From: Janthinobacterium saanense
GTDB lineage: Bacteria > Pseudomonadota > Gammaproteobacteria > Burkholderiales > Burkholderiaceae_D
Direction of reading: 5' to 3'
DNA length: 64,000 bases
Assembly: GCF_014200675.1 (NCBI RefSeq)
Contig: NZ_JACHCI010000016.1
Span: 1 to 64,000, forward strand
Position 1 is the first letter of the stretch, and each line of letters opens with the position of its first letter. The notes below the pieces were generated by a model. It worked only from the letters and a program-made list of their open reading frames with translations. It did not search any database and had not been told where the DNA came from. Both the position numbers and the translations under genes were made by a program. Positions 1 through 64,000 of the stretch are shown piece after piece.

Positions 1-41
1 CAAATCAACTTGCGCGATTCGCCGTAAAATGGTGCTTCGAT

Positions 42-86
42 GTGTAACCTATGTCTCCCGACAAAGTGTTACCCATGTCTCCCGAC
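42..86. repeat. Two 21-bp direct repeats, possible IS-end remnant
   Basis: GTGTAACCTATGTCTCCCGAC (split: GTGTAACCTA + TGTCTCCCGAC) at 42-62 is followed by a copy with two mismatches (GTGTTACCCA + TGTCTCCCGAC) at 66-86, a period of 24 bp. Repeated GTGTTACCCATGTCTCC-type blocks are, from memory, typical of the multiple terminal repeats of IS21- or IS481-like elements. No transposase is in the window, so the element, if any, lies to the left. Confidence 0.4.
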
Positions 87-111
87 TAAACACCCGGAGG
101 GTACGACCCCA

Positions 112-137
112 AAAAAAGCGCCCGCAGGCGCTTTTTT
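112..137 (-). terminator. Rho-independent terminator of the FadL-type gene
   Basis: A GCGCC/GGCGC stem (118-122 with 127-131, loop CGCA) is flanked by six A and six T, so it can work in both directions. It lies 17 bp beyond the stop codon of the minus-strand porin gene ending at 154. Confidence 0.8.
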
Positions 138-153
138 CACATCATGGCATCAC

Positions 154-1602
154 TTAAAACTTGTAGTTGTAAGCCACGCCCAGCAACTGCATGCGGGTCT
201 TGAACAGGCCCTTGGTGGTTTCACCGTTGCCGGTGCAGCCAGGCGTCACGGGCGAGCAGTTGTTCGTGTAGTTCACGCCGGCGTCCTTGAAGTCCAGGAA
301 GCTGTAGGCCAGGTCCAGCGAGGACTTGTCATTGAGCTTCCAGTTGGCGCCGATCGAGTACTGCATGCGGTCACTGTCCGGCAAGGCCGGGTGGCGCAGT
401 TCATCGTTCTGCACCGGCGCCTGGTCGTGGGCGATACCGGCGCGCAGCAGCAGGCTGTCGCTGTACTTGTAGCTGGTGCCCAGCGAAATGCGGTAGGTAT
501 CCTTCCAGTTCTGGCGGATGCGTTCAGCGCCTTCGCCCGTCGGCGGGAACTGGATGTCCAGGTTTTGCAGGCGCGAAGTACGGCTCCAGGTCACGTCGCC
601 CATCAGCGCCCATTTGTCATCCATTTGATGGAAGGCGTTGACCGACAGGGTTTCCGGCGTACGCACTTCTACCAGCGCCTGCGAATTGACCTTGCCCGAA
701 GCGCTGGAGATAAAGCTATTCACGGCAGCGTTGTTCGACACTTGCGAGAAGTCCCAGATGGTGCTGCCCTTGAGCTTGTGCGAGATCGACGAGCGGTAGG
801 CAATACCGAAGCGCGTGCCTTCATTGAGCTGGTACAGATAGCCAAGGTTGAAACCAAAGCCCCAGTCATGGCCATCCATCTCGGCATGGCCATCGCCGGC
901 GTTTTGCAAGGCCAGGCCGGCCGCTTGCGCGGCGGCTGGACCTTGCGTCTGATAGATCTTGCCCAGGAAGGCTTGCGCTGCAGCTGGCGCGTGGGCATTC
1001 AGGAAGGCAACCGTGCCTGGCACGTCTACCGCCTGGCCCAGTTCTGCCTTCATGTATTCGGCGGTGATGCCGAAACCGAAGGAATGATGTTCATCGAGCT
1101 TGAAGGCCACCGATGGGTTGAGCGCAACGGCTTCGAGCTTGATATTGGTGATCGCGTAGCGGCCACTCCATTGATTGCCATAATCGAGCTTGGCGCCATA
1201 GGGCACGAACAGGCCGGCGCCTATGGTCCATTGATCATTGATTTTCTTGCTGGCATAGATGGCCGGCGCAACCACGCCATTGGGCGCGTAATCCTTGGCG
1301 GCGCCCGTCGTCGGGCGTCCCGTGAAGGTGGTCGAACCCGTATCCTGGAACGAGGAATGCGGCAGCACCAGGGTACCGCCGCCGACGATCTGCGTGCCGT
1401 CCAGGCGCGACAGGCCGGCCGGGTTGTAGAAGATGGTGGAAGCGTCGGAGGCTTCGGCGCCGTTGGCGTCGGCCGTACCCTGGCCGGACACGCTTTGCGA
1501 GCCGAAACGGTAACCGGAAGCCTGGGCGGTGGCCGACATGCCAGCCAAGGCGGCGGCAACGACAAAGGGAAGGCACTTCAGGGGCAAATAGGTATGTTTC
1601 AA
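154..1602 (-). CDS. FadL/OmpP1/TodX-family outer-membrane transporter
   Basis: Predicted outer-membrane beta-barrel that takes up long-chain fatty acids or other hydrophobic compounds. The 482-residue length fits the family. An N-terminal signal peptide ends near residue 28 (AQASG), followed directly by the family's N-terminal hatch segment with GSGYR-like and NPAGLSRLDG motifs (FadL NPA signature, about residues 60-70). The protein ends in an aromatic-Lys-Phe, as expected for BAM recognition. The start is TTG at 1600-1602, preceded by a GAGAGA ribosome binding site. A perfect 8-bp inverted repeat lies 63-84 bp upstream and a terminator follows the gene, so it appears monocistronic. The exact substrate cannot be told from sequence. 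Confidence 0.9.
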   Translation of the reverse strand: MKHTYLPLKCLPFVVAAALAGMSATAQASGYRFGSQSVSGQGTADANGAEASDASTIFYNPAGLSRLDGTQIVGGGTLVLPHSSFQDTGSTTFTGRPTTGAAKDYAPNGVVAPAIYASKKINDQWTIGAGLFVPYGAKLDYGNQWSGRYAITNIKLEAVALNPSVAFKLDEHHSFGFGITAEYMKAELGQAVDVPGTVAFLNAHAPAAAQAFLGKIYQTQGPAAAQAAGLALQNAGDGHAEMDGHDWGFGFNLGYLYQLNEGTRFGIAYRSSISHKLKGSTIWDFSQVSNNAAVNSFISSASGKVNSQALVEVRTPETLSVNAFHQMDDKWALMGDVTWSRTSRLQNLDIQFPPTGEGAERIRQNWKDTYRISLGTSYKYSDSLLLRAGIAHDQAPVQNDELRHPALPDSDRMQYSIGANWKLNDKSSLDLAYSFLDFKDAGVNYTNNCSPVTPGCTGNGETTKGLFKTRMQLLGVAYNYKF

Positions 1603-1664
1603 TTGAGTCTCTCTTTATTATATGGCTTGCTTGACAGGGCTTCTCATTCAGCACTTTGCATGCA

Positions 1665-1686
1665 GTCCTGAACTCCAATTCAGGAC
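1665..1686. promoter_or_regulatory. Inverted repeat upstream of FadL-type gene
   Basis: GTCCTGAA (1665-1672) and TTCAGGAC (1679-1686) form a perfect 8-bp inverted repeat with a 6-bp centre, in the gap between the two minus-strand genes. Its position 63-84 bp before the porin start fits an operator. It is not an obvious match to a regulator site I know. Confidence 0.35.
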
Positions 1687-1710
1687 CGCATGCATGCAGC
1701 ATATAATATT

Positions 1711-1739
1711 TTTTAAAAAAAAGCGAACGGTCGCTCTTT
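1711..1739 (-). terminator. Terminator of the GGDEF/EAL gene
   Basis: Read on the minus strand, an AGCGA/TCGCT stem with a 4-base loop is followed by a run of eight T, beginning right after the stop codon of the c-di-GMP gene at 1740. The A-rich side lengthens the stem. Confidence 0.75.
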
Positions 1740-4535
1740 TTATTTCGAGACACTTTCAAGGCTGATAACAGTCGCAAAATCCGGGCTGGCGACGGTGCTA
1801 TACGGCGGCAGGACGCGGGCTTTTTGGGGGATCAGGAAGCGCTTGAGCATCAGTTCCAGCATCTGCTCGGCGGGCACCGGGCGCGACACATAATAGCCCT
1901 GCACCTCGTTGCATTGCAGCGCGCGCAAGATCTCCAGCTGCTCCGCCGTTTCCACGCCTTCGGCCACCACGCTCATGCCCAGCGCATGCGCCATCGACAA
2001 AATCGCGCGCACGAACACTTCGCCCTGCTCCGAACGCCCCAGCTCCATGGTGAAGGCGCGGTCGATCTTCAAGCCATCCATGGCAAACTTCTGCAACTGC
2101 GACAGCGAGGAATAACCGGTGCCGAAATCGTCGACCAGCAGCCGCACGCCCAGCGCGCGTATCGCCGCCAGCTGTTCCACGGCGCGGTTCTGTTCATCCA
2201 TCATGGCCGATTCCGTGATCTCGACTTCGATCAGGCGCGCCTCGATGCGATGGCGGGCCAGGGCAGACGCCAGCACTTCGTGTACGTCGCCGCGGCCGAA
2301 CTGGCGCGCCGAGACGTTGATCGAGACCGGCACCAGCTCCATGCCATAGCCCTTCCAGCGCGCCATCTGCTGGCAGACTTTTTCAATCACCACCTCGCCC
2401 AGCTGCGATATCAGGCCGCTGCTCTCGGCCACGGCGATGAATTCCAGCGGCGGCACCATGCCGTGCAGCGGATGCATCCAGCGCACCAGCGCCTCCATGC
2501 TGCACAGCTGGCCACTCATGGCGTCCACGCGCGGCTGGTAGACAACCAGGAACTGATCCTGCTCCAGCGCCGTCACCAGGCTTTGCTCCAGTTCGCGCCG
2601 GTTGCGGATGGTTTCAAACAGTTCGGGCTGGAAGAAACGGTGATGGCCCTTGCCCGCCGCCTTCACGGCATACATGGCGATGTCGGCATTCTTCAGCAGC
2701 ACGTCCGTCTCGCCGCCATCGCGCGGATACAGGCTGATGCCGATCGAGGCGCCCATCTTGTGCCGCTCGACACCGAGATAAAACGGTTCATCGAAAGCGA
2801 GGGCGATGCGCTGCGCCACCTGCTCGGCGCGCTCCTCGTCTTCCATCGGGTCGAGGATGACGATAAATTCATCGCCGCCCAGGCGCGCCACATGGTCGCC
2901 CGGCCGCAGCACGGCTTTCAGGCGCAGCGAGGCAGCGCGCAGCACCTTGTCGCCCTGCGCGTGGCCTTGCGTGTCATTGATATCCTTGAAACCATCGAGA
3001 TCGATGAACAGCAGCGCCAGCATATGGCCATCGATGGCCGCGCGCGCCAGGGCATTGGGCAGGAATTGCTGCAGCCAGTGGCGATTCGGCAGCCCCGTCA
3101 AGCCATCTTCATTGGCCAGGCGGCGCAAATCCTGTTCGTGTTCCTTGGCCGTGCTGATGTCTTGCAAGGTGACCGCCAGGCGCTCGCCGCTGCGCACCAG
3201 GCGCCGGCGTATCCAGCGCAGCTCGAATGGATTTCCCTCCTGCAGCTCGATTTCTTCTTCTGAAAAACCGGACTCCATGGCGGCCCGGTAGCTCTGCATC
3301 AGGTCGCGGAAATACTGTTCGTGCGCGCGCTCCTGCATGCGCATGCCCAGCAGCTGGTCGCGCCGCACGCCAAAGAAACGGGCGCCCGGTTCATTGCAGT
3401 CGACGATCTCGAAATCGATGATCGCGCCCGCCTCATCGCGCAGCGCGGCAATGATGTAAAAGCCGTCGCTGGTGCCTTCGGTGGCCATGCGATAGGCATT
3501 GCGCACGCCCGCCGACAAATGATGGCGCCAGGCCAGGCGCAGCGACAGCATGGTGGCGATCACGGTAAAGGCCAGCAGCAGCAGGCTGACGGCCGCCGCG
3601 ATCCACATATAGATGGTGCGCGTTTCTTCGTAGGGATGCAGTACTTCCGCATCGCTCAGGCCCACCACGGCCGTGAAAGGATAGGCTTTCAAGGCTTGCC
3701 AGCCCACGTAGCGGCCTTGCTTGTCGGAAAACGCCACCCGGCCACCCGACTGCATGGAGCCGCTATCCGTTTCCAGGAAACTGGTGTCAAAGAAAGGCGT
3801 GCCCTGCACCGGCAAGACGCGTGTACCAAGGCGCGTGCTGAACAGCTCGCCCTCTTCACCCACCACGGCCGACATGCCCAGTTTGCCGAAATTGACGCTG
3901 TCGTAGAACTCTGCAAAATAGGCCGAATGGATGGAAATGAGCAGCACGCCGTCAAAATTGCCATCCGCATCTTCCAGCCGGCGCGTGAAATGCACGAGGG
4001 TATTGTCATCGCCCTTGGCCGCGCCTTCATTGGCACGCCCCAGACCGATGCGCAAGGCGCTGGAATTGCTGCGCCAGTGACGCAGCAGGAAATCGCTGCG
4101 CTCGCTGGTGCGCAAACGCTGCAAGGGCGCCGTGGCAGTGACGGCGTGTCCCTTGCGGTCGAGGATGGCCACAAGGGCAAATTGCGGCAAGGCATACATG
4201 CCCTGCGTCTTCAATTCATCGAGCCGCAGCTTCCCCTGTGATTTTTCCCACTCATATTTCAGTTGCAAGGTCAGCTGGTCCATCTGTTCCAAGGTGCGCA
4301 GCAGATACTGGCTGTAGGCCTTCGAGAGCGAGGCAACGCTGTCGAGCGCCTGCTGCTGCGCCACCTTCTTTTCCGCTTCCAGCTGCACCAAAGTGGCGGT
4401 CCACAGCACGGCGCACAGGGCCAGGCAGAGCAAAGGCCATGCCAGGATCAGACGCAGATTGGCCTTGAGGAAATCAGTCCGGCTCATTTCCACCACGGCA
4501 GCGTTATTATTATTCACAAATTGTCGCAAGAACAT
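1740..4535 (-). CDS. Membrane GGDEF-EAL cyclic-di-GMP protein with Cache-like sensor and PAS
   Basis: Makes and/or degrades the second messenger c-di-GMP at the inner membrane. Order of domains in 931 residues: transmembrane helix about 28-50, periplasmic Cache-like sensor about 51-305, second helix about 309-335, PAS about 345-465, GGDEF about 475-640, EAL about 650-905. The GGDEF motif is intact (554-558) with an RxxD inhibitory I-site five residues before it (545-548). The EAL motif (682-684, MEALVRW), DDFGTGYSSL (803-812) and EGVET are also intact, so both activities are possible; which dominates is unknown. A start at Met17 (MSRTDFL) is an alternative. It stands alone with its own terminator. 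Confidence 0.92.
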   Translation of the reverse strand: MFLRQFVNNNNAAVVEMSRTDFLKANLRLILAWPLLCLALCAVLWTATLVQLEAEKKVAQQQALDSVASLSKAYSQYLLRTLEQMDQLTLQLKYEWEKSQGKLRLDELKTQGMYALPQFALVAILDRKGHAVTATAPLQRLRTSERSDFLLRHWRSNSSALRIGLGRANEGAAKGDDNTLVHFTRRLEDADGNFDGVLLISIHSAYFAEFYDSVNFGKLGMSAVVGEEGELFSTRLGTRVLPVQGTPFFDTSFLETDSGSMQSGGRVAFSDKQGRYVGWQALKAYPFTAVVGLSDAEVLHPYEETRTIYMWIAAAVSLLLLAFTVIATMLSLRLAWRHHLSAGVRNAYRMATEGTSDGFYIIAALRDEAGAIIDFEIVDCNEPGARFFGVRRDQLLGMRMQERAHEQYFRDLMQSYRAAMESGFSEEEIELQEGNPFELRWIRRRLVRSGERLAVTLQDISTAKEHEQDLRRLANEDGLTGLPNRHWLQQFLPNALARAAIDGHMLALLFIDLDGFKDINDTQGHAQGDKVLRAASLRLKAVLRPGDHVARLGGDEFIVILDPMEDEERAEQVAQRIALAFDEPFYLGVERHKMGASIGISLYPRDGGETDVLLKNADIAMYAVKAAGKGHHRFFQPELFETIRNRRELEQSLVTALEQDQFLVVYQPRVDAMSGQLCSMEALVRWMHPLHGMVPPLEFIAVAESSGLISQLGEVVIEKVCQQMARWKGYGMELVPVSINVSARQFGRGDVHEVLASALARHRIEARLIEVEITESAMMDEQNRAVEQLAAIRALGVRLLVDDFGTGYSSLSQLQKFAMDGLKIDRAFTMELGRSEQGEVFVRAILSMAHALGMSVVAEGVETAEQLEILRALQCNEVQGYYVSRPVPAEQMLELMLKRFLIPQKARVLPPYSTVASPDFATVISLESVSK

Positions 4536-4725
4536 GGTGCAGCATCTGCCGTTTCTATATTGTTACCCTGGAGACACACAAGTTACCACAGAGTCAAATA
4601 ATGTGGGGTGACGCCTGCAACATTATGTAAACGGTCACCCTCTTTTTGCAGTCTCGTCCGGCCTGTCGTGCCGCCCTGCGCTGCGTTACAATCACCATCC
4701 TTACCGTAGTAAAGCCGGAGCACAT

Positions 4726-5697
4726 ATGCAGCAATACCAAGATTTGATCAAGACCGTCCTTGAAACAGGCAGCTGGCAAGACAACCGCACGGGCATCCGC
4801 ACCTTGAGCGTGCCGGGCGCCATGATGCGTTTCGACCTGGCCGATGGCTTTCCTGCCGTCACCACCAAGAAGCTGGCGTTCAAATCAGTGATCGGCGAAT
4901 TGTGCGCCTTCTTGCGCGCTTCGCGCAATGCGGCCGAATTCCGCGCCCTCGGCTGCAAGGTATGGGACCAGAACGCCAATGAAAATGCGCAATGGCTGGC
5001 CAACCCGTATCGCGAAGGCGAAGACGACCTGGGTCCCGTGTACGGCGTGCAATGGCGCCAGTGGCCAGCCTACAAGCTGCTGGGTGCTGATCAGCCGGCA
5101 CAAATTGCCGATGCGCAAAAGAACGGTTTTACCGTGGTCGCTCCCATCGTCGAAGATGGCGTGCAAAAAGTGCTGCTGTACAAGGCTGTCGACCAGTTGC
5201 GCGAGTGTCTGGACACCATCATCCACAATCCCGGCAGCCGCCGCATCTTGTTCCACGGCTGGAATCCTGCCGTGCTCGACGCCGTCGCCCTGCCCGCCTG
5301 CCATTTGCTGTACCAGTTCATCTCGAACGCCAATACGCGCGAAATTTCGCTGTGTTTATATGTGCGCAGCAACGATATCGGCCTGGGCACGCCCTTCAAT
5401 ATCGCCGAAGGCGCGGCCCTGCTGCACCTGGTGGCCCGTTTGACCGGCTACACGCCGCGCTGGTTCACTTATTTTATCGGCGACGCCCATATCTATGAAA
5501 ACCACCTGGAGATGGTCAAGGAGCAATTGAACCGCGCGCCCTTCCCCGCGCCCCAGTTCATCATCTCGGACCGCGTGCCCGATTTTGCCAAGACGGGCAA
5601 ATACGAACCGGAATGGCTGGAAAAGATCGAACCGTCCGATTTCTCGCTGCAAGGCTATGAACACCACGCCCCGATCAAGGCGGCGATGGCGGTCTGA
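4726..5697 (+). CDS. thyA: Thymidylate synthase
   Basis: Converts dUMP and methylene-tetrahydrofolate to dTMP and dihydrofolate, in the cytoplasm. The catalytic cysteine is C192 in [10 protein letters not shown], and the dUMP-binding RxxxFHGWNP and [12 protein letters not shown] segments are present. At 323 residues it is longer than the 264-residue E. coli enzyme. The extra length is mostly an insert around residues 118-150, of a kind seen in several betaproteobacterial ThyA proteins. GGAG at 4717-4720 sits five bases before the ATG. The stop codon overlaps the start of the next reading frame by one base (TGATG), suggesting translational coupling. folA, which recycles the dihydrofolate product, lies 3.4 kb downstream. 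Confidence 0.97.
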
Positions 5698-6082
5698 TGG
5701 CGACCGCAGCGCTGGAAAACCTGCGCACAAAGCTGTTTGAGGATAGCGAGGGCAGCAAGTTCGCGCGCCTGAAAGACCGCCTGCTGAAAAACCATGGGCA
5801 GCAAGAGCGGCTGGCGGTGCTGTCCATGCTGGTCGACTATGTGCGTGACGAACACGGCTATGCCTGGAATCCAGTCACGCAAGAAACCATCACAGACTGG
5901 CCTGCACAGTACCTGGTGTAGCCAACGCAGGCGACGATCCGCTGTGCCTGGACCTGGGCCACATCGAAGGCCACTCTGCCCCCGTGCTGTGGGCCATGCA
6001 TGGCGCAGGGCGCTGGGACTTTGAGCCGTATTGCGCGAGTTTTGTCGAGTTTATTGCTGAGCTGGCGGAAAAAACAGGCTGA
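5697..6082 (+). pseudogene. SUKH (SMI1/KNR4)-like small protein gene, frameshifted
   Basis: The first frame runs from 5697 to a stop at 5919-5921 (74 residues, ending PAQYLV). From about 5918 a different frame continues without interruption as VANAGDDPLCLDLGH...PVLWAMHGAGRWDF... to a TGA at 6080-6082. Together the two parts read as one protein of about 128 residues whose C-terminal half fits the SMI1/KNR4 pattern (GGDPxxxD, HG-x-G-W, FxEF). Loss of one base in GTGGTAGCC near 5915-5920 explains the break. The gene overlaps thyA by one base at its start and the convergent sensor kinase by about 30 bp at its end. It may be a real mutation or a sequencing error. SUKH proteins are often immunity proteins, but no toxin is nearby. 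Confidence 0.5.
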
Positions 6083-7457
6083 AGCAAGTCACACCATCCC
6101 GGCTTTCGGCGCTCCACTTACCCTGATGCAAGGTCATGATGCTGCGCACGATGGCCAGGCCCAGGCCGCTGGAGGATGACGAGGCGTGGCGCGATGGGTC
6201 GGCCCGGTAAAAGCGGTCGAACAGCCGGGCCAGGTGGTGTTCGGCGATGGTGGGACCGGTGTTTTCCACCGTGATGGTGGCGCCGGCCGCATCCTGGCTT
6301 GCCGCCAGGATTATCTCGCTGCCCGGTTCGGCATAGCGCACGGCATTGGCCAGCAGGTTGGCCAGGGCGCGGCGCAGCAGGACGGCGTCGGCCCAGACTG
6401 TTCCTTCGCCGCGCAGTACCAGGCGCACTTCGCGCTCTTCGGCCGGGCCTTCGAAATAATCGGCCAGGCGCTGGAATTCGGCGCTGACATCGACCGCCTT
6501 GCACTCGATCACATGATCGGCGTGCTCGGCGCGCGCCAGGAACAGCATGCTGTCGGTCATCTTCGACAGGCGCTGCAATTCTTCGAAATTCGATCCCAGC
6601 AGTCTTTGATAATAATCCACGTCGCGGCGCTGGCCCAGCGCCACTTCGGTCTGGCCCAGCATATTGCCGATAGGCGTGCGCAAATCGTGCGCCATGTCGG
6701 CCGACACCTGGCTCAGTTGCGTAAAACTGCTTTCCAGCCGGTCCAGCATGCCGTTGAACCCTGTAATCAGCGGCAACAGTTCTTGCGGCGCACCCACCTT
6801 ATCGATGCGTACGGACAAGTTGCGAATGCCGATGGCGCCCGTCTGCTCGGCCAGCTGGCGCAGCGGCAACAGGCCACGCCGCGCGATCCAGTAAGCCAGC
6901 AGCGCGCTCAGCACCGACATGATGGCTGCCAGCAAGACGATCTGATCGCGGTAATTGCCCAGCATGCGTGTACGCTCAGTCAGCAAACGGCCCGAGGTAA
7001 TCAGCAAGGGCTCTTGCGCATGGCTGGTGATGGCGGCGGCCGAAACGGCGATAAACGGCGTGCCGTCAGGTTCGATCCGATGATGCACGGTGTCCAGCGA
7101 CAGCGGCGCATCGGCCGCCACCGGCTTGACGTCAGGCACGCGGCTGTTGCCGGGATTGACTTCGATCAGCGGCGCCTGGCCCGGATACTGCAAGACCAGC
7201 AAGGCTTCGCGGTTGCCCAGCATATTGGCGAACAGATGCGGTTTCTGACGTATCAAATCGACCACATCGACGTCGCGCAGCAAGGTGCGCAGCTGGTCGA
7301 CCCGGTTGACCAGCGCCGCGTCGTCGCGCACGGTCAGCTGCTGTTCCAGCGCCCGGTACAGGGCATAACCGAGCGCGGCCGTCGCGGCAAAGGTCAGCAA
7401 GGCGAACAGCAGCGCCAGCCGGTTGATCAGCGAATGCGATTGCCTGGCCAGCTTCAT
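6051..7457 (-). CDS. Heavy-metal-type sensor histidine kinase (CusS/CopS-like)
   Basis: Inner-membrane sensor kinase of 468 residues. Transmembrane helix about 14-36, periplasmic sensor about 37-170, second helix about 172-192, HAMP about 193-245, HisKA with the phosphorylated H257 in AHDLRTP, then HATPase with the N-box ([12 protein letters not shown]) and G-box (GLGLAIVRS). The [19 protein letters not shown] stretch is the signature of the CusS/CopS heavy-metal family. Its ATG overlaps the response-regulator stop by four bases, so the two are co-translated. No copper efflux or oxidase genes are adjacent, so the metal specificity is only inferred from family. Confidence 0.88.
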
Positions 7458-8122
7458 GTTTCCTCTTCAAAACGATAGCCCACGCCATGCACGGTGTGGA
7501 TCAGCCGTGTAGCGAACGGTTCGTCTATCTTTTGGCGCAAGCGCCGCACGGAGACATCGACCACATTGGTGTCGCTGTCGAAATTCATGTCCCACACGCG
7601 CGAAGCGATCAGCGAGCGCGACAGGACTTGCCCCTGGTTCGAGGCAAAAAAGTGCAGCAGATTAAATTCCTTGTTGGTCAGGCTGAGCCGGGTACCGGCT
7701 CGCACGACCTTGCGCTTGGGCACGTCAATCTGCAGGTCGGCAATGGCGATCACATCTTCCTGGCGCACTTGCTGGCCGCGCCGCAGCGCCACGCGTATGC
7801 GTGCCAGCAATTCTGCAAACGAGAACGGCTTGACCAGGTAATCGTCGGCGCCCAGTTCCAGGCCCTTCAAGCGGTCATCCAGAGTACCGCGCGCCGTCAG
7901 GAACAGCACCGGCGTGCCGGTGCCCAGCTTGCGCATGACTTCCCAGCCATCCATTTCCGGCATCATGACGTCGAGCAAGATCAAGTCGTAGCGCAATTCC
8001 TGCGCCATGAACAGGCCATCGCGCCCGTTTTGCGCCAGATCGACCACATAACCGGCTTCCGTCAAGCCGTTGCGCATGTACTCGCCCGCCTTGGGTTCGT
8101 CTTCGATGACCAGGATTCTCAC
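7454..8122 (-). CDS. OmpR-family response regulator (CusR/CopR-like)
   Basis: DNA-binding partner of the kinase encoded just downstream. Receiver domain at residues 1-115 with acidic pocket E7/D8 and phospho-acceptor D51 ([11 protein letters not shown]) and the conserved Lys in LVKPFSF near residue 100. A winged-helix effector domain follows at about 125-220 ([30 protein letters not shown]). The 222-residue length is standard. Three ATGACA repeats at an 11-bp period lie 71-98 bp upstream, one of them inside AAAATGACAA, the half-site of the known CusR box. Autoregulation is therefore likely. A PhoB-like target preference cannot be excluded. Confidence 0.9.
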
Positions 8123-8192
8123 GCTGCCGCTCTCTTTCTATTTTTCATGATCCATGATGCTCACAGTATGGCGCAAGCGCGGCAACAGCGGC

Positions 8193-8220
8193 ATGACACA
8201 AAAATGACAAAAAAATGACA
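8193..8220. promoter_or_regulatory. Triple ATGACA direct repeat, likely response-regulator site
   Basis: ATGACA occurs at 8193, 8204 and 8215, exactly 11 bp apart, so on one face of the helix. On the minus strand it reads TGTCAT three times. Such spacing is how OmpR/PhoB-type regulators bind. It sits upstream of the minus-strand response-regulator gene. Confidence 0.6.
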
Positions 8221-8343
8221 GTGCGCTGCTGCGCCATCTTACGCCAGCAATCCACGCGTCCGCCTGCCGCAGGTGGCAAAATGACCGATAATGTTGCCCG
8301 ATGCGGCTGCGGAACAGCGCCGTAATAGCTGACAGGATACTTT

Positions 8344-9087
8344 TTGAATATCACAACGCAAGACCGGATGCGGCTGGACCTGATACCCGGCACCTTATGC
8401 GACGAGCGGCTATGGTCGCCCCTGGCATCAAAGCTGGGCGAAGCTTACGTTTGCAACTGCATACCCTTGCAGCAGGCCGGCACGCGCCAGCAAATGCAGG
8501 AATTGATCGCCAGCCACAGCGCAGCGCAATCGCACCTGGTGGGTTTTTCGCTGGGCGCCTATCTGGCCATCGAACATGCGGTGGCCCATCCGGAGCGGAT
8601 AAAGTCCTTGATCCTGATCGCCAATTCCGCCAGGGGGTTATTGCCGGCAGAAATTGAAGCGCGCGAACGCATCGTCAATATGCTCAAGCGCAACGCCTAT
8701 GCGGGCATCACGCGCCAGCGCTTGCGCGAGCTGCTGCACCCATCCCATTTGCAGGATCAATCCATCACGGGACTGATCGAGCAAATGGGCCTGGACCTGG
8801 GCAAGGACGTGCTGCTGACGCAATTTGCCACCACCATCCACCGCCCCGACCTGATGGAGCGCTTGCCAGAACTGCCCTTCCCCGTGCTGATCGTCGGCGC
8901 CGAAGACGATCAACTGGTGCCAGCGGCCGACTTGCGGGCCATGGCCGAGCGCTTGCCGCACGCCACCCTGCACATGGTGCGCGGCGCCAGCGGCCACATG
9001 ATTCCGCTGGAACAGCCCGATGAACTGGCCGCCGCCATGCGCGCACATTTGCAGACATTTGGAGCGCATCCGCAATTTCAAGGATAA
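8344..9087 (+). CDS. Alpha/beta-fold hydrolase
   Basis: Cytoplasmic hydrolase of unknown substrate, 247 residues. The nucleophile elbow is GFSLG (Ser near residue 66), the acid is probably in VGAEDDQLVP and the histidine in GHMIPLEQP near the C-terminus, as expected for a catalytic triad. The start used is TTG at 8344 because AGGA (8334-8337) lies six bases before it; the ATG at 8368 (MRLDLIPG) is an alternative. It is 42 bp upstream of folA on the same strand and may be co-transcribed with it. The family includes esterases, lipases and C-C hydrolases, so no specific reaction is claimed. Confidence 0.82.
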   Translation: MNITTQDRMRLDLIPGTLCDERLWSPLASKLGEAYVCNCIPLQQAGTRQQMQELIASHSAAQSHLVGFSLGAYLAIEHAVAHPERIKSLILIANSARGLLPAEIEARERIVNMLKRNAYAGITRQRLRELLHPSHLQDQSITGLIEQMGLDLGKDVLLTQFATTIHRPDLMERLPELPFPVLIVGAEDDQLVPAADLRAMAERLPHATLHMVRGASGHMIPLEQPDELAAAMRAHLQTFGAHPQFQG

Positions 9088-9129
9088 TGGCGGGCATAGC
9101 GTTCCGCGCCCACCAAACTTTATGAATCA

Positions 9130-9615
9130 ATGAGCTTACTGACCATCATCGTCGCCACCGACCAGCAAGGCGGCATCGGCATCAACAACACCTTGCCATG
9201 GAAGTTGCCGGAAGACCTGGCCCACTTCAAGCGCCTGACCACCGGCCACCCGATCATCATGGGCCGCAAGACTTTTGATTCGATTGGCCGGCCGCTGCCG
9301 AACCGCCGCAACATCGTCATCACGCGCAATGCCGAATGGCGCCATGACGGCGTGGAAACGGTCGCTTCGGTGGAGGCAGCGGTCGCCCTGCTGGACGGCG
9401 CTGAAGGTTTTGTGATCGGCGGCGCCGAGATTTACAAACAGTCGCTGGGCTTGACGCAGCGCTTGATCGTGACGGAAATCGGCCAGACTTACGCTTGCGA
9501 TGCGTTTTTCCCCGCCATCGATCATGCCGAGTGGCAAGAAACGGCGCGTGAAGCGCACGTGGCGGCCAATTCCGGCTTGCCGTATGCCTTTGTTACCCTG
9601 CAAAGAAAAGCCTGA
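9130..9615 (+). CDS. folA: Dihydrofolate reductase
   Basis: Reduces dihydrofolate to tetrahydrofolate with NADPH. It is the trimethoprim target and metabolic partner of thyA. The 161-residue length matches chromosomal DHFRs. Motifs seen are GGIGINNTLPWKLPEDL (substrate loop with the catalytic acidic residue in PEDL), the NADPH-binding MGRKTFDSIGRPLPNR, and GFVIGGAEIY. No clear ribosome binding site precedes the ATG. A four-codon frame (ATG AAT CAA TGA, 9122-9133) overlaps the start by four bases. Confidence 0.97.
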   Translation: MSLLTIIVATDQQGGIGINNTLPWKLPEDLAHFKRLTTGHPIIMGRKTFDSIGRPLPNRRNIVITRNAEWRHDGVETVASVEAAVALLDGAEGFVIGGAEIYKQSLGLTQRLIVTEIGQTYACDAFFPAIDHAEWQETAREAHVAANSGLPYAFVTLQRKA

Positions 9616-9653
9616 AACAGGGGATTCGGCGCAAGAATCTTGCTATCAAAGTG

Positions 9654-9708
9654 CTGTGATGGCGCTGTCGCAGGGCTGTCATTGCGTTGTCATTGCGCTG
9701 TCACACCG
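9654..9708. repeat. Five tandem 11-bp repeats with TGTCAT core
   Basis: The stretch divides exactly into CTGTGATGGCG, CTGTCGCAGGG, CTGTCATTGCG, TTGTCATTGCG and CTGTCACACCG. The period is 11 bp throughout, with consensus CTGTCAT-N-GCG. The 7-bp core equals the E. coli Pho-box half-site (CTGTCAT) at its normal 11-bp spacing, so this may be a multi-site array for an OmpR/PhoB-type regulator. It lies between folA and the decarboxylase gene, about 190 bp before the latter's start. Confidence 0.7.
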
Positions 9709-9849
9709 TTGAGGCAAGCTAAGGCAGGTTTTTTGTAGTTTCTATATGATATTTTTTTCCCGCAGACGCCGCATTTCTGCGAGAATCCCGTTCTTAATTT
9801 TTTTATGCGACTGCAAGGCAAACACCTCGCCTGGCCGTCGCGCCCTAGT

Positions 9850-9887
9850 CCGCCCCTCCATATAAGTCAGGGGCGGCTTGCTTTTTT
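9850..9887 (+). terminator. Hairpin plus T-tract abutting the decarboxylase ribosome binding site
   Basis: CCGCCCCT (9850-9857) pairs with AGGGGCGG (9869-9876) around an 11-base loop, followed by CTTGCTTTTTT. The T-run ends directly at the GGAGA (9888-9892) of the decarboxylase gene. It has the form of an intrinsic terminator placed inside the leader, so it could end upstream transcripts or act as an attenuator. No antiterminator structure was worked out. Confidence 0.6.
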
Positions 9888-9897
9888 GGAGACATGC

Positions 9898-12150
9898 ATG
9901 AAATTCCGTTTCCCCATCGTCATTATTGACGAGGATTTCCGTTCTGAAAATACGTCCGGCCTGGGCATTCGCGCCCTTGCCGCCGCAATGGAAAAAGAAG
10001 GCATGGAAGTGCTGGGCGTGACCAGCTACGGTGATTTGTCGCAATTTGCCCAGCAACAATCGCGCGCGTCGGCCTTCGTGCTGTCGATCGACGATGAAGA
10101 ATTCGGCTCCGGTTCCGTCGAAGACACCGATATCGCGCTGAAGTCCTTGCGCGCCTTCGTCGAAGAAATCCGCTACAAGAACGCCGACATTCCTATCTAT
10201 ATGTACGGCGAAACGCGCACTTCGCGCCATATCCCGAACGATATCCTGCGCGAACTGCATGGTTTCATCCATATGTTCGAAGATACGCCGGAATTCGTCG
10301 CGCGCCACATCATCCGCGAAGCGAAATCGTATCTGGACGGCCTGTCGCCGCCTTTCTTCCGCGCACTGGTGCACTACGCCAACGACGGCTCCTATTCCTG
10401 GCATTGCCCCGGCCACTCGGGTGGCGTGGCTTTCCTGAAGTCGCCTATCGGCCAGATGTTCCACCAGTTCTTTGGTGAAAACATGCTGCGCGCCGACGTC
10501 TGCAACGCGGTGGAAGAACTGGGCCAGTTGCTCGACCATACCGGTCCGGTCGCCGCATCCGAGCGCAATGCCGCGCGCATTTTCAATGCCGACCATTGCT
10601 ATTTCGTCACCAACGGCACCTCGACCTCGAACAAGATGGTCTGGCACTCGACCGTGGCGCCAGGCGACATCGTGGTTGTCGACCGCAATTGCCATAAATC
10701 GATCTTGCATTCGATCATCATGTGCGGCGCGATTCCCGTGTTCCTGATGCCTACCCGCAATCACCTGGGCATTATCGGCCCGATACCGCTGGCTGAATTC
10801 ACGCCGGAAAGCATTGCTCGCAAGATCGAAGCGAACCCGTTTGCCCGCGAAGCCAAGAACAAGAAGCCACGCATCCTGACCATCACGCAATCGACTTACG
10901 ACGGCGTGATCTACAACGTGGAAACCCTGCGCGAAATGCTGGACGGCAAGATCGACACCCTGCATTTCGATGAAGCATGGCTGCCGCACGCCACCTTCCA
11001 CGATTTCTACAAGAACATGCACGCCATCGGCAAGGACCGTCCGCGCGCCAAGGAATCGATGATCTTCTCGACCCAGTCCACGCACAAATTGCTCGCTGGC
11101 CTGTCGCAGGCATCGCAAATCCTGGTGCGCGAATCGGACCAGGTCAAGCTGGACCGGGACGCCTTCAACGAAGCCTATCTGATGCACACCTCGACTTCGC
11201 CGCAATACTCGATCATCGCTTCCTGCGACGTGGCCGCCGCCATGATGGAAGCGCCGGGCGGCACCGCGCTGGTGGAAGAATCGATCATGGAAGCGCTCGA
11301 TTTCCGCCGCGCCATGAAAAAGATCGACCAGGAATGGGGCCAGGACTGGTGGTTCCAGGTCTGGGGACCGGACAGCTTCAACGACGAAGGCATGGGCCAG
11401 CAATCGGACTGGATGATACGCGCCGAGGACGACTGGCATGGTTTCGGCGACCTGGCTCCCGGCTTCAATATGCTGGACCCGATCAAGGCCACCATTGTCA
11501 ACCCGGGCCTGTCCCTCGATGGCCACTTCGGCGAGACGGGCATTCCTGCGTCCATCGTCACCAAATACCTGGCGGAACACGGCGTCATCATTGAAAAATG
11601 CGGCCTGTACTCCTTCTTCATCATGTTTACCATCGGCATTACCAAAGGCCGCTGGAATACCTTGCTGACGGCGCTGCAACAGTTCAAGGACGATTACGAC
11701 AAGAACCAGCCGATGTGGCGCATCTTGCCGGAATTCGCGGCAGCCAACCCACGCTACGAAAAAATGGGCTTGCGCGACCTGTGCCAGCAAATCCACGATT
11801 TCTACAAGGCTTACGATGTGGCGCGCCTGACCACGGAAATGTATCTGTCGGACATGATCCCGGCCATGAAACCGTCGGAAGCCTTCGCCAAGATGGCCCA
11901 CCGCGAAATCGAGCGCGTGGCGATCGACGACCTGGAAGGCCGTATCACGTCCATCCTGCTGACGCCGTATCCACCAGGCATCCCGCTGCTGATCCCTGGC
12001 GAGCGCTTCAACAAGACCATCGTCGACTACCTGCGCTTCGCACGCGACTTCAACGAGCGCTTCCCCGGCTTCGAGACAGACGTGCACGGCCTGGTCAAGC
12101 GCGAAGTCGATGGCAAGCGTGGCTACTTCGTGGACTGCGTTCGCCAGTAA
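9898..12150 (+). CDS. Orn/Lys/Arg decarboxylase, PLP-dependent (fold type I)
   Basis: Removes CO2 from a basic amino acid to give a polyamine or diamine (agmatine, cadaverine or putrescine). These enzymes serve acid resistance or polyamine supply in the cytoplasm. At 750 residues it has the size of biodegradative arginine decarboxylase. An N-terminal wing domain (1-130) precedes the PLP domain. The PLP lysine is K397 in STQSTHKLLAG, the aspartate facing the cofactor ring is in FDEAW (about 358-361), and the HxxxH/CPGHSGG region is near 169-175. The start is ATG 9898 with GGAGA five bases away; a longer frame from 9805 has no support. Substrate cannot be fixed from sequence. Leader hairpin and repeat array upstream suggest regulation; a strong terminator follows. 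Confidence 0.9.
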   Translation: MKFRFPIVIIDEDFRSENTSGLGIRALAAAMEKEGMEVLGVTSYGDLSQFAQQQSRASAFVLSIDDEEFGSGSVEDTDIALKSLRAFVEEIRYKNADIPIYMYGETRTSRHIPNDILRELHGFIHMFEDTPEFVARHIIREAKSYLDGLSPPFFRALVHYANDGSYSWHCPGHSGGVAFLKSPIGQMFHQFFGENMLRADVCNAVEELGQLLDHTGPVAASERNAARIFNADHCYFVTNGTSTSNKMVWHSTVAPGDIVVVDRNCHKSILHSIIMCGAIPVFLMPTRNHLGIIGPIPLAEFTPESIARKIEANPFAREAKNKKPRILTITQSTYDGVIYNVETLREMLDGKIDTLHFDEAWLPHATFHDFYKNMHAIGKDRPRAKESMIFSTQSTHKLLAGLSQASQILVRESDQVKLDRDAFNEAYLMHTSTSPQYSIIASCDVAAAMMEAPGGTALVEESIMEALDFRRAMKKIDQEWGQDWWFQVWGPDSFNDEGMGQQSDWMIRAEDDWHGFGDLAPGFNMLDPIKATIVNPGLSLDGHFGETGIPASIVTKYLAEHGVIIEKCGLYSFFIMFTIGITKGRWNTLLTALQQFKDDYDKNQPMWRILPEFAAANPRYEKMGLRDLCQQIHDFYKAYDVARLTTEMYLSDMIPAMKPSEAFAKMAHREIERVAIDDLEGRITSILLTPYPPGIPLLIPGERFNKTIVDYLRFARDFNERFPGFETDVHGLVKREVDGKRGYFVDCVRQ

Positions 12151-12190
12151 CGGTACACGCTATCTGCAGCGCCCTGAAAAGCGCTGATAG

Positions 12191-12223
12191 ACGCCGCCTG
12201 GTCATGGATCAGGCGGCGTTTTT
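12191..12223 (+). terminator. Terminator of the decarboxylase gene
   Basis: ACGCCGCCTG (12191-12200) pairs perfectly with CAGGCGGCGT (12210-12219), and T residues follow. It begins 40 bp after the stop codon. Confidence 0.85.
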
Positions 12224-12237
12224 CATGCGCAGGCGAT

Positions 12238-12703
12238 TTACTGAATCTGGCCAGCCGCTGCCAGTGTCTGTTGCTCAGTCCCAGTCAAGCTGCGATGTCC
12301 GTAGCTGAGAACACGTGTAATCTGCCATTTCGCCCCAGTCGATTGCCAGACAATCAAAAATTTCGCAATCCCTTCACATTTCCCGCTCGCAATCTCGCAG
12401 AAGCGATGTTCTCCTTCCTCAATTGCGCCGAAATCCTTGATTGGGTAGACTTTTAATGTCGCGGGAAGCAATTCACGGCGAATATTGCCACAAATATATT
12501 TTTTTGTATTTGCGACAACCGTATCACGATCAAAAGTTGCTCCCCCCCTTGTCATGATAGAACTCGACCGTCGGTGAAAAATATGCAGCAAATGCGTCCA
12601 ATGCACAGCTGTTATAGGCATCGAATACCTTGGTATCGAGCTGTGTAACAAGCCATAGACGGTTGCATGATATGCCACCCACACATATTGTGAAGAGCTG
12701 CAT
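12238..12703 (-). pseudogene. DUF4440/SnoaL-like (NTF2-fold) gene with frameshift at a G7 tract
   Basis: On the minus strand an ATG at 12703 opens a frame reading ...LDTKVFDAYNSCALDAF... and ...PTVEFYHDKGG, typical of the N-terminal half of DUF4440 proteins. The frame then fails at a run of seven G (C7 at 12542-12548 on the plus strand). The rest of the domain (FDRDTVVANT, CGNIRRELLPATLKVYP, VLSYGHR) continues in the next frame to the TAA at 12238-12240. Six G residues would give one intact protein of about 150 residues. The signal peptide usual for this family is not visible. This may be a true frameshift, a phase-variable homopolymer, or a sequencing error. Function of the family is not established; some members are enzymes or immunity-like proteins. 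Confidence 0.6.
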
Positions 12704-12754
12704 GCGGCGTGTGGTCGACGACGGAAAGGCGCTGCTTAGCCGCCAGCTGAACGC

Positions 12755-13594
12755 TCAGCCATTGATGGCGATACGCAAGGTGGCCACATACCCATCGACG
12801 GGATTGCCCGTCAAATGGGTCGTCTGCAGGCTGCTGGCGGGTCCGATGCCAGGGCTGGTCTCGCCAGGCCGTGCCAGGTTCGCCAGGCTGGCTTCATAGC
12901 CGCTGGCCGCATAGATCTGGTGCAGGGCCGCCTTGGGAAAGCTGAAGTGTGTAGTCTTGAGGCGGTTGCTACCGCTGGCCGCCTGGACCAGGCTGGGGTA
13001 GATTTCCAGATGCACGTGCGGCATGGTGCCTGGCTGGCAGCCAGGAAAGATGCTGGTAAAAGCCAGCATGCCGTCAGCATCCGTTTCCTGTAGTCCACGC
13101 AGATAATTCTGCCCAGCCAGCGTACTGGAATACAGGGAATAGCGGCCATCGCGGTCGCAATGCCATATATAAATGGCGTAGCCGGCCAGGCTGGCGCAGC
13201 CGGCGCCGGCATTGAGCAGTTGCAGCCGTATGCTCAAGGGTGCGCCCGTGGCCACCGCCGTGCCACCGTTGAAGCTGCTGCGGATATCGCTGCGCACGAT
13301 GCCGGGCTGGTTCAGCACATTGATGATGCTGCCGCTATAGGTATTCGTGCCGTCAGCCGGATACGGCCCCGCCATTTCTTCCTGTATCACGGCGCAAGCC
13401 CCTGCCAGCGGTTCTGCGACGTCCGCCGCCGCCAGCGTGGTCGTGGTCGCGGTGGCGTCGCTGGCGCCACCGCAGCTGATCAGGGGCAAGGTCGCCGTGC
13501 CCACCAGCAGCCAGCGCAGCAGCCGGCGCCGTTCGGTCTGCCGGTGGTCCATCATTTCGACCCTGGATGCCAGGTCGACAGCAGGTGTATCCAT
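12755..13594 (-). CDS. Intradiol ring-cleavage dioxygenase-like lipoprotein, active site altered
   Basis: Relative of catechol/protocatechuate intradiol dioxygenases, exported. From Met at 13594 (279 residues) the N-terminus carries an arginine-rich n-region (ERRRLLRW), a hydrophobic segment and a lipobox-like LISC, so a lipoprotein, possibly Tat-exported, is predicted. The core has IYIWHCDRDGRYSLY, QNYLRG with a likely iron-ligand Tyr, and the His pair in PHVHLEI. Where family members usually carry Tyr and Arg (PGxYxGRxPHIH) this protein has PGCQPGTMPHVH, so the second Tyr ligand and the Arg appear lost. It may be non-catalytic or use another ligand set. Start choice is uncertain (Met at 13552 or 13648 possible). 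Confidence 0.75.
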   Translation of the reverse strand: MDTPAVDLASRVEMMDHRQTERRRLLRWLLVGTATLPLISCGGASDATATTTTLAAADVAEPLAGACAVIQEEMAGPYPADGTNTYSGSIINVLNQPGIVRSDIRSSFNGGTAVATGAPLSIRLQLLNAGAGCASLAGYAIYIWHCDRDGRYSLYSSTLAGQNYLRGLQETDADGMLAFTSIFPGCQPGTMPHVHLEIYPSLVQAASGSNRLKTTHFSFPKAALHQIYAASGYEASLANLARPGETSPGIGPASSLQTTHLTGNPVDGYVATLRIAING

Positions 13595-13710
13595 ACATAT
13601 TCCATCAAGTGGGGCAAGCCGGCCAGCGCCGGACTGAGACTGGCGCACAGGAACAGCAAGCGCCTGGCGGCCTCGCTGAACGTGACGCTGGCTGGCTTGC
13701 GCTCCATGGT

Positions 13711-14379
13711 TCAGGCCGTGGTATTGACCAGGTTGCCGGCCGCTGGCAGGCTGGTAGCGCCGCTGGCGCCGCCCAGGCTGCCCGACAAGGATTGCAGGAA
13801 GCTGCCCAGCTTGGCATTACTGCCGTCGCTGCTGCCACCGAGTGAGCTCAACAGATTGGCAAAACTCGATTGCAAATCGCTGACGCTGCTGTCGCTGCTG
13901 GTGCTAGCGGTGCCATCTGTGCCGCTGGTGCTGTCTGTGCTGGACGACAATTTCTGCATCAGGCTTTGCAAGTCCGACCCGATATGGCCGGGCCCGCCCC
14001 TGCCGCCGCCATGGTGGCCGCCTTCGCCGGCGACTTTGCCCTGGCCTTCACCTTGGCCGCCGCCGCCCTGCGCGTGCAGGCTGCCCATCAACTGGTGCAA
14101 AAAGGCGCCCAGCGCCTGGCCGGCGTCGCTACCGCTGGCGGTACTGGTGGCGCTGGTGCTGTCATCGGTGCTGCTGGCCGTATCGCTACTGGTATCGGGC
14201 ACGCTCACGCCTATCGATGACAGGGCGCTGGAAATGGCGTCCAGGAAACCGTTGTCATCGGACTTTTGCGGCGGCGCGCCGGCTGTGGCGCTGGTCGTAG
14301 TGCTGGCCGTGCTGCCATCCAAGCGGCTGTAGGCATTCAGTTGCAAGTTGCTGCTGGACGATAAGGCGCTGATGCTCAT
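13711..14379 (-). CDS. Ser/Gly/Thr-rich low-complexity protein, unknown
   Basis: No function recognised. The 222 residues are dominated by Ser, Gly, Thr, Ala and Asp, with a central glycine-histidine stretch (GGGGQGEGQG, GGHHGGGRGG) and a repeated amphipathic unit around FLxxLxxSLxxxG at about 45-60, 90-100, 140-150 and 185-205. No signal peptide or membrane helix is seen. It follows the Spy/CpxP-like gene by 36 bp on the same strand, so it is probably transcribed with it from the CpxR-box promoter. Its composition resembles the FlxA-like gene on the other side of the kinase, whose promoter also has a CpxR box. An envelope-stress role is an inference from this context only. Confidence 0.6.
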   Translation of the reverse strand: MSISALSSSSNLQLNAYSRLDGSTASTTTSATAGAPPQKSDDNGFLDAISSALSSIGVSVPDTSSDTASSTDDSTSATSTASGSDAGQALGAFLHQLMGSLHAQGGGGQGEGQGKVAGEGGHHGGGRGGPGHIGSDLQSLMQKLSSSTDSTSGTDGTASTSSDSSVSDLQSSFANLLSSLGGSSDGSNAKLGSFLQSLSGSLGGASGATSLPAAGNLVNTTA

Positions 14380-14415
14380 GTGTTACTCCCCTTTTATTGT
14401 ATGTTTAATGATGGC

Positions 14416-14922
14416 TTACACTGGTGCCGGTGGACGTGGGCGCTGACCCTGACGGCCGGGACCGCCTTCGTGGCGCGCTTGACGGGCGGCCAGTTGTGTC
14501 CGCTGTTCCGGCGTCAGCAAGGCCAGCAGTTGCTGCTCCAGCCGCGCCTGCTCCAGGCTGATCCTGGCGGTGGCTTGCGCCGCGGTATTGGCCAGGGCGC
14601 TGGCCTGGGCGTCGTCGTATTGGGCCGAAGCGGCCAAGGCGCGCAATTGCGCATGCGCCTTGAAGGCGATTTTCTTTTGTTCGTGCAGCAGCGGCTCCTG
14701 GGCGTAGGTCGCGGCAAACACCTTGTCTTGCTGCGCCTCGGTCAATTCAATGCCGCGCAGGAAAGGCGGCACGCCCTCGCCAGCACCATGGCCGTGATGG
14801 CCCATGCCGGGACCCGCGCCGGGGCCGGGACCAAAGCCTGGACCCTGCTGCGCCTTGGCCGTCAGCGGCGCGGCCAAACCGGCCGACAGCAGCAGGAACA
14901 GCATCGTTTGCGTGTGCTTCAT
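14416..14922 (-). CDS. Spy/CpxP-family periplasmic protein
   Basis: Periplasmic chaperone-like or metal-stress protein of the LTXXQ family. The start ATG at 14922 is preceded by AGGAGA. A signal peptide ends near residue 25 (AKAQQ), followed by a Gly/Pro/His-rich linker (about 26-50) and a helical domain with one ELTEAQQDKVF motif (about 58-68) and a second LTPEQRTQL near residue 140. These are the two LTxxQ signatures of Spy and CpxP. The 168-residue length is normal. It is divergent from the CpxR-like regulator gene, and three GTAAA-type boxes lie between them, so CpxR control is likely. Longer frames extending to 15573 are shadows of the regulator gene. Confidence 0.85.
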   Translation of the reverse strand: MKHTQTMLFLLLSAGLAAPLTAKAQQGPGFGPGPGAGPGMGHHGHGAGEGVPPFLRGIELTEAQQDKVFAATYAQEPLLHEQKKIAFKAHAQLRALAASAQYDDAQASALANTAAQATARISLEQARLEQQLLALLTPEQRTQLAARQARHEGGPGRQGQRPRPPAPV

Positions 14923-14970
14923 GGGATTCTCCTCTCGTTTTGATGAAGATTGATTGTCCGGTGCTGGCGT

Positions 14971-15040
14971 GTAAAGCAACGTTAGTACTAAGTAAAAGCA
15001 TGTAAAGGAATGTGAGCGCTTGTGTGTAAAACCGGGTAAA
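14971..15040. promoter_or_regulatory. Three CpxR-type boxes in divergent promoter region
   Basis: Exact GTAAA-N5-GTAAA occurs at 14992-15006 and at 15026-15040, and a near match GTAAA-N5-GTTAG at 14971-14985. GTAAA(N4-5)GTAAA is the CpxR consensus. They lie between the Spy/CpxP-like gene (minus) and the regulator-kinase operon (plus), so they could control both. Confidence 0.8.
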
Positions 15041-15117
15041 ACGCTGTGTAACAGCCCCCGATAGACTGCTATCATCGGGGCAACACAATCTACGACCATG
15101 GGAAAGACGCGCAAAGA

Positions 15118-15807
15118 ATGAGCAAGGTACTGCTGATAGATGACGATGTGGAGCTGGTAGGCATGTTCCAGGAATACCTGGAGCAGGAAGGCTTTGCAGC
15201 GCGGGCCGTGCATGACGGCGAAACCGGCTCGGCCGAAGCGCTGACAGGCCTGTACGCCATCGCCATACTCGACGTGATGATGCCGCGCATGAACGGCCTG
15301 GAAACCTTGCGCCGCATCCGCGCCGGCAGCAATATGCCGGTGCTGATGCTGACGGCGCGCGGCGACGATACTGACCGCATCGTCGGGCTGGAACTGGGCG
15401 CCGACGATTACGTCACCAAGCCGTGCACGCCACGCGAGCTGACGGCCCGGATCCGCGCCATCCTGCGCCGCTCGCAAGCGGTGCAGCCAGACAATTCCGG
15501 CGCCGCGCCGCTGAGCGTGGGCCAGTTGACGATGTGGCCGCAGCAGCGCCGCGCAGCCTGGGCCGGCACCCATCTGGAACTGACCAGCACGGAATTCAAT
15601 TTACTGGAAGTGCTGGTGCGCCAGGCAGGCAAGCCTGTCAGCAAGAACCAGCTGTCCGAACTGGGGCTGGGCCGTCCCATGGCCCGCTTCGACCGCAATA
15701 TCGACGTACACCTGAGCAGCCTGCGGCGCAAGCTCGGCTGCCTTTCCGATGGCCGTTCCTGTTTGCAAACGGTGTACCGGCTAGGCTATCAGCTGATCAA
15801 GGAATAA
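15118..15807 (+). CDS. cpxR: CpxR-like OmpR-family response regulator
   Basis: Cytoplasmic transcription factor for envelope stress. Receiver domain 1-115 with the acidic residues D8-D10, phospho-acceptor D52 (ILDVMMPRMNG) and a conserved Lys in VTKPCTP. The winged-helix domain is at about 130-229 (LELTSTEFNLLEVLV, NIDVHLSSLRRKLG, YRLGYQLI). The 229-residue length equals that of CpxR. The kinase gene starts two bases after its stop codon. The assignment as CpxR rests on neighbours and on the GTAAA boxes rather than on domain content alone, since OmpR-family regulators look alike. Confidence 0.85.
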   Translation: MSKVLLIDDDVELVGMFQEYLEQEGFAARAVHDGETGSAEALTGLYAIAILDVMMPRMNGLETLRRIRAGSNMPVLMLTARGDDTDRIVGLELGADDYVTKPCTPRELTARIRAILRRSQAVQPDNSGAAPLSVGQLTMWPQQRRAAWAGTHLELTSTEFNLLEVLVRQAGKPVSKNQLSELGLGRPMARFDRNIDVHLSSLRRKLGCLSDGRSCLQTVYRLGYQLIKE

Positions 15808-15809
15808 GC

Positions 15810-17306
15810 GTGGGCCGCCTGTTCTGGAAGTTTTTCCTGTGCATTTTGCTGGCCCAGTTTGCCGCCACCATCGGCATCGGCGGCACCTTCTGGCTGAAAA
15901 ACCGTGCTGCCCAGCAAGAGCGCCTGCTCGACATCGACACCAGTCCGCCCGCGCAGATGGCCATCGATGCGGCCGCCGCCACCCTGGAGTTTGGCGGCAG
16001 CAACGCCCTGCGCCAATTGCTGGTGCAAACGGAACGCTTTCGTGTCTACGCCGTCGATGACCAAGGCCGTGAATTGCTGGGACGCCACGTCAAGCCCGCC
16101 ACCCTGGCCAGGGCGCGCACCATGCGGGGGCAAACTGCGGGGCGGCACGTGGTGCGCGAACTGGAAGGCGCCGATGGCGTGCGGCTGCTGCTATTCCTGC
16201 CCTATTCCGAACATTTCCGCGGCTTCGAGACGGGCGCCACGCGCGACACCCTGCAAGCCATCGTCATGGGCGATACGCGCGCCATGCCATCGGGGCGCCC
16301 ACCTGCAGACGCCGGCGCGCCACCATCGAGCGCCAAGCCAGCGCCTTTCCCGGACATGGGCGGCATGCCGCCCGGCCCGCGCATGAATGCGCCTTACCGC
16401 AGCTTTATTCCCGTCGTGGCCGCCACGCTGGCCAGCCTGCTGTTCGCCTTTTTGCTGGCCTGGTATTTCGCCCGCCCGATCCGCGATTTGCGACTGGCCT
16501 TCGAAGGCGCGTCCAGCGGCGACCTGGCGCCGCGCTTCCGCAACAAGCCGGGCGGCGACGAATTGAAAGACCTGGGCCACGATTTCGACCGCATGACGGG
16601 ACGCCTGCAAAACATGATGGATAGCCAGACCCGGCTGCTGCATGATGTGTCGCATGAATTGCGCTCGCCACTGGCGCGGCTGCAGGCGGCCATCGGGCTG
16701 GCCCACCAGCAACCCGAAAAAATGGCGGCGTCGATGGAGCGCATCGAGCGTGAAAGCGTGCGCATGGATAAACTGATCGGTGAATTGCTGACCCTGTCGC
16801 GGCTGGAAGCGGCCGCCATCCACCCGCTCAGCGAAGACTTCAGCATCGCCGACCTGCTGCACGACATCGTGGAAGATGCCTGCTATGAGGCGGGCGGGCG
16901 CCAGATCAGTATCAACTTCAAAGGCGACGCCGATATCGGCGAGGCCATCGTGACGGGCCAGGCCGACCTGCTGGGCCGGGCGGTGGAAAACGTGGTGCGC
17001 AACGCCATCAAGCACAGTCCCGATGGCGGCGCCGTGGAAGTGGCAACATCGCTGCTCGATGGCGGCCGGCAGGTGCGCATCGCCGTGCTGGACCAGGGCC
17101 CCGGTGTGGCGGCAGCCGACCTGGGCGCCATTTTTGAACCATTCTTCCGCGCCAGCACCACGCAAAAATCCACCGATGGACATGGACTGGGGCTGGCCAT
17201 CGCCCAGCACGTGATCGGCGCCCACGGCGGCACGATCACGGCCAGCAACCGCGGCAGCGGCGGCTTGTGTGTGGAAATGCTCTTGCCTGCCAGAATGCCC
17301 GCCTGA
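15810..17306 (+). CDS. cpxA: CpxA-like sensor histidine kinase
   Basis: Inner-membrane kinase of 498 residues. Transmembrane helix about 7-28, periplasmic sensor about 29-197 with a Pro/Gly-rich stretch near 160-192, second helix about 198-220, HAMP about 221-272, HisKA with H282 in HDVSHELRSPLAR, then HATPase (VVRNAIKHSP N-box, DQGPGV, GHGLGLAIAQHV). The start is GTG at 15810, two bases after the regulator's stop; longer upstream frames overlap the regulator and are not supported. The periplasmic part is longer and more Pro-rich than I expect for E. coli CpxA, so the sensed signal may differ. Confidence 0.85.
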   Translation: MGRLFWKFFLCILLAQFAATIGIGGTFWLKNRAAQQERLLDIDTSPPAQMAIDAAAATLEFGGSNALRQLLVQTERFRVYAVDDQGRELLGRHVKPATLARARTMRGQTAGRHVVRELEGADGVRLLLFLPYSEHFRGFETGATRDTLQAIVMGDTRAMPSGRPPADAGAPPSSAKPAPFPDMGGMPPGPRMNAPYRSFIPVVAATLASLLFAFLLAWYFARPIRDLRLAFEGASSGDLAPRFRNKPGGDELKDLGHDFDRMTGRLQNMMDSQTRLLHDVSHELRSPLARLQAAIGLAHQQPEKMAASMERIERESVRMDKLIGELLTLSRLEAAAIHPLSEDFSIADLLHDIVEDACYEAGGRQISINFKGDADIGEAIVTGQADLLGRAVENVVRNAIKHSPDGGAVEVATSLLDGGRQVRIAVLDQGPGVAAADLGAIFEPFFRASTTQKSTDGHGLGLAIAQHVIGAHGGTITASNRGSGGLCVEMLLPARMPA

Positions 17307-17328
17307 GGCAGGCATGCTGGCACCGCCA

Positions 17329-17673
17329 TCAGGCGTGCGTATCGATAATGCTGCCCAGGGTGGACGATACCGAACGCGCCGCACTGGTACTGGTGTCCGC
17401 GCTGTCGGACGACTGTGCCGACTGTTGCGCTACCTGTTGTGCTGAGGCAGCCTGCAACTGGGCGATCTGCGCCTGCAATGCCGCGATCTGATCGGCCAAT
17501 TGCTGCTGCAGCTTTTGCGTGGCGTCCGTCTGCTCGCCCTTTTGCGCATCGGTCAATTGCTTTTGCGCCGAGGTGATCTGTCTTTGCAGTGTTGCAATTT
17601 GTGAACTATTGCTGCTGCCAGTACCACTGCTGACGGCGCTGCTGGCGCCATTTGATGAGATTGCCGAAACCAT
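17329..17673 (-). CDS. FlxA-like coiled-coil protein
   Basis: Small protein of 114 residues with a Ser-rich N-terminus, a central coiled coil (about 25-75: QIATLQRQITSAQKQLTDA, QQQLADQIAALQAQIAQLQA) and a Ser/Ala-rich tail. The central part matches the FlxA-like family, named after an E. coli gene of the flagellar regulon whose function is unknown. It converges with the CpxA-like gene and ends 22 bp from it. A perfect GTAAA-N5-GTAAA box lies 74-88 bp upstream of its start, so it probably belongs to the CpxR regulon. Confidence 0.65.
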   Translation of the reverse strand: MVSAISSNGASSAVSSGTGSSNSSQIATLQRQITSAQKQLTDAQKGEQTDATQKLQQQLADQIAALQAQIAQLQAASAQQVAQQSAQSSDSADTSTSAARSVSSTLGSIIDTHA

Positions 17674-17746
17674 ATTCCCTCCTGATACAACTAATTAACA
17701 CCCTTTATTTATCGGCCAGCGCAGCGGCAAATGAATAGGCCGACAT

Positions 17747-17761
17747 GTAAAGCCAGGTAAA
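17747..17761. promoter_or_regulatory. Perfect CpxR box upstream of FlxA-like gene
   Basis: GTAAA-GCCAG-GTAAA matches the CpxR consensus exactly. It lies midway between the FlxA-like gene (minus, start 17673) and the PrpF-family gene (plus, start 17831). Confidence 0.7.
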
Positions 17762-17830
17762 GACAACATCGGCTGGTGACACGGCAATAAAGCTGGCACA
17801 CTGGAGCTTGCTCCTGCCAAGGCTACGACC

Positions 17831-19041
17831 ATGCTCTCTCTGCCAGACTTCCATCCCCGCCGCCGTTCAGGCCTGATTGAGTTTCCAGTACACCATATGC
17901 GTGGTGGTACCTCTACCGGACTGCTGCTGTGGGAACCTTATCTGCCGCCGCAGCAAGACTTGCGCGAGCAATTGCTGCGTCATTTGATGGGCGTGCCACA
18001 AGCGGGGGCGCAGCCCGGCAACCGGCAAATCACGGGCCTGGGACGGGGGCCCGCCACCAGCAACAAGGTATTTATTGCCGATGTGGAACAAAACGCGGGA
18101 CAGCCGGGCCTGGTTAGTACCCTGGCGCAACTGGCCAGCGAACACGGTCATATCGATTGGAGCGTCAATTGCGGCAATATGTCGTCCGCCCTGCAACTGT
18201 GGGCCATCGATACGGGTTTGCTGGCGACTGAAGCTAGCGGCCAGCAGGAAGTGTCGATCCGCAACACAAATACCGGCGTGATCACCACTTCGCGCATGGC
18301 GCTGCTGGACGATGGACGTTATGCCACGGCAGCCATTCCCGGCGTGCACGGCGAGTTTCCCGCTGTCGATCTGTTCCTGCACGACCCGGTGGGCGCAAAG
18401 ACGGGCAAGCTGCTGCCGACCGGATCAGCGCAAGATGTGGTGGCTGGCTATACGGTCTCTTGCGTGGATGTGGCCGTGCCGATGGTGATCGCGGACGCGG
18501 CCCAGTTCGGCAAGACGGCGCAGGAGCCGATACGCGAACTGGAAGCGGACACGGCCTTCATGAACAGCATCCGCGCCGTGTGGGTGGCGGCGGGCCTGCA
18601 CATGGGCTTGCGGCGCCGCGATGGCGGCTTGATGACGCAAGATGAATTGCTCCGCAGCGAAACCATCCCCAAGTTCTGCCTCATCGGGCCACCGCAAGCC
18701 GGTGGCAACCTGGCCGCGCGCTATTTCACGCCGCAAACAGGGCACGCTTCGCTGGCCGTTTCGGGCGGCTGCTGCCTGGCGGCCGCGACCCTGATACCGG
18801 GCACGGTGGCGCACGCGATCGCCCGGCAAGTGGCGCCAGTGACTGAAAAATATGGGGATGTGCAGGTAGGAATAGAGAATCCGGCCGGCATTTTGGACAC
18901 AACGATAGTCGCGCGTAAAGTGGACGGCCAGATCGGGATAGCGAGCGCGGCTTACCGGCGCAGCACGCAAATCTTGCTACGCGGCCATGTGCCGCTATAC
19001 CAGGCCTCGCAGCAATTGCAGGCCTGGTTCAGGGAGTGGAG

Positions 19042-19045
<4 letters not shown>
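17831..19045 (+). CDS. PrpF/4-oxalomesaconate tautomerase-family isomerase
   Basis: Member of the PrpF family (diaminopimelate-epimerase fold), cofactor-independent isomerases or tautomerases that move a double bond or proton in tricarboxylic-type acids such as methyl-aconitate or oxalomesaconate. The 404-residue length fits. Motifs seen are MRGGTSTG (residues 24-31), [11 protein letters not shown] around 116-126 with the catalytic-type Cys, and [15 protein letters not shown] near 310. No prp or gallate-pathway genes are adjacent, so the substrate is unknown. It converges on dcd with a four-base overlap of the 3' ends. The CpxR box at 17747 lies 70 bp before it but may serve the divergent gene. 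Confidence 0.8.
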
Positions 19046-19611
<566 letters not shown>

Positions 19612-19735
19612 CGCAGGGGCTTCTTTCTAGAATATCGAGTGGCTGGGCGGCGCAGCCTGTGCAGGTGCGGCCCGAATGGCAGGATTTTACGCGAAAAACG
19701 GGCGCTTTTGGCCCCCTGCCCCTGAAATTCATCGC

Positions 19736-20536
19736 CTAGCGCCGTGCCAGCATGGCCGTGATCATTTCATGCAGCAGCTGCGCCGTCAGCTCGGGCGACT
19801 CCATGGGAAACAGATGGCCACCCGGCAACTGCCGGAAAAATGGCCCGACCAGCTTGCGCGTGGCGTCCAGGCCCGCTTGCCGGCATTCCACCGATTCCGT
19901 GCCGCCTATAAAGCCGATCGGCACGGGAAAGCCATGCTTGACCAGTTCACCGATATGGTGGGGCAAACCGCGATACACCTCGGTTTCCACTTCGCGCGTA
20001 AAACGCAGTTGCACGCCGTCCGGATGCGGCGCCAGGCCGCTGGCGATATAGTCATTCAATACCTGCGGCGCCCAGGCGGCAAACATATCCTTGGCGGCAA
20101 AATGGGCATGGGCCGCTGGCGCATCGGGCCACAGATAACGCCGCTTGGCGGAAAAACGCGCCGGCGAATAGCGCTCGCCCAGCGCCGTATGGCGCACCAG
20201 GCGCAGCAGCAAGGCGCGCCAGCCGGCCACCACCGGGGAATCGAGCAAGACCACGCAGCGGACCAGCTCGGGATGCGCCTTAGCCACCATCAGGCTCAGC
20301 ATGCCACCCAAGGAATGGCCGACCAGGATCACGGGGCTGCTATAGCGGCGCTCCAGGTCGGCGATCATTTCCTGCTGCAGTGCGGGCCAGCCGGTCGTGA
20401 CCGGATAGCGGGGATCGTGGGCGTGCATATCGAGCGCCTGCACAGCGTAATGTTCGCCCAGCAAACCGAGCAGCTTGCGGTAAGTGCCTGCAGGATAGCT
20501 ATTGGCGTGGGCAAAATGCAGTTTGGGCAAGGTCAT
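19736..20536 (-). CDS. Alpha/beta-fold hydrolase
   Basis: Hydrolase of unknown substrate, 266 residues from Met at 20536 (MTLPKLHFAHANSYPAGTY). The frame is open to 20593, and Met at 20569 is another possible start. Motifs: oxyanion-region FAHANSYPAGTY, nucleophile elbow GHSLGGM, acid in GGTESVE-like region near 215, and histidine in PGGHLFPMES near the end. The AHA.S.PAGTY start is typical of a clade of uncharacterised proteobacterial hydrolases. It precedes no clear pathway gene; the HAD phosphatase gene lies 72 bp upstream on the same strand. Confidence 0.8.
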   Translation of the reverse strand: MTLPKLHFAHANSYPAGTYRKLLGLLGEHYAVQALDMHAHDPRYPVTTGWPALQQEMIADLERRYSSPVILVGHSLGGMLSLMVAKAHPELVRCVVLLDSPVVAGWRALLLRLVRHTALGERYSPARFSAKRRYLWPDAPAAHAHFAAKDMFAAWAPQVLNDYIASGLAPHPDGVQLRFTREVETEVYRGLPHHIGELVKHGFPVPIGFIGGTESVECRQAGLDATRKLVGPFFRQLPGGHLFPMESPELTAQLLHEMITAMLARR

Positions 20537-20608
20537 CTTTGGGGCTGGCCAGTCAACGGGATAAACCATTGTAATGGCATGCTGGCAAGACAAGTCTGAG
20601 GGAGCACT

Positions 20609-21280
20609 CTAATCAGCTGCCGGGTCGCCTATAAAGGAAGCCAGCACTTCGCCCAGCTCATCCATCGATTCCACCACACAAAACGCCTCATCAAACGCAC
20701 ACTCACGGTTCATGGCGTTGCGCAGCACGATGCATTCCAGGCCGGCGGCATTGGCTGAGCGCAAACCACGCGGCGAATCTTCTACCGCCACGCAGTGGAC
20801 GGCGTCCAGGCCCAGCTTTTGCAAACCCAGCAGATAGCCATCGGGCGCCGGCTTGCTGTTGGCATAGCTTTCACGCGTCAGCACGAAATCAAAATACGGC
20901 AGCAAGCCGGTCGCCGCATGACTGATCTGAAAATGCTGCTCATGGGCACTGGTCACCACGCCCATGGCTATCTGCGGGTGCAATGCCTGCAGCAAACGTT
21001 CGACACCGGGTATGGCCAGCCCGCGCGCCTGGCGCAAGCGTTGACCGAAGAGCTGCTTGCGCTCGGCCCGCAAGCGGTCGATCAGCGCAATATCGTGGCC
21101 CTGCCCCAGCAGCACGTGCCAGGCGCCATAGTTATTGTCCAGAAACCAGTCAAAAAATTGCTTGGGCGTCAGGTCCACGCCATAGGGCAAGAGCAGTTCG
21201 CGGTTGCTTTCATAAAACAGCTGTTCGGTATTGACCAGCACGCCATCGTTGTCCCACAGCACACCCTGGATGGTTTTCAT
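20609..21280 (-). CDS. HAD-superfamily phosphatase (subfamily IA)
   Basis: Cytoplasmic phosphatase or phosphomutase-like enzyme of 223 residues. The nucleophile motif is DNDGVLVNTE (residues 10-19), so the first Asp is nucleophile and the second the general acid. Motif II is VVTSAHE, motif III the Lys in NSKPAPDGYL, and motif IV the acidic VEDSPRGLRSA. A helical cap lies between residues 18 and 90. The order and spacing suit the phosphoglycolate-phosphatase/beta-phosphoglucomutase group. The substrate is unknown. Its start is 16 bp upstream of nothing; the TSUP gene ends 16 bp before it on the same strand, suggesting an operon. Confidence 0.85.
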   Translation of the reverse strand: MKTIQGVLWDNDGVLVNTEQLFYESNRELLLPYGVDLTPKQFFDWFLDNNYGAWHVLLGQGHDIALIDRLRAERKQLFGQRLRQARGLAIPGVERLLQALHPQIAMGVVTSAHEQHFQISHAATGLLPYFDFVLTRESYANSKPAPDGYLLGLQKLGLDAVHCVAVEDSPRGLRSANAAGLECIVLRNAMNRECAFDEAFCVVESMDELGEVLASFIGDPAAD

Positions 21281-21296
21281 GGTTCAGTTCAACAAC

Positions 21297-22058
21297 TTAT
21301 TTGAAGAATATGTCGTAAGACAATTTAACGATCAGCATCACCAGCAACACCAGGAACAAGATGCGCACGAAGGCGGCGCCCCGTCGCACGGCGATCCAGG
21401 TGCCCGTCAGCGCCCCCAGAATATTGCACACGGCCATGGGCGCAGCCACCGCGTAGACCACGTGGCCGGCGGGAATGAAAAAGGCCAGCGCCGCCACGTT
21501 GGTGGCGATATTGACCAGTTTCGAGCAGGCCGAAGCGAGGATGAAATCGAAGCCGAACACGCGGATAAACAGGAAAATCAAAAAGCTGCCCGTGCCCGGA
21601 CCGAACAGGCCATCATAAAAACCGATGGCGCCACCGATCACCATGGCCAGGATGCGTTCACGCGGGCCGATCGGGCGCGGCTCGCGCGTGGCGCCGAAGT
21701 CTTTCTTGATGAAGGTGTAGATGGCCATGATGATGATCAGCGCCAGCACCATAGGCCGCACCACTTGCTGCGGCACATACGACACGGCGGCCGCGCCGAT
21801 GAAGGACATGACGAAGGCGCAGGCCACGGCCGGCAGCACCAGCAGCCACGGGATATGCACCTTGCCGATGAAGGAGCGGGCGGCAAACGCCGTGCCGCAG
21901 GCAGAGGCCAGTTTATTGGTTCCCAGCAAGGACGTCGAAGCCATGTTCGGCATCAGGTTGAACAGGGCCGGCAGTTGTATCAAGCCGCCGCCACCCACGG
22001 CGGCGTCGATCAGTCCCGCAAAGAAGGCAAACATACACAAGAGGGAGATGGTCAGCAT
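21297..22058 (-). CDS. TSUP-family (TauE/SafE) membrane transporter
   Basis: Polytopic inner-membrane protein, 253 residues, with about eight hydrophobic helices. It belongs to the family of putative sulfite or organosulfur exporters (TauE/SafE, YfcA type). The two halves each carry the family's glycine-rich signature: AGLIDAAVGGGGLIQLPAL near the start and IGFYDGLFGPGTGSFL in the middle. ATG at 22058 is taken as the start; a TTG at 22082 is also possible. It is divergent from a LysR-type regulator gene 168 bp away, which is a likely controller. Substrate unproven. Confidence 0.85.
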   Translation of the reverse strand: MLTISLLCMFAFFAGLIDAAVGGGGLIQLPALFNLMPNMASTSLLGTNKLASACGTAFAARSFIGKVHIPWLLVLPAVACAFVMSFIGAAAVSYVPQQVVRPMVLALIIIMAIYTFIKKDFGATREPRPIGPRERILAMVIGGAIGFYDGLFGPGTGSFLIFLFIRVFGFDFILASACSKLVNIATNVAALAFFIPAGHVVYAVAAPMAVCNILGALTGTWIAVRRGAAFVRILFLVLLVMLIVKLSYDIFFK

Positions 22059-22225
22059 GCGGCGATCCAAAAACAGTGGCAAGGACGCAAGTATAGGCGC
22101 GCGATTATGTTATGGCTGCAGCTATGCATGCAACTCCATCTTGCGGAAAGCGCAATCAGGCGTGGCGCTTGACGAAACAGGCATGGTGCGCTCTACTGGC
22201 GACTTTCCTTCTGAACCGCCCTGCC

Positions 22226-23149
22226 ATGTCCATGAAACTGATGTGGGAAATCCGCGCCTTTTGCAGCGTCGTCGAGAAACGCAGCTTCGTCCACGCCGCC
22301 CGCATGCTGGGGCGCTCGCCGTCGGCCGTCACGCGCGCCATCCAGTTTCTGGAAGACGCCATCGGCGCCGAGCTGATCCTGCGCACGCAAAAGCAATTCA
22401 CCCTGACCACCGCCGGTGAAACGTATTACGCCTCGGCCAAGCATTTGCTGGAAACCCAGGCCGAAGCGGAAGACCAGCTGGCGGAACTGAGCAATTCGCC
22501 CCAGGGCTGGGTGCGTATTTCGGCGCCGGAAATCCTGTCGCTGGGCTTTTTGCCGAAAGTGCTGGCGCAGTTTTCACGCGATTATCCGAATGTCTCGGTC
22601 GATATCCACTTTTCAGATAAATCGATCGACCCGATCCAGGAAAAGCTCGACTTCGCCATTCGCGGCGCCTTTCCCCGCTCCAGCGAACTGATCGGCTACC
22701 CGCTGTGGAATTACCGCCGCTATATGTATGCCTCGCCCGACTACATCGCCCGCATGGGCGCGCCGCAAGAACCGGAAGAACTGGGCGGCCACGACATCAT
22801 CGTGCACTCGGCGCCCCGCATCCTGCGCGACTGGCATTTCGTTTCCGGTGAGCGCAATGTGCGCTTCCAGGTCCAGCCGCGCTTCCGCTTTACGTCCGGC
22901 ATCGCCACTTTCCAGGCGGCACAGGAAGGCGCCGGCATCGCGCGCCTGGCCAGCTGGCTGGCGGAACCAGCCGTGGCAGCCGGCGCCCTGCAAAGGGTTT
23001 GCCCGGCGTATCGTTTGACGTCCTCGAAAGAACTGGACCCCAGCATCCACGCCGTCTACGGCAGTGCTAGGCTGCCCAAGGGCGCCAGGCTGTTCCTGGA
23101 ATATGTACGCAAGAAAGGCATGGAGATACCGGATGAGCGCCTGGCCTGA
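22226..23149 (+). CDS. LysR-family transcriptional regulator
   Basis: DNA-binding regulator of 307 residues. The winged helix-turn-helix is at residues 1-62 (WEIRAFCSVVEKRSFVHAA, RSPSAVTRAIQFLE), followed by a linker helix and a two-lobed effector-binding domain from about 92 (GWVRISAPEILSLGFLPKVLA). The start is ATG 22226 (MSMKLMW); the frame is open further upstream but lacks family similarity there. It is divergent from the TSUP transporter gene and may regulate it. The inducer is unknown. Confidence 0.9.
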   Translation: MSMKLMWEIRAFCSVVEKRSFVHAARMLGRSPSAVTRAIQFLEDAIGAELILRTQKQFTLTTAGETYYASAKHLLETQAEAEDQLAELSNSPQGWVRISAPEILSLGFLPKVLAQFSRDYPNVSVDIHFSDKSIDPIQEKLDFAIRGAFPRSSELIGYPLWNYRRYMYASPDYIARMGAPQEPEELGGHDIIVHSAPRILRDWHFVSGERNVRFQVQPRFRFTSGIATFQAAQEGAGIARLASWLAEPAVAAGALQRVCPAYRLTSSKELDPSIHAVYGSARLPKGARLFLEYVRKKGMEIPDERLA

Positions 23150-23152
23150 CGC

Positions 23153-23671
23153 TTAATGTGAAACCGCGTCACTGTACACGGCATACTCAGCACCATCCCA
23201 AACATAGCCAGCCACCTCGCGCATGCCCAGCCGCCGATGCGCGCGCAGTGATCCGATATTGTCGCGGCGTATGAACAGCACCGCCTCGCCGCCGGGATGC
23301 CGGGCCCGCATGGCTTCATGCAGCAACACCAGCAAGCCCTGCCCCCGCTCCGACTCCGCGATGCAAACGGGACCATACACATACGCCCCCGGCCCACCAG
23401 CATAGGCCTCCAGCATGGCCAGCACGGCCGGCGCCTGGGCCGTGTCTTTCGCTGCACTGAACAGCACGCCAACGACAGGACCACCAATAACACGCCGCGC
23501 CACGATCACGGCAGACTCGCCGTTGGTCATCTGAACCACCTTTTCACGCGGAAATTCGCCCGTCAAGCTGCCGCCCTGCGCAGGGGAATTGGCTTGCAGC
23601 AAGGCAGTGATGGCGTCGATATCGGCTGCCTGGGCCAGGGTGATCAGGTAAGCGGCGCTGGAATTGCTCAT
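23153..23671 (-). CDS. GNAT-family N-acetyltransferase
   Basis: Transfers an acetyl group from acetyl-CoA to an unknown acceptor. 172 residues from Met at 23671, chosen because AAAGGA lies six bases before it. The acetyl-CoA-binding loop is SERGQGLLVLLHEAM (Q-x-x-G-x-A/G type) near residues 105-120, and the last strand region has LFIRRDNIGSLRAHRRLGM, the usual N-x-x-x-x-x-x-Y/H-x-K/R-x-G-F-like element. It ends four bases from the convergent LysR gene. Confidence 0.85.
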   Translation of the reverse strand: MSNSSAAYLITLAQAADIDAITALLQANSPAQGGSLTGEFPREKVVQMTNGESAVIVARRVIGGPVVGVLFSAAKDTAQAPAVLAMLEAYAGGPGAYVYGPVCIAESERGQGLLVLLHEAMRARHPGGEAVLFIRRDNIGSLRAHRRLGMREVAGYVWDGAEYAVYSDAVSH

Positions 23672-23846
23672 TTGCATTCCTTTAAGGATGAGGTCTGGAG
23701 CGTAGCATGAAAGCGCTGGATTCCATGTCCATAGCGCTGGCAATCGGAATCACCTATATACACATCAATCCATGAATGCAACTCAAATGCCACAATGATT
23801 CATATTAATTCATTGACATATTATTTATCTGGATCAAGAAATTTCA

Positions 23847-25004
23847 ATGGTAATCGTATTTATTTCCTACTTTTCAGCCATTCTTGCAATAAGCGGGAGC
23901 ATTTATCTTGCATTGAAATTTCACAAGTCTTGGTATGCTCCTCTTAAAGAATTGGCGATTAAACCAGAATTTGGCGGCGTCAATATATTTCTAGGCGCCA
24001 TGGTGGGTTACCTTGGATCGCATTTCGACAAGGAAATTTACAACGCCACCGGCCGTTTATATCTACCCGCCGACTGGACCGGTGGAACACCATGGATTAC
24101 AGGTCAATTCACCGTCGTTCCTGTTTTCTTCTGGATCCTGGTGATACTCACCGTGATCGCATTTATTGCTACCGTTTCCGCCCAAGGTTCCGCGGCTGCC
24201 GAGATCAACACCGAGTTTCGCTCTTCATTCAAGCGTTTGTTCACGATGCCGCCGAATGGTTTTTTGGACGAATATCGCAAGCTTGCCTTGGGAAGTGGCC
24301 GGCTGGTGATGGATTTGCCGCCGACCTTGCGGCGCAGCCAGCACCAGGAGCTCATCCGTACACTGCTGCTTTCGATTTGCAATGTGGTCAAGGAATACGA
24401 TAGCGGGCGAAATTCCTGTGTCTACGGATGCAATATCATGCTGTACTTTGGCACGGGAAGCAGCAGGTTCAACACCAGGTGCAAGGCACTCAGGAAGAAT
24501 ATCCGATGCATAGAGCGGGGCGTGGCGCTTGAGAATTTGGCCGGCGTGCTGGAACTACAACGTATTTTAAGTATCTCCAGTCATACGGGTGTCAATCCCG
24601 ATAAGAGGCTGCAGAAATTGGCATTGCCCATACCGATGACGAGTGGCCCACTCGATGTACTTGATTATATCCCTGGTGCACCATTGACATTTGCAACAGG
24701 CAAACCTGCTGCCTATCGCAGTCAAAAAGATTTGATTGAGAAAGTAGAGAAAAATAGAAGGTTCTCTTCCAATGTACTCGATGATCTGGTCGCCACACTC
24801 AATGCGCAAAATGAATCCGTCCAGGCCGTTATCTGCATACCTTTATACAGTTACTATACTTCGGGTGTACCAGAGGCAATAGGAATATTGAATATTCATA
24901 AGAACATTGTTGATGAGCATTTTGAAGCGAAGTATAAAAACTTTGGCGATTTATTGGCGCCCCTGGTACAGAACCTGGAGCGCGCGGTCTCGCTGTATCC
25001 CTGA
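23847..25004 (+). CDS. Unknown membrane protein with cytoplasmic GAF-like C-terminal region
   Basis: Not recognised. 385 residues: hydrophobic helix about 3-24, a second weak hydrophobic region about 43-58, a third helix about 93-115, then a cytoplasmic remainder. The C-terminal part (about 190-380) has the strand-helix rhythm of a GAF-type sensor (VQAVICIPLYS, EAIGILNIHKN), preceded by a Cys-containing stretch. No catalytic motif was found. Base composition is clearly more AT-rich than flanking core genes, and the ribosome binding site is weak. A 62-residue gene follows 34 bp downstream. It looks like an accessory sensor of unknown role; a defence-type function is possible but unsupported. 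Confidence 0.55.
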   Translation: MVIVFISYFSAILAISGSIYLALKFHKSWYAPLKELAIKPEFGGVNIFLGAMVGYLGSHFDKEIYNATGRLYLPADWTGGTPWITGQFTVVPVFFWILVILTVIAFIATVSAQGSAAAEINTEFRSSFKRLFTMPPNGFLDEYRKLALGSGRLVMDLPPTLRRSQHQELIRTLLLSICNVVKEYDSGRNSCVYGCNIMLYFGTGSSRFNTRCKALRKNIRCIERGVALENLAGVLELQRILSISSHTGVNPDKRLQKLALPIPMTSGPLDVLDYIPGAPLTFATGKPAAYRSQKDLIEKVEKNRRFSSNVLDDLVATLNAQNESVQAVICIPLYSYYTSGVPEAIGILNIHKNIVDEHFEAKYKNFGDLLAPLVQNLERAVSLYP

Positions 25005-25038
25005 TTAGTGCTATACTTTTCTTGAAGGAGGGTTTGTT

Positions 25039-25227
25039 ATGGAAATCACAATTCCCGTAAGTAATGCGGCATACTTTGATCAATTACTGAAATCCATCGG
25101 GCGTGAACTGACTGCGCCGCGCTCGGAGCGCATGGAGCTCGTCGCTGTGAAAAGCGAGGCTGGCGGCTTCATCATGGAAAGATTGCCAGTGAACGCCAAG
25201 GATATTTATCGCGTCACTAAAGAGTGA
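25039..25227 (+). CDS. Small hypothetical protein
   Basis: 62 residues, no recognised family, no signal peptide or membrane helix. A strong ribosome binding site (AAGGAGG, about 25023-25030) precedes the ATG, which supports real translation. It is charged and mixed helix-strand in pattern (SERMELVAVKSEAGGFIMER). It probably forms an operon with the membrane protein gene upstream. Confidence 0.55.
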   Translation: MEITIPVSNAAYFDQLLKSIGRELTAPRSERMELVAVKSEAGGFIMERLPVNAKDIYRVTKE

Positions 25228-25272
25228 TTGCCCTCTCAATCGCTGTTCTGACCGCCTTACCCCTTGCCATGT

Positions 25273-27711
25273 CTAGTGCGCATACCAGTAGCGCGGATGA
25301 CTGGCGCGGTAAGCAGTGACCGTGATCATCTCGCCAAACTCCAGCATCAAGGCCCCAGCCTCATCCGTGCGCAAGCGCGTAATCCCCATTTCCCCATAGC
25401 GCGCATAGACTTGCGCCTTCGGGTGTTTGTAGCGGTTGCGGTGCCCAACCTGGAATATCGCCAAACTCGGGTGAACGGCAGTCAAAAAAGCGGGCGTGGA
25501 CGAAGTGCCACTGCCATGATGAGGCGCCAGCAATACATCGGCCGCCAGCTCGGTCCCCAGGCGCGCACGCAATTGCGCCTCCTGCGCCGCTTCGATATCG
25601 CCGGCCAGCAAGATCGCATGCTTGCCTGCCGTGATTTTCACCGTGCAGCTGCGGGCATTCGGCTTGAGCGATTTATCATCGTGACTGGCCGCCAGCGGGT
25701 GCAGCATTTCGAAACGCACGCCCTCCCACTCCCAGCTTTGGCCGGCCGCGCAATGCAGATAGGGCTTGCCCAGCTTGTGCTGCGCCACGACGGCCTGGTG
25801 ACCGCTGGTCAAGGACGAGGCCAGCCAGCCCACGGGTATGTTTTCGAGCAAGGATACGGCGCCGCCCGCATGGTCTGCATCGCTGTGCGAAATGATCAGG
25901 CCATCGAGCTTGCCGATTCCCCGCGCACGCAGATAGGGCACGATCACCCGGCTGCCGCCGTCGGAATCCATGCCATACGCGGGGCCCGTGTCATACAGCA
26001 AACGGTGTCCATGCGTTTCAATCAATAGCGCCATGCCCTGCCCCACGTCAAAAGCCGTGACCCATAACTGGCCAGGCGCCGGGGTGCTTGGGAAGGCAGT
26101 CATCAAAGGCAGCCAGCTCAGCATCCCCAGCCAGCGATGCGGCCAGCCGCGCGGCGCCAGCAGCCACAAGGTGCCAAACAAGGCCCAGGCAAAACTCCAC
26201 CACGGCGGCGCGGGCGCAGTCCAGACGGCAAACGGACCAATACTGAGCCACTCCAGCAGCTGCACCAGCAGTTGCACGATCAAGTGCGCCAACAGCAGCA
26301 GCCAGCCGGACAATGGCGCCGGCAACAGGCTGGCAGACAATGACAAGGGCGCCACCACCAGACTGACCAGGGGAATCGCCACGGCATTGGCGACCGGCGA
26401 CACCAGCGACACTTGCGAGAACAGCAGCATGGTCAAGGGCACCAGCCCCACCGTCACCACATATTGCGTATGCGCACCCAAGGCCAATTCCGCCCGCAAA
26501 CGCTGCCAGCGGCTGGCCTCCGGGGCCGCCGGCGCCGGTATGCGCCCCACGCTGGCGTACAGTATCGTGGCCACCGCCCCGAACGACAGCCAGAAACCGG
26601 GCCACAGCACGGCCCAGGGATCCAGCAGCACCACCACGCCCAGCGCCAGGCACAGCACATGAAACACGCTGGTGATGCGCCCCGTCCACAAGGCGATGGC
26701 GACCACCATCAACATATATAAGGTGCGCTGCGCCGGCACGCCAAAACCGGCCAGCAGCACATACAGCAAGGCCGCCACGGCGCCCGCCAGCGCCGCCACT
26801 TTTTGCGCCGGCAGCAGCAAGGGCAATTGCCATCCCGTAAAAAACGAGCGCCGCCACAAGACGCCCGCCGCCAGCGCGACCAGCCCCGCGATCATGGTGA
26901 TATGCAAGCCGGAGATGGAAATCAAATGACTCACGCCCGTGCGGTTGAACACTTGCCAGTCCGACTGCGGTATCGCCCGCTGGTCCCCCACCACCAGCGC
27001 CACGATCACGCCGACATAGGGCTTGCCCTGCAAGCTGCGTTCTATCCGCGTGCGCACGGCTGCCCGGCACGCTTCCACAATGTTAGCGAAACCCGGCACA
27101 AAATCGGTCAAGCGTACATTTGGTGTATCCGCCCGTGGCTGCGGCCGCACATACCCCGTGGCGCGCACGCCCTGCTCCAGCAGCCACACCTCATAATCAA
27201 AGCCCATCGGGTTCGCATTGCCGTGGGGACGCTGCAGCCGCACCGTCAACTGCCAGCGTTCCCCCGGCTGCACATCACCCACCTCATTCGTCACCTCATC
27301 GCGAAACCCTTTGTACCAGGACAAGGCAATCAGCGGCGGCACTGGCGCCCCCACCGCCTTTTCCACGACAAAGTTAAAACGCACACCCTGCTCGAAGTGA
27401 TATGGCAGGCTGGCGATGGTGCCGATGACGGTGATATCGCGGCCTTCGTCGGCCAGCGCCAATTGGGGAGCGAGAGCGAGTTGGGCCAGCCAGGCGGCCC
27501 AGAAGAAGCCGAGGATGATGCCGCTTGTCAATCCCGAAAGCAGGCGCAGCGAAGCATGCTGGTGGCGCAGTGCGTATCCGGCTAACAGACAGGCCAGGCA
27601 GGCGACTGCCAGCGTGGTTCCGGCATGGGCAGGCAGCGCCGCCTGCGTCTGCAGCCAGTAAGCGCCAGCGGCGAAGCCGAGGATGAAGGTGGGCATGGCG
27701 GGTGTAGTCAC
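25273..27711 (-). CDS. comEC: ComEC/Rec2 DNA-uptake channel protein
   Basis: Inner-membrane channel that carries single-stranded DNA into the cytoplasm during natural transformation. 812 residues, the usual full length. N-terminal hydrophobic segments, then a DUF4131 region (about 30-200), the polytopic Competence domain (about 230-510, with HLISISGLHITMIAGL), and a C-terminal metallo-beta-lactamase-like domain (about 530-790) with SHSDADHAGG, LLAGDIE and LAPHHGS metal-binding motifs. The annotated start is GTG at 27711; ATG at 27696 is equally plausible. The first 740 bp and the 208 bp upstream are present a second time at 28537-29485. Confidence 0.95.
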   Translation of the reverse strand: MTTPAMPTFILGFAAGAYWLQTQAALPAHAGTTLAVACLACLLAGYALRHQHASLRLLSGLTSGIILGFFWAAWLAQLALAPQLALADEGRDITVIGTIASLPYHFEQGVRFNFVVEKAVGAPVPPLIALSWYKGFRDEVTNEVGDVQPGERWQLTVRLQRPHGNANPMGFDYEVWLLEQGVRATGYVRPQPRADTPNVRLTDFVPGFANIVEACRAAVRTRIERSLQGKPYVGVIVALVVGDQRAIPQSDWQVFNRTGVSHLISISGLHITMIAGLVALAAGVLWRRSFFTGWQLPLLLPAQKVAALAGAVAALLYVLLAGFGVPAQRTLYMLMVVAIALWTGRITSVFHVLCLALGVVVLLDPWAVLWPGFWLSFGAVATILYASVGRIPAPAAPEASRWQRLRAELALGAHTQYVVTVGLVPLTMLLFSQVSLVSPVANAVAIPLVSLVVAPLSLSASLLPAPLSGWLLLLAHLIVQLLVQLLEWLSIGPFAVWTAPAPPWWSFAWALFGTLWLLAPRGWPHRWLGMLSWLPLMTAFPSTPAPGQLWVTAFDVGQGMALLIETHGHRLLYDTGPAYGMDSDGGSRVIVPYLRARGIGKLDGLIISHSDADHAGGAVSLLENIPVGWLASSLTSGHQAVVAQHKLGKPYLHCAAGQSWEWEGVRFEMLHPLAASHDDKSLKPNARSCTVKITAGKHAILLAGDIEAAQEAQLRARLGTELAADVLLAPHHGSGTSSTPAFLTAVHPSLAIFQVGHRNRYKHPKAQVYARYGEMGITRLRTDEAGALMLEFGEMITVTAYRASHPRYWYAH

Positions 27712-27919
27712 GCGCTGAAATGCACCAGTATGGGCGGCGGAGGTCGGGTATGCGCATCTTTATAGATAGCGCTTTTGACCGGGCGCAGCACGATGGTTGA
27801 TATCGTACTTGGACGGTCAAAGGCTTGCCTGTCACCTGCAAATTAACGTGCAGGTACGCTTGAGGTGAAAAATCAAGAATTACAGCAGAGGTCGTGTCTA
27901 AATGCAGAACTGACCCTGC
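26972..27919. repeat. Copy A of an approx. 950-bp direct duplication (5' comEC plus leader)
   Basis: This stretch covers the first third of comEC and about 208 bp upstream. It recurs in the same orientation at 28537-29485 with scattered mismatches and small indels. The match begins at ATCGCCCGCTGGTCCCC and fades after CAGAACTGACC. Confidence 0.9.
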
Positions 27920-27949
27920 CTTCGCGCTAGACGGGACCTTAACCGCGCC

Positions 27950-28168
27950 TCATTGTGCCCGGAAGCGTCCGTGCCGATCCGTTGGCTTCCGATTGCGCTC
28001 GCGGTGAATGTTGATGGAATAGCCCTGATTTGTAGCCCACGCTATCGCCTGGGCCTGAGTATCGCACTCGTGCAATAACCGCTCTGTCCCCTCTTGCTCA
28101 ACCGCGTGATGAATGCCTGGTTCCCAGTTGCTGGGATTTTTACCCTTAACAATATCAACCTTTGCCAT
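27950..28168 (-). CDS. DUF2188-like small protein
   Basis: 72 residues. The pattern NWEPGIHHAVEQEGTERLLHE, then DTQAQAIAWATNQGYSINIH and a Gly/Arg-rich end (RHGRFR), fits the DUF2188 family of small proteins of unknown function (W-x-V-x-x-E-G...T-Q-x-E-A-I...H...G). GAGG lies six bases before the ATG. It stands in the unique segment between the two comEC-derived repeats, so it is accessory cargo. Confidence 0.55.
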   Translation of the reverse strand: MAKVDIVKGKNPSNWEPGIHHAVEQEGTERLLHECDTQAQAIAWATNQGYSINIHRERNRKPTDRHGRFRAQ

Positions 28169-28514
28169 AGAGCCTCGCTGTTTTGGAATATGAAGTTAGA
28201 GCGCGTTAGGTACATCACCTGCAATGCATCCTGTCGCGCATTATTTTACCGGTGGCGTAAAATTTCGTACCCCCGGCTAGCGCCCAGCTTATCAGGTTGT
28301 GTTAGCGAAAAACTCACGAATTCTCACCCGCGAGGACCACGAACATTCTTCGGGTACCCAGACTTTGGTACAGCCGTTGTGCGCTCGTGCTGTGGGACGC
28401 CTGCAAAGCTTACGGTGCCGAAGCGCGGGTCGTAGGCCTAGCTGCGCAATAATGAGCGCCAGGGAAAACTAATTGTCGTAGACCGAAAGATCGCCGGCTG
28501 AGCCAGGGAAGAAC
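28169..28514. other. Intergenic segment between repeat copies, no gene seen
   Basis: About 350 bp between the DUF2188-like gene and the truncated comEC copy. No convincing reading frame, tRNA, hairpin terminator or insertion-sequence end was found. Its composition is mixed and unlike the flanking repeats. Confidence 0.5.
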
Positions 28515-29276
28515 TTAATTGTCTTTCACCAGAGCAATCGCCCGCTGGTCCCCCACCACCAGCGCCACGATAACGCCGGCATACGGCTTGCCCGCCAGAC
28601 TGCGCTCTATGCGCGCACGCAAAGCCGCACGGCACGCTTCAACGACGTTACCGAAGCTGACCACAAAACTGTCCAGGCGGACATTGGGCGTATCCGCCCG
28701 GGGCTGCGGCCGCACATAACCCGTAGCGCGCACGCCCTGCTCCAGCAGCCACACCTCATAATCAAAACCCATCGGGTTCGCATTGCCGTGGGGACGCTGC
28801 AACCGCACCGTCAATTGCCAGCGTTCCCCCGGCTGCACATCGCCCACGACATTCGTCACCTCATCGCGGAAGCCCTTGTACCAGGACAAGGCAATCAGCG
28901 GCGGCACTGGCGCCCCCACCGCCTTTTCCACGACAAAGTTAAAACGCACACCCTGCTCGAAGTGATATGGCAGGCTGGCAATGATGCCGGTGACGGTAAT
29001 ATCGCGGCCTTCGTCGGCCAGGGCCAACTGTGGAGCTAACGCTAGTTGGGCCAGCCAGGCGGCCCAGAAGAAGCCGAGGATGATGCCGCCAGTGAGTGCT
29101 GAAAAAAGACGCAGCAATGCATGCTGGTGGCGCAGTGCGTATCCGGCTAACAGACAGGCCAGGCAGGCGACTACCAGCGTGGCTCCAGCATGGGCAGGCA
29201 GCGCGGCCTGCGTCTGCAGCCAGTAAGCGCCAGCGGCGAAGCCGAGGATGAAGGTGGGCATGGCGGGTGTAGTCAC
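28515..29276 (-). pseudogene. Truncated duplicate of comEC (5' part only)
   Basis: 253-residue frame nearly identical to the N-terminus of the complete ComEC (MTTPAMPTFILGF start, same DUF4131 region). It stops at the start of the Competence domain: after GDQRAIA the sequence departs to LVKDN and a stop. The channel and metallo-beta-lactamase domains are missing, so no DNA-uptake function is expected. The two copies differ by conservative substitutions (for example RSLAGKPYAGV against RSLQGKPYVGV), so the second copy is not a very recent exact duplication and may have come from a related strain. Confidence 0.9.
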
Positions 29277-29485
29277 GCGCTGAAATGCACCAGTATGGGC
29301 GGCGGAGGTCGGGTATGCGCATCTTTATAGATAGCGCTTTTGACCGGGCGCAGCACGATGGCTGATATCGTACTTGGACGGTCAAAGGCTTGCCTGTCAC
29401 CTGCAAATTAACGTGCAGCCACGCTTGAAGTGAAAAATCAAGAATTACAGCAGAGGTCGTGTCTGAATGGCAGAACTGACCCCGC
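28537..29485. repeat. Copy B of the approx. 950-bp direct duplication
   Basis: Matches 26972-27919 in the same orientation, offset 1565-1566 bp. The copies enclose about 617 bp of unique DNA carrying the DUF2188-like gene. On the right the homology ends inside a gamma-glutamylcyclotransferase-like reading frame, which has no N-terminal part next to copy A. Confidence 0.9.
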
Positions 29486-29745
29486 TTCCGCTCTCGCCCA
29501 GCCAAATCACGAACGGCATCTTCAACAGTCAACCGCTTACTCCTCGCATATGCCACGGAACAACGCTCACCGTTTATGGGGTCAATGACCAATGTGAGTG
29601 CGCCAGCCCTAGTTTTTGAAATCCGTGAAAACTCAAGCGACAAATTTGGGCCATCGAACTGCCATTCCCCACGTTGCTCATCGAATGCGGCACGTCTGTC
29701 CCAGAGCAAAGAACCCCAACCTAAGATGACAATATGTGGTGACAT
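29277..29745 (-). pseudogene. Gamma-glutamylcyclotransferase-like N-terminal fragment
   Basis: From ATG 29745 the frame reads HIVILGWGSLLWD, then DGPNLSLEFSRISKTR and ALTLVIDPINGE, which resembles the start of GGCT-fold proteins (xxxGYGSLIW signature). After about residue 90 the similarity fades as the sequence enters the DNA duplicated upstream of comEC. The frame stays open to 28939, but its second half overlaps the comEC copy in another frame and is Arg-rich nonsense. I read it as a gene fused or truncated at the duplication junction. The fragment upstream of the intact comEC (27712-27841) would be the matching 3' remnant. Confidence 0.5.
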
Positions 29746-29775
29746 AATATATGCGAGCTTAAGAGTGCTTACTAT

Positions 29776-31551
29776 CTATTTTCTCCAACGATTAATAACA
29801 TCAGAGAACGTTACATCTCGCCATGGAGAAACCCATTCATTTTGAACCTTTACACTCTGAGAGTGAGGTTCAGGATCTGGACGAGGCATTTTAATCACAG
29901 CAGGCAATAGAACAGCATCCCCAACAACAACACATTCCCCTGGGGCAAGATTAGGCAAGATTTCGGTAATTCCACTCGTATTGTCGGGGAATAGACGACG
30001 GACATAATTTTGATCAGCATCGTTAGTTAAACGAAGTGATATGAAATTATTGCATTGCGCAAATATTGTTTCAGATACCTCTGATGGACGCTGGCTGACG
30101 ACCATCAAGCTTAGTCCATACTTTCGTCCCTCCTTCGCTATTCGTTCAAGAGATTTTTTTGAGGCACGATAAGCGGCATCATTATGACGTGGAACATAAT
30201 TATGTGCTTCTTCGCAAACCAACATAACAGGCACATCATTCAAACCTCCCTGAGAGTGCTGAAGCTTTGAGTAATGGAAACAAAAATCAAATATCAGTCG
30301 GGATACAAGACTTACCGTAATACTTAACACTTCGAACGGTATGCCACTTAAATCAATTATTGTTACATTAGCTTTATTAAGATACCCTAAAAACTGACGC
30401 ATCAATGACTCGAAATCGTTCGTTTGATAAGGAGTTCCATCGGCCTTTATATTTTTCAATAGGAAATTGAGGCGCTTGTCGGTAAGCTTCGCCTCTAGCC
30501 TAGACGCAAATCTATTAAACTCGCCATTAAACGGCCCATTTGTGGCCTTTGTTGCATTCGCTGCGGACGGTGGGACAAATGATAAAATTTTATTAAAGTA
30601 ACTATCTTTTCTGATATTGATTAAAGTGCCATCGGAAAGTTTCGGTTTATCCTCTCCCTCTAGCCGACCAATGACCTCGCGGTTCATATTTTCAATATAT
30701 TGATAAACCTCTCTTATAGAAAAATATACGGGAGTATCGTATGTAATTTCCAAAGTAGAAGGATTGTACTTTTCTTTATTGAGTATTACTGCATGCTTGA
30801 ATTGACTGACTTGGTTATGAGAATTAGATTCATTACTTTCAATAAATATGCTTTCCAACTCTTCGGAATTCATTAACCAATACGGGAGATGAAGAGTTTC
30901 CACATCAAGCCTATTGAGCGAAAAAGATTCATCAGAATGCAACGTAAAGGCGGCCGTATATTCATCATGGATATCAAACATTACTATGTGCGAATTGTTC
31001 TGCACTGCTTTATTTGAATTTTTCCTGGACTCAATACCAACTACGTCTTGTAGTATACGCGTAACGGTACATGATTTTCCTGATCCAGTAGACCCAACAA
31101 TAGCAATATGCTTGCTAAAAAATCTATTTCCATCAATTTTGTATTCAATGTCTTTATTCATTAACAAGGTGCCGAGCGTGAAATTATGCTGAGCATCATT
31201 CGCGAATATTATATCTAGAGTTTTCTCATCAGCGACATATGCTTGCTCAGTCGGAACTGGTAAAAGCAAACTGCCGCGATCAAAATTCTTGCCATCAACT
31301 AATGTACCTATCGCTTGGCACTCGACATGGAACTGCCAAACTGGAGCCACCTCTGCGGTTGCCGCTGATACGATACCCTTAATATTGCGAATTGTTGCAA
31401 TCGTGAAATCGTGATTACCTTGGGCAATTTTCAGGAAGCGGCCTACTTGCAAACCAGCTTTGTTGTTCTCGAAAATCGCAAGATCATCTATTGCAACAAC
31501 GATTGCACCGGGTGCACAAGAGAGAACTTTACCAATTTTATTCGTAGACAT
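29776..31551 (-). CDS. herA: HerA-type FtsK/HerA-superfamily ATPase of a two-gene defence system
   Basis: 591-residue HerA-like translocase ATPase. An N-terminal HAS-barrel-like beta domain (about 1-120) precedes the DUF87/RecA core. Walker A is GSTGSGKS (153-160), Walker B VMLVCEEAH (442-450), a sensor-like SQRPSEV (486-492), and an arginine-finger candidate in LRLTND (507-512). HerA proteins form hexameric rings on DNA. In prokaryotic defence they assemble with a nuclease or Sir2/DUF4297 effector. Its ATG lies 14 bp inside the upstream nuclease gene, so the two are translationally coupled. Base composition is far more AT-rich than the surrounding genome, indicating horizontal acquisition. 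Confidence 0.85.
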   Translation of the reverse strand: MSTNKIGKVLSCAPGAIVVAIDDLAIFENNKAGLQVGRFLKIAQGNHDFTIATIRNIKGIVSAATAEVAPVWQFHVECQAIGTLVDGKNFDRGSLLLPVPTEQAYVADEKTLDIIFANDAQHNFTLGTLLMNKDIEYKIDGNRFFSKHIAIVGSTGSGKSCTVTRILQDVVGIESRKNSNKAVQNNSHIVMFDIHDEYTAAFTLHSDESFSLNRLDVETLHLPYWLMNSEELESIFIESNESNSHNQVSQFKHAVILNKEKYNPSTLEITYDTPVYFSIREVYQYIENMNREVIGRLEGEDKPKLSDGTLINIRKDSYFNKILSFVPPSAANATKATNGPFNGEFNRFASRLEAKLTDKRLNFLLKNIKADGTPYQTNDFESLMRQFLGYLNKANVTIIDLSGIPFEVLSITVSLVSRLIFDFCFHYSKLQHSQGGLNDVPVMLVCEEAHNYVPRHNDAAYRASKKSLERIAKEGRKYGLSLMVVSQRPSEVSETIFAQCNNFISLRLTNDADQNYVRRLFPDNTSGITEILPNLAPGECVVVGDAVLLPAVIKMPRPDPEPHSQSVKVQNEWVSPWRDVTFSDVINRWRK

Positions 31552-32740
31552 CGGACAACCCCATCATAAATTTCAGCTCTTCGAAAGAATCAGTTCCCAA
31601 TTTTTCAACAACAACGTCCTCAGTATCTAGGCTAGAAAATATGTGATCACTGATGACGAAAATATCATCACCTTTCCGCCTATTAAGAACTACTCCATTT
31701 TGCTCCCAATTCAAAATCCTCAAAAGAAACTCTCTATTTGATGTCCCATCATTTTTTTCGGCCATAGGTTTTCGAAGGAAGCGCTCCTCAATGAAGACAT
31801 TTGCCACATAGCCGTCATTTGCTATAACGGCTTTTTGATGAAGACGAACAACAATGGAATTAAATTGTGCCTCATTTACTACCAGACAAAAAGTCGGCGT
31901 ACTTATGTGCGTCGGCTTGTAATGATATTTTTCCAAATAATCTTTGATGAACAAGACTATCTTATCGTCAAAATCCAATATTTTATTGGAGTCGATAAGG
32001 AAATATCTTAGTCTTGCATTCTTTGCCAAGTTGGGCTTCAACTGCTTTCTTCGCGCCTCTAAAATCATTTTTTTTGTTTTAAGAGACAGAGTCCATTGAC
32101 TAATCGCGGTTGTCTTAATTTCACGCAACCTATCAAGCATCTGTGCTTTCGTTATAACTCGAAGAGTTTCATCATGAAGGATACTCAATGAGGCGATCTG
32201 CTGAATTGCATTTGGATAGGCTAAGGTTTCCACTTCAACTTCACTGATTCCCTCTTTTTTTAAAAGATCGACAGCTTCAGCAACCATGATGTCGTAAGAA
32301 GGACCCAGCTTTGCCGAGAATTTCAGCAAAAACTTATCCACATCCACAACGCCATTTAATCTCGCAATATAACTCGCAAAATCTTTATTTTCAGATTTTA
32401 AAGCGGCTAAAATAATATCTTTTCCTATTTTAAAATCAGCTTCTTTTAAATTAGGGTAATGCGAAAATAGAATATATTCAACTTTTCCATTCGATTTAAA
32501 ATGAAAGTGATCAAGCATTTGCAGGAGTGGCTTAAAAACTGAGCTTGCATTAAATTTTTCTGCGGTTTCATGATATTTACATTGAATCGCTTTTATAGTA
32601 CCTGCGGAAACGACTTCAATATCCTCTATGATTCCTTCTATAGAAACCGGAGAAGTGCTATCGGCTTTCAAAATCTCAACGAGCGTTGTATTGAATTGAT
32701 ACAAGAACCCTTGAATCGTATAATCTGCGCTTCTACTCAT
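31538..32740 (-). CDS. PD-(D/E)xK-like nuclease, DUF4297/Cap4-like N-terminus, partner of HerA
   Basis: 400 residues, first gene of the operon. The N-terminus has the pattern of the dsDNA-nuclease domain found in DUF4297/Cap4 proteins: a helix with GFLYQFNTTL (11-20), acidic residues in IEGIIEDIEV (E35, E39, D40) and a strand IQCKYHE (52-58) with the Q-x-K of the PD-(D/E)xK fold. The remaining 330 residues are helix-rich and not recognised. They may be the HerA-contacting or sensing part. With HerA this gives the organisation of the DUF4297-HerA antiphage systems, in which the nuclease degrades DNA within a HerA-containing complex. It has the same AT-rich composition as herA. Assignment of the nuclease domain is by pattern only. 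Confidence 0.7.
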   Translation of the reverse strand: MSRSADYTIQGFLYQFNTTLVEILKADSTSPVSIEGIIEDIEVVSAGTIKAIQCKYHETAEKFNASSVFKPLLQMLDHFHFKSNGKVEYILFSHYPNLKEADFKIGKDIILAALKSENKDFASYIARLNGVVDVDKFLLKFSAKLGPSYDIMVAEAVDLLKKEGISEVEVETLAYPNAIQQIASLSILHDETLRVITKAQMLDRLREIKTTAISQWTLSLKTKKMILEARRKQLKPNLAKNARLRYFLIDSNKILDFDDKIVLFIKDYLEKYHYKPTHISTPTFCLVVNEAQFNSIVVRLHQKAVIANDGYVANVFIEERFLRKPMAEKNDGTSNREFLLRILNWEQNGVVLNRRKGDDIFVISDHIFSSLDTEDVVVEKLGTDSFEELKFMMGLSDVYE

Positions 32741-33109
32741 ATGACGAGCCTAAGGAAAAGTGATTTCTAAAGGCGGTTTGCCTTGAGATTGAGAGGTTTC
32801 ATTGTGCCACAAATAGTTTCCAAAAAATATTATTTTTTTGCGAACTACTGTTTCCGTTTAAAAGCATCCATTCTGATCACGCACTGCTCATCTGCTGTTT
32901 ACAAATGTTTGCTAAATGCAATTAGAAAACATTGTGACATCTAAACAAGATGGATCGCGAGACTAAACGGGGACTAGCATGTGGAATATGCCCTCCCCAA
33001 TCACCCCCACAATTTTTTATCCCCGACCGCAACTTCCCCTCCCCCTCCGTCGAACCGAAGGAAATGACGATCAACAGATAGTCATCCAACCTTACAAATG
33101 GAGTTCACA
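32741..33109. other. Intergenic region between defence operon and peroxiredoxin operon
   Basis: About 370 bp separating two divergent operons. The left 220 bp is AT-rich like the defence genes and must hold their promoter. Around 32960-33000 the composition changes to that of the core genome, which marks a likely island edge. No integrase, tRNA or clear attachment repeat was seen. Confidence 0.6.
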
Positions 33110-33670
33110 ATGACACGTCTCGCGACAAACCTAGCAAAAGCAGCAACCTCTTTACTTCTGGTGCTTTCAGCATCGTCCGTCTTTGCCGCCCTGCCTGAAG
33201 GCGCAAAAGCACCTGACTTCCAACTCGATGCGGCGCTGGCTGGCAAGCCGATGAACTTTTCGCTGGCAAAGGCGCTGAAGAAGGGACCGGTCGTGCTGTA
33301 TTTCTTCCCGGCTGCCTTCACGCAAGGCTGCACGGTGGAGGCGCATGAATTTGCTGAAGCGACCGATGAGTTCAGCAAGATGAATGCCACCGTGATTGGC
33401 GTGACTGCCGGCAATGCCGACCGCGTAGCCGAGTTTTCGAAGCTGGAATGCCGTGACAAGTTTGCGGTGGCGGCTGATCCGGGCGCAAAGGTGGCTGCCA
33501 CGTATCAAACCCAGTTCCGCACCAAGGATGGCAAGGCTCTCTCCGAGCGTACCTCGTTCGTGATTGCACCGGATGGCAAGATTTTGCTCAGCTACACCGA
33601 TCCAAACCCTGAATTGCATATCCAGAAAGCAATGAGCGCCGTCACGGCGTGGTACAAGGCAGCCAAATGA
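33110..33670 (+). CDS. Exported peroxiredoxin (AhpC/TSA, Bcp-like)
   Basis: Reduces peroxides with a thiol, here in the periplasm. 186 residues from ATG 33110, chosen because GGAG lies six bases before it. A signal peptide ends near residue 27 (VFAALPE). The peroxidatic Cys is C74 in FPAAFTQGCTVEAHEF, the Bcp/PrxQ-type PxxFTxGC motif. Another Cys near residue 112 (KLECRDKF) could resolve it. The downstream short DsbD is a natural electron source for a periplasmic peroxiredoxin, and the ECF sigma/NrsF pair behind it suggests redox-stress control of the cluster. Confidence 0.88.
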   Translation: MTRLATNLAKAATSLLLVLSASSVFAALPEGAKAPDFQLDAALAGKPMNFSLAKALKKGPVVLYFFPAAFTQGCTVEAHEFAEATDEFSKMNATVIGVTAGNADRVAEFSKLECRDKFAVAADPGAKVAATYQTQFRTKDGKALSERTSFVIAPDGKILLSYTDPNPELHIQKAMSAVTAWYKAAK

Positions 33671-33710
33671 CCATCAGTTCGATGGTCACGAACGGGGATG
33701 GGAGCAGGCT

Positions 33711-34958
33711 ATGCTGACTATCCTCGCCGCTGCATTCCTGGGGGGATTGATCCTCAACTTCATGCCCTGCGTGTTTCCGGTGATTTCACTGAAGGCGTTT
33801 GGACTGATCCGCCATGTGCACGACCGGCGCACGGTGCGCATCGAGGGCCTGGCTTTTCTGGCCGGCGTGGTGGTCACCATGCTGCTGCTGGGCGCTGCGC
33901 TGCTGGCGGCACGCGCCGGTGGCTCGGCGGTCGGCTGGGGCTTTCAGCTGCAGTCGCCTGTGCTGATTGCCGCCCTGTCGCTGATCATGCTCGGGTCTGC
34001 CCTCAATCTGATGGGGGTGTTCGAGTTCGGCCTGGCAGCGCAACGCATCGGTGGCGTGGCTGGCCCGAAATCAGGGCCGCTCGGGGCGGCGCTCACCGGG
34101 GCACTGGCCATCATCGTGGCTACGCCTTGCACCGCGCCGTTCATGGCGGGCGCCATCGGCGCAGCGCTGGTGCGCCCGCCGCTGGAAGCCATGTCGATCT
34201 TCCTGGCGCTCGCGCTGGGCTTTGCCGCGCCGTTTACCGCCGTTTCGCTGGTGCCCGCCTGTGCACGGCTGCTGCCGAAGCCAGGCGCATGGATGGTCAC
34301 CCTCAAGCAGGTGCTGGCTTTCCCGATGCTGGCTGCCGCAGCGTGGCTGGCCTGGGTGCTGGCGCAACAGGCGGGGTCCGCCGCCCTGGGCGTGCTGCTG
34401 GCGTCGTCTGTCGTGCTGGGCTTTGCCGCCTGGCTGTATGGCGTGGCGCAACAGCGGCAGTTCTCCGGACGGCGTCATCGGCCACAGTTGGCGATCTCCA
34501 TTTTGCTGGTGCTGGGCCTGGCCGTTCCGCTGGCCGGCTTACCTACGACCAGCGATGGCGGCAGTACGGCAAATACCATGGCCGCTACAAACACCGCTCC
34601 GGACAAGCCCGTCAAGTGGACGCCACAGGCCATTGTTGCTGAGCGTGGCCATGGCAAGCCTGTCTTTGTCAATTTCACGGCTTCCTGGTGCATTACCTGC
34701 CAGGTGAATGACAAGGCGGCTTTGTCGACCAAGGCGGTGAAAGATGCGATGATGCAGACCGGGACGGTTTACATGATCGCGGACTCGACCAAATATAATG
34801 CGGATATCGACAAAGCAATTAGTGAGTTCGGCCGTGGCGGACTGCCCGTGTATGTGGTCTATCCGGCCGATGGTGGCGAGCCTGTGCTGCTGCCTCAGCT
34901 GCTAAGCCCGGACATCGTGACGGCGGCCCTGGAAAAAGCCGCAAAGAAGCACTCATAA
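33711..34958 (+). CDS. Short DsbD-type thiol:disulfide interchange protein
   Basis: Moves electrons from cytoplasmic thioredoxin across the inner membrane to periplasmic thiol proteins. 415 residues, with the eight-helix beta domain (about 1-275) containing paired cysteines C20 (NFMPCVFPV) and C140 (ATPCTAPF), and a C-terminal thioredoxin-like gamma domain with C327-x-x-C330 (WCITC). The N-terminal alpha domain of full DsbD is absent, so the gamma domain presumably reduces another partner, probably the peroxiredoxin encoded 40 bp upstream. It starts at the membrane domain with no cleaved signal. Confidence 0.9.
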   Translation: MLTILAAAFLGGLILNFMPCVFPVISLKAFGLIRHVHDRRTVRIEGLAFLAGVVVTMLLLGAALLAARAGGSAVGWGFQLQSPVLIAALSLIMLGSALNLMGVFEFGLAAQRIGGVAGPKSGPLGAALTGALAIIVATPCTAPFMAGAIGAALVRPPLEAMSIFLALALGFAAPFTAVSLVPACARLLPKPGAWMVTLKQVLAFPMLAAAAWLAWVLAQQAGSAALGVLLASSVVLGFAAWLYGVAQQRQFSGRRHRPQLAISILLVLGLAVPLAGLPTTSDGGSTANTMAATNTAPDKPVKWTPQAIVAERGHGKPVFVNFTASWCITCQVNDKAALSTKAVKDAMMQTGTVYMIADSTKYNADIDKAISEFGRGGLPVYVVYPADGGEPVLLPQLLSPDIVTAALEKAAKKHS

Positions 34959-34995
34959 GTAGCGCCCGGTACAAATCGCTGTCACCGGGTATTCA

Positions 34996-35628
34996 TTGAA
35001 CCGGGAACAAGATTTGACCGATACATCGCTGACTGAACCATCGCCGACTGAAACATCGTCGACTGAAAACGATGCTTCAAGAGCCGCCTGGCCGCAGCTG
35101 ATGCTGCGCGCCCAGGATGGCGATCAGCTGGCCTATGCGCGTTTGCTCAAGGCCATCGTGCCCGTGATTCGCGCGCTGGTGAGGCGGAAAATCTATCAGG
35201 ATGACGCCTTTGTGGAAGACGTGGTGCAAGAAGTCTTGCTGGCCGTGCACCGGGTGCGCCACACCTATGATCCGCAGCGGCCATTCTTGCCCTGGCTATC
35301 GGCGATCAGCTCCGCGCGCGCCATCGATGCCTTGCGCGCGCGCGGCCGCCGGCAATGCTGGGAGGTGTACGATGAAGAAGCCATGCTGGACCATCCGGAC
35401 ACATCAGTTACAGAAAGCCATGACAGGCTGGCACCCAGGCAGCAAGTGGATCAGCTATTGAGCCATCTTCCCGAGCGCCAGCGGCAGATGGTGGAACTGG
35501 TCCATTTATCCGACATGAGCCTGGCTGAAGCCGCGGCCAGCAGCAGCATGTCGTTATCGGCGGTGAAGTCCGTGCTACACCGCGCTTTCATCACGCTACG
35601 CCGCCACAAAGATACGCACCATGACTAA
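34996..35628 (+). CDS. ECF RNA polymerase sigma factor
   Basis: 210 residues from a TTG start at 34996. An acidic Thr/Ser/Glu-rich N-terminal extension (about 1-28) precedes sigma region 2 (LLKAIVPVIRALVRRKIYQ, DAFVEDVVQEVLLAVHRVRHTYDPQRPFLPWLSAIS) and region 4 with its helix-turn-helix (LPERQRQMVELVHL, SLAEAAASSSMSLSAVKSVLHRA). Its stop overlaps the next gene by eight bases. That gene encodes an NrsF/DUF1109 anti-sigma factor, so this belongs to the sigma factors held by a membrane NrsF protein. Likely targets include the peroxiredoxin-DsbD genes directly upstream. Confidence 0.9.
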   Translation: MNREQDLTDTSLTEPSPTETSSTENDASRAAWPQLMLRAQDGDQLAYARLLKAIVPVIRALVRRKIYQDDAFVEDVVQEVLLAVHRVRHTYDPQRPFLPWLSAISSARAIDALRARGRRQCWEVYDEEAMLDHPDTSVTESHDRLAPRQQVDQLLSHLPERQRQMVELVHLSDMSLAEAAASSSMSLSAVKSVLHRAFITLRRHKDTHHD

Positions 35629-36256
35629 ACACGACGCCTTGATAGCACAGCTTTGTTCCGAAGTCCAGCCTGTAAAAAGAGCCGCTCCACCGTGGCTGCG
35701 GGCGGCATTCTGGATGCTGGCGGCCCTGCCCTGCGGTTTTCTGGCGTCGCTGGCCATGCATCGCTACGGGTCGGACTGGTCCAATCCTGGTGCGCTGTGG
35801 GCGGGGTTGGCGATTTTCGTCTCGCTCTGCCTGGGGCTACTTGCCATCGCGACCGCCTTTACTATCAGCATCGCCGGACGCCGCCTGACACAGTGGCACC
35901 GGCGGTCGCTCACTGCACTGTCTGTTGCATGGCTGATGGTAAATCTGATCGATGTCACATTTTCCAGCGAGCCGTGGGGCGAGTTCGGCGATGGGATCTA
36001 TTGCTACAGCTTCATGATGCTGACGGGACTGCCGATGATGCTGCTCATCGTGGCTGCGCTGCGGCGCACCCGCTCGCTGCATCCGGGAAGCAGCCTTGCC
36101 ATCGCGGGCCTGGGTATTGCCGCAATGACACAAATCCTGCTGGGGTTCTGCCACCCCGTGGCCGGTGATCTGATGGACTTGATCATGCACCTGGCGGCGG
36201 CGGCCACCTTGGTGGCGGTTTGCGTGGTCGCAGGGCGGCGCTGGATTGCCATCTGA
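35621..36256 (+). CDS. NrsF (DUF1109)-family membrane anti-sigma factor
   Basis: 211-residue protein with six hydrophobic helices (about 27-45, 55-80, 92-112, 125-145, 156-175, 182-205) after a short cytoplasmic N-terminus (MTKHDALIAQLCSE), the layout of DUF1109/NrsF proteins. NrsF holds its cognate ECF sigma at the membrane until an oxidative or other signal releases it. Cysteines at several positions, including the C in IYCYSF, may take part in sensing. It overlaps the sigma gene by eight bases, which ensures balanced synthesis. Confidence 0.85.
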   Translation: MTKHDALIAQLCSEVQPVKRAAPPWLRAAFWMLAALPCGFLASLAMHRYGSDWSNPGALWAGLAIFVSLCLGLLAIATAFTISIAGRRLTQWHRRSLTALSVAWLMVNLIDVTFSSEPWGEFGDGIYCYSFMMLTGLPMMLLIVAALRRTRSLHPGSSLAIAGLGIAAMTQILLGFCHPVAGDLMDLIMHLAAAATLVAVCVVAGRRWIAI

Positions 36257-36486
36257 GCGGGGCGATACAGACTTGATCGGCCATGCCGGTCCGACTCCAC
36301 CATCACAATGTTGCTCTGGCCGCTGAATAGGGGCCGCTGACCGTCATGCATTTAAATTAAAAGTGACTTGTTTGAGGTAAATCAAAACTCGGTGATCCAG
36401 TCGCCTGATCGTTCGTGATTTCATTGCATATAAGAATCTTCCGCGTACGATGCGGAAGGCCTATCGTTACTATTCAAAGGAAAATC

Positions 36487-37248
36487 ATGTACGAAAGCCA
36501 CTACACGCATCACTTTTTCCGTCTGTGGGGCGCCAGGGAAGGTACCCTTGGTTTGACACCCGAGACCGTCTTGCTTGGAAATAGCCAAAATGATTTCGAT
36601 GCCAAATTCGGTGATCTCGCAGGAAAAGCGGGACTACGTTACTTTCTGGTGGAATTCAAGTCCGACCGTGCCGGCATCGCGCAAGAAGTTGGCAGCCAGG
36701 GCAAACCACACCGGCGCGCGCTCTACGAGCATTTGCGCAAGGACAGCGATTGCCAGCAACTGGCCAGCGTAGGCCATTTTGCCGGATACCCTGAAAATGG
36801 ATTGCTGGCATTTGAACCTTACGGCCATGCCATTGCTTCTCGTCAAACACGTCCGGATATCGTCAATAACGTTCTTCTCAAGAATGATCCCTGGCATGCA
36901 CTCGACTATGCGCGCGAGCCCATCCCGTTCGGCACATTCTATGATTTACTCAATACCACCGACGACACGCTGAGCACATTGGTCCCTGGTTTCTACAGCG
37001 AGGGTATCGGCCTGCCGTTGGCAAAATTTGAAGAGTATATCCATTGCATGTACCAGCACCTGGAACAGGTTAAGGATGACGACGGCAATATCCTGTTGGG
37101 CATTACAGATCCCAAAAACCATACTTTCATTTACTTTAAAGATACTGTTCCTGAATTAATCGCCAGACTGCATGCGGCATTCAATACCTTGAGGAAAACC
37201 ATCCCTCCACGCCCAACACCACCCGCCAATCCGGCACAGAAGCCTTGA
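36487..37248 (+). CDS. Hypothetical protein, unknown
   Basis: 253 residues from ATG 36487 (AAGGAAAA precedes it). No family recognised. A segment NDFDAKFGDLAG...RYFLVEFKSDR (about 40-65) loosely recalls the D...ExK core of PD-(D/E)xK nucleases, but the rest gives no support. Later parts are mixed helix-strand with a Pro-rich tail (PPRPTPPANP). It is flanked by a 7-bp inverted repeat in its leader (36438-36458) and a 14-bp hairpin after its stop, so it looks like a single-gene unit. Confidence 0.6.
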   Translation: MYESHYTHHFFRLWGAREGTLGLTPETVLLGNSQNDFDAKFGDLAGKAGLRYFLVEFKSDRAGIAQEVGSQGKPHRRALYEHLRKDSDCQQLASVGHFAGYPENGLLAFEPYGHAIASRQTRPDIVNNVLLKNDPWHALDYAREPIPFGTFYDLLNTTDDTLSTLVPGFYSEGIGLPLAKFEEYIHCMYQHLEQVKDDDGNILLGITDPKNHTFIYFKDTVPELIARLHAAFNTLRKTIPPRPTPPANPAQKP

Positions 37249-37289
37249 TTTTCTGAACTTTCCTCTTTTCAATAATTCTGCCTCCCTTC

Positions 37290-37329
37290 CTTGCTGCCTG
37301 GCCACGGAATGCCCCGGCCAGGCAGCAAG
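37290..37329. terminator. 14-bp perfect inverted repeat, terminator-like
   Basis: CTTGCTGCCTGGCC (37290-37303) pairs with GGCCAGGCAGCAAG (37316-37329) around a 12-base loop, 42 bp after the stop of the preceding gene. There is no T-tract, so it may act with Rho or as a 3'-end stabiliser. Confidence 0.5.
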
Positions 37330-37418
37330 AAATTAATATTTCAACAATTCCATAGAGGACAAAATTATTGTCCCGCACGGTATAATCGGCCTCGCTTACT
37401 TCAACACCCAGGCACGAC

Positions 37419-39407
37419 ATGACTTCCTCCGCAGCACCTCTGAACACCCCCGCCGATATCACCGACAGCACTGAAGACCATCACGACGCCACCCTGGTCG
37501 CGGAACTGGGGGAACTGGCCGAGCATGTGCGGCTGGTGAAGATGGAGGGACGCGTGTTCGTGCGCTTTTCGGGCGTCGTCAAGGCCGGTGGCTTGCGCGT
37601 GCCGTATGCGCTGGTGCCCAGCCAGGGCGTGCTGGCGCGGCCGGCCAAGTGGCGCAAGATGGACCGCGAAGCCAAGCTGGCACTGGTGCGCGAACGCGCC
37701 AGCGCGGCCGTGTTTGAGGAACTGCGCCAGCATGTGATGGACTTCGTGGCCGATATCGCGGGCCAGTGCGAGGATGTCGATACCGACCCGATGGTGTTTT
37801 TGCATACCCTGGGCGACATGCAGACGTCCGAGCCGGCCGGCATGGTGTTCGACCGCATCCGCCAGCGTTTTACACACGCCATCGAGCGCCAGCAGGAAGA
37901 GCAGCATGCGGCGCGCACGCGCCAGAGCATCAACCTGGCCGAATACCCGGCGTCGTTCGAGATGGCGCGCCGCCTGCCGCGCCGCTTTATCGCCCTGCTG
38001 GGCCCGACAAATTCGGGCAAGACGCACCGCGCGATGGAAGCGCTGGTCAAAGCCAAGAGCGGCGTCTACCTGGCCCCCTTGCGCCTGCTGGCCCTGGAAA
38101 ATTATGAGCGCATGCAGGAAGCGGCGCCGCATGGCAAGCCGCTGGCCGTCAACCTGATCACGGGTGAAGAGCGGCGCATGGAAGACGGCGCCACCCACGT
38201 GGCCAGCACGGTGGAAATGCTGGACACAAAAACCGTGGTCGAGGTGGCCGTGATCGATGAAATCCAGATGCTGGCCGACCCGGACCGGGGCGCCGCATGG
38301 ACGGCCGCCGTCTGCGGTGCGCCGGCCCACACCGTCTATCTGGTCGGGGCGCCGGAAGCGCGGCGCGCCATCGAAGCGCTGGCCGAGCGCCTGGACTGCC
38401 CGCTGGAAGTACACGTACTAAAACGCATGGGGCCTTTGTCGATGGAGCAAACAGCCGTGCGCAAGGTGCGCAATCTGCGCCGCGGCGACGCCGTGATCGC
38501 CTTTTCGCGCCGCGAAGTGCTGATGTGGCGCGACATGATCACGGAAACGGGGCTGTCGGTCGCCACCGTCTATGGCAATCTGTCGCCGGAAGTGCGGCGC
38601 GCCCAGGCCCAGCGCTTCCGCGACGGCACGGCCGATATCGTGGTCGGCACCGATGCGCTGGCAATGGGCTTGAACATGCCGATCGCGCGCATCGTGATGA
38701 CCACCAGCGTCAAATACAATGGCCGCGAAGAAGAAGAGATTTCAGCCGCGCTGGCGCGCCAGATCGCTGGCCGCGCGGGCCGCTATGGCGTGCATGAAGA
38801 GGGCCTGGTGGCCGGCTACGACAATGAAACGCATGAAGTGATGCGCGCGCTGCTGAAGGAAAAGCTGCATCCCCTGAACACCAGCGGCTTTGCGGTGGCG
38901 CCTTCGCTCGAGCATTTGCACCGGATTTCCTCGGTGACGGGCGAACTGTCGCTGGTCAAGCTGCTGCGCCGCTTCATCCACAATATCGACGTGCCGGACG
39001 GCTTCTTCTTCCCCCGCATCACGGAAGACCAGAAAGAGCGCGCCATCTGGCTCGACTCCCTGCCGCTGTCCGTGGCCGACAAATTCACCCTGTCGCTGGT
39101 GCCGATATCGAGCAAGGTGCCGTCATTGCAAACGGCGTGGGAACACTGGGCGAAAAATCTGTCGCTCGGTAAAACGTCTACCCTGCGCCAGCACGCGTAT
39201 GGCGGCGGCACGCAAAACCTGCAGCAGGTGGAAGACACTTGCCGCTACTACTCGGCCTATGCGTGGCTCAGTTATCGTCTGCCCGAATTCTTCCCCGATA
39301 TCGAGGTGGCGCAAAACCTGTCGCGCGATGCGTCCGAACGGGTGGACTCCATCCTGCGCGCGCACAATGCGGCGTCGCGTGGACGGTCGTCGAAGAAATT
39401 CAAGTAA
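37419..39407 (+). CDS. Suv3-like superfamily 2 RNA helicase
   Basis: 662 residues. Helicase core with Walker A GPTNSGKT (195-202), Walker B VIDEIQM (near 275), and motif VI QIAGRAGRYG (near 450). The GPTNSGKTxxA and DEIQMxxDxxRGxAWT sequences are the marks of the Suv3 family, known from the mitochondrial RNA degradosome and found in various bacteria. A substantial N-terminal region (1-185) has no assignment beyond an EDxDxDP segment, and the C-terminal third contains the family's Suv3 C-terminal elements (ISSVTGELSLVKLLRRF). A role in RNA turnover is inferred. It is a single gene, convergent with the Tae4-type effector gene. Confidence 0.88.
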   Translation: MTSSAAPLNTPADITDSTEDHHDATLVAELGELAEHVRLVKMEGRVFVRFSGVVKAGGLRVPYALVPSQGVLARPAKWRKMDREAKLALVRERASAAVFEELRQHVMDFVADIAGQCEDVDTDPMVFLHTLGDMQTSEPAGMVFDRIRQRFTHAIERQQEEQHAARTRQSINLAEYPASFEMARRLPRRFIALLGPTNSGKTHRAMEALVKAKSGVYLAPLRLLALENYERMQEAAPHGKPLAVNLITGEERRMEDGATHVASTVEMLDTKTVVEVAVIDEIQMLADPDRGAAWTAAVCGAPAHTVYLVGAPEARRAIEALAERLDCPLEVHVLKRMGPLSMEQTAVRKVRNLRRGDAVIAFSRREVLMWRDMITETGLSVATVYGNLSPEVRRAQAQRFRDGTADIVVGTDALAMGLNMPIARIVMTTSVKYNGREEEEISAALARQIAGRAGRYGVHEEGLVAGYDNETHEVMRALLKEKLHPLNTSGFAVAPSLEHLHRISSVTGELSLVKLLRRFIHNIDVPDGFFFPRITEDQKERAIWLDSLPLSVADKFTLSLVPISSKVPSLQTAWEHWAKNLSLGKTSTLRQHAYGGGTQNLQQVEDTCRYYSAYAWLSYRLPEFFPDIEVAQNLSRDASERVDSILRAHNAASRGRSSKKFK

Positions 39408-39410
39408 GCA

Positions 39411-39884
39411 CTAGCGCAGTTCCCAGAACCACACCTCGGCAGACGTCCAGTAGCATGCGGAACCACATACGGTGACGCCGACCGATGGCAGCACGATGTC
39501 GATATGGCCACCCGCGCCGCCCAGGTAGCCGGGAATGCGCCAGAACGCGGCTACACCCTTGCGGCTGCCAACGCCCGCGACGGCAGCTTCCCGGGTGTAG
39601 CGTTCGGGCTTGCCGAACAGCGCAGGACTGGCCAGCATATGCGCCAGCCTGGCCTGTCCCGGTTCGATCAGTTTCCCCTTGAACGGCCCCTTGCGTATCG
39701 CCATGCGGCCCCGAAGTTTGACGCCGGACTTGATCAAGGCCAGGCTGATGCGGATGGCGCAAGTGTTATTGAAATTATCCTTATCGATCAAATCTTCCCA
39801 GCCGATCTCGCCAAACAAGACTGCCTGATCGACGGCGTCCACGCTGGCATAATTTTCACGCAGCTTGATAAATGCAGGTTTCAT
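39411..39884 (-). CDS. tae4: Tae4-family type VI secretion amidase effector
   Basis: Peptidoglycan amidase (gamma-D-Glu-mDAP cleaving) delivered into rival cells. 157 residues. The NlpC/P60-like catalytic centre is visible: nucleophile C42 in NNTCAIRISLAL, and H127 and D129 in GGHIDIVL. A Cys pair near the end (VCGSACYW, C140 and C144) and the VWFWEL tail match the Tae4 family. It follows its immunity gene by one base, with GGGAGA overlapping that gene's stop. No other type VI secretion genes are in the window, so the effector is encoded away from the main cluster. Confidence 0.85.
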   Translation of the reverse strand: MKPAFIKLRENYASVDAVDQAVLFGEIGWEDLIDKDNFNNTCAIRISLALIKSGVKLRGRMAIRKGPFKGKLIEPGQARLAHMLASPALFGKPERYTREAAVAGVGSRKGVAAFWRIPGYLGGAGGHIDIVLPSVGVTVCGSACYWTSAEVWFWELR

Positions 39885-39885
39885 A

Positions 39886-40281
39886 TCAGTCTCCCGTTTT
39901 TGACGGACTAGAAGAGGAACAGGGAAAACGCCGCGCCAGGATGGCCACGATCAGCGCCGCAGCATCGCCCTGCCGCGCGCGGGCCGGCAACTGTTTCAGT
40001 TCCATGATGATACGGGCGTCGATTTCCACCGTTTTCATGCGCCCCGTATCGCACCACTGCCGGCCTTGCACGGCATCGGCTACGCCGGCCAGATAGCCCC
40101 TGGCGTACTGTTGATGAAACAAGGCGCCAGGGTTACGCGCCTCGCCATCGTCTGAAGCGTCGCCGTAATAAACGATCAGCTGCTCGGCACTCAGGCGCGG
40201 CGCGGCAGGGTAAGCAGCCATGGCTACAGGCGCAAAGCTAGCACCCACGAACAGTGTAATCAGGGGCGATAAGGAAAACAT
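39886..40281 (-). CDS. Tai4/Rap1a-type immunity protein
   Basis: Periplasmic immunity protein that binds and neutralises the Tae4 amidase. 131 residues from ATG 40281, chosen because AAGG lies six bases before it; TTG at 40287 is also possible. A signal peptide ends near VAMAAYP. The core has YARGYLAGVADAVQGRQWCD and a following helix VEIDARIIMELKQLP, the pattern of Rap1a/Tai family immunity proteins (GYxxGVxDA...WC). Gene order, immunity first and effector second, fits known pairs. Confidence 0.8.
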   Translation of the reverse strand: MFSLSPLITLFVGASFAPVAMAAYPAAPRLSAEQLIVYYGDASDDGEARNPGALFHQQYARGYLAGVADAVQGRQWCDTGRMKTVEIDARIIMELKQLPARARQGDAAALIVAILARRFPCSSSSPSKTGD

Positions 40282-40477
40282 GGGCAACCTTGCTCATCGA
40301 GTGGGATCAGGCCGATTGTAGGCAGCTGCGGCACTCTGGCACTGCGCGAGGTCAAGCAAAAGACTGCCTGAGTGCCCATCCTGCATCCCATGCATATCGA
40401 TGCTGCATAAGCGCCGCTTCCCATTTCGGTCGCCAGCGGCGAGTATGGCGGCTGACGTTTATTTCACGAGAATCCAG

Positions 40478-40930
40478 ATGCCCGCAAGTACAGCAACACC
40501 GCACCGCCCGTCTTTCCTTAACCCTCACCTTCCACTGCGCGATAACCAGCAAATCTGGCCACGGCTGGCCCCCATCTCGCGGGCGCTGCTCAGCACCGAC
40601 GGTAGTTTTACCTTGATGCTGCAATCGCTATCGAGCGAAGATATCAAGCCGTCCGTGCTGCGCCACCAGCAAGTACGCTCTGCTGGCGCCGGGCTCGATG
40701 GCTGTTTCGAGGAAGGGGAATTGCTGCTGCAGCGCGCCGTGCTGCTCAAGACGGCGCGATCGGGACGCAATCTGGTGTACGCCGATTCCAGCATTGCCGT
40801 GCAACGCCTACCGGCCGGCATGCAGCAAGCCTTGCTGTACCGGCGCTACCGCATCGATGCGGGAGGCCAGCCCTTGATGCATATCTGCGAGTATTTTTGC
40901 GCCAGCCTGTTTGCGCCAGACGAACGCTAA
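40478..40930 (+). CDS. UbiC/DUF98-like protein
   Basis: 150 residues from ATG 40478 (GAGAA upstream); the frame is open from 40400. The pattern LLSTDGSFTLMLQSL, then VLRHQQVR, LLLQRAVLLKTARSGRNLVYADSS resembles chorismate-pyruvate lyase (UbiC) and DUF98 proteins, which share this fold (RxVxL...vYArS). Several UbiC active-site residues cannot be placed confidently, so catalytic activity is uncertain. It stands alone between the immunity gene (divergent) and the sugar-dehydrogenase-type gene (convergent). Confidence 0.55.
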   Translation: MPASTATPHRPSFLNPHLPLRDNQQIWPRLAPISRALLSTDGSFTLMLQSLSSEDIKPSVLRHQQVRSAGAGLDGCFEEGELLLQRAVLLKTARSGRNLVYADSSIAVQRLPAGMQQALLYRRYRIDAGGQPLMHICEYFCASLFAPDER

Positions 40931-40944
40931 TCCGTTGGAGTTTT

Positions 40945-42174
40945 TTAAGGCTTGGCCGCCTCGTAATGCAGCTTGAGCACCAGGCCATTATGGTCATCGG
41001 CCATATAGATATCGCCATCCTGACCCAGTTGCACGTCCACCGGCGCGCCACGCCCCTGCTTGCCCTTGCGCTCCCAGTTGCTGATCAGCTCAACGGATTT
41101 TCCCAGCGGCGCACCGGCCTTGTCGGGCAACAGCGCTACCAGGCGATGGCCATGGGCACGGTAGCCGTGGTAGCCGATGATCAGGCTATTTTTATACTGA
41201 TCCGGGAAGCGCGTGGCCGTGTAAAAGAGCATGCCCAGCGGTGCAGCGTGGGCGGGCAACAGGCGCAGCGGGGCCGTGTATTTGGCGGCGCAATTGGTCT
41301 TCGGGTATTCGGGGCTAGGCTGGTTGTCGTCGTAGCAGTAAGGCCAGCCATAATGCTGGTCGGCCTTGACGATATTGAGTTCCTCGTGCGGCAGGTTTTC
41401 ATCGTTTTTCAGCTGCGGCATGGCGGCCTGGATGGCGTCGCGGCCGTTTTCCGCCTGCCACAATTGGCCGGTGGCGGGATGAAAGGCCAGCGCCATCGAG
41501 TTGCGCAAGCCATGCGCATAGGTGCGCCAGCTGGTCACCGTGCCAGCCGGCCAGGCCATCTTGTATTCGCGGATGGCGCCCAGCGCTTGCGACCCTTCGG
41601 CCGCCGCGCAAGGTCTGGACGCATCGGGCGCCTTGCCATCCGCGCCTTCGCAATGATCGGTGCTGGCGCCCACGTTCACATACAGGTCGCCCTGCGGGCT
41701 GAAACGCATGGTCGTCAAGGGATGCAGTCCCAGGCCGGGCAAGCCGGGCACCTTGGCGCTGCCGCCGATCACGTCGGTGACAGTCACTTTCGGGTCGCGC
41801 GGGTCAAAGCGGAAAATACGCTTGACCACGCCCACATAGATCATGCCGTCCGGGCCTTGCACGATGCCGTTGGGCCGGTCCAATTTATCGAGCAGCAGCT
41901 TGCGTTCATAACCGGGGCCACCCGGCTTGCGCTTGAGCAGCCAGAGCTTGCCCTGGCCTTCAGACCAGCCGACCATGTCGGTGACCATCAAGTCGCCATT
42001 CGTCAGCGGCAGCACGCCACGCGGAAACTTCAAGCCATCGGCCAGCACGGCCACGCAAAAGCCGGGCTGCGTGGTCACGTCCAGGCGCGGCAAGCCATCG
42101 CACAATGGCGCCGGAGCGGCCATGGCGGGTGTCGCGGTAAAAATCAGTGCGGAGGCGAGTAGAGGTTTCAGCAT
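40945..42174 (-). CDS. Sorbosone/glucose dehydrogenase-type beta-propeller protein
   Basis: Exported six-bladed beta-propeller of the PQQ-dependent sugar dehydrogenase family (GSDH). 409 residues with a signal peptide (cut near AMAAPAP). Features: DGLKFPRGVLPLTNGDLMVTD, HPLTTMRFSPQGDLYVNVGAS, YAHGLRNSMALAFHPATGQLWQAENGRD, and ELNIVKADQHYGWPYC, which are hallmarks of this family. Cysteines in CDGLP, C in DHCEG, RPC, YCYD and NCAA may form disulfides. The substrate is unknown; some members of the clade are non-enzymatic. It ends 15 bp from the convergent UbiC-like gene and is followed upstream by tatD-type gene 7 bp away. Confidence 0.82.
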   Translation of the reverse strand: MLKPLLASALIFTATPAMAAPAPLCDGLPRLDVTTQPGFCVAVLADGLKFPRGVLPLTNGDLMVTDMVGWSEGQGKLWLLKRKPGGPGYERKLLLDKLDRPNGIVQGPDGMIYVGVVKRIFRFDPRDPKVTVTDVIGGSAKVPGLPGLGLHPLTTMRFSPQGDLYVNVGASTDHCEGADGKAPDASRPCAAAEGSQALGAIREYKMAWPAGTVTSWRTYAHGLRNSMALAFHPATGQLWQAENGRDAIQAAMPQLKNDENLPHEELNIVKADQHYGWPYCYDDNQPSPEYPKTNCAAKYTAPLRLLPAHAAPLGMLFYTATRFPDQYKNSLIIGYHGYRAHGHRLVALLPDKAGAPLGKSVELISNWERKGKQGRGAPVDVQLGQDGDIYMADDHNGLVLKLHYEAAKP

Positions 42175-42181
42175 ATTGCTA

Positions 42182-42985
42182 CTATATCAAAGGAAGGCGC
42201 GGCATGACCGCACGCGCGTTGGCCGTAGTTTGTGCGGCCACCTGGGCCAGGTCCAAACCGCGCAACTCGGCCAGCACGGCGCCGATGCGGGGCAGTTCTT
42301 CCGGGCTGTTGCGGCCGGGGTGCAGCCAGCTGGGCGAGATATCGGGCGCATCGGTTTCCAGCACGATCGCTTCCAGCGGCAGCTCGGTGGCCAGGCGGCG
42401 TATCTGCAGCGCGCGCGTAAACGTCATCGCGCCGCCAAAACCCAGCTTGAAGCCCAGGTCGATATAGCCCTGCGCCTGCTGGAAGCTGCCATTGAAGGCA
42501 TGCGCGATGCCGCCATTCGGGCGTATCTGGCGCGCGTGTTTCAGCACCATGTCTTGCGAGCGGCGCACATGGGTCAGCACGGGAAGATCGAAATCGCGGG
42601 CGATTTTCAGCTGCTCGCGCAGGAAGTGTTCCTGTTTCGTGCGCATGGCCGGCTCGCACAGCATGGGAATGAAAAAATCCAGGCCAATCTCGCCGATGGC
42701 GACAAAGCGCGGATCCATCATCGATGCCTCGACCAAGGCACGCAGCACCAGCAAATCATCGTCGGTGGCGTGCGGCACGTAGATCGGATGAATGCCCAGC
42801 GCATAGCAGCCATTGGGCGCAGCATGGGCCAGGTCGCGCACGATGGCGAAATTGGCCCGTTCGACGGCCGGGATCACGATCATGCCCACACCCAGATCGC
42901 CCGCGCGCTGCGCCACCGGCAACGATGCATGGCCGAATTCGTGGGCGTCCAGGTGGCAATGCGTATCGATCCACAGCATGGTCAT
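42182..42985 (-). CDS. TatD-family metal-dependent hydrolase/DNase
   Basis: 267-residue TIM-barrel metal hydrolase. Metal-binding HxH is in WIDTHCHLDAHEF, Glu in AIGEIGLDFF (about 97), His in VLTHVRR (about 140) and HAFNGS (about 165), and Asp in LETDAPDISP (about 215). TatD proteins are 3'-5' exonucleases or repair DNases. It is the last gene before the lolDC cluster, nine bases after lolD on the same strand, so possibly co-transcribed with lipoprotein export genes, as in several proteobacteria. Confidence 0.9.
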   Translation of the reverse strand: MTMLWIDTHCHLDAHEFGHASLPVAQRAGDLGVGMIVIPAVERANFAIVRDLAHAAPNGCYALGIHPIYVPHATDDDLLVLRALVEASMMDPRFVAIGEIGLDFFIPMLCEPAMRTKQEHFLREQLKIARDFDLPVLTHVRRSQDMVLKHARQIRPNGGIAHAFNGSFQQAQGYIDLGFKLGFGGAMTFTRALQIRRLATELPLEAIVLETDAPDISPSWLHPGRNSPEELPRIGAVLAELRGLDLAQVAAQTTANARAVMPRLPLI

Positions 42986-42994
42986 ACCTCAGTC

Positions 42995-43732
42995 TCAGTA
43001 TTGGTACGGCTGCAGCCCTTCATCAGTCAGGCGCAGCACGCGGTCGCAACGCCTGGCCAGCTCGATATCGTGGGTGACGATGACGAAAGCCGTGCCCAGG
43101 TTGCGCGACAGTTCCAGCATCAGATCGAAAATCTGTTCCGCCGTGGCGTGATCGAGGTTGCCGGTCGGTTCATCGGCCAGCACGCAGGCAGGCTGCGTGA
43201 CCAGGGCGCGGGCCAGGGCCACGCGCTGGCGTTCGCCGCCCGACAATTCGCCCGGCGTATGGGTCACGCGCTTGGCCAGGTTAACACGGGCCAGAATCTG
43301 CTGCGCCAGCTCGGTGGCAGGCGCGCGCTTCATGCGCCGTATCATCAAGGGCATGGCGACGTTGTCCAGCGCCGAGAATTCAGGCAGCAGATGGTGGAAC
43401 TGGTAGACGAAGCCCAGCGAAGCATTGCGCAAGTCGCCGCGCGCCTTTTCACTGAGGCTGGCGAAGTCCTTGCCCAGCAAGCTTACCTTGCCGGTGGTCG
43501 GCGTATCGAGACCGCCCAGCAAATGCAGCAGGGTCGATTTACCGGAGCCGGAGGCGCCGACGATGGCGACCCTTTCGCCGCGATGCACGTCGATGTCGAT
43601 ACCGGCCAGCACTTGCACCTTGTAGCTGCCTTGCGTAAAAGTCTTGCCCAGGCCACGGCAGGACAGGACGGGGGCGCCGTTGTCGGCAGATTTATTCAGA
43701 TCGGTCATGGTATTGGTCAGTGGATTACTCAT
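42995..43732 (-). CDS. lolD: Lipoprotein-releasing ABC transporter ATPase LolD
   Basis: Energises release of outer-membrane lipoproteins from the inner membrane to LolA. 245 residues with Walker [10 protein letters not shown] (about 57-65), Q-loop [12 protein letters not shown], signature [15 protein letters not shown], Walker [12 protein letters not shown] and H-loop VTHD. The [19 protein letters not shown] segment is specific to LolD within the MacB/LolD family. Its start lies eight bases inside the end of the lolC-type gene (GGAAG about eight bases before the ATG). Confidence 0.96.
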
Positions 43733-44990
43733 AGCGCAGGGCTTCCGCAGGTTTGACGCGGGCCGCCCACCAGCTTGGATACAGGGTCGCCAGAAAGGCG
43801 AGGATCACGGCCAGCACGCCGATCTTGCTGACATCGGGCCAGCGCAGGTCGGATGGCACGGTGCTGATGAAATAAATATCCTTGGACAAGAACTGTATGC
43901 CCAGTACGTGTTCGATAAACGGCACGATCACGTCGATATTGAGCGCAATCAGCACGCCGCCGGCCACGCCGAGGATGGTGCCCAGGATGCCTACCAGCGC
44001 GCCCTGGATCACGAAAATCTTCATGATGGAGCCGGGCGACGCGCCCAGGGTGCGCAAGATCGCGATATCGGCCTGCTTGTCCGTCACCGTCATCACCAGG
44101 GTCGAGACCAGGTTAAAGGCGGCTACGGCGATGATCAGGGTCAGGATGATGAACATCATGCGCTTTTCCGTCTGCACGGCAGAAAACCAGTTGGCGTTCA
44201 GCTTGGACCAGTCGCGCAGCCACAGGTCGCCCGGCATGCTCTTTTTCAGCTCGGCCGCTACTTGCGGCGCGCGGTTCATGTCAGCCAGGCGCAAACGCAG
44301 GCCCGATGGCGCATCGATGCGCAGCAGCCGTTCGCCATCCTTGATATTGATGAAGGCCAGGCCCGCATCGAATTCATTGTGGCCAGCCTGGAAGATGCCG
44401 CTGACGGTAAAGGTGCGCATGCGCGGCAGCACGCCGGCCGGGGTAACCTGGCCCTGGGCCAGCATCAGCGTGACTTTTTCGCCGAGGTTCACGCGCAGCG
44501 CGCGCGCCAGCTCGATGCCCAGCACGATATTGTAGGTGCCCGGCTGCAGCGCATTGAAACTGCCGATACGCGTCTGGCCCGCCACGTCCGATACATTCGG
44601 CTCTTCTTCCGGCAAGATGCCGCGCACGATGGCAGGGCGCAGCGCATCGTCGCGCAGCAGCATGCCCTGGGTTTCAACAAACGGTGCGGCGCCCTTCACT
44701 TCGGGATTCTTGAACGCCTGCGCCGCTTCGGCGCGCCAGTCCGGCATGCTGCCGCTGTTATCGAACACTTCCACGTGGGCCAGCACGGACAGCATGCGGT
44801 CCGTGACTTCCTTCTGGAAGCCGTTCATGACAGACAAGACGACGATCAGCGCCGCCACGCCCAAGCCGATGCCGGCCATGGAAATGAGCGAGATGAAGGA
44901 AATAAAACTGTTGCGGCCACTGCGCTTGCCGGCCCGCGTGTAGCGCAGGCCGACCAGCCATTCAAAAGGCAGATTCTTTAAAATACTCAT
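43725..44990 (-). CDS. lolC: Lipoprotein-releasing ABC permease LolC/E (copy 1)
   Basis: Inner-membrane permease that extracts lipoproteins with LolD. 421 residues: helix about 22-48, a large periplasmic MacB-type domain about 50-270, then three helices (about 275-298, 322-350, 385-405). Family marks: [53 protein letters not shown], and [12 protein letters not shown] at the end. It lies between lolD and a closely similar second permease gene. Whether the two behave as LolC and LolE (heterodimer) or as duplicate LolF cannot be read from sequence. Confidence 0.92.
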
Positions 44991-45047
44991 TGTTCCGGCG
45001 ATTGTTATTGATACTTTGTTAGTTCTTAAATGGAGTCGGCAAACACA

Positions 45048-46325
45048 TTATTCATAGCGCAGCGCTTCAGCCGGTTTCACCCTGGCCGCACGCCAGCTCG
45101 GGTAAATCGTCGCCACCAGCGCCAGGCCGAAAGCGATCAGGCCGATCTGCGTCACATCCATCCAGTGCAGGTCCGAAGGCACGGTGCTGATCTGGTATAT
45201 CTCTTTCGAGATGAAGTGCAGGCCGAACAGCCCTTCGATAAAGGGCACGATCACGCCCACGTTCAGCGCCAGCAGCACGCCGCCGAACACGCCCAGCGCG
45301 CTCCCCAGCAAGCCCACCAAGGCTCCCTGGATCATGAAGATCTTCATGATGGAAAATGGCGAGGCGCCCAGGGTGCGCAGAATGGCGATATCGGCCTGCT
45401 TGTCGGTCACCGACATCACCAGGGTGGACACCAGATTAAACGCCGCCACGGCGATGATCATGCTGAGGATAATGAACATCATGTTCTTCTGGCTTTGCAC
45501 CAGCGCATACCAGCTGGCAGCGGCGCGCGACCAGTCGCGCATCCACAGCTCGCCCGGCATCGATGCCTTCAATTCACGCGCCACCCGCGGCGCCTGGTTC
45601 ATGTCGTGCAGGCGCAGACGCAGGCCGGACGGGCCATTCAATTGCAGCAGCTGCTCGGCGTCCTGCATGTTCACAAACGCCAGGCTGCCATCGAGTTCAT
45701 TGTGGCCTGCCTCGAAGATACCGGACACTTTCAGCGCGCGCATGCGCGGCATGACCAAGCTATTCGGTGCGTCACCGGCCTTCGGCTCGCGTTCCAGCAT
45801 CAAGGTGACGTTCTGCCCTACCTGCACGCCGAGCGCCTTGGCCAGGTCGATGCCCAGCACCACATTGTAGGAGCCAGGGGTCAAGTCCTTGAAATCGCCC
45901 TGCTTCATCTGGCTGGCCACGCTCGATACGGTGGCTTCCTGCTGCGGCAGCACGCCGCGCACCACGGACGGGCGCATGGTTTCATCATTGAGCAGCATAC
46001 CCTGCGTTTCCACAAACGGCGCGGCAGCCTGGACTTGCGGATTGGCGTAGGCGGCGCGTTCCTGCGCCTGCCAGTTCGGCATGGAGCCGCTGGTGTCGAA
46101 CACTTCGACGTGGGCCAGCACCGACATCAAACGGTCGGTGACTTCCTTCTGGAAGCCGTTCATGACGGACAAGACGACGATCAGGGCGGCCACGCCCAGG
46201 CCGATGCCGGCCACGGAGATGAGGGAGATGAAGGAAATGAAGCTATTGCGGCCGCTGCGTTTCCCGGCGCGCGTATAGCGCACGCCGATCTGCCACTCGT
46301 AAGGAAATTTTCTGATGATGCTCAT
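45048..46325 (-). CDS. Lipoprotein-releasing ABC permease LolC/E (copy 2)
   Basis: 425 residues from ATG 46325 (MSIIRKFPYEWQIGVRYTR). The same layout as the adjacent permease: N-terminal helix, periplasmic domain, three C-terminal helices and the same ending [12 protein letters not shown]. Whole blocks such as [17 protein letters not shown] and [22 protein letters not shown] are identical in the two, while the periplasmic domain has diverged more. The first of the three Lol genes, 57 bp upstream of copy 1. The likeness suggests tandem duplication within this lineage rather than the ancient LolC/LolE split. Confidence 0.9.
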   Translation of the reverse strand: MSIIRKFPYEWQIGVRYTRAGKRSGRNSFISFISLISVAGIGLGVAALIVVLSVMNGFQKEVTDRLMSVLAHVEVFDTSGSMPNWQAQERAAYANPQVQAAAPFVETQGMLLNDETMRPSVVRGVLPQQEATVSSVASQMKQGDFKDLTPGSYNVVLGIDLAKALGVQVGQNVTLMLEREPKAGDAPNSLVMPRMRALKVSGIFEAGHNELDGSLAFVNMQDAEQLLQLNGPSGLRLRLHDMNQAPRVARELKASMPGELWMRDWSRAAASWYALVQSQKNMMFIILSMIIAVAAFNLVSTLVMSVTDKQADIAILRTLGASPFSIMKIFMIQGALVGLLGSALGVFGGVLLALNVGVIVPFIEGLFGLHFISKEIYQISTVPSDLHWMDVTQIGLIAFGLALVATIYPSWRAARVKPAEALRYE

Positions 46326-46506
46326 GCGCTCCCGCGACAACGATGATATGCGAGCGCGCAGTTTGCCACACAATGGCCGAGTCATGCGGCCGATTTGCAA
46401 GGCTGGACGTGCAAAAAATAATTAAAAACACAATATTCCACATGCCAGCCACCTGAAAATGCGCCGCCGCTACGCCATGCCCGCCACAATCGCCTACAAT
46501 CTCGGG

Positions 46507-47538
46507 ATGAATCAATTGACACTCGTTTTACCCTACGCCCTGCCCCACCCCGAGCTGGCCGCCGACCTGATCAAGGCCCTGCAAGCGCCTGCCCTGGCAG
46601 CCCTGCTCTCGCGCACCGCCATCAGCACCTTGCATGAAGTCGATTACGCGGCGAGGGTGCTGCCGCATGAAGCCTGGCTGGCGCAAGCGCTGGCACTGGA
46701 ACAAGAGCCGGCCTTCGCGGCCCACGCCATGCGCGGCTACGGCTTGCAGCCCGAAGCGGGCGCCCGTTACTTTATCGTGCACCCCGTGCATATCCAGGTT
46801 GACCGCAACCACGTGAGCCTGGGCGATATGCGCCAGCTCGCTCTCGGCGAGGCCGACAGCCGCGCCCTGTTCGAAGCGGCCCGCCCGTATTGCGAGGAAA
46901 TCGGCCAGCCGCTGTACTACGGCGACGCACAGACCTGGTTCATGCGCGCCGATGGCTGGAGCGATTTGCAAGCAGCCTCGCCCGATGCCGCTGCCACGCA
47001 GGATTTGTCTACCTGGATGCCGGAAGGCGAACATGCGCGCGCCTTGCGCCGATTGCAAAACGAAATACAAATGCTGTGGCATGAAAACAGTGTCAACGAA
47101 GCGCGCGAGAGCCGTGGCTTGAAAACCATCAATTCCTTCTGGCTCTGGGGCGCCAGCCAGGCAGCAAACCAGCAAGCCGATGGTATTACCAGGCTGCATA
47201 CGATGGACGCGCCGGGCTGGCTGGCGGCGCTGGCGGAACCTGCACAGCGCAATACCAGTCTACACAGTGTACTGGCAGGTAAAGACGATGCCTTGCTGGT
47301 GCATGGCGGGCTGATCGGCCCTAGCCTGGCGCAGGACTGGGGCAGCTGGCTGCAAGAGATGCGGGCGCTGGAACAGCACTGGTTCGCGCCGCTGCTGGCC
47401 GCCCTGCAAAATGGCAGTCTGGGCAAGCTGCGCCTGGTGATGAGCCACCGCGACGGCTGGCTGGACTGTACGACCAGCAAGAATGCCCAGCGTAAATTCT
47501 GGCGCAAGCACACCCTGAACAAGTTGAAAGCATCATGA
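46507..47538 (+). CDS. RpfE-type / COG4255 protein of unknown function
   Basis: 343 residues from ATG 46507 (MNQLTLVLPYALPHPEL). Member of the conserved betaproteobacterial and xanthomonad family often listed as regulatory protein RpfE-type or putative phosphoglycerate mutase-like. Conserved stretches include ARYFIVHPVHIQVDRNHVSL, LPGxxWL-like YGDAQTWFMRADGW, the WxPxGxHARxLRRLQNEIQMLWHxxxVN and the SFWLWGxS motif. No catalytic activity is established. The start of recJ overlaps its stop by four bases (ATGA), a neighbourhood that is widely conserved. Confidence 0.82.
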   Translation: MNQLTLVLPYALPHPELAADLIKALQAPALAALLSRTAISTLHEVDYAARVLPHEAWLAQALALEQEPAFAAHAMRGYGLQPEAGARYFIVHPVHIQVDRNHVSLGDMRQLALGEADSRALFEAARPYCEEIGQPLYYGDAQTWFMRADGWSDLQAASPDAAATQDLSTWMPEGEHARALRRLQNEIQMLWHENSVNEARESRGLKTINSFWLWGASQAANQQADGITRLHTMDAPGWLAALAEPAQRNTSLHSVLAGKDDALLVHGGLIGPSLAQDWGSWLQEMRALEQHWFAPLLAALQNGSLGKLRLVMSHRDGWLDCTTSKNAQRKFWRKHTLNKLKAS

Positions 47539-49235
47539 CACGCACCCGCATCGCCACCCGCCCCTGTCCTTACCGCGAATCCGAAATGCTGCGCCAGGGC
47601 GGCATCCACCCCGTGCTGGCCCGCTTGTACGCCGCGCGCGGTTTGTCCGACGCGAAAGAGCTGTCGAGCGAACTGGCGGCCCTGATGCCGCCGTCCGGCT
47701 TGCTGCATATCGACGCGGCCGGTGTCTTCCTGGCCGACGCCATTGCGGCAAAGAAACGCATGGTGATCGTGGCCGACTATGATTGCGACGGCGCCACCGC
47801 CTGTGCCGTGGCCCTGCGCGGCTTGCGCGCCATGGGCGCCGATGTCGATTTCATCGTGCCCAACCGTTTTGAATACGGTTATGGCTTGACGCCGGAAATC
47901 GTTGAGCTCACCGCCCGCGAAAAGTCGCCCGACATCATCATCACCGTCGACAATGGCATCGCCAGCATCGACGGCGTGGCCGAAGCGAACCGGCGCGGCA
48001 TCCAGGTCGTCGTTACCGACCACCATTTACCGGCCGACACCCTGCCCGACGCAGCCGTCATCGTCAACCCGAACCAGCCCGCCTGCGGTTTCCCGAGCAA
48101 ACACCTGGCAGGCGTGGGCGTGGTGTTCTATGTGCTGCTGGCCTTGCGCGCCGAAATGCGCCGGCGCGGTATATTTGATGCTCAAACGCAACCCAAGCTG
48201 GACAACTTGCTGGACCTGGTTGCGCTGGGCACGGTGGCAGACGTGGTGCGCCTCGATACGAATAACCGCATCCTGGTCGCCCAAGGCTTGAAACGCATGC
48301 GCAAGGGCAATATGCATGCGGGCGTGGCCGCCCTGTTCCGCGTGGCGGGCCGCGAAGCGCGCAGCGCCACGCCCTTCGACCTGGGCTTTGCCCTGGGTCC
48401 GCGCCTGAATGCGGCAGGACGCCTGCAAGACATGTCGCTCGGCATCGAATGCCTGATCACGGACGACGAAGGCCGCGCATGGGCGCTGGCCCAGCAGTTG
48501 AACGACATCAACTTGCAACGCCGCGAAATCGAAGCGGAAATGCAGGATACCGCCCTGCTGCACCTGGATAGTTTCGAGCCGGCCAACAGCAGCACCATCA
48601 GCGTCTTCGACGCCTCCTGGCACCAGGGCGTGATCGGCATCGTTGCCTCGCGCCTGAAAGAAAAATTCTACCGCCCTACCATCACCTTTGCGCCGGGCGC
48701 CGACGGCTGGATCAAGGGCTCGGGCCGCTCGATTCCCGGTTTTCACATGCGCGACGCGCTCGACCTCGTCTCCAAGCGCGCGCCCAGCCTGATCGACAAG
48801 TTCGGCGGCCACGCCATGGCGGCCGGCCTGACCATCCGCGCTGATGCTTTTGATGCCTTCTCGCAAGCCTTCGAAGCGGTCGGCCAGGCCTGGCTCAGCC
48901 AGCAACAGCTTGAACGGGTAGTGGAAACGGACGGCCCGCTGGAAGACGCCTATTACACGACGGCCTTTATCGAACTGATGGATGGACAAGTGTGGGGCCA
49001 GGGCTTCGCGCCACCCGTGTTTTGCGATGAATTCCGCGTCGTCAGCCAGCGCATCTTGAAAGAGCGTCATTTGAAGCTGCTGCTGGAAAAGAACGGCGTG
49101 CGCTTCGACGCCATCTGGTTCGGCCACACGGACGCCCTGGGCGAACGCACGCGCGTGGCGTTCCGGCTCGATGCGAATGAATACAATGGCACGACAAAAG
49201 TACAATTGATGGTGGAGCACGCAGAGCCTATTTGA
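47535..49235 (+). CDS. recJ: Single-stranded-DNA-specific exonuclease RecJ
   Basis: 5'-3' exonuclease for recombination and mismatch repair. 566 residues, normal for RecJ. DHH-family motifs: VADYDCDGATA (motif I, about 77-87), TVDNGIAS (motif II), TDHHLPADTLPDAAVIVNPNQP (motif III, DHH, about 158-180), and GTVADVVRLDTNNR (motif IV). The DHHA1 motif GSGRSIPGFHMRDAL and the GGHAMAAGLT segment follow, then the OB-fold. Translationally coupled to the RpfE-type gene. Confidence 0.97.
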   Translation: MTRTRIATRPCPYRESEMLRQGGIHPVLARLYAARGLSDAKELSSELAALMPPSGLLHIDAAGVFLADAIAAKKRMVIVADYDCDGATACAVALRGLRAMGADVDFIVPNRFEYGYGLTPEIVELTAREKSPDIIITVDNGIASIDGVAEANRRGIQVVVTDHHLPADTLPDAAVIVNPNQPACGFPSKHLAGVGVVFYVLLALRAEMRRRGIFDAQTQPKLDNLLDLVALGTVADVVRLDTNNRILVAQGLKRMRKGNMHAGVAALFRVAGREARSATPFDLGFALGPRLNAAGRLQDMSLGIECLITDDEGRAWALAQQLNDINLQRREIEAEMQDTALLHLDSFEPANSSTISVFDASWHQGVIGIVASRLKEKFYRPTITFAPGADGWIKGSGRSIPGFHMRDALDLVSKRAPSLIDKFGGHAMAAGLTIRADAFDAFSQAFEAVGQAWLSQQQLERVVETDGPLEDAYYTTAFIELMDGQVWGQGFAPPVFCDEFRVVSQRILKERHLKLLLEKNGVRFDAIWFGHTDALGERTRVAFRLDANEYNGTTKVQLMVEHAEPI

Positions 49236-49296
49236 AGGCACCTGACAAAACCTGCTGCGCGGCGCGCTTTGACAACCATCCCAAGGGCGAAGTGCT

Positions 49297-49323
49297 GGGG
49301 TCGGACCCTCAGGGTCCGACCCC
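49297..49323. repeat. REP-like 27-bp perfect palindrome
   Basis: GGGGTCGGACCCT (49297-49309) and AGGGTCCGACCCC (49311-49323) are exact reverse complements around a single C. It sits 62 bp after recJ. Such GGGTCGGACCC palindromes are dispersed intergenic elements in related genomes, as far as I recall. It may also end recJ transcription, but has no T-tract. Confidence 0.6.
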
Positions 49324-49392
49324 GGTTTGCGTTTGGGGTGGACACCAACTTGCTACAGTTAAACCCTCTCCCGGCAATAACCCTCTCACTCC

Positions 49393-49617
49393 ATGCTCAC
49401 TGGCTTGAACCACCTCACCCTGGCCGTGCGCGACCTCGAACGCAGCCTCGTCTTTTACCGTAATACCCTGGGGAACCTTAACCGCAGCGAAGGCGATTGC
49501 CTGTATTTTCTGGATCCGGACGGCCATCAACTGGAAGCGCATGTGGGCGGCCTGGCAACGCGTCTGGTGGCATGCCACAAGGCGCCCTACGATGGCATGG
49601 TTTTCTTTGATGAGTGA
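49393..49617 (+). pseudogene. Fosfomycin-resistance-type glyoxalase (FosA/VOC), internally deleted
   Basis: 74 residues. The first 27 (MLTGLNHLTLAVRDLERS, then LVFYRNTLG) match the start of FosA-type metalloglutathione transferases. The next residues (NRSEGDCLYFLDPDGHQLEAH ... APYDGMVFFDE, quoted in parts) match their last 45. The roughly 60 residues between, including the middle metal-binding His, are missing, and the frame is kept. One metal His (NHLTLAV) and the Glu (HQLEAH) remain, but the fold cannot be complete. Full-length FosA is about 135-140 residues. It is therefore a remnant; resistance is not expected. Confidence 0.7.
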
Positions 49618-49658
49618 CAAGGTGTAGCGCACACGCTTGCGCCGCCGCTGCAACAATT

Positions 49659-49693
49659 CCATAAAAGGAGTAATATTAATCCATAAAAGGAGT
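49659..49693. repeat. Duplicated 13-bp block containing the ribosome binding site
   Basis: CCATAAAAGGAGT occurs at 49659-49671 and again at 49681-49693, 22 bp apart, separated by an AT-rich AATATTAAT stretch. The second copy supplies the ribosome binding site of the antitoxin gene (ATG 49698). The repeat pair could be the operator of the toxin-antitoxin operon. Confidence 0.5.
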
Positions 49694-49697
49694 CACT

Positions 49698-50135
49698 ATG
49701 CAACTAGCCTACGCCTACCCCAAGAGCCGCTTTGAACCGGCTGTCCTGGTCGACCTGAACGCCAAGGGCGAGCGCGAACGCTTGTCGCTGGCGGCGCTGA
49801 AAGGCTTTTTCAAGCTGGCCGCCGCCTGGAAGCTGCGCGACGACGATGCGCGCGAATTGCTGGGCGGCTTGTCGAGCAGCGCTTATTACGAGTGGAAAAA
49901 GAACCCGGACCGCTTGCTGGAAGTGGACCGCATCACGCGCATTTCCTATCTGCTCGGCATTTATAAAGCGCTGCACATCCTGTACGGCGACAAGTTGGCC
50001 GATGAATGGGTCAGCTTGCCCAACAAAAATCCCATCTTTGGCGGGCGCACGCCCCTGTCGCAAATGCTGGCGGGCGGCTTGCTGGCCATGCAAACCGTGC
50101 GCAAGTTGCTCGATGCGCGGCGTGGAGGGCTGTAA
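49698..50135 (+). CDS. Xre/MbcA/ParS-type antitoxin
   Basis: Antitoxin that neutralises the RES toxin encoded next and likely represses the operon. 145 residues with an N-terminal Xre-like helical part (about 25-75: RLSLAALKGFFKLAAAWKL, LLGGLSSSAYYEWKK) and the C-terminal MbcA/ParS/Xre toxin-binding domain (about 85-140: ISYLLGIYKALHILYGD, WVSLPNKNPIFGGRTPLSQML). The PNxxPxFGGxxPLxxM motif is diagnostic. The toxin gene starts two bases after its stop. Confidence 0.88.
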   Translation: MQLAYAYPKSRFEPAVLVDLNAKGERERLSLAALKGFFKLAAAWKLRDDDARELLGGLSSSAYYEWKKNPDRLLEVDRITRISYLLGIYKALHILYGDKLADEWVSLPNKNPIFGGRTPLSQMLAGGLLAMQTVRKLLDARRGGL

Positions 50136-50137
50136 TC

Positions 50138-50842
50138 TTGTCTGTTAAACCAGCAGAGGCGGAAAGTTTGCCACCCTTGGCCGCTTTGCGCCAGATCGAT
50201 ACCTGCCGTTTGATCCCGTCGCGCTTTGCCGATATGGAAGACTCCGTACTGGCGCCGCTAGCGGAAGACGACGACCATCTGCGCGAGCTGTTTGAACTGG
50301 ACAACGCGACCAATGCGCGGCTGGTGGCCGAGTACGGCGGCGCGCCAGGAATTGGCGTGGACGAGCTGGTTTTTGGCGTGCCCCACTTCCGCATCATCAA
50401 CGCCGCCTACACCTATGCCCGGCCGGAAGGCGCACGCTTCAACGATGGCGACCGGGGCGCCTGGTATTGCGCATTCGAGATGGAAACGGCGCTGGCCGAG
50501 ATCATTTTCCACAAGACCGTGGAGTACCAGGAAATCGACCGTTTTGACGATAGCGTCAGCTACCAGTCGCTGCTGGCCGATTTTTCCGCCAGTTTCCACG
50601 ATCTGCGCGGCCAGGAGCGCTACCAGGCTTGCCTGGATCCGGCCAGCTATATCGTTTCGCAAGACCTGGCGGCCGTGCTGCTCGACGCCGGCTCCCTGGG
50701 CGTGATCTTCCCCAGCGCCAGGCGCGCGGGCGGCACCAACCTGGCCTGCTTCCGCCCTGCGCTGGTCGGCAATGTTCGCAAAGGCGCGGCCTATCGTTTA
50801 ACATGGCAGGGTACGCTGGCGCCGCGCGTTGAAATGATGTAA
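50138..50842 (+). CDS. RES-domain toxin (NAD+ phosphorylase type)
   Basis: Toxin of the Xre-RES class, which degrades NAD+. 234 residues from a TTG start at 50138 supported by GGAGGG at 50124-50129. The RES motifs are an Arg in CRLIPSRFAD (about 25-33), ARFNDGDRGAWYCAFEMETALAEIIFH (quoted here in parts: ARFNDGDRG, WYCAFEMETALAE) giving the R/Y/E set, and a later segment DAGSLGVIFPSARRAGG-like with the conserved Ser. The first 40 residues are an N-terminal extension. Directly downstream of and coupled to the antitoxin. Confidence 0.87.
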   Translation: MSVKPAEAESLPPLAALRQIDTCRLIPSRFADMEDSVLAPLAEDDDHLRELFELDNATNARLVAEYGGAPGIGVDELVFGVPHFRIINAAYTYARPEGARFNDGDRGAWYCAFEMETALAEIIFHKTVEYQEIDRFDDSVSYQSLLADFSASFHDLRGQERYQACLDPASYIVSQDLAAVLLDAGSLGVIFPSARRAGGTNLACFRPALVGNVRKGAAYRLTWQGTLAPRVEMM

Positions 50843-50883
50843 ATACGCGGCCGGCATCCTACTCATAGAATCTGAATACTCGC

Positions 50884-51204
50884 ATGCAAACCAACCCTGA
50901 AAAAGATACCGACCTCCGTCTCAAAGTCAACAGCGAAACGGCCCGCCTGCCGTGGCGCGAACTGGAAAAACATTTCGCCCAAGGCAATGTGGTCTGGGTC
51001 GCCAATGAACTGGACTTGGTCGAAGTCGCCGTACGCATCTCGCACGACGACAAGGCCAGTATTGCGCAATGGCTGGGCGACGGCAAAGTCGCCAAAGTGT
51101 CGGACCAGCAGGCGCTGGACTGGCAGGCGGCCGATGCGGCGCTATGGGCGGTGGTTGTCAGTCCGTTTATCCTGGTGCAAGAAGAAAAACCTACCAAACA
51201 TTAA
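50884..51204 (+). CDS. DUF2288 family protein
   Basis: 106 residues, a conserved small protein of proteobacteria with unknown function. Family marks: ETARLPWRELEKHFAQGNVVWV and ELDLVEVAVRISHDD, followed by W-rich VSDQQALDWQAAD and LWAVVVSPFILVQE. No signal or membrane helix. It ends four bases into the convergent TonB-receptor gene. Confidence 0.85.
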   Translation: MQTNPEKDTDLRLKVNSETARLPWRELEKHFAQGNVVWVANELDLVEVAVRISHDDKASIAQWLGDGKVAKVSDQQALDWQAADAALWAVVVSPFILVQEEKPTKH

Positions 51205-53363
51205 AGACTGCGCTCCATCATCAAACGTATCGTTGCCTGTCCCGGGGTGCTCGTCACGCTGCTGCTGGAACCCGCCGCATCGGCGTAAGACTGGCCCTGT
51301 ACCCGCTGCTGGCGCAGCAAATTGGCCAGCGACAGGCGCACCCGCGTGTTCGCTTCCGGCTGCCACAGGGCATAAGCGTCGACGCTGCGCTTGACACTGC
51401 TGTAGCTGCTGGAATAGGCATCGAGGCGCGCCAGGCCACCCGTCTGCAAATTGAAGTTGCCACCCATGCTGATGGCAGGCGACAGCCGGTAATCGAGGCC
51501 CAGGTTGAGCGTGGACGGCACCTGGCTGGCCAGGCGGTTGCCCGGCCCCGGTACGGCGTCGACCCGCGACCAGTTGCGCGCAGCATTGGCGCGCAAGTCG
51601 ATATCGGGTGCGCCCGCCAGCCAGGTCCGCAGCGGGAATTTCAAGTCCGCCTCGATGCCATGCACGCTGGCGATGCCATTGTTGAACGGGCTGGTGATCC
51701 AGATGCCATCCTGCTCGTAAAGGCGCTGCACGGTCACATCGCTGATGCGGCGTGCAAACGCCGACACGCTGGCCACGCCGCTCTTGCCGAAGTAGCTTTC
51801 ATAGGCCAGGTCCAGCCCCCAGGCCAGTTCCGGGCGCAGGTCCGGATTGCCCTGGAAATCGGGATTGTTGGCGCTGTTGCCGTTATTGATGGTGTAGCGG
51901 CGCGGCACCAGGCTGCGCGTGCCGGGCGCTTTATAGGTGCGCGCCAGCGCCAGGCGCAGCTGGTCGCGCTCCTGCTCGGGCAGTTTCCACAGCATGTGCA
52001 GCACCGGGCTCCATACGCTCGAGCGCGTCTGCACCTTGGCCAGGGTCGCGCCTTCGGTAGCCGTACGCAGCCCTTCCCAGCGCACGCCCGCATACATTTG
52101 CAGCCGTGGCGTCATGTCCCATTCATCTTGCGCAAACAGGGCCAGGCGCTGCACGTCGGCCGTGTAGTCTTCATCGAGCGCATACGGTGCGCCGCCGGCG
52201 GGAAAAGTGTCGCGCTGGCTGCGCGCTTCGCTGCGCCGTATCAGGCTGCCATCCCAGCCCGTGCTCAAGGCATGGCCGCCGCCCAGGCGGGCCAGGTATT
52301 TGCCGCTGCTGTTGTAGCTGTCATCGACCGCCCATGACACGACGCGGCGCAGCAGCAAGGACGTGCCATCGATGGCATTACCGTCAAAGCCGTAATCGGT
52401 ATCGCGCCGGTTATGGTTCAGACCCAGCCTGGCCGTCAGCTTGCCTGCCGCGCCAAACGCATGCACCCAACTCACGTCGCTACGCGCCGAGAATATGCTC
52501 GCCTGCGAACTGGCGTCGTTATCCGGATAGCTGGTAGCGGCGCCCAGCAAGCTGGTTTCGCGCGCCGTGCCATCGAAGGCCGTGCGGTACCAATCCAGCA
52601 GGCTTTGCCAGCTCAAAGTATCGCCATTGTCCAACACCCAGTTCAGGCGCGGCGTCAGGCTGGCCTTGTTGATGGACGAGCGGCTATCGTTGCGCGTACG
52701 GCGCAGTACCAACGCCTCGCCGGCAGGACCATAGGCGCTGTCTTGCGTCGCGCCATGCATCACATCGTCGGTGCTGCGGTCCAGCGCCCCCGTCAAGGCA
52801 TACGAAAAGCCTTGCAGCTTGTCTTCCACGCTCAGGGACGCCGATGGATTCCAGCGGCCGGCCACTCTGCCCGTGCCCAGTTTGGCTACACGCTGTTTGC
52901 GGCTGGCGCCCTTGCGCAAGATCAGGTTGATGCTGCCGGCGACCGCCTGCATGCTGTATTCGGCCGTCGCGCTGCGCAGGATTTCGATGCGCTCTATCAT
53001 TTCAGGCGCCATAGCCTCGATGGAAAAACCGGGCGGCGCCGGATCGCCATTGATCAGGATTTGCGTATAGCCCGCACCCAGGCCACGCATGCGCACCTCG
53101 TTGCCGACCACGGACACGCCAGGCTGGCGCTTGAGCATGGCCGTCAGATTGTTCTCGCCATACTGCGCAATGTCTTCGCGGCTGATGATGATTTTTGCGG
53201 CCGTGTCGTCGCGCCGCTGCTGCACGCCGCTGGCGCCGGACACTTCCACGCGCGCCATCGGTGCGCCATCCTGGCTGACGGTGGCGTCCTGCGCATGGCT
53301 GGCAGTGGCGGACAGGCACAAGAGAATAAAAGGGGAAATACTGCGGCTGCTTTTCGGTGGCAT
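51201..53363 (-). CDS. TonB-dependent outer-membrane receptor
   Basis: Imports a siderophore, vitamin or carbohydrate through the outer membrane. About 720 residues from ATG 53363; a TTG at 53378 is also open. A signal peptide ends near SHAQDAT. The plug domain (about 45-155) has IIISREDIAQYGENNLTAML, QPGVSV, GLGAGYTQILINGD and ERIEILRSATAEY; beta-barrel follows. No classical TonB box is evident. The C-terminus ends RLMMERSL, without the usual terminal aromatic residue. No Fe-uptake genes are adjacent, so the ligand is open. Confidence 0.9.
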   Translation of the reverse strand: MPPKSSRSISPFILLCLSATASHAQDATVSQDGAPMARVEVSGASGVQQRRDDTAAKIIISREDIAQYGENNLTAMLKRQPGVSVVGNEVRMRGLGAGYTQILINGDPAPPGFSIEAMAPEMIERIEILRSATAEYSMQAVAGSINLILRKGASRKQRVAKLGTGRVAGRWNPSASLSVEDKLQGFSYALTGALDRSTDDVMHGATQDSAYGPAGEALVLRRTRNDSRSSINKASLTPRLNWVLDNGDTLSWQSLLDWYRTAFDGTARETSLLGAATSYPDNDASSQASIFSARSDVSWVHAFGAAGKLTARLGLNHNRRDTDYGFDGNAIDGTSLLLRRVVSWAVDDSYNSSGKYLARLGGGHALSTGWDGSLIRRSEARSQRDTFPAGGAPYALDEDYTADVQRLALFAQDEWDMTPRLQMYAGVRWEGLRTATEGATLAKVQTRSSVWSPVLHMLWKLPEQERDQLRLALARTYKAPGTRSLVPRRYTINNGNSANNPDFQGNPDLRPELAWGLDLAYESYFGKSGVASVSAFARRISDVTVQRLYEQDGIWITSPFNNGIASVHGIEADLKFPLRTWLAGAPDIDLRANAARNWSRVDAVPGPGNRLASQVPSTLNLGLDYRLSPAISMGGNFNLQTGGLARLDAYSSSYSSVKRSVDAYALWQPEANTRVRLSLANLLRQQRVQGQSYADAAGSSSSVTSTPGQATIRLMMERSL

Positions 53364-53462
53364 GGGATGCTGATTCAAGTAGTGGTGATGAGAACTGCAG
53401 TATTGCCAATCCCGTACTGGCCGTCTGCCAAAGCGTGACGAATCACCGCATCACCGTGACGG

Positions 53463-54221
53463 CTACTCCATGGCCCGGCGCACTTTGTCCAGATAACGCT
53501 CGCTGACCGGCACTTGCGCGCCGCAGTGCAAGGTGGCGGCATAAGTGCCGTCGCCCGTTACGGCCAGGCTATGCAACTGGGACAGGCGCACGACGGCACA
53601 CCGGTGCACCCTTGAAAAGTGCGCAGTATCGAGATGCGTTTCCAATTTGCTCAGTGTCACGCGATGCAGGATAGTACGCCCTGCCGTATGCAGCTGTACA
53701 TAGTTACCGGCCGATTCCAGCCATAATATTTCAGCAACAGCGATGCGCTCGATGCGTCCGACGGAACGCACGCTGAGATGCGTCAGCCATGGCGAGGCTA
53801 GAGGCGCCAGATAGCCGCGCAAGGCGCGCGCATAAGCACCACGCTGTGCCAGCGCCAGCATGGCTGCGGCACGCTCGACGGCCTGCGCCAGCCGGGAATC
53901 ATCGAGCGGCTTGAGCAAATAATCGAGGGCATGGACTTCGAAGGCGGCCACCGCATGTTCGCTATACGCCGTCACGAAAATGATCAACGGCGGCTCGGCC
54001 TGCTCACTCAGGCTGCGCGCCAGTGCCAGGCCCGACTCCTGCGGCATCTGAATATCGAGGAAGATCACATCGACTGCCTGCGCGGCCAGCGCGGTACGGG
54101 CAGCAGCAGCGCTCGCGCATTCGGCGACGATACGCCATTGCCCATGCGCCGCCAGTGCGTAACGCAGATTGATACGGCTTGGCGCTTCGTCGTCGACGAT
54201 GACCGTGTTAATCATCATCAC
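53463..54221 (-). CDS. LytTR-family response regulator
   Basis: 252-residue regulator: receiver domain 1-120 with D10/E11, phospho-acceptor in VDVIFLDIQMPQESG (about D57) and the Lys in YLLKPLDD; LytTR DNA-binding domain about 145-250 (SVGRIERIAVAEILWLESAGNYVQL in part, LSKLETHL, FSRVHRCAVV). The start is GTG 54221 or the following ATG at 54218. GTGA overlap with the kinase stop shows translational coupling. The TonB receptor gene lies 99 bp downstream on the same strand and might be a target. Confidence 0.9.
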   Translation of the reverse strand: MMMINTVIVDDEAPSRINLRYALAAHGQWRIVAECASAAAARTALAAQAVDVIFLDIQMPQESGLALARSLSEQAEPPLIIFVTAYSEHAVAAFEVHALDYLLKPLDDSRLAQAVERAAAMLALAQRGAYARALRGYLAPLASPWLTHLSVRSVGRIERIAVAEILWLESAGNYVQLHTAGRTILHRVTLSKLETHLDTAHFSRVHRCAVVRLSQLHSLAVTGDGTYAATLHCGAQVPVSERYLDKVRRAME

Positions 54222-55339
54222 GCCACCTGCAGCGGCATGCGGATTTCGACCAGGAAGCGGCCATCGACACGCTGTGTCTGCAGGCTGGCTTGCTTGTTGG
54301 AGGACTGCAAACGCTCGCGCGTGTTTTGCAAGCCCAGTCCCGCCCCGGGATTCGGTGTAGCGTGCGGCTGCAAAGGGTTACACACGCGTATCAGCACATC
54401 ATTGCCAGCCAGCGCGAACGACAAGCGGATATCGCCTTCACCCTCATGGCTATCGAGATCATGGCGCAGCGCGTTCTCGATCAAGGGCTGCAACAGCAGC
54501 GGCGGGCAATCGCCATGCCGGACCGCGACGCTATCGCCCTCGATGACAAAATGCAGGCGCGCACCGTAGCGCAGCCTTTGCAGGGACAGGTAATCGTGCA
54601 CGAACTGCAGTTCCTCGCCAATGCTCACTGTCTCGCGCGCACCGGCCGCCAGCGCATAACGCAGCAAGTCGCTCAAGCGCGCGATGCCAGACAAGGCCAG
54701 CGGGCCGTCGGCCGTGCGCACCAGTGCGCTGATGGCGTTCAAGGCATTGAAGATAAAATGGGGCTCCAGTTGCGCACGCAGCGCCAGCATGCGCTGCTGT
54801 TCCAGGGCCAACTGCAAGGCCAGGTTATCGTTTTGCGCACGCCGCCAGCCTGCTTCGCGCACCCGCGCAAGACGCCAGTTGCCTATCGCCGCCATCGCCA
54901 CCAGCGTGCCGCTCATCCAGGAAAATTCCGTAAAGCGGTTAAACATGGGCATGGCCATGAAGGCTGAACAGACAGCCGCCCATGCCACACCGGCTCCACG
55001 AAATAACACATCGCAAAACGCCACATACAGCCATTCCAGCGGCAAAAAGGAAAACAGCAAGCCTGTATAAATGAGGGCGCTGCGCCGGGCGCTGTCGAAC
55101 AGGGCCGGCCAGCGGGACAGTGCCAGCGACAAGCCGCTACCGAGCATAATCATCGGCACATGGTAGGCCAGCCAGCGCAGCAGGAAATGGCCATAGCCAT
55201 GCACGGCCTGGCCCACATAATCACGGTAGGAGCCGAGTGCGCCGACTGCGCAGATCGCGGTCCAGACGGCGGTGTGACAGGCTATCGTTGGGGCAATGGC
55301 TGGCCAGATGGGAAAAGATGGCGCGTCGGGTGTCTTCAT
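54218..55339 (-). CDS. LytS-like sensor histidine kinase (His_kinase/HATPase)
   Basis: 373 residues from ATG 55339 (MKTPDAPSFP). Four or five N-terminal helices (about 15-35, 55-75, 90-108, 118-140), then a His_kinase domain with LEPHFIFNALNAISAL (about 185-200, phospho-acceptor His in EPHFIFN), and a HATPase domain with PPLLLQPLIENALRH and GLGLQNTRERL. This is the layout of the LytS/YehU-type kinases, lacking the HisKA dimerisation helix. Pairs with the LytTR regulator downstream. Confidence 0.9.
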   Translation of the reverse strand: MKTPDAPSFPIWPAIAPTIACHTAVWTAICAVGALGSYRDYVGQAVHGYGHFLLRWLAYHVPMIMLGSGLSLALSRWPALFDSARRSALIYTGLLFSFLPLEWLYVAFCDVLFRGAGVAWAAVCSAFMAMPMFNRFTEFSWMSGTLVAMAAIGNWRLARVREAGWRRAQNDNLALQLALEQQRMLALRAQLEPHFIFNALNAISALVRTADGPLALSGIARLSDLLRYALAAGARETVSIGEELQFVHDYLSLQRLRYGARLHFVIEGDSVAVRHGDCPPLLLQPLIENALRHDLDSHEGEGDIRLSFALAGNDVLIRVCNPLQPHATPNPGAGLGLQNTRERLQSSNKQASLQTQRVDGRFLVEIRMPLQVA

Positions 55340-55386
55340 GCGCGCCGAGTATAGCAGCGCGATTACGGCATCTGGCGGCAAATCAG

Positions 55387-55401
55387 CCCCGCACAGCGGG
55401 G
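55387..55401 (-). terminator. Short hairpin after the liv operon
   Basis: CCCCGC (55387-55392) pairs with GCGGGG (55396-55401), three-base loop, 25 bp beyond the livF stop on the minus strand. The following T-tract is weak, so termination is only probable. Confidence 0.45.
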
Positions 55402-55425
55402 TTTCGTCACACGCTCAATAAAACC

Positions 55426-56148
55426 CTAGTGCCCGCCTCCCAGGTAAGCCGCAATCACCTTCGGATCGGTCTTCAGACTCTCGGCCGGGCCGTGCACGGA
55501 GATGCTGCCGTTTTCCAGCACGTAGCCGTAATCGGCCACGTTCAGGGCGGCGGCGGCGAACTGTTCCACCAGCAGCATGGTCACGCCCTCGGCCTTCAGG
55601 CGCGTGATGATGCGGAAGACTTCTTCCACCAGGATGGGCGCCAGGCCCATCGATGGCTCGTCCAGCAAAATCACTTCCGGGTTCAGCATCACGGCGCGGG
55701 CCATGGCCAGCATTTGCTGTTCGCCGCCCGACAAGGTGCCGGCCAGCTGGTCGCGCCGCTCCTTTAACCTGGGGAACAGCTCCATGGCCTTGTCCAGGTC
55801 GCCCCGGATATCGCCCTTGGGGCGCGCCCGCGTAAACCGGGGGAATGCGCCCAGCAGCAGGTTGTCGGTCACCGACATCGAGGCAAAGACGCGCCGCCCT
55901 TCCGGCGAATGGGCCAGGCCCGCGCGCGCGATGCGGTGCGAATCGAAGCCGGTAACATCCTCGCCGCCCAGGGTGACGCTACCCGATTTGGGTTTCAGCA
56001 TGCCGGAAATGGCGCGCATGGTGGTGGTCTTGCCGGCGCCGTTAGAGCCGATCAGGGTCACCAGCTTGCCTTTCGGGACATCGAGCGAAATGCCGTGCAA
56101 GACTTCGACTTTGCCGTAGCCGGCATGCAGATCAGAGATGGTCAGCAT
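55426..56148 (-). CDS. livF: Branched-chain amino acid ABC transporter ATPase LivF
   Basis: Second ATPase subunit of a Liv/HAAT-type importer. 240 residues: Walker A GSNGAGKTT (about 33-41), Q-loop region, signature LSGGEQQMLAMARA (about 138-151), Walker B VILLDEPSMGLAP, H-loop region LLVEQF. The FASMSVTDNLLLGAF segment and C-terminal YLGGGH are typical of LivF. Last gene of the operon livK-livH-livMG-livF, 10 bp after the fused gene. Confidence 0.94.
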   Translation of the reverse strand: MLTISDLHAGYGKVEVLHGISLDVPKGKLVTLIGSNGAGKTTTMRAISGMLKPKSGSVTLGGEDVTGFDSHRIARAGLAHSPEGRRVFASMSVTDNLLLGAFPRFTRARPKGDIRGDLDKAMELFPRLKERRDQLAGTLSGGEQQMLAMARAVMLNPEVILLDEPSMGLAPILVEEVFRIITRLKAEGVTMLLVEQFAAAALNVADYGYVLENGSISVHGPAESLKTDPKVIAAYLGGGH

Positions 56149-56158
56149 GATGTTCCTC

Positions 56159-58102
56159 TCAATGCGCCGTGGTAGCCAGGGACTCGGCGCTGCCGCCCAG
56201 ATAGGCTTCGATTACTTTCGGGTCGCTTTGCACGGCGGCAGGCACGCCCTCGGCTATCTTCTGGCCGAAGTCCAGCACCGTCACCACGTCGGACAGCGCC
56301 ATCACCACGTCCATATGATGCTCGATCAGGATAATGGTGATGCCGTGCTCGCGGATCTTGCGGATGATGGCCATCAGCTCCTTGATATCGGGCGCCGTCA
56401 GGCCGGCCGCCGGTTCATCGAGCAGCAGCAAGCGGGGATTCAGGCCCAGCGCGCGGCCGATTTCCAGCAGGCGCTGCTTGCCATAGGGCAGATTGCGCGC
56501 CTCTTCATTGGCCAGCTCGGCCAGGCCCACGAATTCCAGGATGCTGGCCGCCCGCGCGCGCGCTGCCGCTTCTTCGCGCTGGTAGCGCGGCGTGTGCAGC
56601 ATCACGTCCAGCACGTTCGACCTGAAGGTATTGTGCAAGCCGACCAGCACGTTTTCGGTGGCCGTCATTTCGCCGAACAGCTGCACATTTTGAAAGGTGC
56701 GCGCCACGCCGCCCAGCGCGATCTGGGACGGCGTGCGGCCAGAGATCACCACACCGGCAAACTCCACCTTGCCCGCCGTTGGTTTGTAGATCCCCGTCAG
56801 CACATTCATCATGGTGCTCTTGCCCGAGCCATTCGGCCCGATCAAGCCATGCACGGAACCTTGCGTGACATTCAAGTCCACCCGGTTCAGGGCTTTCAAG
56901 CCGCCAAACTGCATCAGCGCCTGCTCGACCTTCAGCAGGGTCGCGCCCTGCTGACCACCTTGCGCATGCTGGAATGGCGCCACGCCGCTGGCCGCCACGG
57001 CCGCCACATGGCCGCGCCCCTTGCCGACAAAACTCATCAAAAATCCCACGATGCCATCTTGCAGGTAGTAGACGACAAATAAGGTCATCAAGCCAAAGAT
57101 GGTCAAACGCCAGTCGATCATATTATCGAGCTTGTAGGAAAAGGCGGCCAGGCCGATGGTGGCGGCCAGCGGCACGATCACGCCGCGCACGGTAGAGCGT
57201 TTTTTTGCCAGCATGTAGGCCGAACCGATCACGCCCAGTATGGCGGCGCTGACCGCGATCTGGCGGAACAGCTCAATGTCGGCCAACAGGCTGGGCAGCA
57301 TGACCACGATCAGTGCGCCGATCAAGGCGCCCGAACGCGTCTTGCGCCCGCCCATGATGACGGCCAGCAGGAACAAGATCGTCAGCTCGAAGTTGTAGGT
57401 ATTGGGCGAGATATACTCTTCCGAATACGCATACAGGCTGCCGGCCAGGCCCGCAAAGCCGGCGCTGATGACGAAGGCGTACACCTTGTAGCGGTACACG
57501 GACACACCCATGCAGTCGGACGCGATCGGGCTGTCGCGCAAGGCTTCGAAAGCGCGCCCCAGGTTCGATTTCAAGATACGGTGGACGATGATCAGCGAGA
57601 TCACCATCAGTGCGGCCACCATATAGTAGTACTCGACCTCGCTCAATTGATGGCCGAACATGAGGGGTTTATTGATCTTGATACCCATCGGCCCTTCCGT
57701 CAAAAAGCTCATCTCGTTGATCAGTATCTGCACGATGGTGCCAAAAGCCAGGGTGACCATCGCCAGGTACGGGCCCGTCACGCGCAGGGCTGGCAGGGCC
57801 AGGATGGCGCCGAACAGCGCCGCGCCGGCGATACTGGCCGGTATCGCCAGCCAGAAAGGCAAGCCCAGTTTGAATACCAGCACGCCGGTGGCGTAGGAAC
57901 CAATGCCGAACAGGCCCGCGTGGCCCAGCGACACCTGCCCCGTGTAGCCGACCACGATATCGAGACCGAACAGCAGAATCGCGTAAATCAAAATGGTTTC
58001 GGCCAGGTGAATGTAATACGGATTCGGAATGACGATGGGGTATAGCAGCAGCGCGGCCAGTCCCGCCGCGCTCAGGACCAGCATGGTGATTTTCTTGTTC
58101 AT
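56159..58102 (-). CDS. Fused LivM permease - LivG ATPase of branched-chain amino acid ABC importer
   Basis: 647 residues combine two subunits that are usually separate. Residues 1 to about 370 are a LivM-type permease (about ten helices, GYTGQVSLGHAGLFGIGSYA, GRAFEALRDSPIASDCMGVS). A linker of about 375-395 (GVAPFQHAQGGQQG) is followed by a LivG ATPase with Walker A GPNGSGKST, signature LPYGKQRLLEIGRAL, Walker B LLLLDEPAAGLTAP and H-loop LIEHHMDVV. The extra C-terminal helices of the permease (about 320-365) precede the linker. No stop or shift is seen at the junction, so the fusion is genuine in this sequence. Confidence 0.92.
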   Translation of the reverse strand: MNKKITMLVLSAAGLAALLLYPIVIPNPYYIHLAETILIYAILLFGLDIVVGYTGQVSLGHAGLFGIGSYATGVLVFKLGLPFWLAIPASIAGAALFGAILALPALRVTGPYLAMVTLAFGTIVQILINEMSFLTEGPMGIKINKPLMFGHQLSEVEYYYMVAALMVISLIIVHRILKSNLGRAFEALRDSPIASDCMGVSVYRYKVYAFVISAGFAGLAGSLYAYSEEYISPNTYNFELTILFLLAVIMGGRKTRSGALIGALIVVMLPSLLADIELFRQIAVSAAILGVIGSAYMLAKKRSTVRGVIVPLAATIGLAAFSYKLDNMIDWRLTIFGLMTLFVVYYLQDGIVGFLMSFVGKGRGHVAAVAASGVAPFQHAQGGQQGATLLKVEQALMQFGGLKALNRVDLNVTQGSVHGLIGPNGSGKSTMMNVLTGIYKPTAGKVEFAGVVISGRTPSQIALGGVARTFQNVQLFGEMTATENVLVGLHNTFRSNVLDVMLHTPRYQREEAAARARAASILEFVGLAELANEEARNLPYGKQRLLEIGRALGLNPRLLLLDEPAAGLTAPDIKELMAIIRKIREHGITIILIEHHMDVVMALSDVVTVLDFGQKIAEGVPAAVQSDPKVIEAYLGGSAESLATTAH

Positions 58103-58109
58103 CTATCCC

Positions 58110-59000
58110 TCAGACTTTCTTGATCGCGGCTTTGCCGAACAGGCCGGACGGCTTGATGGCCAGCACCAGCAGCAGAAGCAGCAGTCCTGGCACTTCCTTG
58201 TAGCCAGTGGAAATGTAATAGCCGGTGGTGGTCTCGGCGATACCCAGGATCAGACCGCCGACGATGGCGCCCACGCCCGAAGTCAGGCCGCCGATAATCG
58301 CCACCGCAAAGGCTTTCAAGCCCAGCGAGGCGCCCATGGTGGCGCCCGTCAGGGTCAGCGGCGCCACCAGCACGCCGGCGAAAGCGGCCGTGGCCGACGA
58401 CAAGGCGTAGGAAAACGTGATCACCCTGCCCGTGTTGATTCCCATCAGGCCGGCCGCATCGCGGTCATTCGCGGTGGCGACGACGGCCTTGCCATAGATC
58501 GATTTGCGGTTGAAGATTTCCACCGCCAGCATGATGGCCAGCGCGCCGACGACCACCGCCACCTGCATCGGCTGCACATTGGCGCCGAAGATGGTGAACG
58601 GTGCGGCAGACAGCGGCGAGGGGAAGGTCAGGTCATCCTTGCCCCAGATGTTTTCCGCCACATTTTTAAAGATGATGGCCAGCGCGATGGTCGACATGAT
58701 CCAGCCGAATTCGGACTTGATCTTGATGGCGGGCCGCACGCCTATCCATTCGACGAACATGCCCTGCAAGGCGCCGAAGGCGATCACCAGGGGGATCATC
58801 AGCAGATAACCCATGTACGGGCCGCCGTGGATGGTGCCCACCAGCGAGAGGCCCACCAGGGCGCCCAGCATCAGGGATTCGCCCTGGCCAAAATTGAGGG
58901 TGCCCGAAGTGGCGAAGGTCAGCTGGTAACCGAAGGCGATGACGGCATAGATCATGCCCAGCGCGATGCCGCTGAAGACTAGCTGCAGGAAGATTTCCAT
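58110..59000 (-). CDS. livH: Branched-chain amino acid ABC permease LivH
   Basis: 296 residues from ATG 59000 (MEIFLQLVFSGIALGMIYAV), with about eight transmembrane helices. Family marks: ALGMIYAVIAFGYQLTFATSG, NFGQGESLMLGA, and the permease loop ATANDRDAAGLMGINTGRVI (EAA-like). A frame open to 59057 lacks homology. A hairpin separates it from the binding-protein gene upstream. Ends seven bases before the LivMG fusion. Confidence 0.93.
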   Translation of the reverse strand: MEIFLQLVFSGIALGMIYAVIAFGYQLTFATSGTLNFGQGESLMLGALVGLSLVGTIHGGPYMGYLLMIPLVIAFGALQGMFVEWIGVRPAIKIKSEFGWIMSTIALAIIFKNVAENIWGKDDLTFPSPLSAAPFTIFGANVQPMQVAVVVGALAIMLAVEIFNRKSIYGKAVVATANDRDAAGLMGINTGRVITFSYALSSATAAFAGVLVAPLTLTGATMGASLGLKAFAVAIIGGLTSGVGAIVGGLILGIAETTTGYYISTGYKEVPGLLLLLLVLAIKPSGLFGKAAIKKV

Positions 59001-59028
59001 GATATTCCCCGATAGACGAAGATAAGAC

Positions 59029-59051
59029 AATGGCCAGCAAGGCTGGCCATT
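59029..59051. other. Intercistronic hairpin between livK-type gene and livH
   Basis: AATGGCCAGC (59029-59038) and GCTGGCCATT (59042-59051) pair perfectly around three bases. In such operons a hairpin here can end part of the transcripts or protect the binding-protein mRNA, so that the binding protein is made in excess. Confidence 0.6.
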
Positions 59052-59076
59052 TCGCAACTAAAGACTTTCGCCGGGC

Positions 59077-60240
59077 TTACTTGGCGAGGATGACCTTGCC
59101 ATCCTTGACTTCGCCGAACACGGTCAGGTCGGCCGTGATGGCTTCATGGTTGGCCTTGCTGAAAGGCTTGTTGTAGGTGGTGACGGCGCCATCGACCTTT
59201 TCGCTGAGGTTTTCCAGCGCGGCGCGCACTTTCGGGCCGTCCGTGCCGCCCGCCTGCTTGATGGCCGCGGCCAGCAGGTAGACCGAGTCATAACCCTGCG
59301 CGGCCGACACGGCCGACGGCATGCGTCCGCCCGACGGTTTATACGCCGCCACGTAGGCGTCGATGAAGGCCTTGCGCTTGGGCGTGCTGGCGTCCTGGAT
59401 GAAGGTTTGCGGCATGCGCGTGCCGTCGCCATTCTTGCCCGCATTGTCGATAAAGTTACCCATGGCCAGGGTCCAGCTGCCGATCAGCGGCACTTTCCAG
59501 CCCAGTTTTTCCATGCCGTTGGCGATCTGCGCCAGTTCCGGGCCTATGCCATAGGTGAGCACTACTTCGGCGCCCGCCTGCTTGGCTTTCAAGAGCTGGG
59601 CCGTCATGTCGACGTCCTTGATATTGTATTTTTCAACGGCGACCGGCTTGATGCCTTTGGCATCCAAGGCTTTTTCCAGGTCGGCGCGGCCCAGCTGGCC
59701 ATAATTGGTGGAGTCGGCCAGGATCGCCACTTTCTTGAAGTTACGCCGCGTGACGGCTTCTTCGACGATCATGTGCGACTGGATCTGGTCACTGGCCGCG
59801 TTGCGGAAGATGTAATTGTCCGGCTGGTCGGCAAATTGTTTGGTAATGATCGAGCCGGTCGCCACGTTGTTGATCACGGGGATCTTGGCTTCCTGATAAA
59901 AACGCTGCGAGGCCAGGGCCACGCCGGTATTGATGTAACCCACGGTGGCGGCGACTTTTTCCTTGTTGATCAATTCCTGCGCAATCTGCACGCCGCGCTC
60001 GTTCTTGGCTTCGTCGTCGCGTTCGATCAGCAACAGCGAACGACCCATGACGCCGCCCTTGGCATTGATTTCAGCTACCGCCAGCTTGACGCCGTCGCGC
60101 ATGGACACGCCCATGGGCGCGGAACCGCCCGTGAAGGGGCCGGACACGCCGATCTTGATGGGGTCGGCTGCAAAAGCGACTTGAGAGAAACCCAAAACCA
60201 AACTTGCCACGAGCAACTTCTGTTTGAAATTCATTGTCAT
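59077..60240 (-). CDS. Branched-chain amino acid ABC substrate-binding protein (LivK-like)
   Basis: Periplasmic binding protein (Peripla_BP_6), 387 residues. A signal peptide ends near residue 25 (VAFAADPI). The mature part begins with the family's IKIGVSGPFTGGSAPMG and continues with MRDGVKLAVAEINAKGG, RGVQIAQELI and VGYINTGVA. First gene of the liv operon, 76 bp upstream of livH. The ligand may be a branched-chain amino acid, an amide or another compound; the fold does not settle this. Confidence 0.92.
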   Translation of the reverse strand: MTMNFKQKLLVASLVLGFSQVAFAADPIKIGVSGPFTGGSAPMGVSMRDGVKLAVAEINAKGGVMGRSLLLIERDDEAKNERGVQIAQELINKEKVAATVGYINTGVALASQRFYQEAKIPVINNVATGSIITKQFADQPDNYIFRNAASDQIQSHMIVEEAVTRRNFKKVAILADSTNYGQLGRADLEKALDAKGIKPVAVEKYNIKDVDMTAQLLKAKQAGAEVVLTYGIGPELAQIANGMEKLGWKVPLIGSWTLAMGNFIDNAGKNGDGTRMPQTFIQDASTPKRKAFIDAYVAAYKPSGGRMPSAVSAAQGYDSVYLLAAAIKQAGGTDGPKVRAALENLSEKVDGAVTTYNKPFSKANHEAITADLTVFGEVKDGKVILAK

Positions 60241-60603
60241 CTCCTGTGATACAACGTTTTTAGTCCTACTTATTTTTATAGTCGTACGCTGGATAACCGC
60301 CCCATCGATAAATCATTGTAGGTTAGTAAACATGCACCAGCAACAACTACATATGACGCGGCGCAGCATGCATAAAAAAGCCTGATTGCTTGCTCAAACG
60401 TCAGTTTTCTGTAAGGAAAATATGGGTGGAATTGCTGCGGCATGCGCTGATATTGTGGTGAAAAGCAGCGCCAGGTGCAAGCAAACCGGGCAATCGACCG
60501 GGCACTGATCTGGCGCAAATCCATCGCTGGCCAGCATGCTAAGTTCGGCAAGGCCGGCGCCCATACGCAGGCCATTCCAGCCACCCCACCGCATGGAGGC
60601 GAT
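60241..60603. other. Intergenic region between liv operon and lipoprotein operon
   Basis: About 360 bp between divergent genes. It must contain both promoters. The first half is AT-rich; no RNA gene, strong terminator or regulatory palindrome was recognised. Confidence 0.6.
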
Positions 60604-61500
60604 ATGCAGCGCCCGTCGAGATTTACCCTTCCCACCTTGCTGCTGGCCGTCCTGCTGCTGGGCGGCTGCACGAATCTGGCGCCGGTGCGCACCTTCGCCG
60701 AGCAGACGCAAAAACTGTCGGCCAGTTTCGATCCCATGCTGGCCGGCACACTCAATAGCTGCACCGACAACGCCATGCGCAAGCGGCTGATCATGAGCGA
60801 GCGCTTCGATGCGCAGGCCAGCGAACAGGCGGCGCAGGCCGATTGCCTACCGATTGCCCAGGCCAGCATCCCGATCGCCAGGCTGAACGATGTATTGCTG
60901 CGCTATGCACAAACCCTGGCGCAAGTGGCGGACGACAAGCTGCCCGTGCACAAGCAGGAATTCACGGCGCTCGGCGATGCGCTGGGGGGCTTGACGCAGC
61001 CCGGCGGCGATACACCGCTGCTCGATGCCGGCAAGTTAAGCAAGGTGGTCAAGCTGAGCGAACACCTGAGCCGCCTGGCCACGCAGCGCCTGCAAAAATC
61101 GGCCTTGCGCGAATTGCTCGATGAACAGGAAGCCGTGACCATCGTCAGCAATGCGCTCAAGGAATATGCGCAGCGCAGCTACCGCGCCGGCTTGCAGGAT
61201 GAATTGCGCGACCTGCAACTGCTGCGTAGCGCCGTCGATGGCGCCGCGCCGCGCGAACCGCTGGCCGCCAACTACATCCGCACCCGGCTCTACCTGGAAA
61301 GCCGGCAATTGCAGGAGCGGCAGAAAATCGTCGCCAGCTATGTGCGCGCCGTCGATTCGCTGCAAGCGGGCATCGCCAGTTTGCGGGCCAACCTGGACAG
61401 CCTGCAAGCGCCGGAACTGCAGCAGCAGCTGGCGCAGTTTACCGAGCACGTCGATGCGCTGCAGCAGCAAGCCGTCTTTTACGCCCCCGCCCGCTGGTGA
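60604..61500 (+). CDS. Unknown lipoprotein, helical
   Basis: 298 residues from ATG 60604 with GGAGG a few bases upstream. A lipoprotein signal peptide ends at the lipobox LLGGC (Cys at about residue 22). The rest is strongly helical with heptad-like Leu/Gln/Ala patterns (LRDLQLLRS, LQAGIASLRANLDSLQ, LQQQLAQFTEHVDALQQQ), suggesting coiled coils. No family recognised. The following gene starts 25 bp downstream and encodes another helical protein. Confidence 0.7.
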   Translation: MQRPSRFTLPTLLLAVLLLGGCTNLAPVRTFAEQTQKLSASFDPMLAGTLNSCTDNAMRKRLIMSERFDAQASEQAAQADCLPIAQASIPIARLNDVLLRYAQTLAQVADDKLPVHKQEFTALGDALGGLTQPGGDTPLLDAGKLSKVVKLSEHLSRLATQRLQKSALRELLDEQEAVTIVSNALKEYAQRSYRAGLQDELRDLQLLRSAVDGAAPREPLAANYIRTRLYLESRQLQERQKIVASYVRAVDSLQAGIASLRANLDSLQAPELQQQLAQFTEHVDALQQQAVFYAPARW

Positions 61501-61525
61501 AGTCGTACTATAAAAGGAGAACAGC

Positions 61526-61933
61526 ATGGCCCAACTGACTGCATTGACGAAGGACCAGGCATACGCGATTGCCGACAGCCTGGCACAGGCATCGAGCCTG
61601 GTGCTGGAATTGCGTATCCGCGAACGCCCTTCACTGGCGCCCGCAGACCAGGACTTATTGGAACAATATGAAAACCATCTGGACCAGATGGTAGCCCTGT
61701 TTCGCGCCTACGGCATCAGCCTGATCGCCGAAGGGGCAGAACAGGCGCGCAGCGATATCGAGGGCGCCATCGCCAAGGGCAAGGCCCAGCTCAAGCGCAT
61801 CGCCGACGTGAAAGCTGCCATCGGCGCCGCGGCCAAACTGGTCGACCTGGGCGCGGCCATTTTGTCGCGCGACCCGCTTGCCATCGGCGAGGCGGCCGCC
61901 AGCTTGCGCGCCAAGCCGGAGAAGGAAGACTAG
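61526..61933 (+). CDS. Hypothetical helical protein
   Basis: 135 residues, no signal peptide, predicted mostly helical with Ala/Leu/Glu-rich stretches (AEGAEQARSDIEGAIAKGKA, VKAAIGAAAKLVDLG). No family recognised. It follows the lipoprotein gene closely on the same strand, AAAGGAG lies before its ATG, and the two appear to form an operon. The Ala/Gly-rich hydrophobic segment about 98-118 could be membrane-associated. Confidence 0.65.
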   Translation: MAQLTALTKDQAYAIADSLAQASSLVLELRIRERPSLAPADQDLLEQYENHLDQMVALFRAYGISLIAEGAEQARSDIEGAIAKGKAQLKRIADVKAAIGAAAKLVDLGAAILSRDPLAIGEAAASLRAKPEKED

Positions 61934-61934
61934 C

Positions 61935-62417
61935 TTAGGGTTCGGGTTGGCGGTGCGTCATCGCATGCTCCGCCATTTTCAGAAATAGCGCAGCCTGCTC
62001 CTCATTGTGCACATAGCCCATGCGTCCTTCACCCAGGGCGACGGATTTCTGCTGCAGCGCTTCCGGGTATTCAGCCTCGCAGGCGGCATCGAGCCAGTAG
62101 CGGGCCTGTGCTGCATCGCTGTCAAACAGCATGTTCGCCACGATGAACATGGCGGGCACCACTTGCCGCTGCGCGGCCAGGATGAGCCAGCGCAGCGCAG
62201 CCGCCTGGTCTTGCGGGCCACCCATGCCGTTCTTGACCATCAGACCCAGGTAATAGGCGGCAGGACCGCTGCCCTGCCCGGCCGCCTCGGTGAACAGCAG
62301 GCGCGCCTGCGGCTGCTGCGCCGATGCGCCACGCATCAGGGCCTTCGCTTGCACCAGCTGCGCGGCAGGGTCGCCAGCCGCCAGCGCTGCCGCCAGCAGC
62401 CACGCCGCCGCCATCAT
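61935..62417 (-). CDS. Sel1-repeat (TPR-like) exported protein
   Basis: 160 residues. A short signal-like N-terminus (MMAAAWLLAAALAAG) is followed by about three Sel1-like repeats (AAYYLGLMVKNGMGGPQDQAAALRWLILAA; AMFIVANMLF; AQARYWLDAACEAEYPEALQ, quoted in parts). Sel1 repeats mediate protein contacts. The ATG overlaps the stop of the nucleotidase gene upstream by four bases, so the two are coupled. Function unknown. Confidence 0.75.
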   Translation of the reverse strand: MMAAAWLLAAALAAGDPAAQLVQAKALMRGASAQQPQARLLFTEAAGQGSGPAAYYLGLMVKNGMGGPQDQAAALRWLILAAQRQVVPAMFIVANMLFDSDAAQARYWLDAACEAEYPEALQQKSVALGEGRMGYVHNEEQAALFLKMAEHAMTHRQPEP

Positions 62418-64000
62418 TTCGACAGGTCGACCTGATACAGCGCAAAACCCTTGCCTGCGCCGTCGTCGGCCTGCAGCTGGGTCACGTTATCGATGCCAGC
62501 ATCCTTCGCCAGGGCGATCACGTTGGGCGCCGAGTGGAATACCACCGGGCCTTTGGTGATGGCTTTGGCGAAGCGCCAGCTGCGCGCCGAACCGTTTTTC
62601 ACGCGCGTCAGGTTTTTCTCTTTGCTGACATAGGCGATCAGGATTTCGCGGTTGTTGTCCGGCGAGGCGACTATCGTCTTGCTGCCATCGAGGCCAGGGA
62701 AATTACCACCGCCGCTGGCCCGGTAGTTATTCGTCGCGATCAAAAATTCCTGCTTGGCATCGACCGGCTTGCCCTGGTAAGTCAGGCCCTTGATGCGCTG
62801 GCCGGGCGGCTGCGTCACGTCGATCTGGTAGCTGACATCGGCACTGCTGATGGCGTCGAAGTTATAGCTGGGATGGGCCGCGTTGATCAATTCCTGCGCT
62901 TCAAGCTTGTTAGGGTCGATGGTATTGAAGCGGCGTGCCGACTGTTCCAGCCAGGCTGTCAATTCTGCGCCCGTCATCTTCACGCCATACAGGGCGTTCG
63001 GATACAGATACAGGTCGGCCGCGTTATTGAGGGCCACGCTGCCCGCCTTGACGTCCGTGTAATCGGATACACCGGCCGAACCGCTCTTGAAGGGCGACGA
63101 CATCGACAGCACCGGCAAGCTGGCGTATTGCGGCAAATTGGCCTTGACGTAGGCCGCCAGGTAAGCGCCCTGCGCCTGGTTCACCACTTCGATGGCGCTG
63201 ACATCGCCCACGTCGGCAAAATAGGTGTTCATGCGGAAGTCCGTCACGCCCACCGGTGTCTGCACATACTGGATGGTCGCTGCATGTTCCTCGGCCACCA
63301 GCGCGGCAAGCTCCGCATCGGGCGCCACATAGCTTTTGTCTGCATTCTGGATGCCGCGCGCTTCCACCGTGGTGCGGTTCTTGTCGACGATCCACTGCTT
63401 GCCGTCATATTGCAGGTGCAAGCCGATCACGCCCAGGTGCTTGCCCCACAAATTGGCCATCACGGTCGGCACGCCATTGACCAGGCCCTTTACCTTGTCG
63501 ACGCCGGGCAGATTAAATTGCGGCACCGTGCTGGCCGCGTTCGGGAACAGCTGGTGCGAGTGGCCGATCAGCATGGCGTCCACGCCGGGCACCTGCGACA
63601 GATAGTAGTTACCGTTTTCCATGGTCGGTGAATACGGGCTGTTATCGAGGCCGCCGTGCGAAATCGCCACCACCAGGTCGGCGCCCCTGGCGCGCATCTC
63701 GGGAATGTATTTTTCTGCCGTCTCGCGCACGCCCTGGGTGTAGACGCGCCCTTCCAGCCAGCGCTTGTCCCAGGACAGGATGGTCGGCGGCGTGAAGCCG
63801 ATGATGCCCACCTTGATGGTGGCCGCTACCTGCTTGCCATCGGGGCCGGTAGCCGTGATCTGCTTGTCGATGATGTGGTAAGGAGCGAACAGCGGCTTGC
63901 CGCTCTTGACGCTAACCACATTGGCCAGCACTTGCGGGAAGTGAGGGCCGGCGCAGCGCGGCTTGGCTGGATCGACGCTGTCGACGTCAAACTGGCTGCC
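62414..64000 (-). CDS. 2',3'-cyclic-nucleotide 2'-phosphodiesterase/5'-nucleotidase, N-terminus outside window
   Basis: Periplasmic UshA/CpdB-type nucleotidase, partial: 528 residues lie in the window and the frame is open to the window end. Visible metallophosphoesterase motifs are ISHGGLDN and GHSHQLFP (metal ligands), so the N-terminal metal motifs (DxHG, GNHE) lie beyond 64000. A 5_nucleotid_C domain follows (about the last 300 residues, with LNNAADLYLYPN, GAELTAWLEQSARRFN, NNYRASGGGNFPG). It degrades extracellular nucleotides for phosphate and nucleoside uptake. A Cys-containing segment (PRCAGPHFPQV) precedes the first shown motif. Confidence 0.9.
   Translation of the reverse strand, partial: GSQFDVDSVDPAKPRCAGPHFPQVLANVVSVKSGKPLFAPYHIIDKQITATGPDGKQVAATIKVGIIGFTPPTILSWDKRWLEGRVYTQGVRETAEKYIPEMRARGADLVVAISHGGLDNSPYSPTMENGNYYLSQVPGVDAMLIGHSHQLFPNAASTVPQFNLPGVDKVKGLVNGVPTVMANLWGKHLGVIGLHLQYDGKQWIVDKNRTTVEARGIQNADKSYVAPDAELAALVAEEHAATIQYVQTPVGVTDFRMNTYFADVGDVSAIEVVNQAQGAYLAAYVKANLPQYASLPVLSMSSPFKSGSAGVSDYTDVKAGSVALNNAADLYLYPNALYGVKMTGAELTAWLEQSARRFNTIDPNKLEAQELINAAHPSYNFDAISSADVSYQIDVTQPPGQRIKGLTYQGKPVDAKQEFLIATNNYRASGGGNFPGLDGSKTIVASPDNNREILIAYVSKEKNLTRVKNGSARSWRFAKAITKGPVVFHSAPNVIALAKDAGIDNVTQLQADDGAGKGFALYQVDLSK

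Follow-up and report, generated by a model that had tools for sequence, protein, structure and literature searches.

A DUF4297-HerA gene pair, very likely an antiphage system, acquired at a variable site beside comEC in Janthinobacterium

Layout and composition of the gene pair

Two overlapping genes, encoding a nuclease and an ATPase, lie within a 64,000-nucleotide stretch of Janthinobacterium saanense DNA (contig NZ_JACHCI010000016.1, positions 1 to 64,000), which is called the window here. The features of the pair, or cassette, are as follows.

31538..32740, minus strand: DUF4297 nuclease gene (400 aa), with an N-terminal PD-(D/E)xK (Cap4-like) domain and a DUF4297 C-terminal domain
29776..31551, minus strand: gene for a HerA hexameric DNA-translocating ATPase (591 aa; PADLOC, NCBIfam, PDB, motif scan)
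31538..31551, minus strand: 14-bp overlap of the nuclease 3' end and the herA start, from the ORF coordinates

An earlier note, made from the letters of this DNA, had described the overlap correctly, and the same offset is seen in the alignment starts of 4 of 21 named homologues (L133, L134, L135, and L149). The GC content is 36.7% in the nuclease gene and 39.8% in the HerA gene versus 54.0-64.3% (mean 60.7%) in the rest of the 64 kb, taken as 218 overlapping segments of ~3 kb; the low composition from which the earlier note had proposed a transfer is therefore real, and horizontal acquisition is supported. The acidic residues E35, E39, and D40 and the QCK motif at 53-55, which had also been pointed out, are all intact in the nuclease at those positions. 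E35, E39, D40, Q53, C54, and K55 are invariant in 48/48 aligned sequences, query included, which were picked among the best 120 of 1,002 matches and all have at least 48% identity. The Walker motifs reported as intact were recovered in the HerA protein by a motif scan, Walker A (GSTGSGKS) at 153-160 and Walker B (VMLVCEEAH) at 442-450.

Both reading frames are full length, the checked catalytic and contact residues are kept, and a cluster at 86% identity was found elsewhere in the homologue search. These observations argue against a decayed or silent passenger, that is, a pair of intact frames without a working system, lying as island debris next to a truncated comEC and another truncated gene. 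Such a passenger would fit the scarred surroundings, which hold a truncated comEC copy and a truncated 88-codon ORF, and a sigma-70 consensus scan, a weak kind of evidence, in which no minus-strand site was listed upstream of the nuclease start. We consider it very unlikely, and a DUF4297-HerA antiphage system is the preferred reading.

Family assignment of the nuclease and HerA

The operon had been proposed to combine HerA with a DUF4297/Cap4-like nuclease, and PADLOC, NCBIfam, PDB, and Foldseek comparisons all agree with this. The nuclease matches the PADLOC DUF4297 model (E=1e-36) and NCBIfam DUF4297_antiphage (NF042945; 2.6e-43, with 148.5 bits where the cut-off is 300). The Pfam search that had been suggested gave no family at E<=1 for the nuclease, PF14130 included. 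PF14130 is present in one listed nuclease homologue, P0052. Among proteins of known structure, the nuclease matches 9c1m_A (E=6.9e-76, aligned segments 1-129 and 125-395), 8ziq_A (3.1e-62, residues 1-396), and the 8xav system (1.4e-16, over residues 1-274 only), so that a nuclease-fold match exists for this gene. An AlphaFold model of the nuclease (pLDDT 81.7, pTM only 0.49) ranked the 9c1m/8ziq complexes first in Foldseek, with TM-scores of 0.4-0.5 at 15-20 A rmsd over whole chains. A close fit (1.6-1.8 A) was obtained only to shorter resolved chains of 170-180 residues (in 9c5x, TMt 0.89-0.90), which are probably the DUF4297 C-terminal domain, as the Foldseek output gives no range. Cap4 appeared among these results only as a weak fold match, and CBASS Cap4 was rejected because the scans, which covered 7, 5, and 5 window proteins, matched no SAVED sensor domain or CD-NTase.

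The HerA protein matches the PADLOC HerA model (5e-170) and NCBIfam HerA_antiphage_2 (1.7e-184), with a bit score of 614.8 against the equivalog cut-off of 850 (NF042944). The NCBIfam cut-offs define NCBI's equivalog names, and since both proteins score below them, we claim membership of the wider family and not of those exact equivalogs. In the PDB, HerA matches 9c1m_M (E=9.7e-228), the 8ziq system (4.5e-218), and the 8xav system of An et al. 2024 (2.6e-127). The alignment of HerA 5-591 to 9c1m_M 2-582 covers the N-terminal HAS domain and the C-terminal hook region, and in the phmmer alignment a gap adjoins the positions of the DNA-contacting basic pair R284/K287 of An et al. The HerA fold is the same in the housekeeping HerA-NurA end-resection pair, and the repair models NF040937/NF040819 are matched at about 5e-35, far below the antiphage model, on which this HerA scores best. 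Its partner is a DUF4297 protein with no NurA family among its matches, and no housekeeping HerA-NurA context was found in the material searched. The nuclease is present in just 6/294 genomes of the family, its own genome counted, and in no other genome of its genus in that sample. An end-resection pair is thus exceedingly improbable.

The nuclease homologues number 1,002 at E<=1e-3 among 5,112 candidates, and by these alignments the family match is not one of chance. In all 21 named-record loci found, one of which (L134) is cut by a contig end, the nuclease is immediately followed by a HerA match. Relatives were found on 11 of 72,556 plasmid records, 7 of them predicted conjugative, and on none of the 50,697 phage records searched. 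Neighbouring ORFs were scanned at 19 of the 21 named-record loci (121 ORFs, one of 122, L144:6-5849, excluded). These include a few with hits to AbiO, Nhi, AbiE, SoFic, or type II/IIG restriction, and 21 PADLOC families are represented at E<=1e-10 by 1 or 2 members each, while the majority of the 121 match no defence model.

The earlier note did not recognize the ~330-residue C-terminal region of the nuclease and suggested a divergent or new subtype, in which this region would be a novel effector domain. Scores below the equivalog cut-offs and identities of merely 36-38% to the best three same-family matches (G253, G018, and G214) point in that direction. The region is, however, matched by DUF4297 chains of solved complexes (9c1m_A over 125-395, E=3.5e-47; 8ziq_A over 1-396), which the structural model also ranks first, and 118 of the best 120 of the 1,002 relatives have 48-60% identity over their full length. 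As far as these alignments go, it is the known DUF4297 region, which is the HerA-docking domain in solved relatives. A new subtype is highly improbable; the cassette adds to a known, mechanistically studied system type.

The insertion site beside comEC and the seam repeat

The cassette occupies what appears to be a Janthinobacterium hotspot next to comEC, whose ComEC domains were found by Pfam in the window. In the sister genome G300, a Hachiman-like pair takes its place. The features of the site are as follows.

26972..27928: comEC 5' part and upstream DNA, copy 1 of an imperfect (92%) duplication, within intact comEC
27876..27928, plus strand: second, decayed repeat copy, where the first comEC 5' copy ends
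28537..29492: duplication copy 2, a truncated comEC fragment that ends in the cassette-seam repeat, also present in G300
29453..29488, plus strand: left-seam TIRtron/REP-like repeat, core CGTGTCTGAATGGCAGAACTGACC at 29458-29481; G300 homology ends at 29488
29482..29745, minus strand: 88-codon 5' gene remnant ('VILGWGSLLWD...'), presumably gamma-glutamylcyclotransferase-like, severed at the repeat and riding with the cassette
32898..32940: right seam, where G300 homology restarts (ATGCAATTAGAAAACATTGTGAC...)

For the cassette and the Hachiman insert alike, the start lies at most 10 bp from where a single repeat, CGTGTCTGAATGGCAGAACTGACC, ends. No copy was found at the right seam (32898..32940), and the cassette is therefore not bounded by the repeat on both sides. 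The comEC duplication was rejected as a footprint of cassette insertion because it is common to G300, which carries different cargo; for the same reason it probably predates both cassettes. The best other tblastn match to the 88-codon remnant among the loci compared has E=0.30, and the longer ORF that spans it (28939-29745) matched no family above a curated cut-off. A tRNA search of the window found none, so no tRNA adjoins the insert within it. The cassette was horizontally acquired, at a variable site, and this swap site with its seam repeat is more unusual than the gene pair itself.

The repeat CGTGTCTGAATGGCAGAACTGACC has 22 copies here versus 0 for a reversed control. The left-seam copy is an imperfect palindrome with a DNA fold of -5.5 kcal/mol (z -2.5 for the 32-mer and -1.95 for the 37-mer). 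Copies flank an IS200-like transposase (Y1_Tnp, 4.2e-11, at G000 C38:1651-2511) in an outward-facing, inverted arrangement, at 1510 and 1541 on the minus strand and at 2522 on the plus strand. The genome has 3 Y1_Tnp matches, and only the C38 one has repeat copies. The end consensus of TIRtrons is given as GGGGWSAS in the available part of PMC3733652. In the window copy, and in further copies, the reverse complement of the repeat starts GGGGTCAG, which fits this consensus; some copies are without the motif. A plasmid search for the repeat gave no match.

Further copies lie next to a retron, Dazbog, a CAP12-TIR fragment, and a methyltransferase locus, and in G300 next to Kiwa. Strong defence matches were found at no fewer than 4 of 14 repeat sites (window excluded), against 0/20 control stretches (Fisher p=0.02), the latter chosen by hand, non-randomly, from round-number positions in ten G000 contigs. 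Two of 61 ORFs (alternative starts) were excluded from this flank-ORF scan, and the flanks at L186, L189, and L192-L197 received at most a visual inspection. Several junctions are without the repeat, and in G244 most copies are among ordinary genes. A composite transposon would fit the repeat pairs that face inward around Kiwa (L185) and around an nSTAND locus (L158) but was rejected, as the present cassette and Dazbog have a single copy each and the Sir2-HerA site of G300 (L222) has none within 5 mismatches. It is possible that the repeats help to swap defence cassettes. More specifically, and only as a tentative and rather doubtful proposal, Janthinobacterium TIRtron ends may be exchange seams, where systems such as DUF4297-HerA, Hachiman, Kiwa, retron II-A, and Dazbog are attached to host DNA and take one another's place, through the action of the transposase or through recombination of one repeat copy with another.

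Proposed function and comparison with known systems

The cassette is almost certainly a DUF4297-HerA antiphage system, and the antiphage role for which it had been put forward is very likely from the family and structure matches. Its assembly, activity, and defence we infer by analogy with solved relatives. Twelve nuclease subunits in all would be arranged in two layers on a HerA hexamer, the nuclease alone and HerA alone would be inactive, and the assembled HerA would act as a pump whose pore delivers double-stranded DNA to the nuclease domains; these would cut it without sequence specificity, leading to abortive infection. The cassette entered the comEC-adjoining site that holds a Hachiman-like system in G300, and on the left it meets host DNA at a repeat of the TIR type belonging to an IS200-like tyrosine transposase.

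The cassette contributes a complete relative of two solved DUF4297-HerA complexes. How defence systems pass from one chromosome to another when no phage, plasmid, or integrase is evident is poorly understood. A short repeat linked to a transposase that can be named, found at or close to the places where several unrelated systems join the DNA of sister genomes, offers a testable mechanism. The repeat could also help to find undescribed defence genes, two candidates for which turned up in passing.

The 9c1m/9c1n/9c5x complex, which we take to be the HerA-DUF complex of Rish et al. (2025, Mol Cell), likewise has two genes, and both of its proteins match (nuclease 1-129 and 125-395, HerA 5-591). 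Its nuclease is longer (436 aa) and has ~35% identity to the cassette nuclease by Foldseek. The 8ziq/8zir/8zit complex, presumably the DUF4297-HerA 'abortosome' of Tang et al. (2025, Mol Cell), matches in both chains over nearly their full length (3.1e-62 and 4.5e-218), with ~31% identity to the cassette nuclease by Foldseek. A review (PMC12198126) names E25, H44, and E92 as important residues for assembling the complex of Rish et al.; in the cassette HerA they are conserved as E28, H47, and E102, mapped by eye on the 9c1m_M alignment assuming 9c1m_M numbering. Judged by these matches, the cassette is nearer to the 9c1m/8ziq systems than to the 8xav system. The latter (8XAU-8XAY; An et al. 2024, available part of PMC11291478) has the same two genes and motif and is more distant (nuclease 1.4e-16, HerA 2.6e-127); its 8XAY entry is a Q53A/K55A mutant of DUF4297, with residue numbers as in the cassette nuclease. 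Sir2-HerA, present in G300 at another variable site (L222), shares the HerA motor and has a SIR2 effector, not a nuclease of the DUF4297 family. Like the seam repeat, the ends of TIRtrons/TIRYT flank an IS200-like tyrosine transposase in inverted orientation, whereas the available part of that source (PMC3733652) mentions no defence cargo or cassette boundary. In core defence hotspots, as described in the available part of PMC10250203, defence systems are exchanged at fixed chromosomal sites, as they are here; the Janthinobacterium sites differ in having a transposase-linked repeat at several of their seams.

The DUF4297 nuclease and its HerA partner

The cassette consists of two minus-strand genes that overlap by 14 bp:

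31538-32740, minus strand: ORF of a 400-aa protein, the DUF4297 nuclease
29776-31551, minus strand: ORF of a 591-aa protein, HerA

This arrangement and the low GC content had both been read correctly in the earlier note, the genes having 36.7% (400-aa) and 39.8% (591-aa) GC against 54.0-64.3% in 218 other overlapping windows of ~3 kb, and its motif positions proved exact. Residues E35, E39, D40, Q53, C54, and K55 are invariant in 48/48 aligned sequences, chosen from the best 120 of 1,002 matches. The proposed nuclease assignment is borne out by the DUF4297 models of PADLOC (1e-36) and NCBIfam (2.6e-43, under the equivalog cut-off) but not by Pfam, which gave no match. Only three PDB chains match the 400-aa protein in sequence (E ≤ 10), all DUF4297: 9c1m_A (6.9e-76), 8ziq_A (3.1e-62), and 8xav_G (1.4e-16). 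The 591-aa protein is an antiphage-type HerA by its matches to 9c1m_M (9.7e-228), 8ziq_M (4.5e-218), and 8xau_A (2.6e-127). An AlphaFold model of the nuclease built from 48 sequences (pLDDT 81.7, pTM 0.49) has 9c1m (5e-38) and 8ziq (8e-29) as top structural matches, with Avs3, LmuA, Hachiman, and Cap4 ranking lower. Its whole-chain superposition on 9c1m and 8ziq is poor (TM 0.4-0.5, 15-20 Å), which we read as a different predicted domain orientation; same-family resolved chains of 170-180 residues superpose at 1.6-1.8 Å. The C-terminal region, once considered unrecognised and hence a possible new subtype, matches 9c1m_A across residues 125-395. The cassette is a new DUF4297-HerA member, ordinary in kind.

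A HerA gene lies directly behind the nuclease gene in 21/21 named loci found, which span Proteobacteria, Bacillus, Brevibacillus, and flavobacteria. Within a same-family sample, 6/294 genomes have nuclease matches (own genome counted; G126 and G266 weak or partial), none of them another Janthinobacterium. Among 72,556 plasmid records 11 carry relatives, against none among 50,697 phage records. Among 121 neighbour ORFs of the named homologues, a few match defence models (AbiO, Nhi, AbiE, SoFic, restriction) and the majority match no known defence model.

DUF4297 or HerA alone has very low activity; when the two are combined, 12 nuclease subunits assemble on one HerA hexamer into a complex of ~1 MDa that admits dsDNA, hydrolyses ATP, cleaves dsDNA, and shields E. 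coli from phages (available part of PMC11291478; PMC12198126). The outcome is abortive infection with an unclear trigger, according to the review PMC12198126. Those literature-named residues that can be mapped are all kept here: Q53 and K55, and HerA E28, H47, and E102, the HerA residues being mapped by eye. By analogy, we infer a similar complex, activity, and protection for the window pair: 12 nucleases would sit on a HerA hexamer, near-inactive when apart, and would take in and cut dsDNA using ATP, with abortive infection and phage protection as the putative result.

Alternative gene content at comEC and elsewhere

comEC is present in 38/40 genus genomes, and its upstream region was compared in 20 genus-mates. 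In 18 of these, a helicase gene (the same as at window 37419-39407), which we take to be Suv3-like, lies 0.1-2.5 kb from comEC, with a methyltransferase-like ORF (by eye) in between in 10 of the 18. In G157 the interval is 9.5 kb; ORFs there look Rhs-like by eye, and the comEC 5' part recurs as a further fragment; in G201 the upstream stretch has no helicase gene. At this site the sister genome, G300, encodes two proteins, one HamA-like (272 aa) and one HamB-like (819 aa); the pair is called Hachiman-like because the HamB profile scores 3.5e-73 but HamA only 2e-5. The window and G300 are 83-90% identical until 29488 and 88% from 32898 onward, with no alignment in between. Because the flanks align and the inserts do not, the DUF4297-HerA and Hachiman-like pairs are, judged by alignment, alternative occupants of the comEC site. 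A thiol-peroxidase-like gene just right of the insert is found at ≥97% only in these two among 40 genus genomes, which makes the surroundings of the insert variable as well.

The comEC 5' region also carries an imperfect duplication (92%; 26972-27928 and 28537-29492) with a truncated comEC, common to G300; the protein of the extra fragment in G157 (locus L111) is 64% identical. The stretch 23722-25277, absent from G300 at the corresponding place, is a second insertion on the opposite side of comEC. Its 385-aa ORF (23847-25004, plus strand; membrane-like N-terminus, GC about 49%) has no match in Pfam, PADLOC, or NCBIfam, and neither does a 277-aa ORF (36415-37248, plus strand) adjoining the helicase gene.

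One repeat, CGTGTCTGAATGGCAGAACTGACC, stands at the left seam of both inserts, homology being lost 7 bp (window) and 8 bp (G300) from its core end. The right seam of the window insert has no repeat, which counts against the idea that such repeats serve as exchange seams for defence cassettes. At the retron locus of the own genome (L154), G300 homology ends at base 4180 (repeat at 4159-4182) and restarts at 9135, 18 bp past a second repeat (9094-9117). Judged by eye, the G300 locus contains ORFs of IS-like and bacteriocin-export-like type; its right junction has no repeat. In G237, homology stops at 3935, within another copy (3930-3953), and this locus carries an RmrA gene (9.5e-147). At the Dazbog locus, G237, which is without the insert, breaks at 3626 and 6107, the repeat starting 48 bp inside at 3674, and G300 breaks at 3502, 172 bp ahead of the repeat. 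Where the own genome has Dazbog, G300 (contig C2, L222:2631-5418, minus strand) has Sir2-HerA (SIR2 6.8e-133, HerA 2.3e-236) with no recognisable repeat. Both this site and the Dazbog breakpoints, 48-172 bp off the repeat, speak against exchange at the repeats.

Genes beside the repeat copies

The own genome, G000, has 22 copies at ≤3 mismatches (reversed control 0), grouped into 15 sites.

Genes bordering repeat copies (own genome unless stated)
C3:249 kb: retron II-A (RT 1.9e-116, NDT 1e-76)
C13:69 kb: DzbA/DzbB, Dazbog (9.6e-45, 2.7e-7)
C31: cytosine methyltransferase and PD-Lambda-5_A-like gene (5.6e-107, 1.2e-12)
C2:0.3-4.1 kb, between inward-facing copies: nSTAND protein and TIR/NDT-like gene (weak: 1.3e-9, 5e-9)
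C13:120.9 kb: CAP12-TIR C-terminal fragment (1e-34), end overlapping a copy
C35: CdiA_C (1.2e-9)
G300, between inward-facing copies: Kiwa (KwaA 8e-63, KwaB 2.7e-55)

The remaining G000 copies have no recognised defence gene alongside. At the Kiwa locus, the orthologous G000 flank continues into the cluster of repeats on C13, where CAP12-TIR lies together with ORFs that look T6SS-like by eye. Two inward-facing copies enclose the gene set of L158 (C2:502-4100): an 829-aa nSTAND_NTPase5 protein with no PADLOC match at 0.01, and 123- and 236-aa genes (TIR/NDT-like effector). In G295 (contig C7), a copy points toward an AT-rich gene (L191:2116-7020, plus strand; 40% GC) whose 1634-aa product has weak nSTAND3/AAA matches (5e-5, below cut-off) and none in PADLOC at 1e-3; it is a candidate undescribed defence gene. 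RelA/SpoT-domain proteins adjoining copies in G146 (L198:182-1303) and G221 (L188:1631-2653) match the PADLOC candidate PDC-S33 (2.9e-116 and 1.1e-17).

Strong defence matches (E ≤ 1e-30) occur at 4/14 repeat sites and 0/20 control stretches (Fisher p = 0.022), with each cassette counted once and this window excluded. The count is at least 4 because, for the 59 flank ORFs scanned together, 25 of 138 families are listed, without ORF names; outside G000, the scan covered eight chosen proteins from 6 of the 14 stretches around copies there. The same ORF procedure on the controls, 20 stretches of 5 kb, gave 4/85 ORFs with families matching PADLOC at E ≤ 1e-8 (best 1.4e-19). These controls were hand-picked and unmatched for AT-richness or accessory regions, and it may simply be that such regions harbour both defence genes and small mobile repeats. 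Inspection by eye places four of five variant copies in G244 between ordinary genes (mutL-, miaA-, dnaE2-like, and others), which again counts against exchange seams; the fifth (L194) is close to ORFs resembling C13 cargo. Among the open-access matches listed, none reports by title or abstract start that RAYT/REP/TIR repeats bound defence systems. With modest confidence, we regard the repeat-marked swap sites, rather than the DUF4297-HerA pair itself, as the noteworthy aspect to pursue.

The repeat and TIRtrons

The repeat is rare elsewhere, being found in 11/40 genus genomes at ≤2 mismatches and 4/294 family genomes at ≤1 mismatch (own genome counted in both). It forms an imperfect hairpin of -5.5 kcal/mol, equalled by 3/200 shuffles of the 32-mer and 12/200 of the 37-mer. 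Short direct duplications, varying between sites, immediately follow the repeat end at L162, L154, L185, and L161, for example GACCCTCGCTTCC, doubled at C13:123.2 kb. On contig C38 of G000, outward-facing copies lie on both sides of an IS200-like transposase gene, whose relatives, from Janthinobacterium and Massilia among other sources, are named transposase or RayT; two further IS200-like transposase genes of this genome have no copies. Elements of this type are named TIRtrons, with the end consensus GGGGWSAS, in the available part of PMC3733652; the end of the seam repeat here reads GGGGTCAG.
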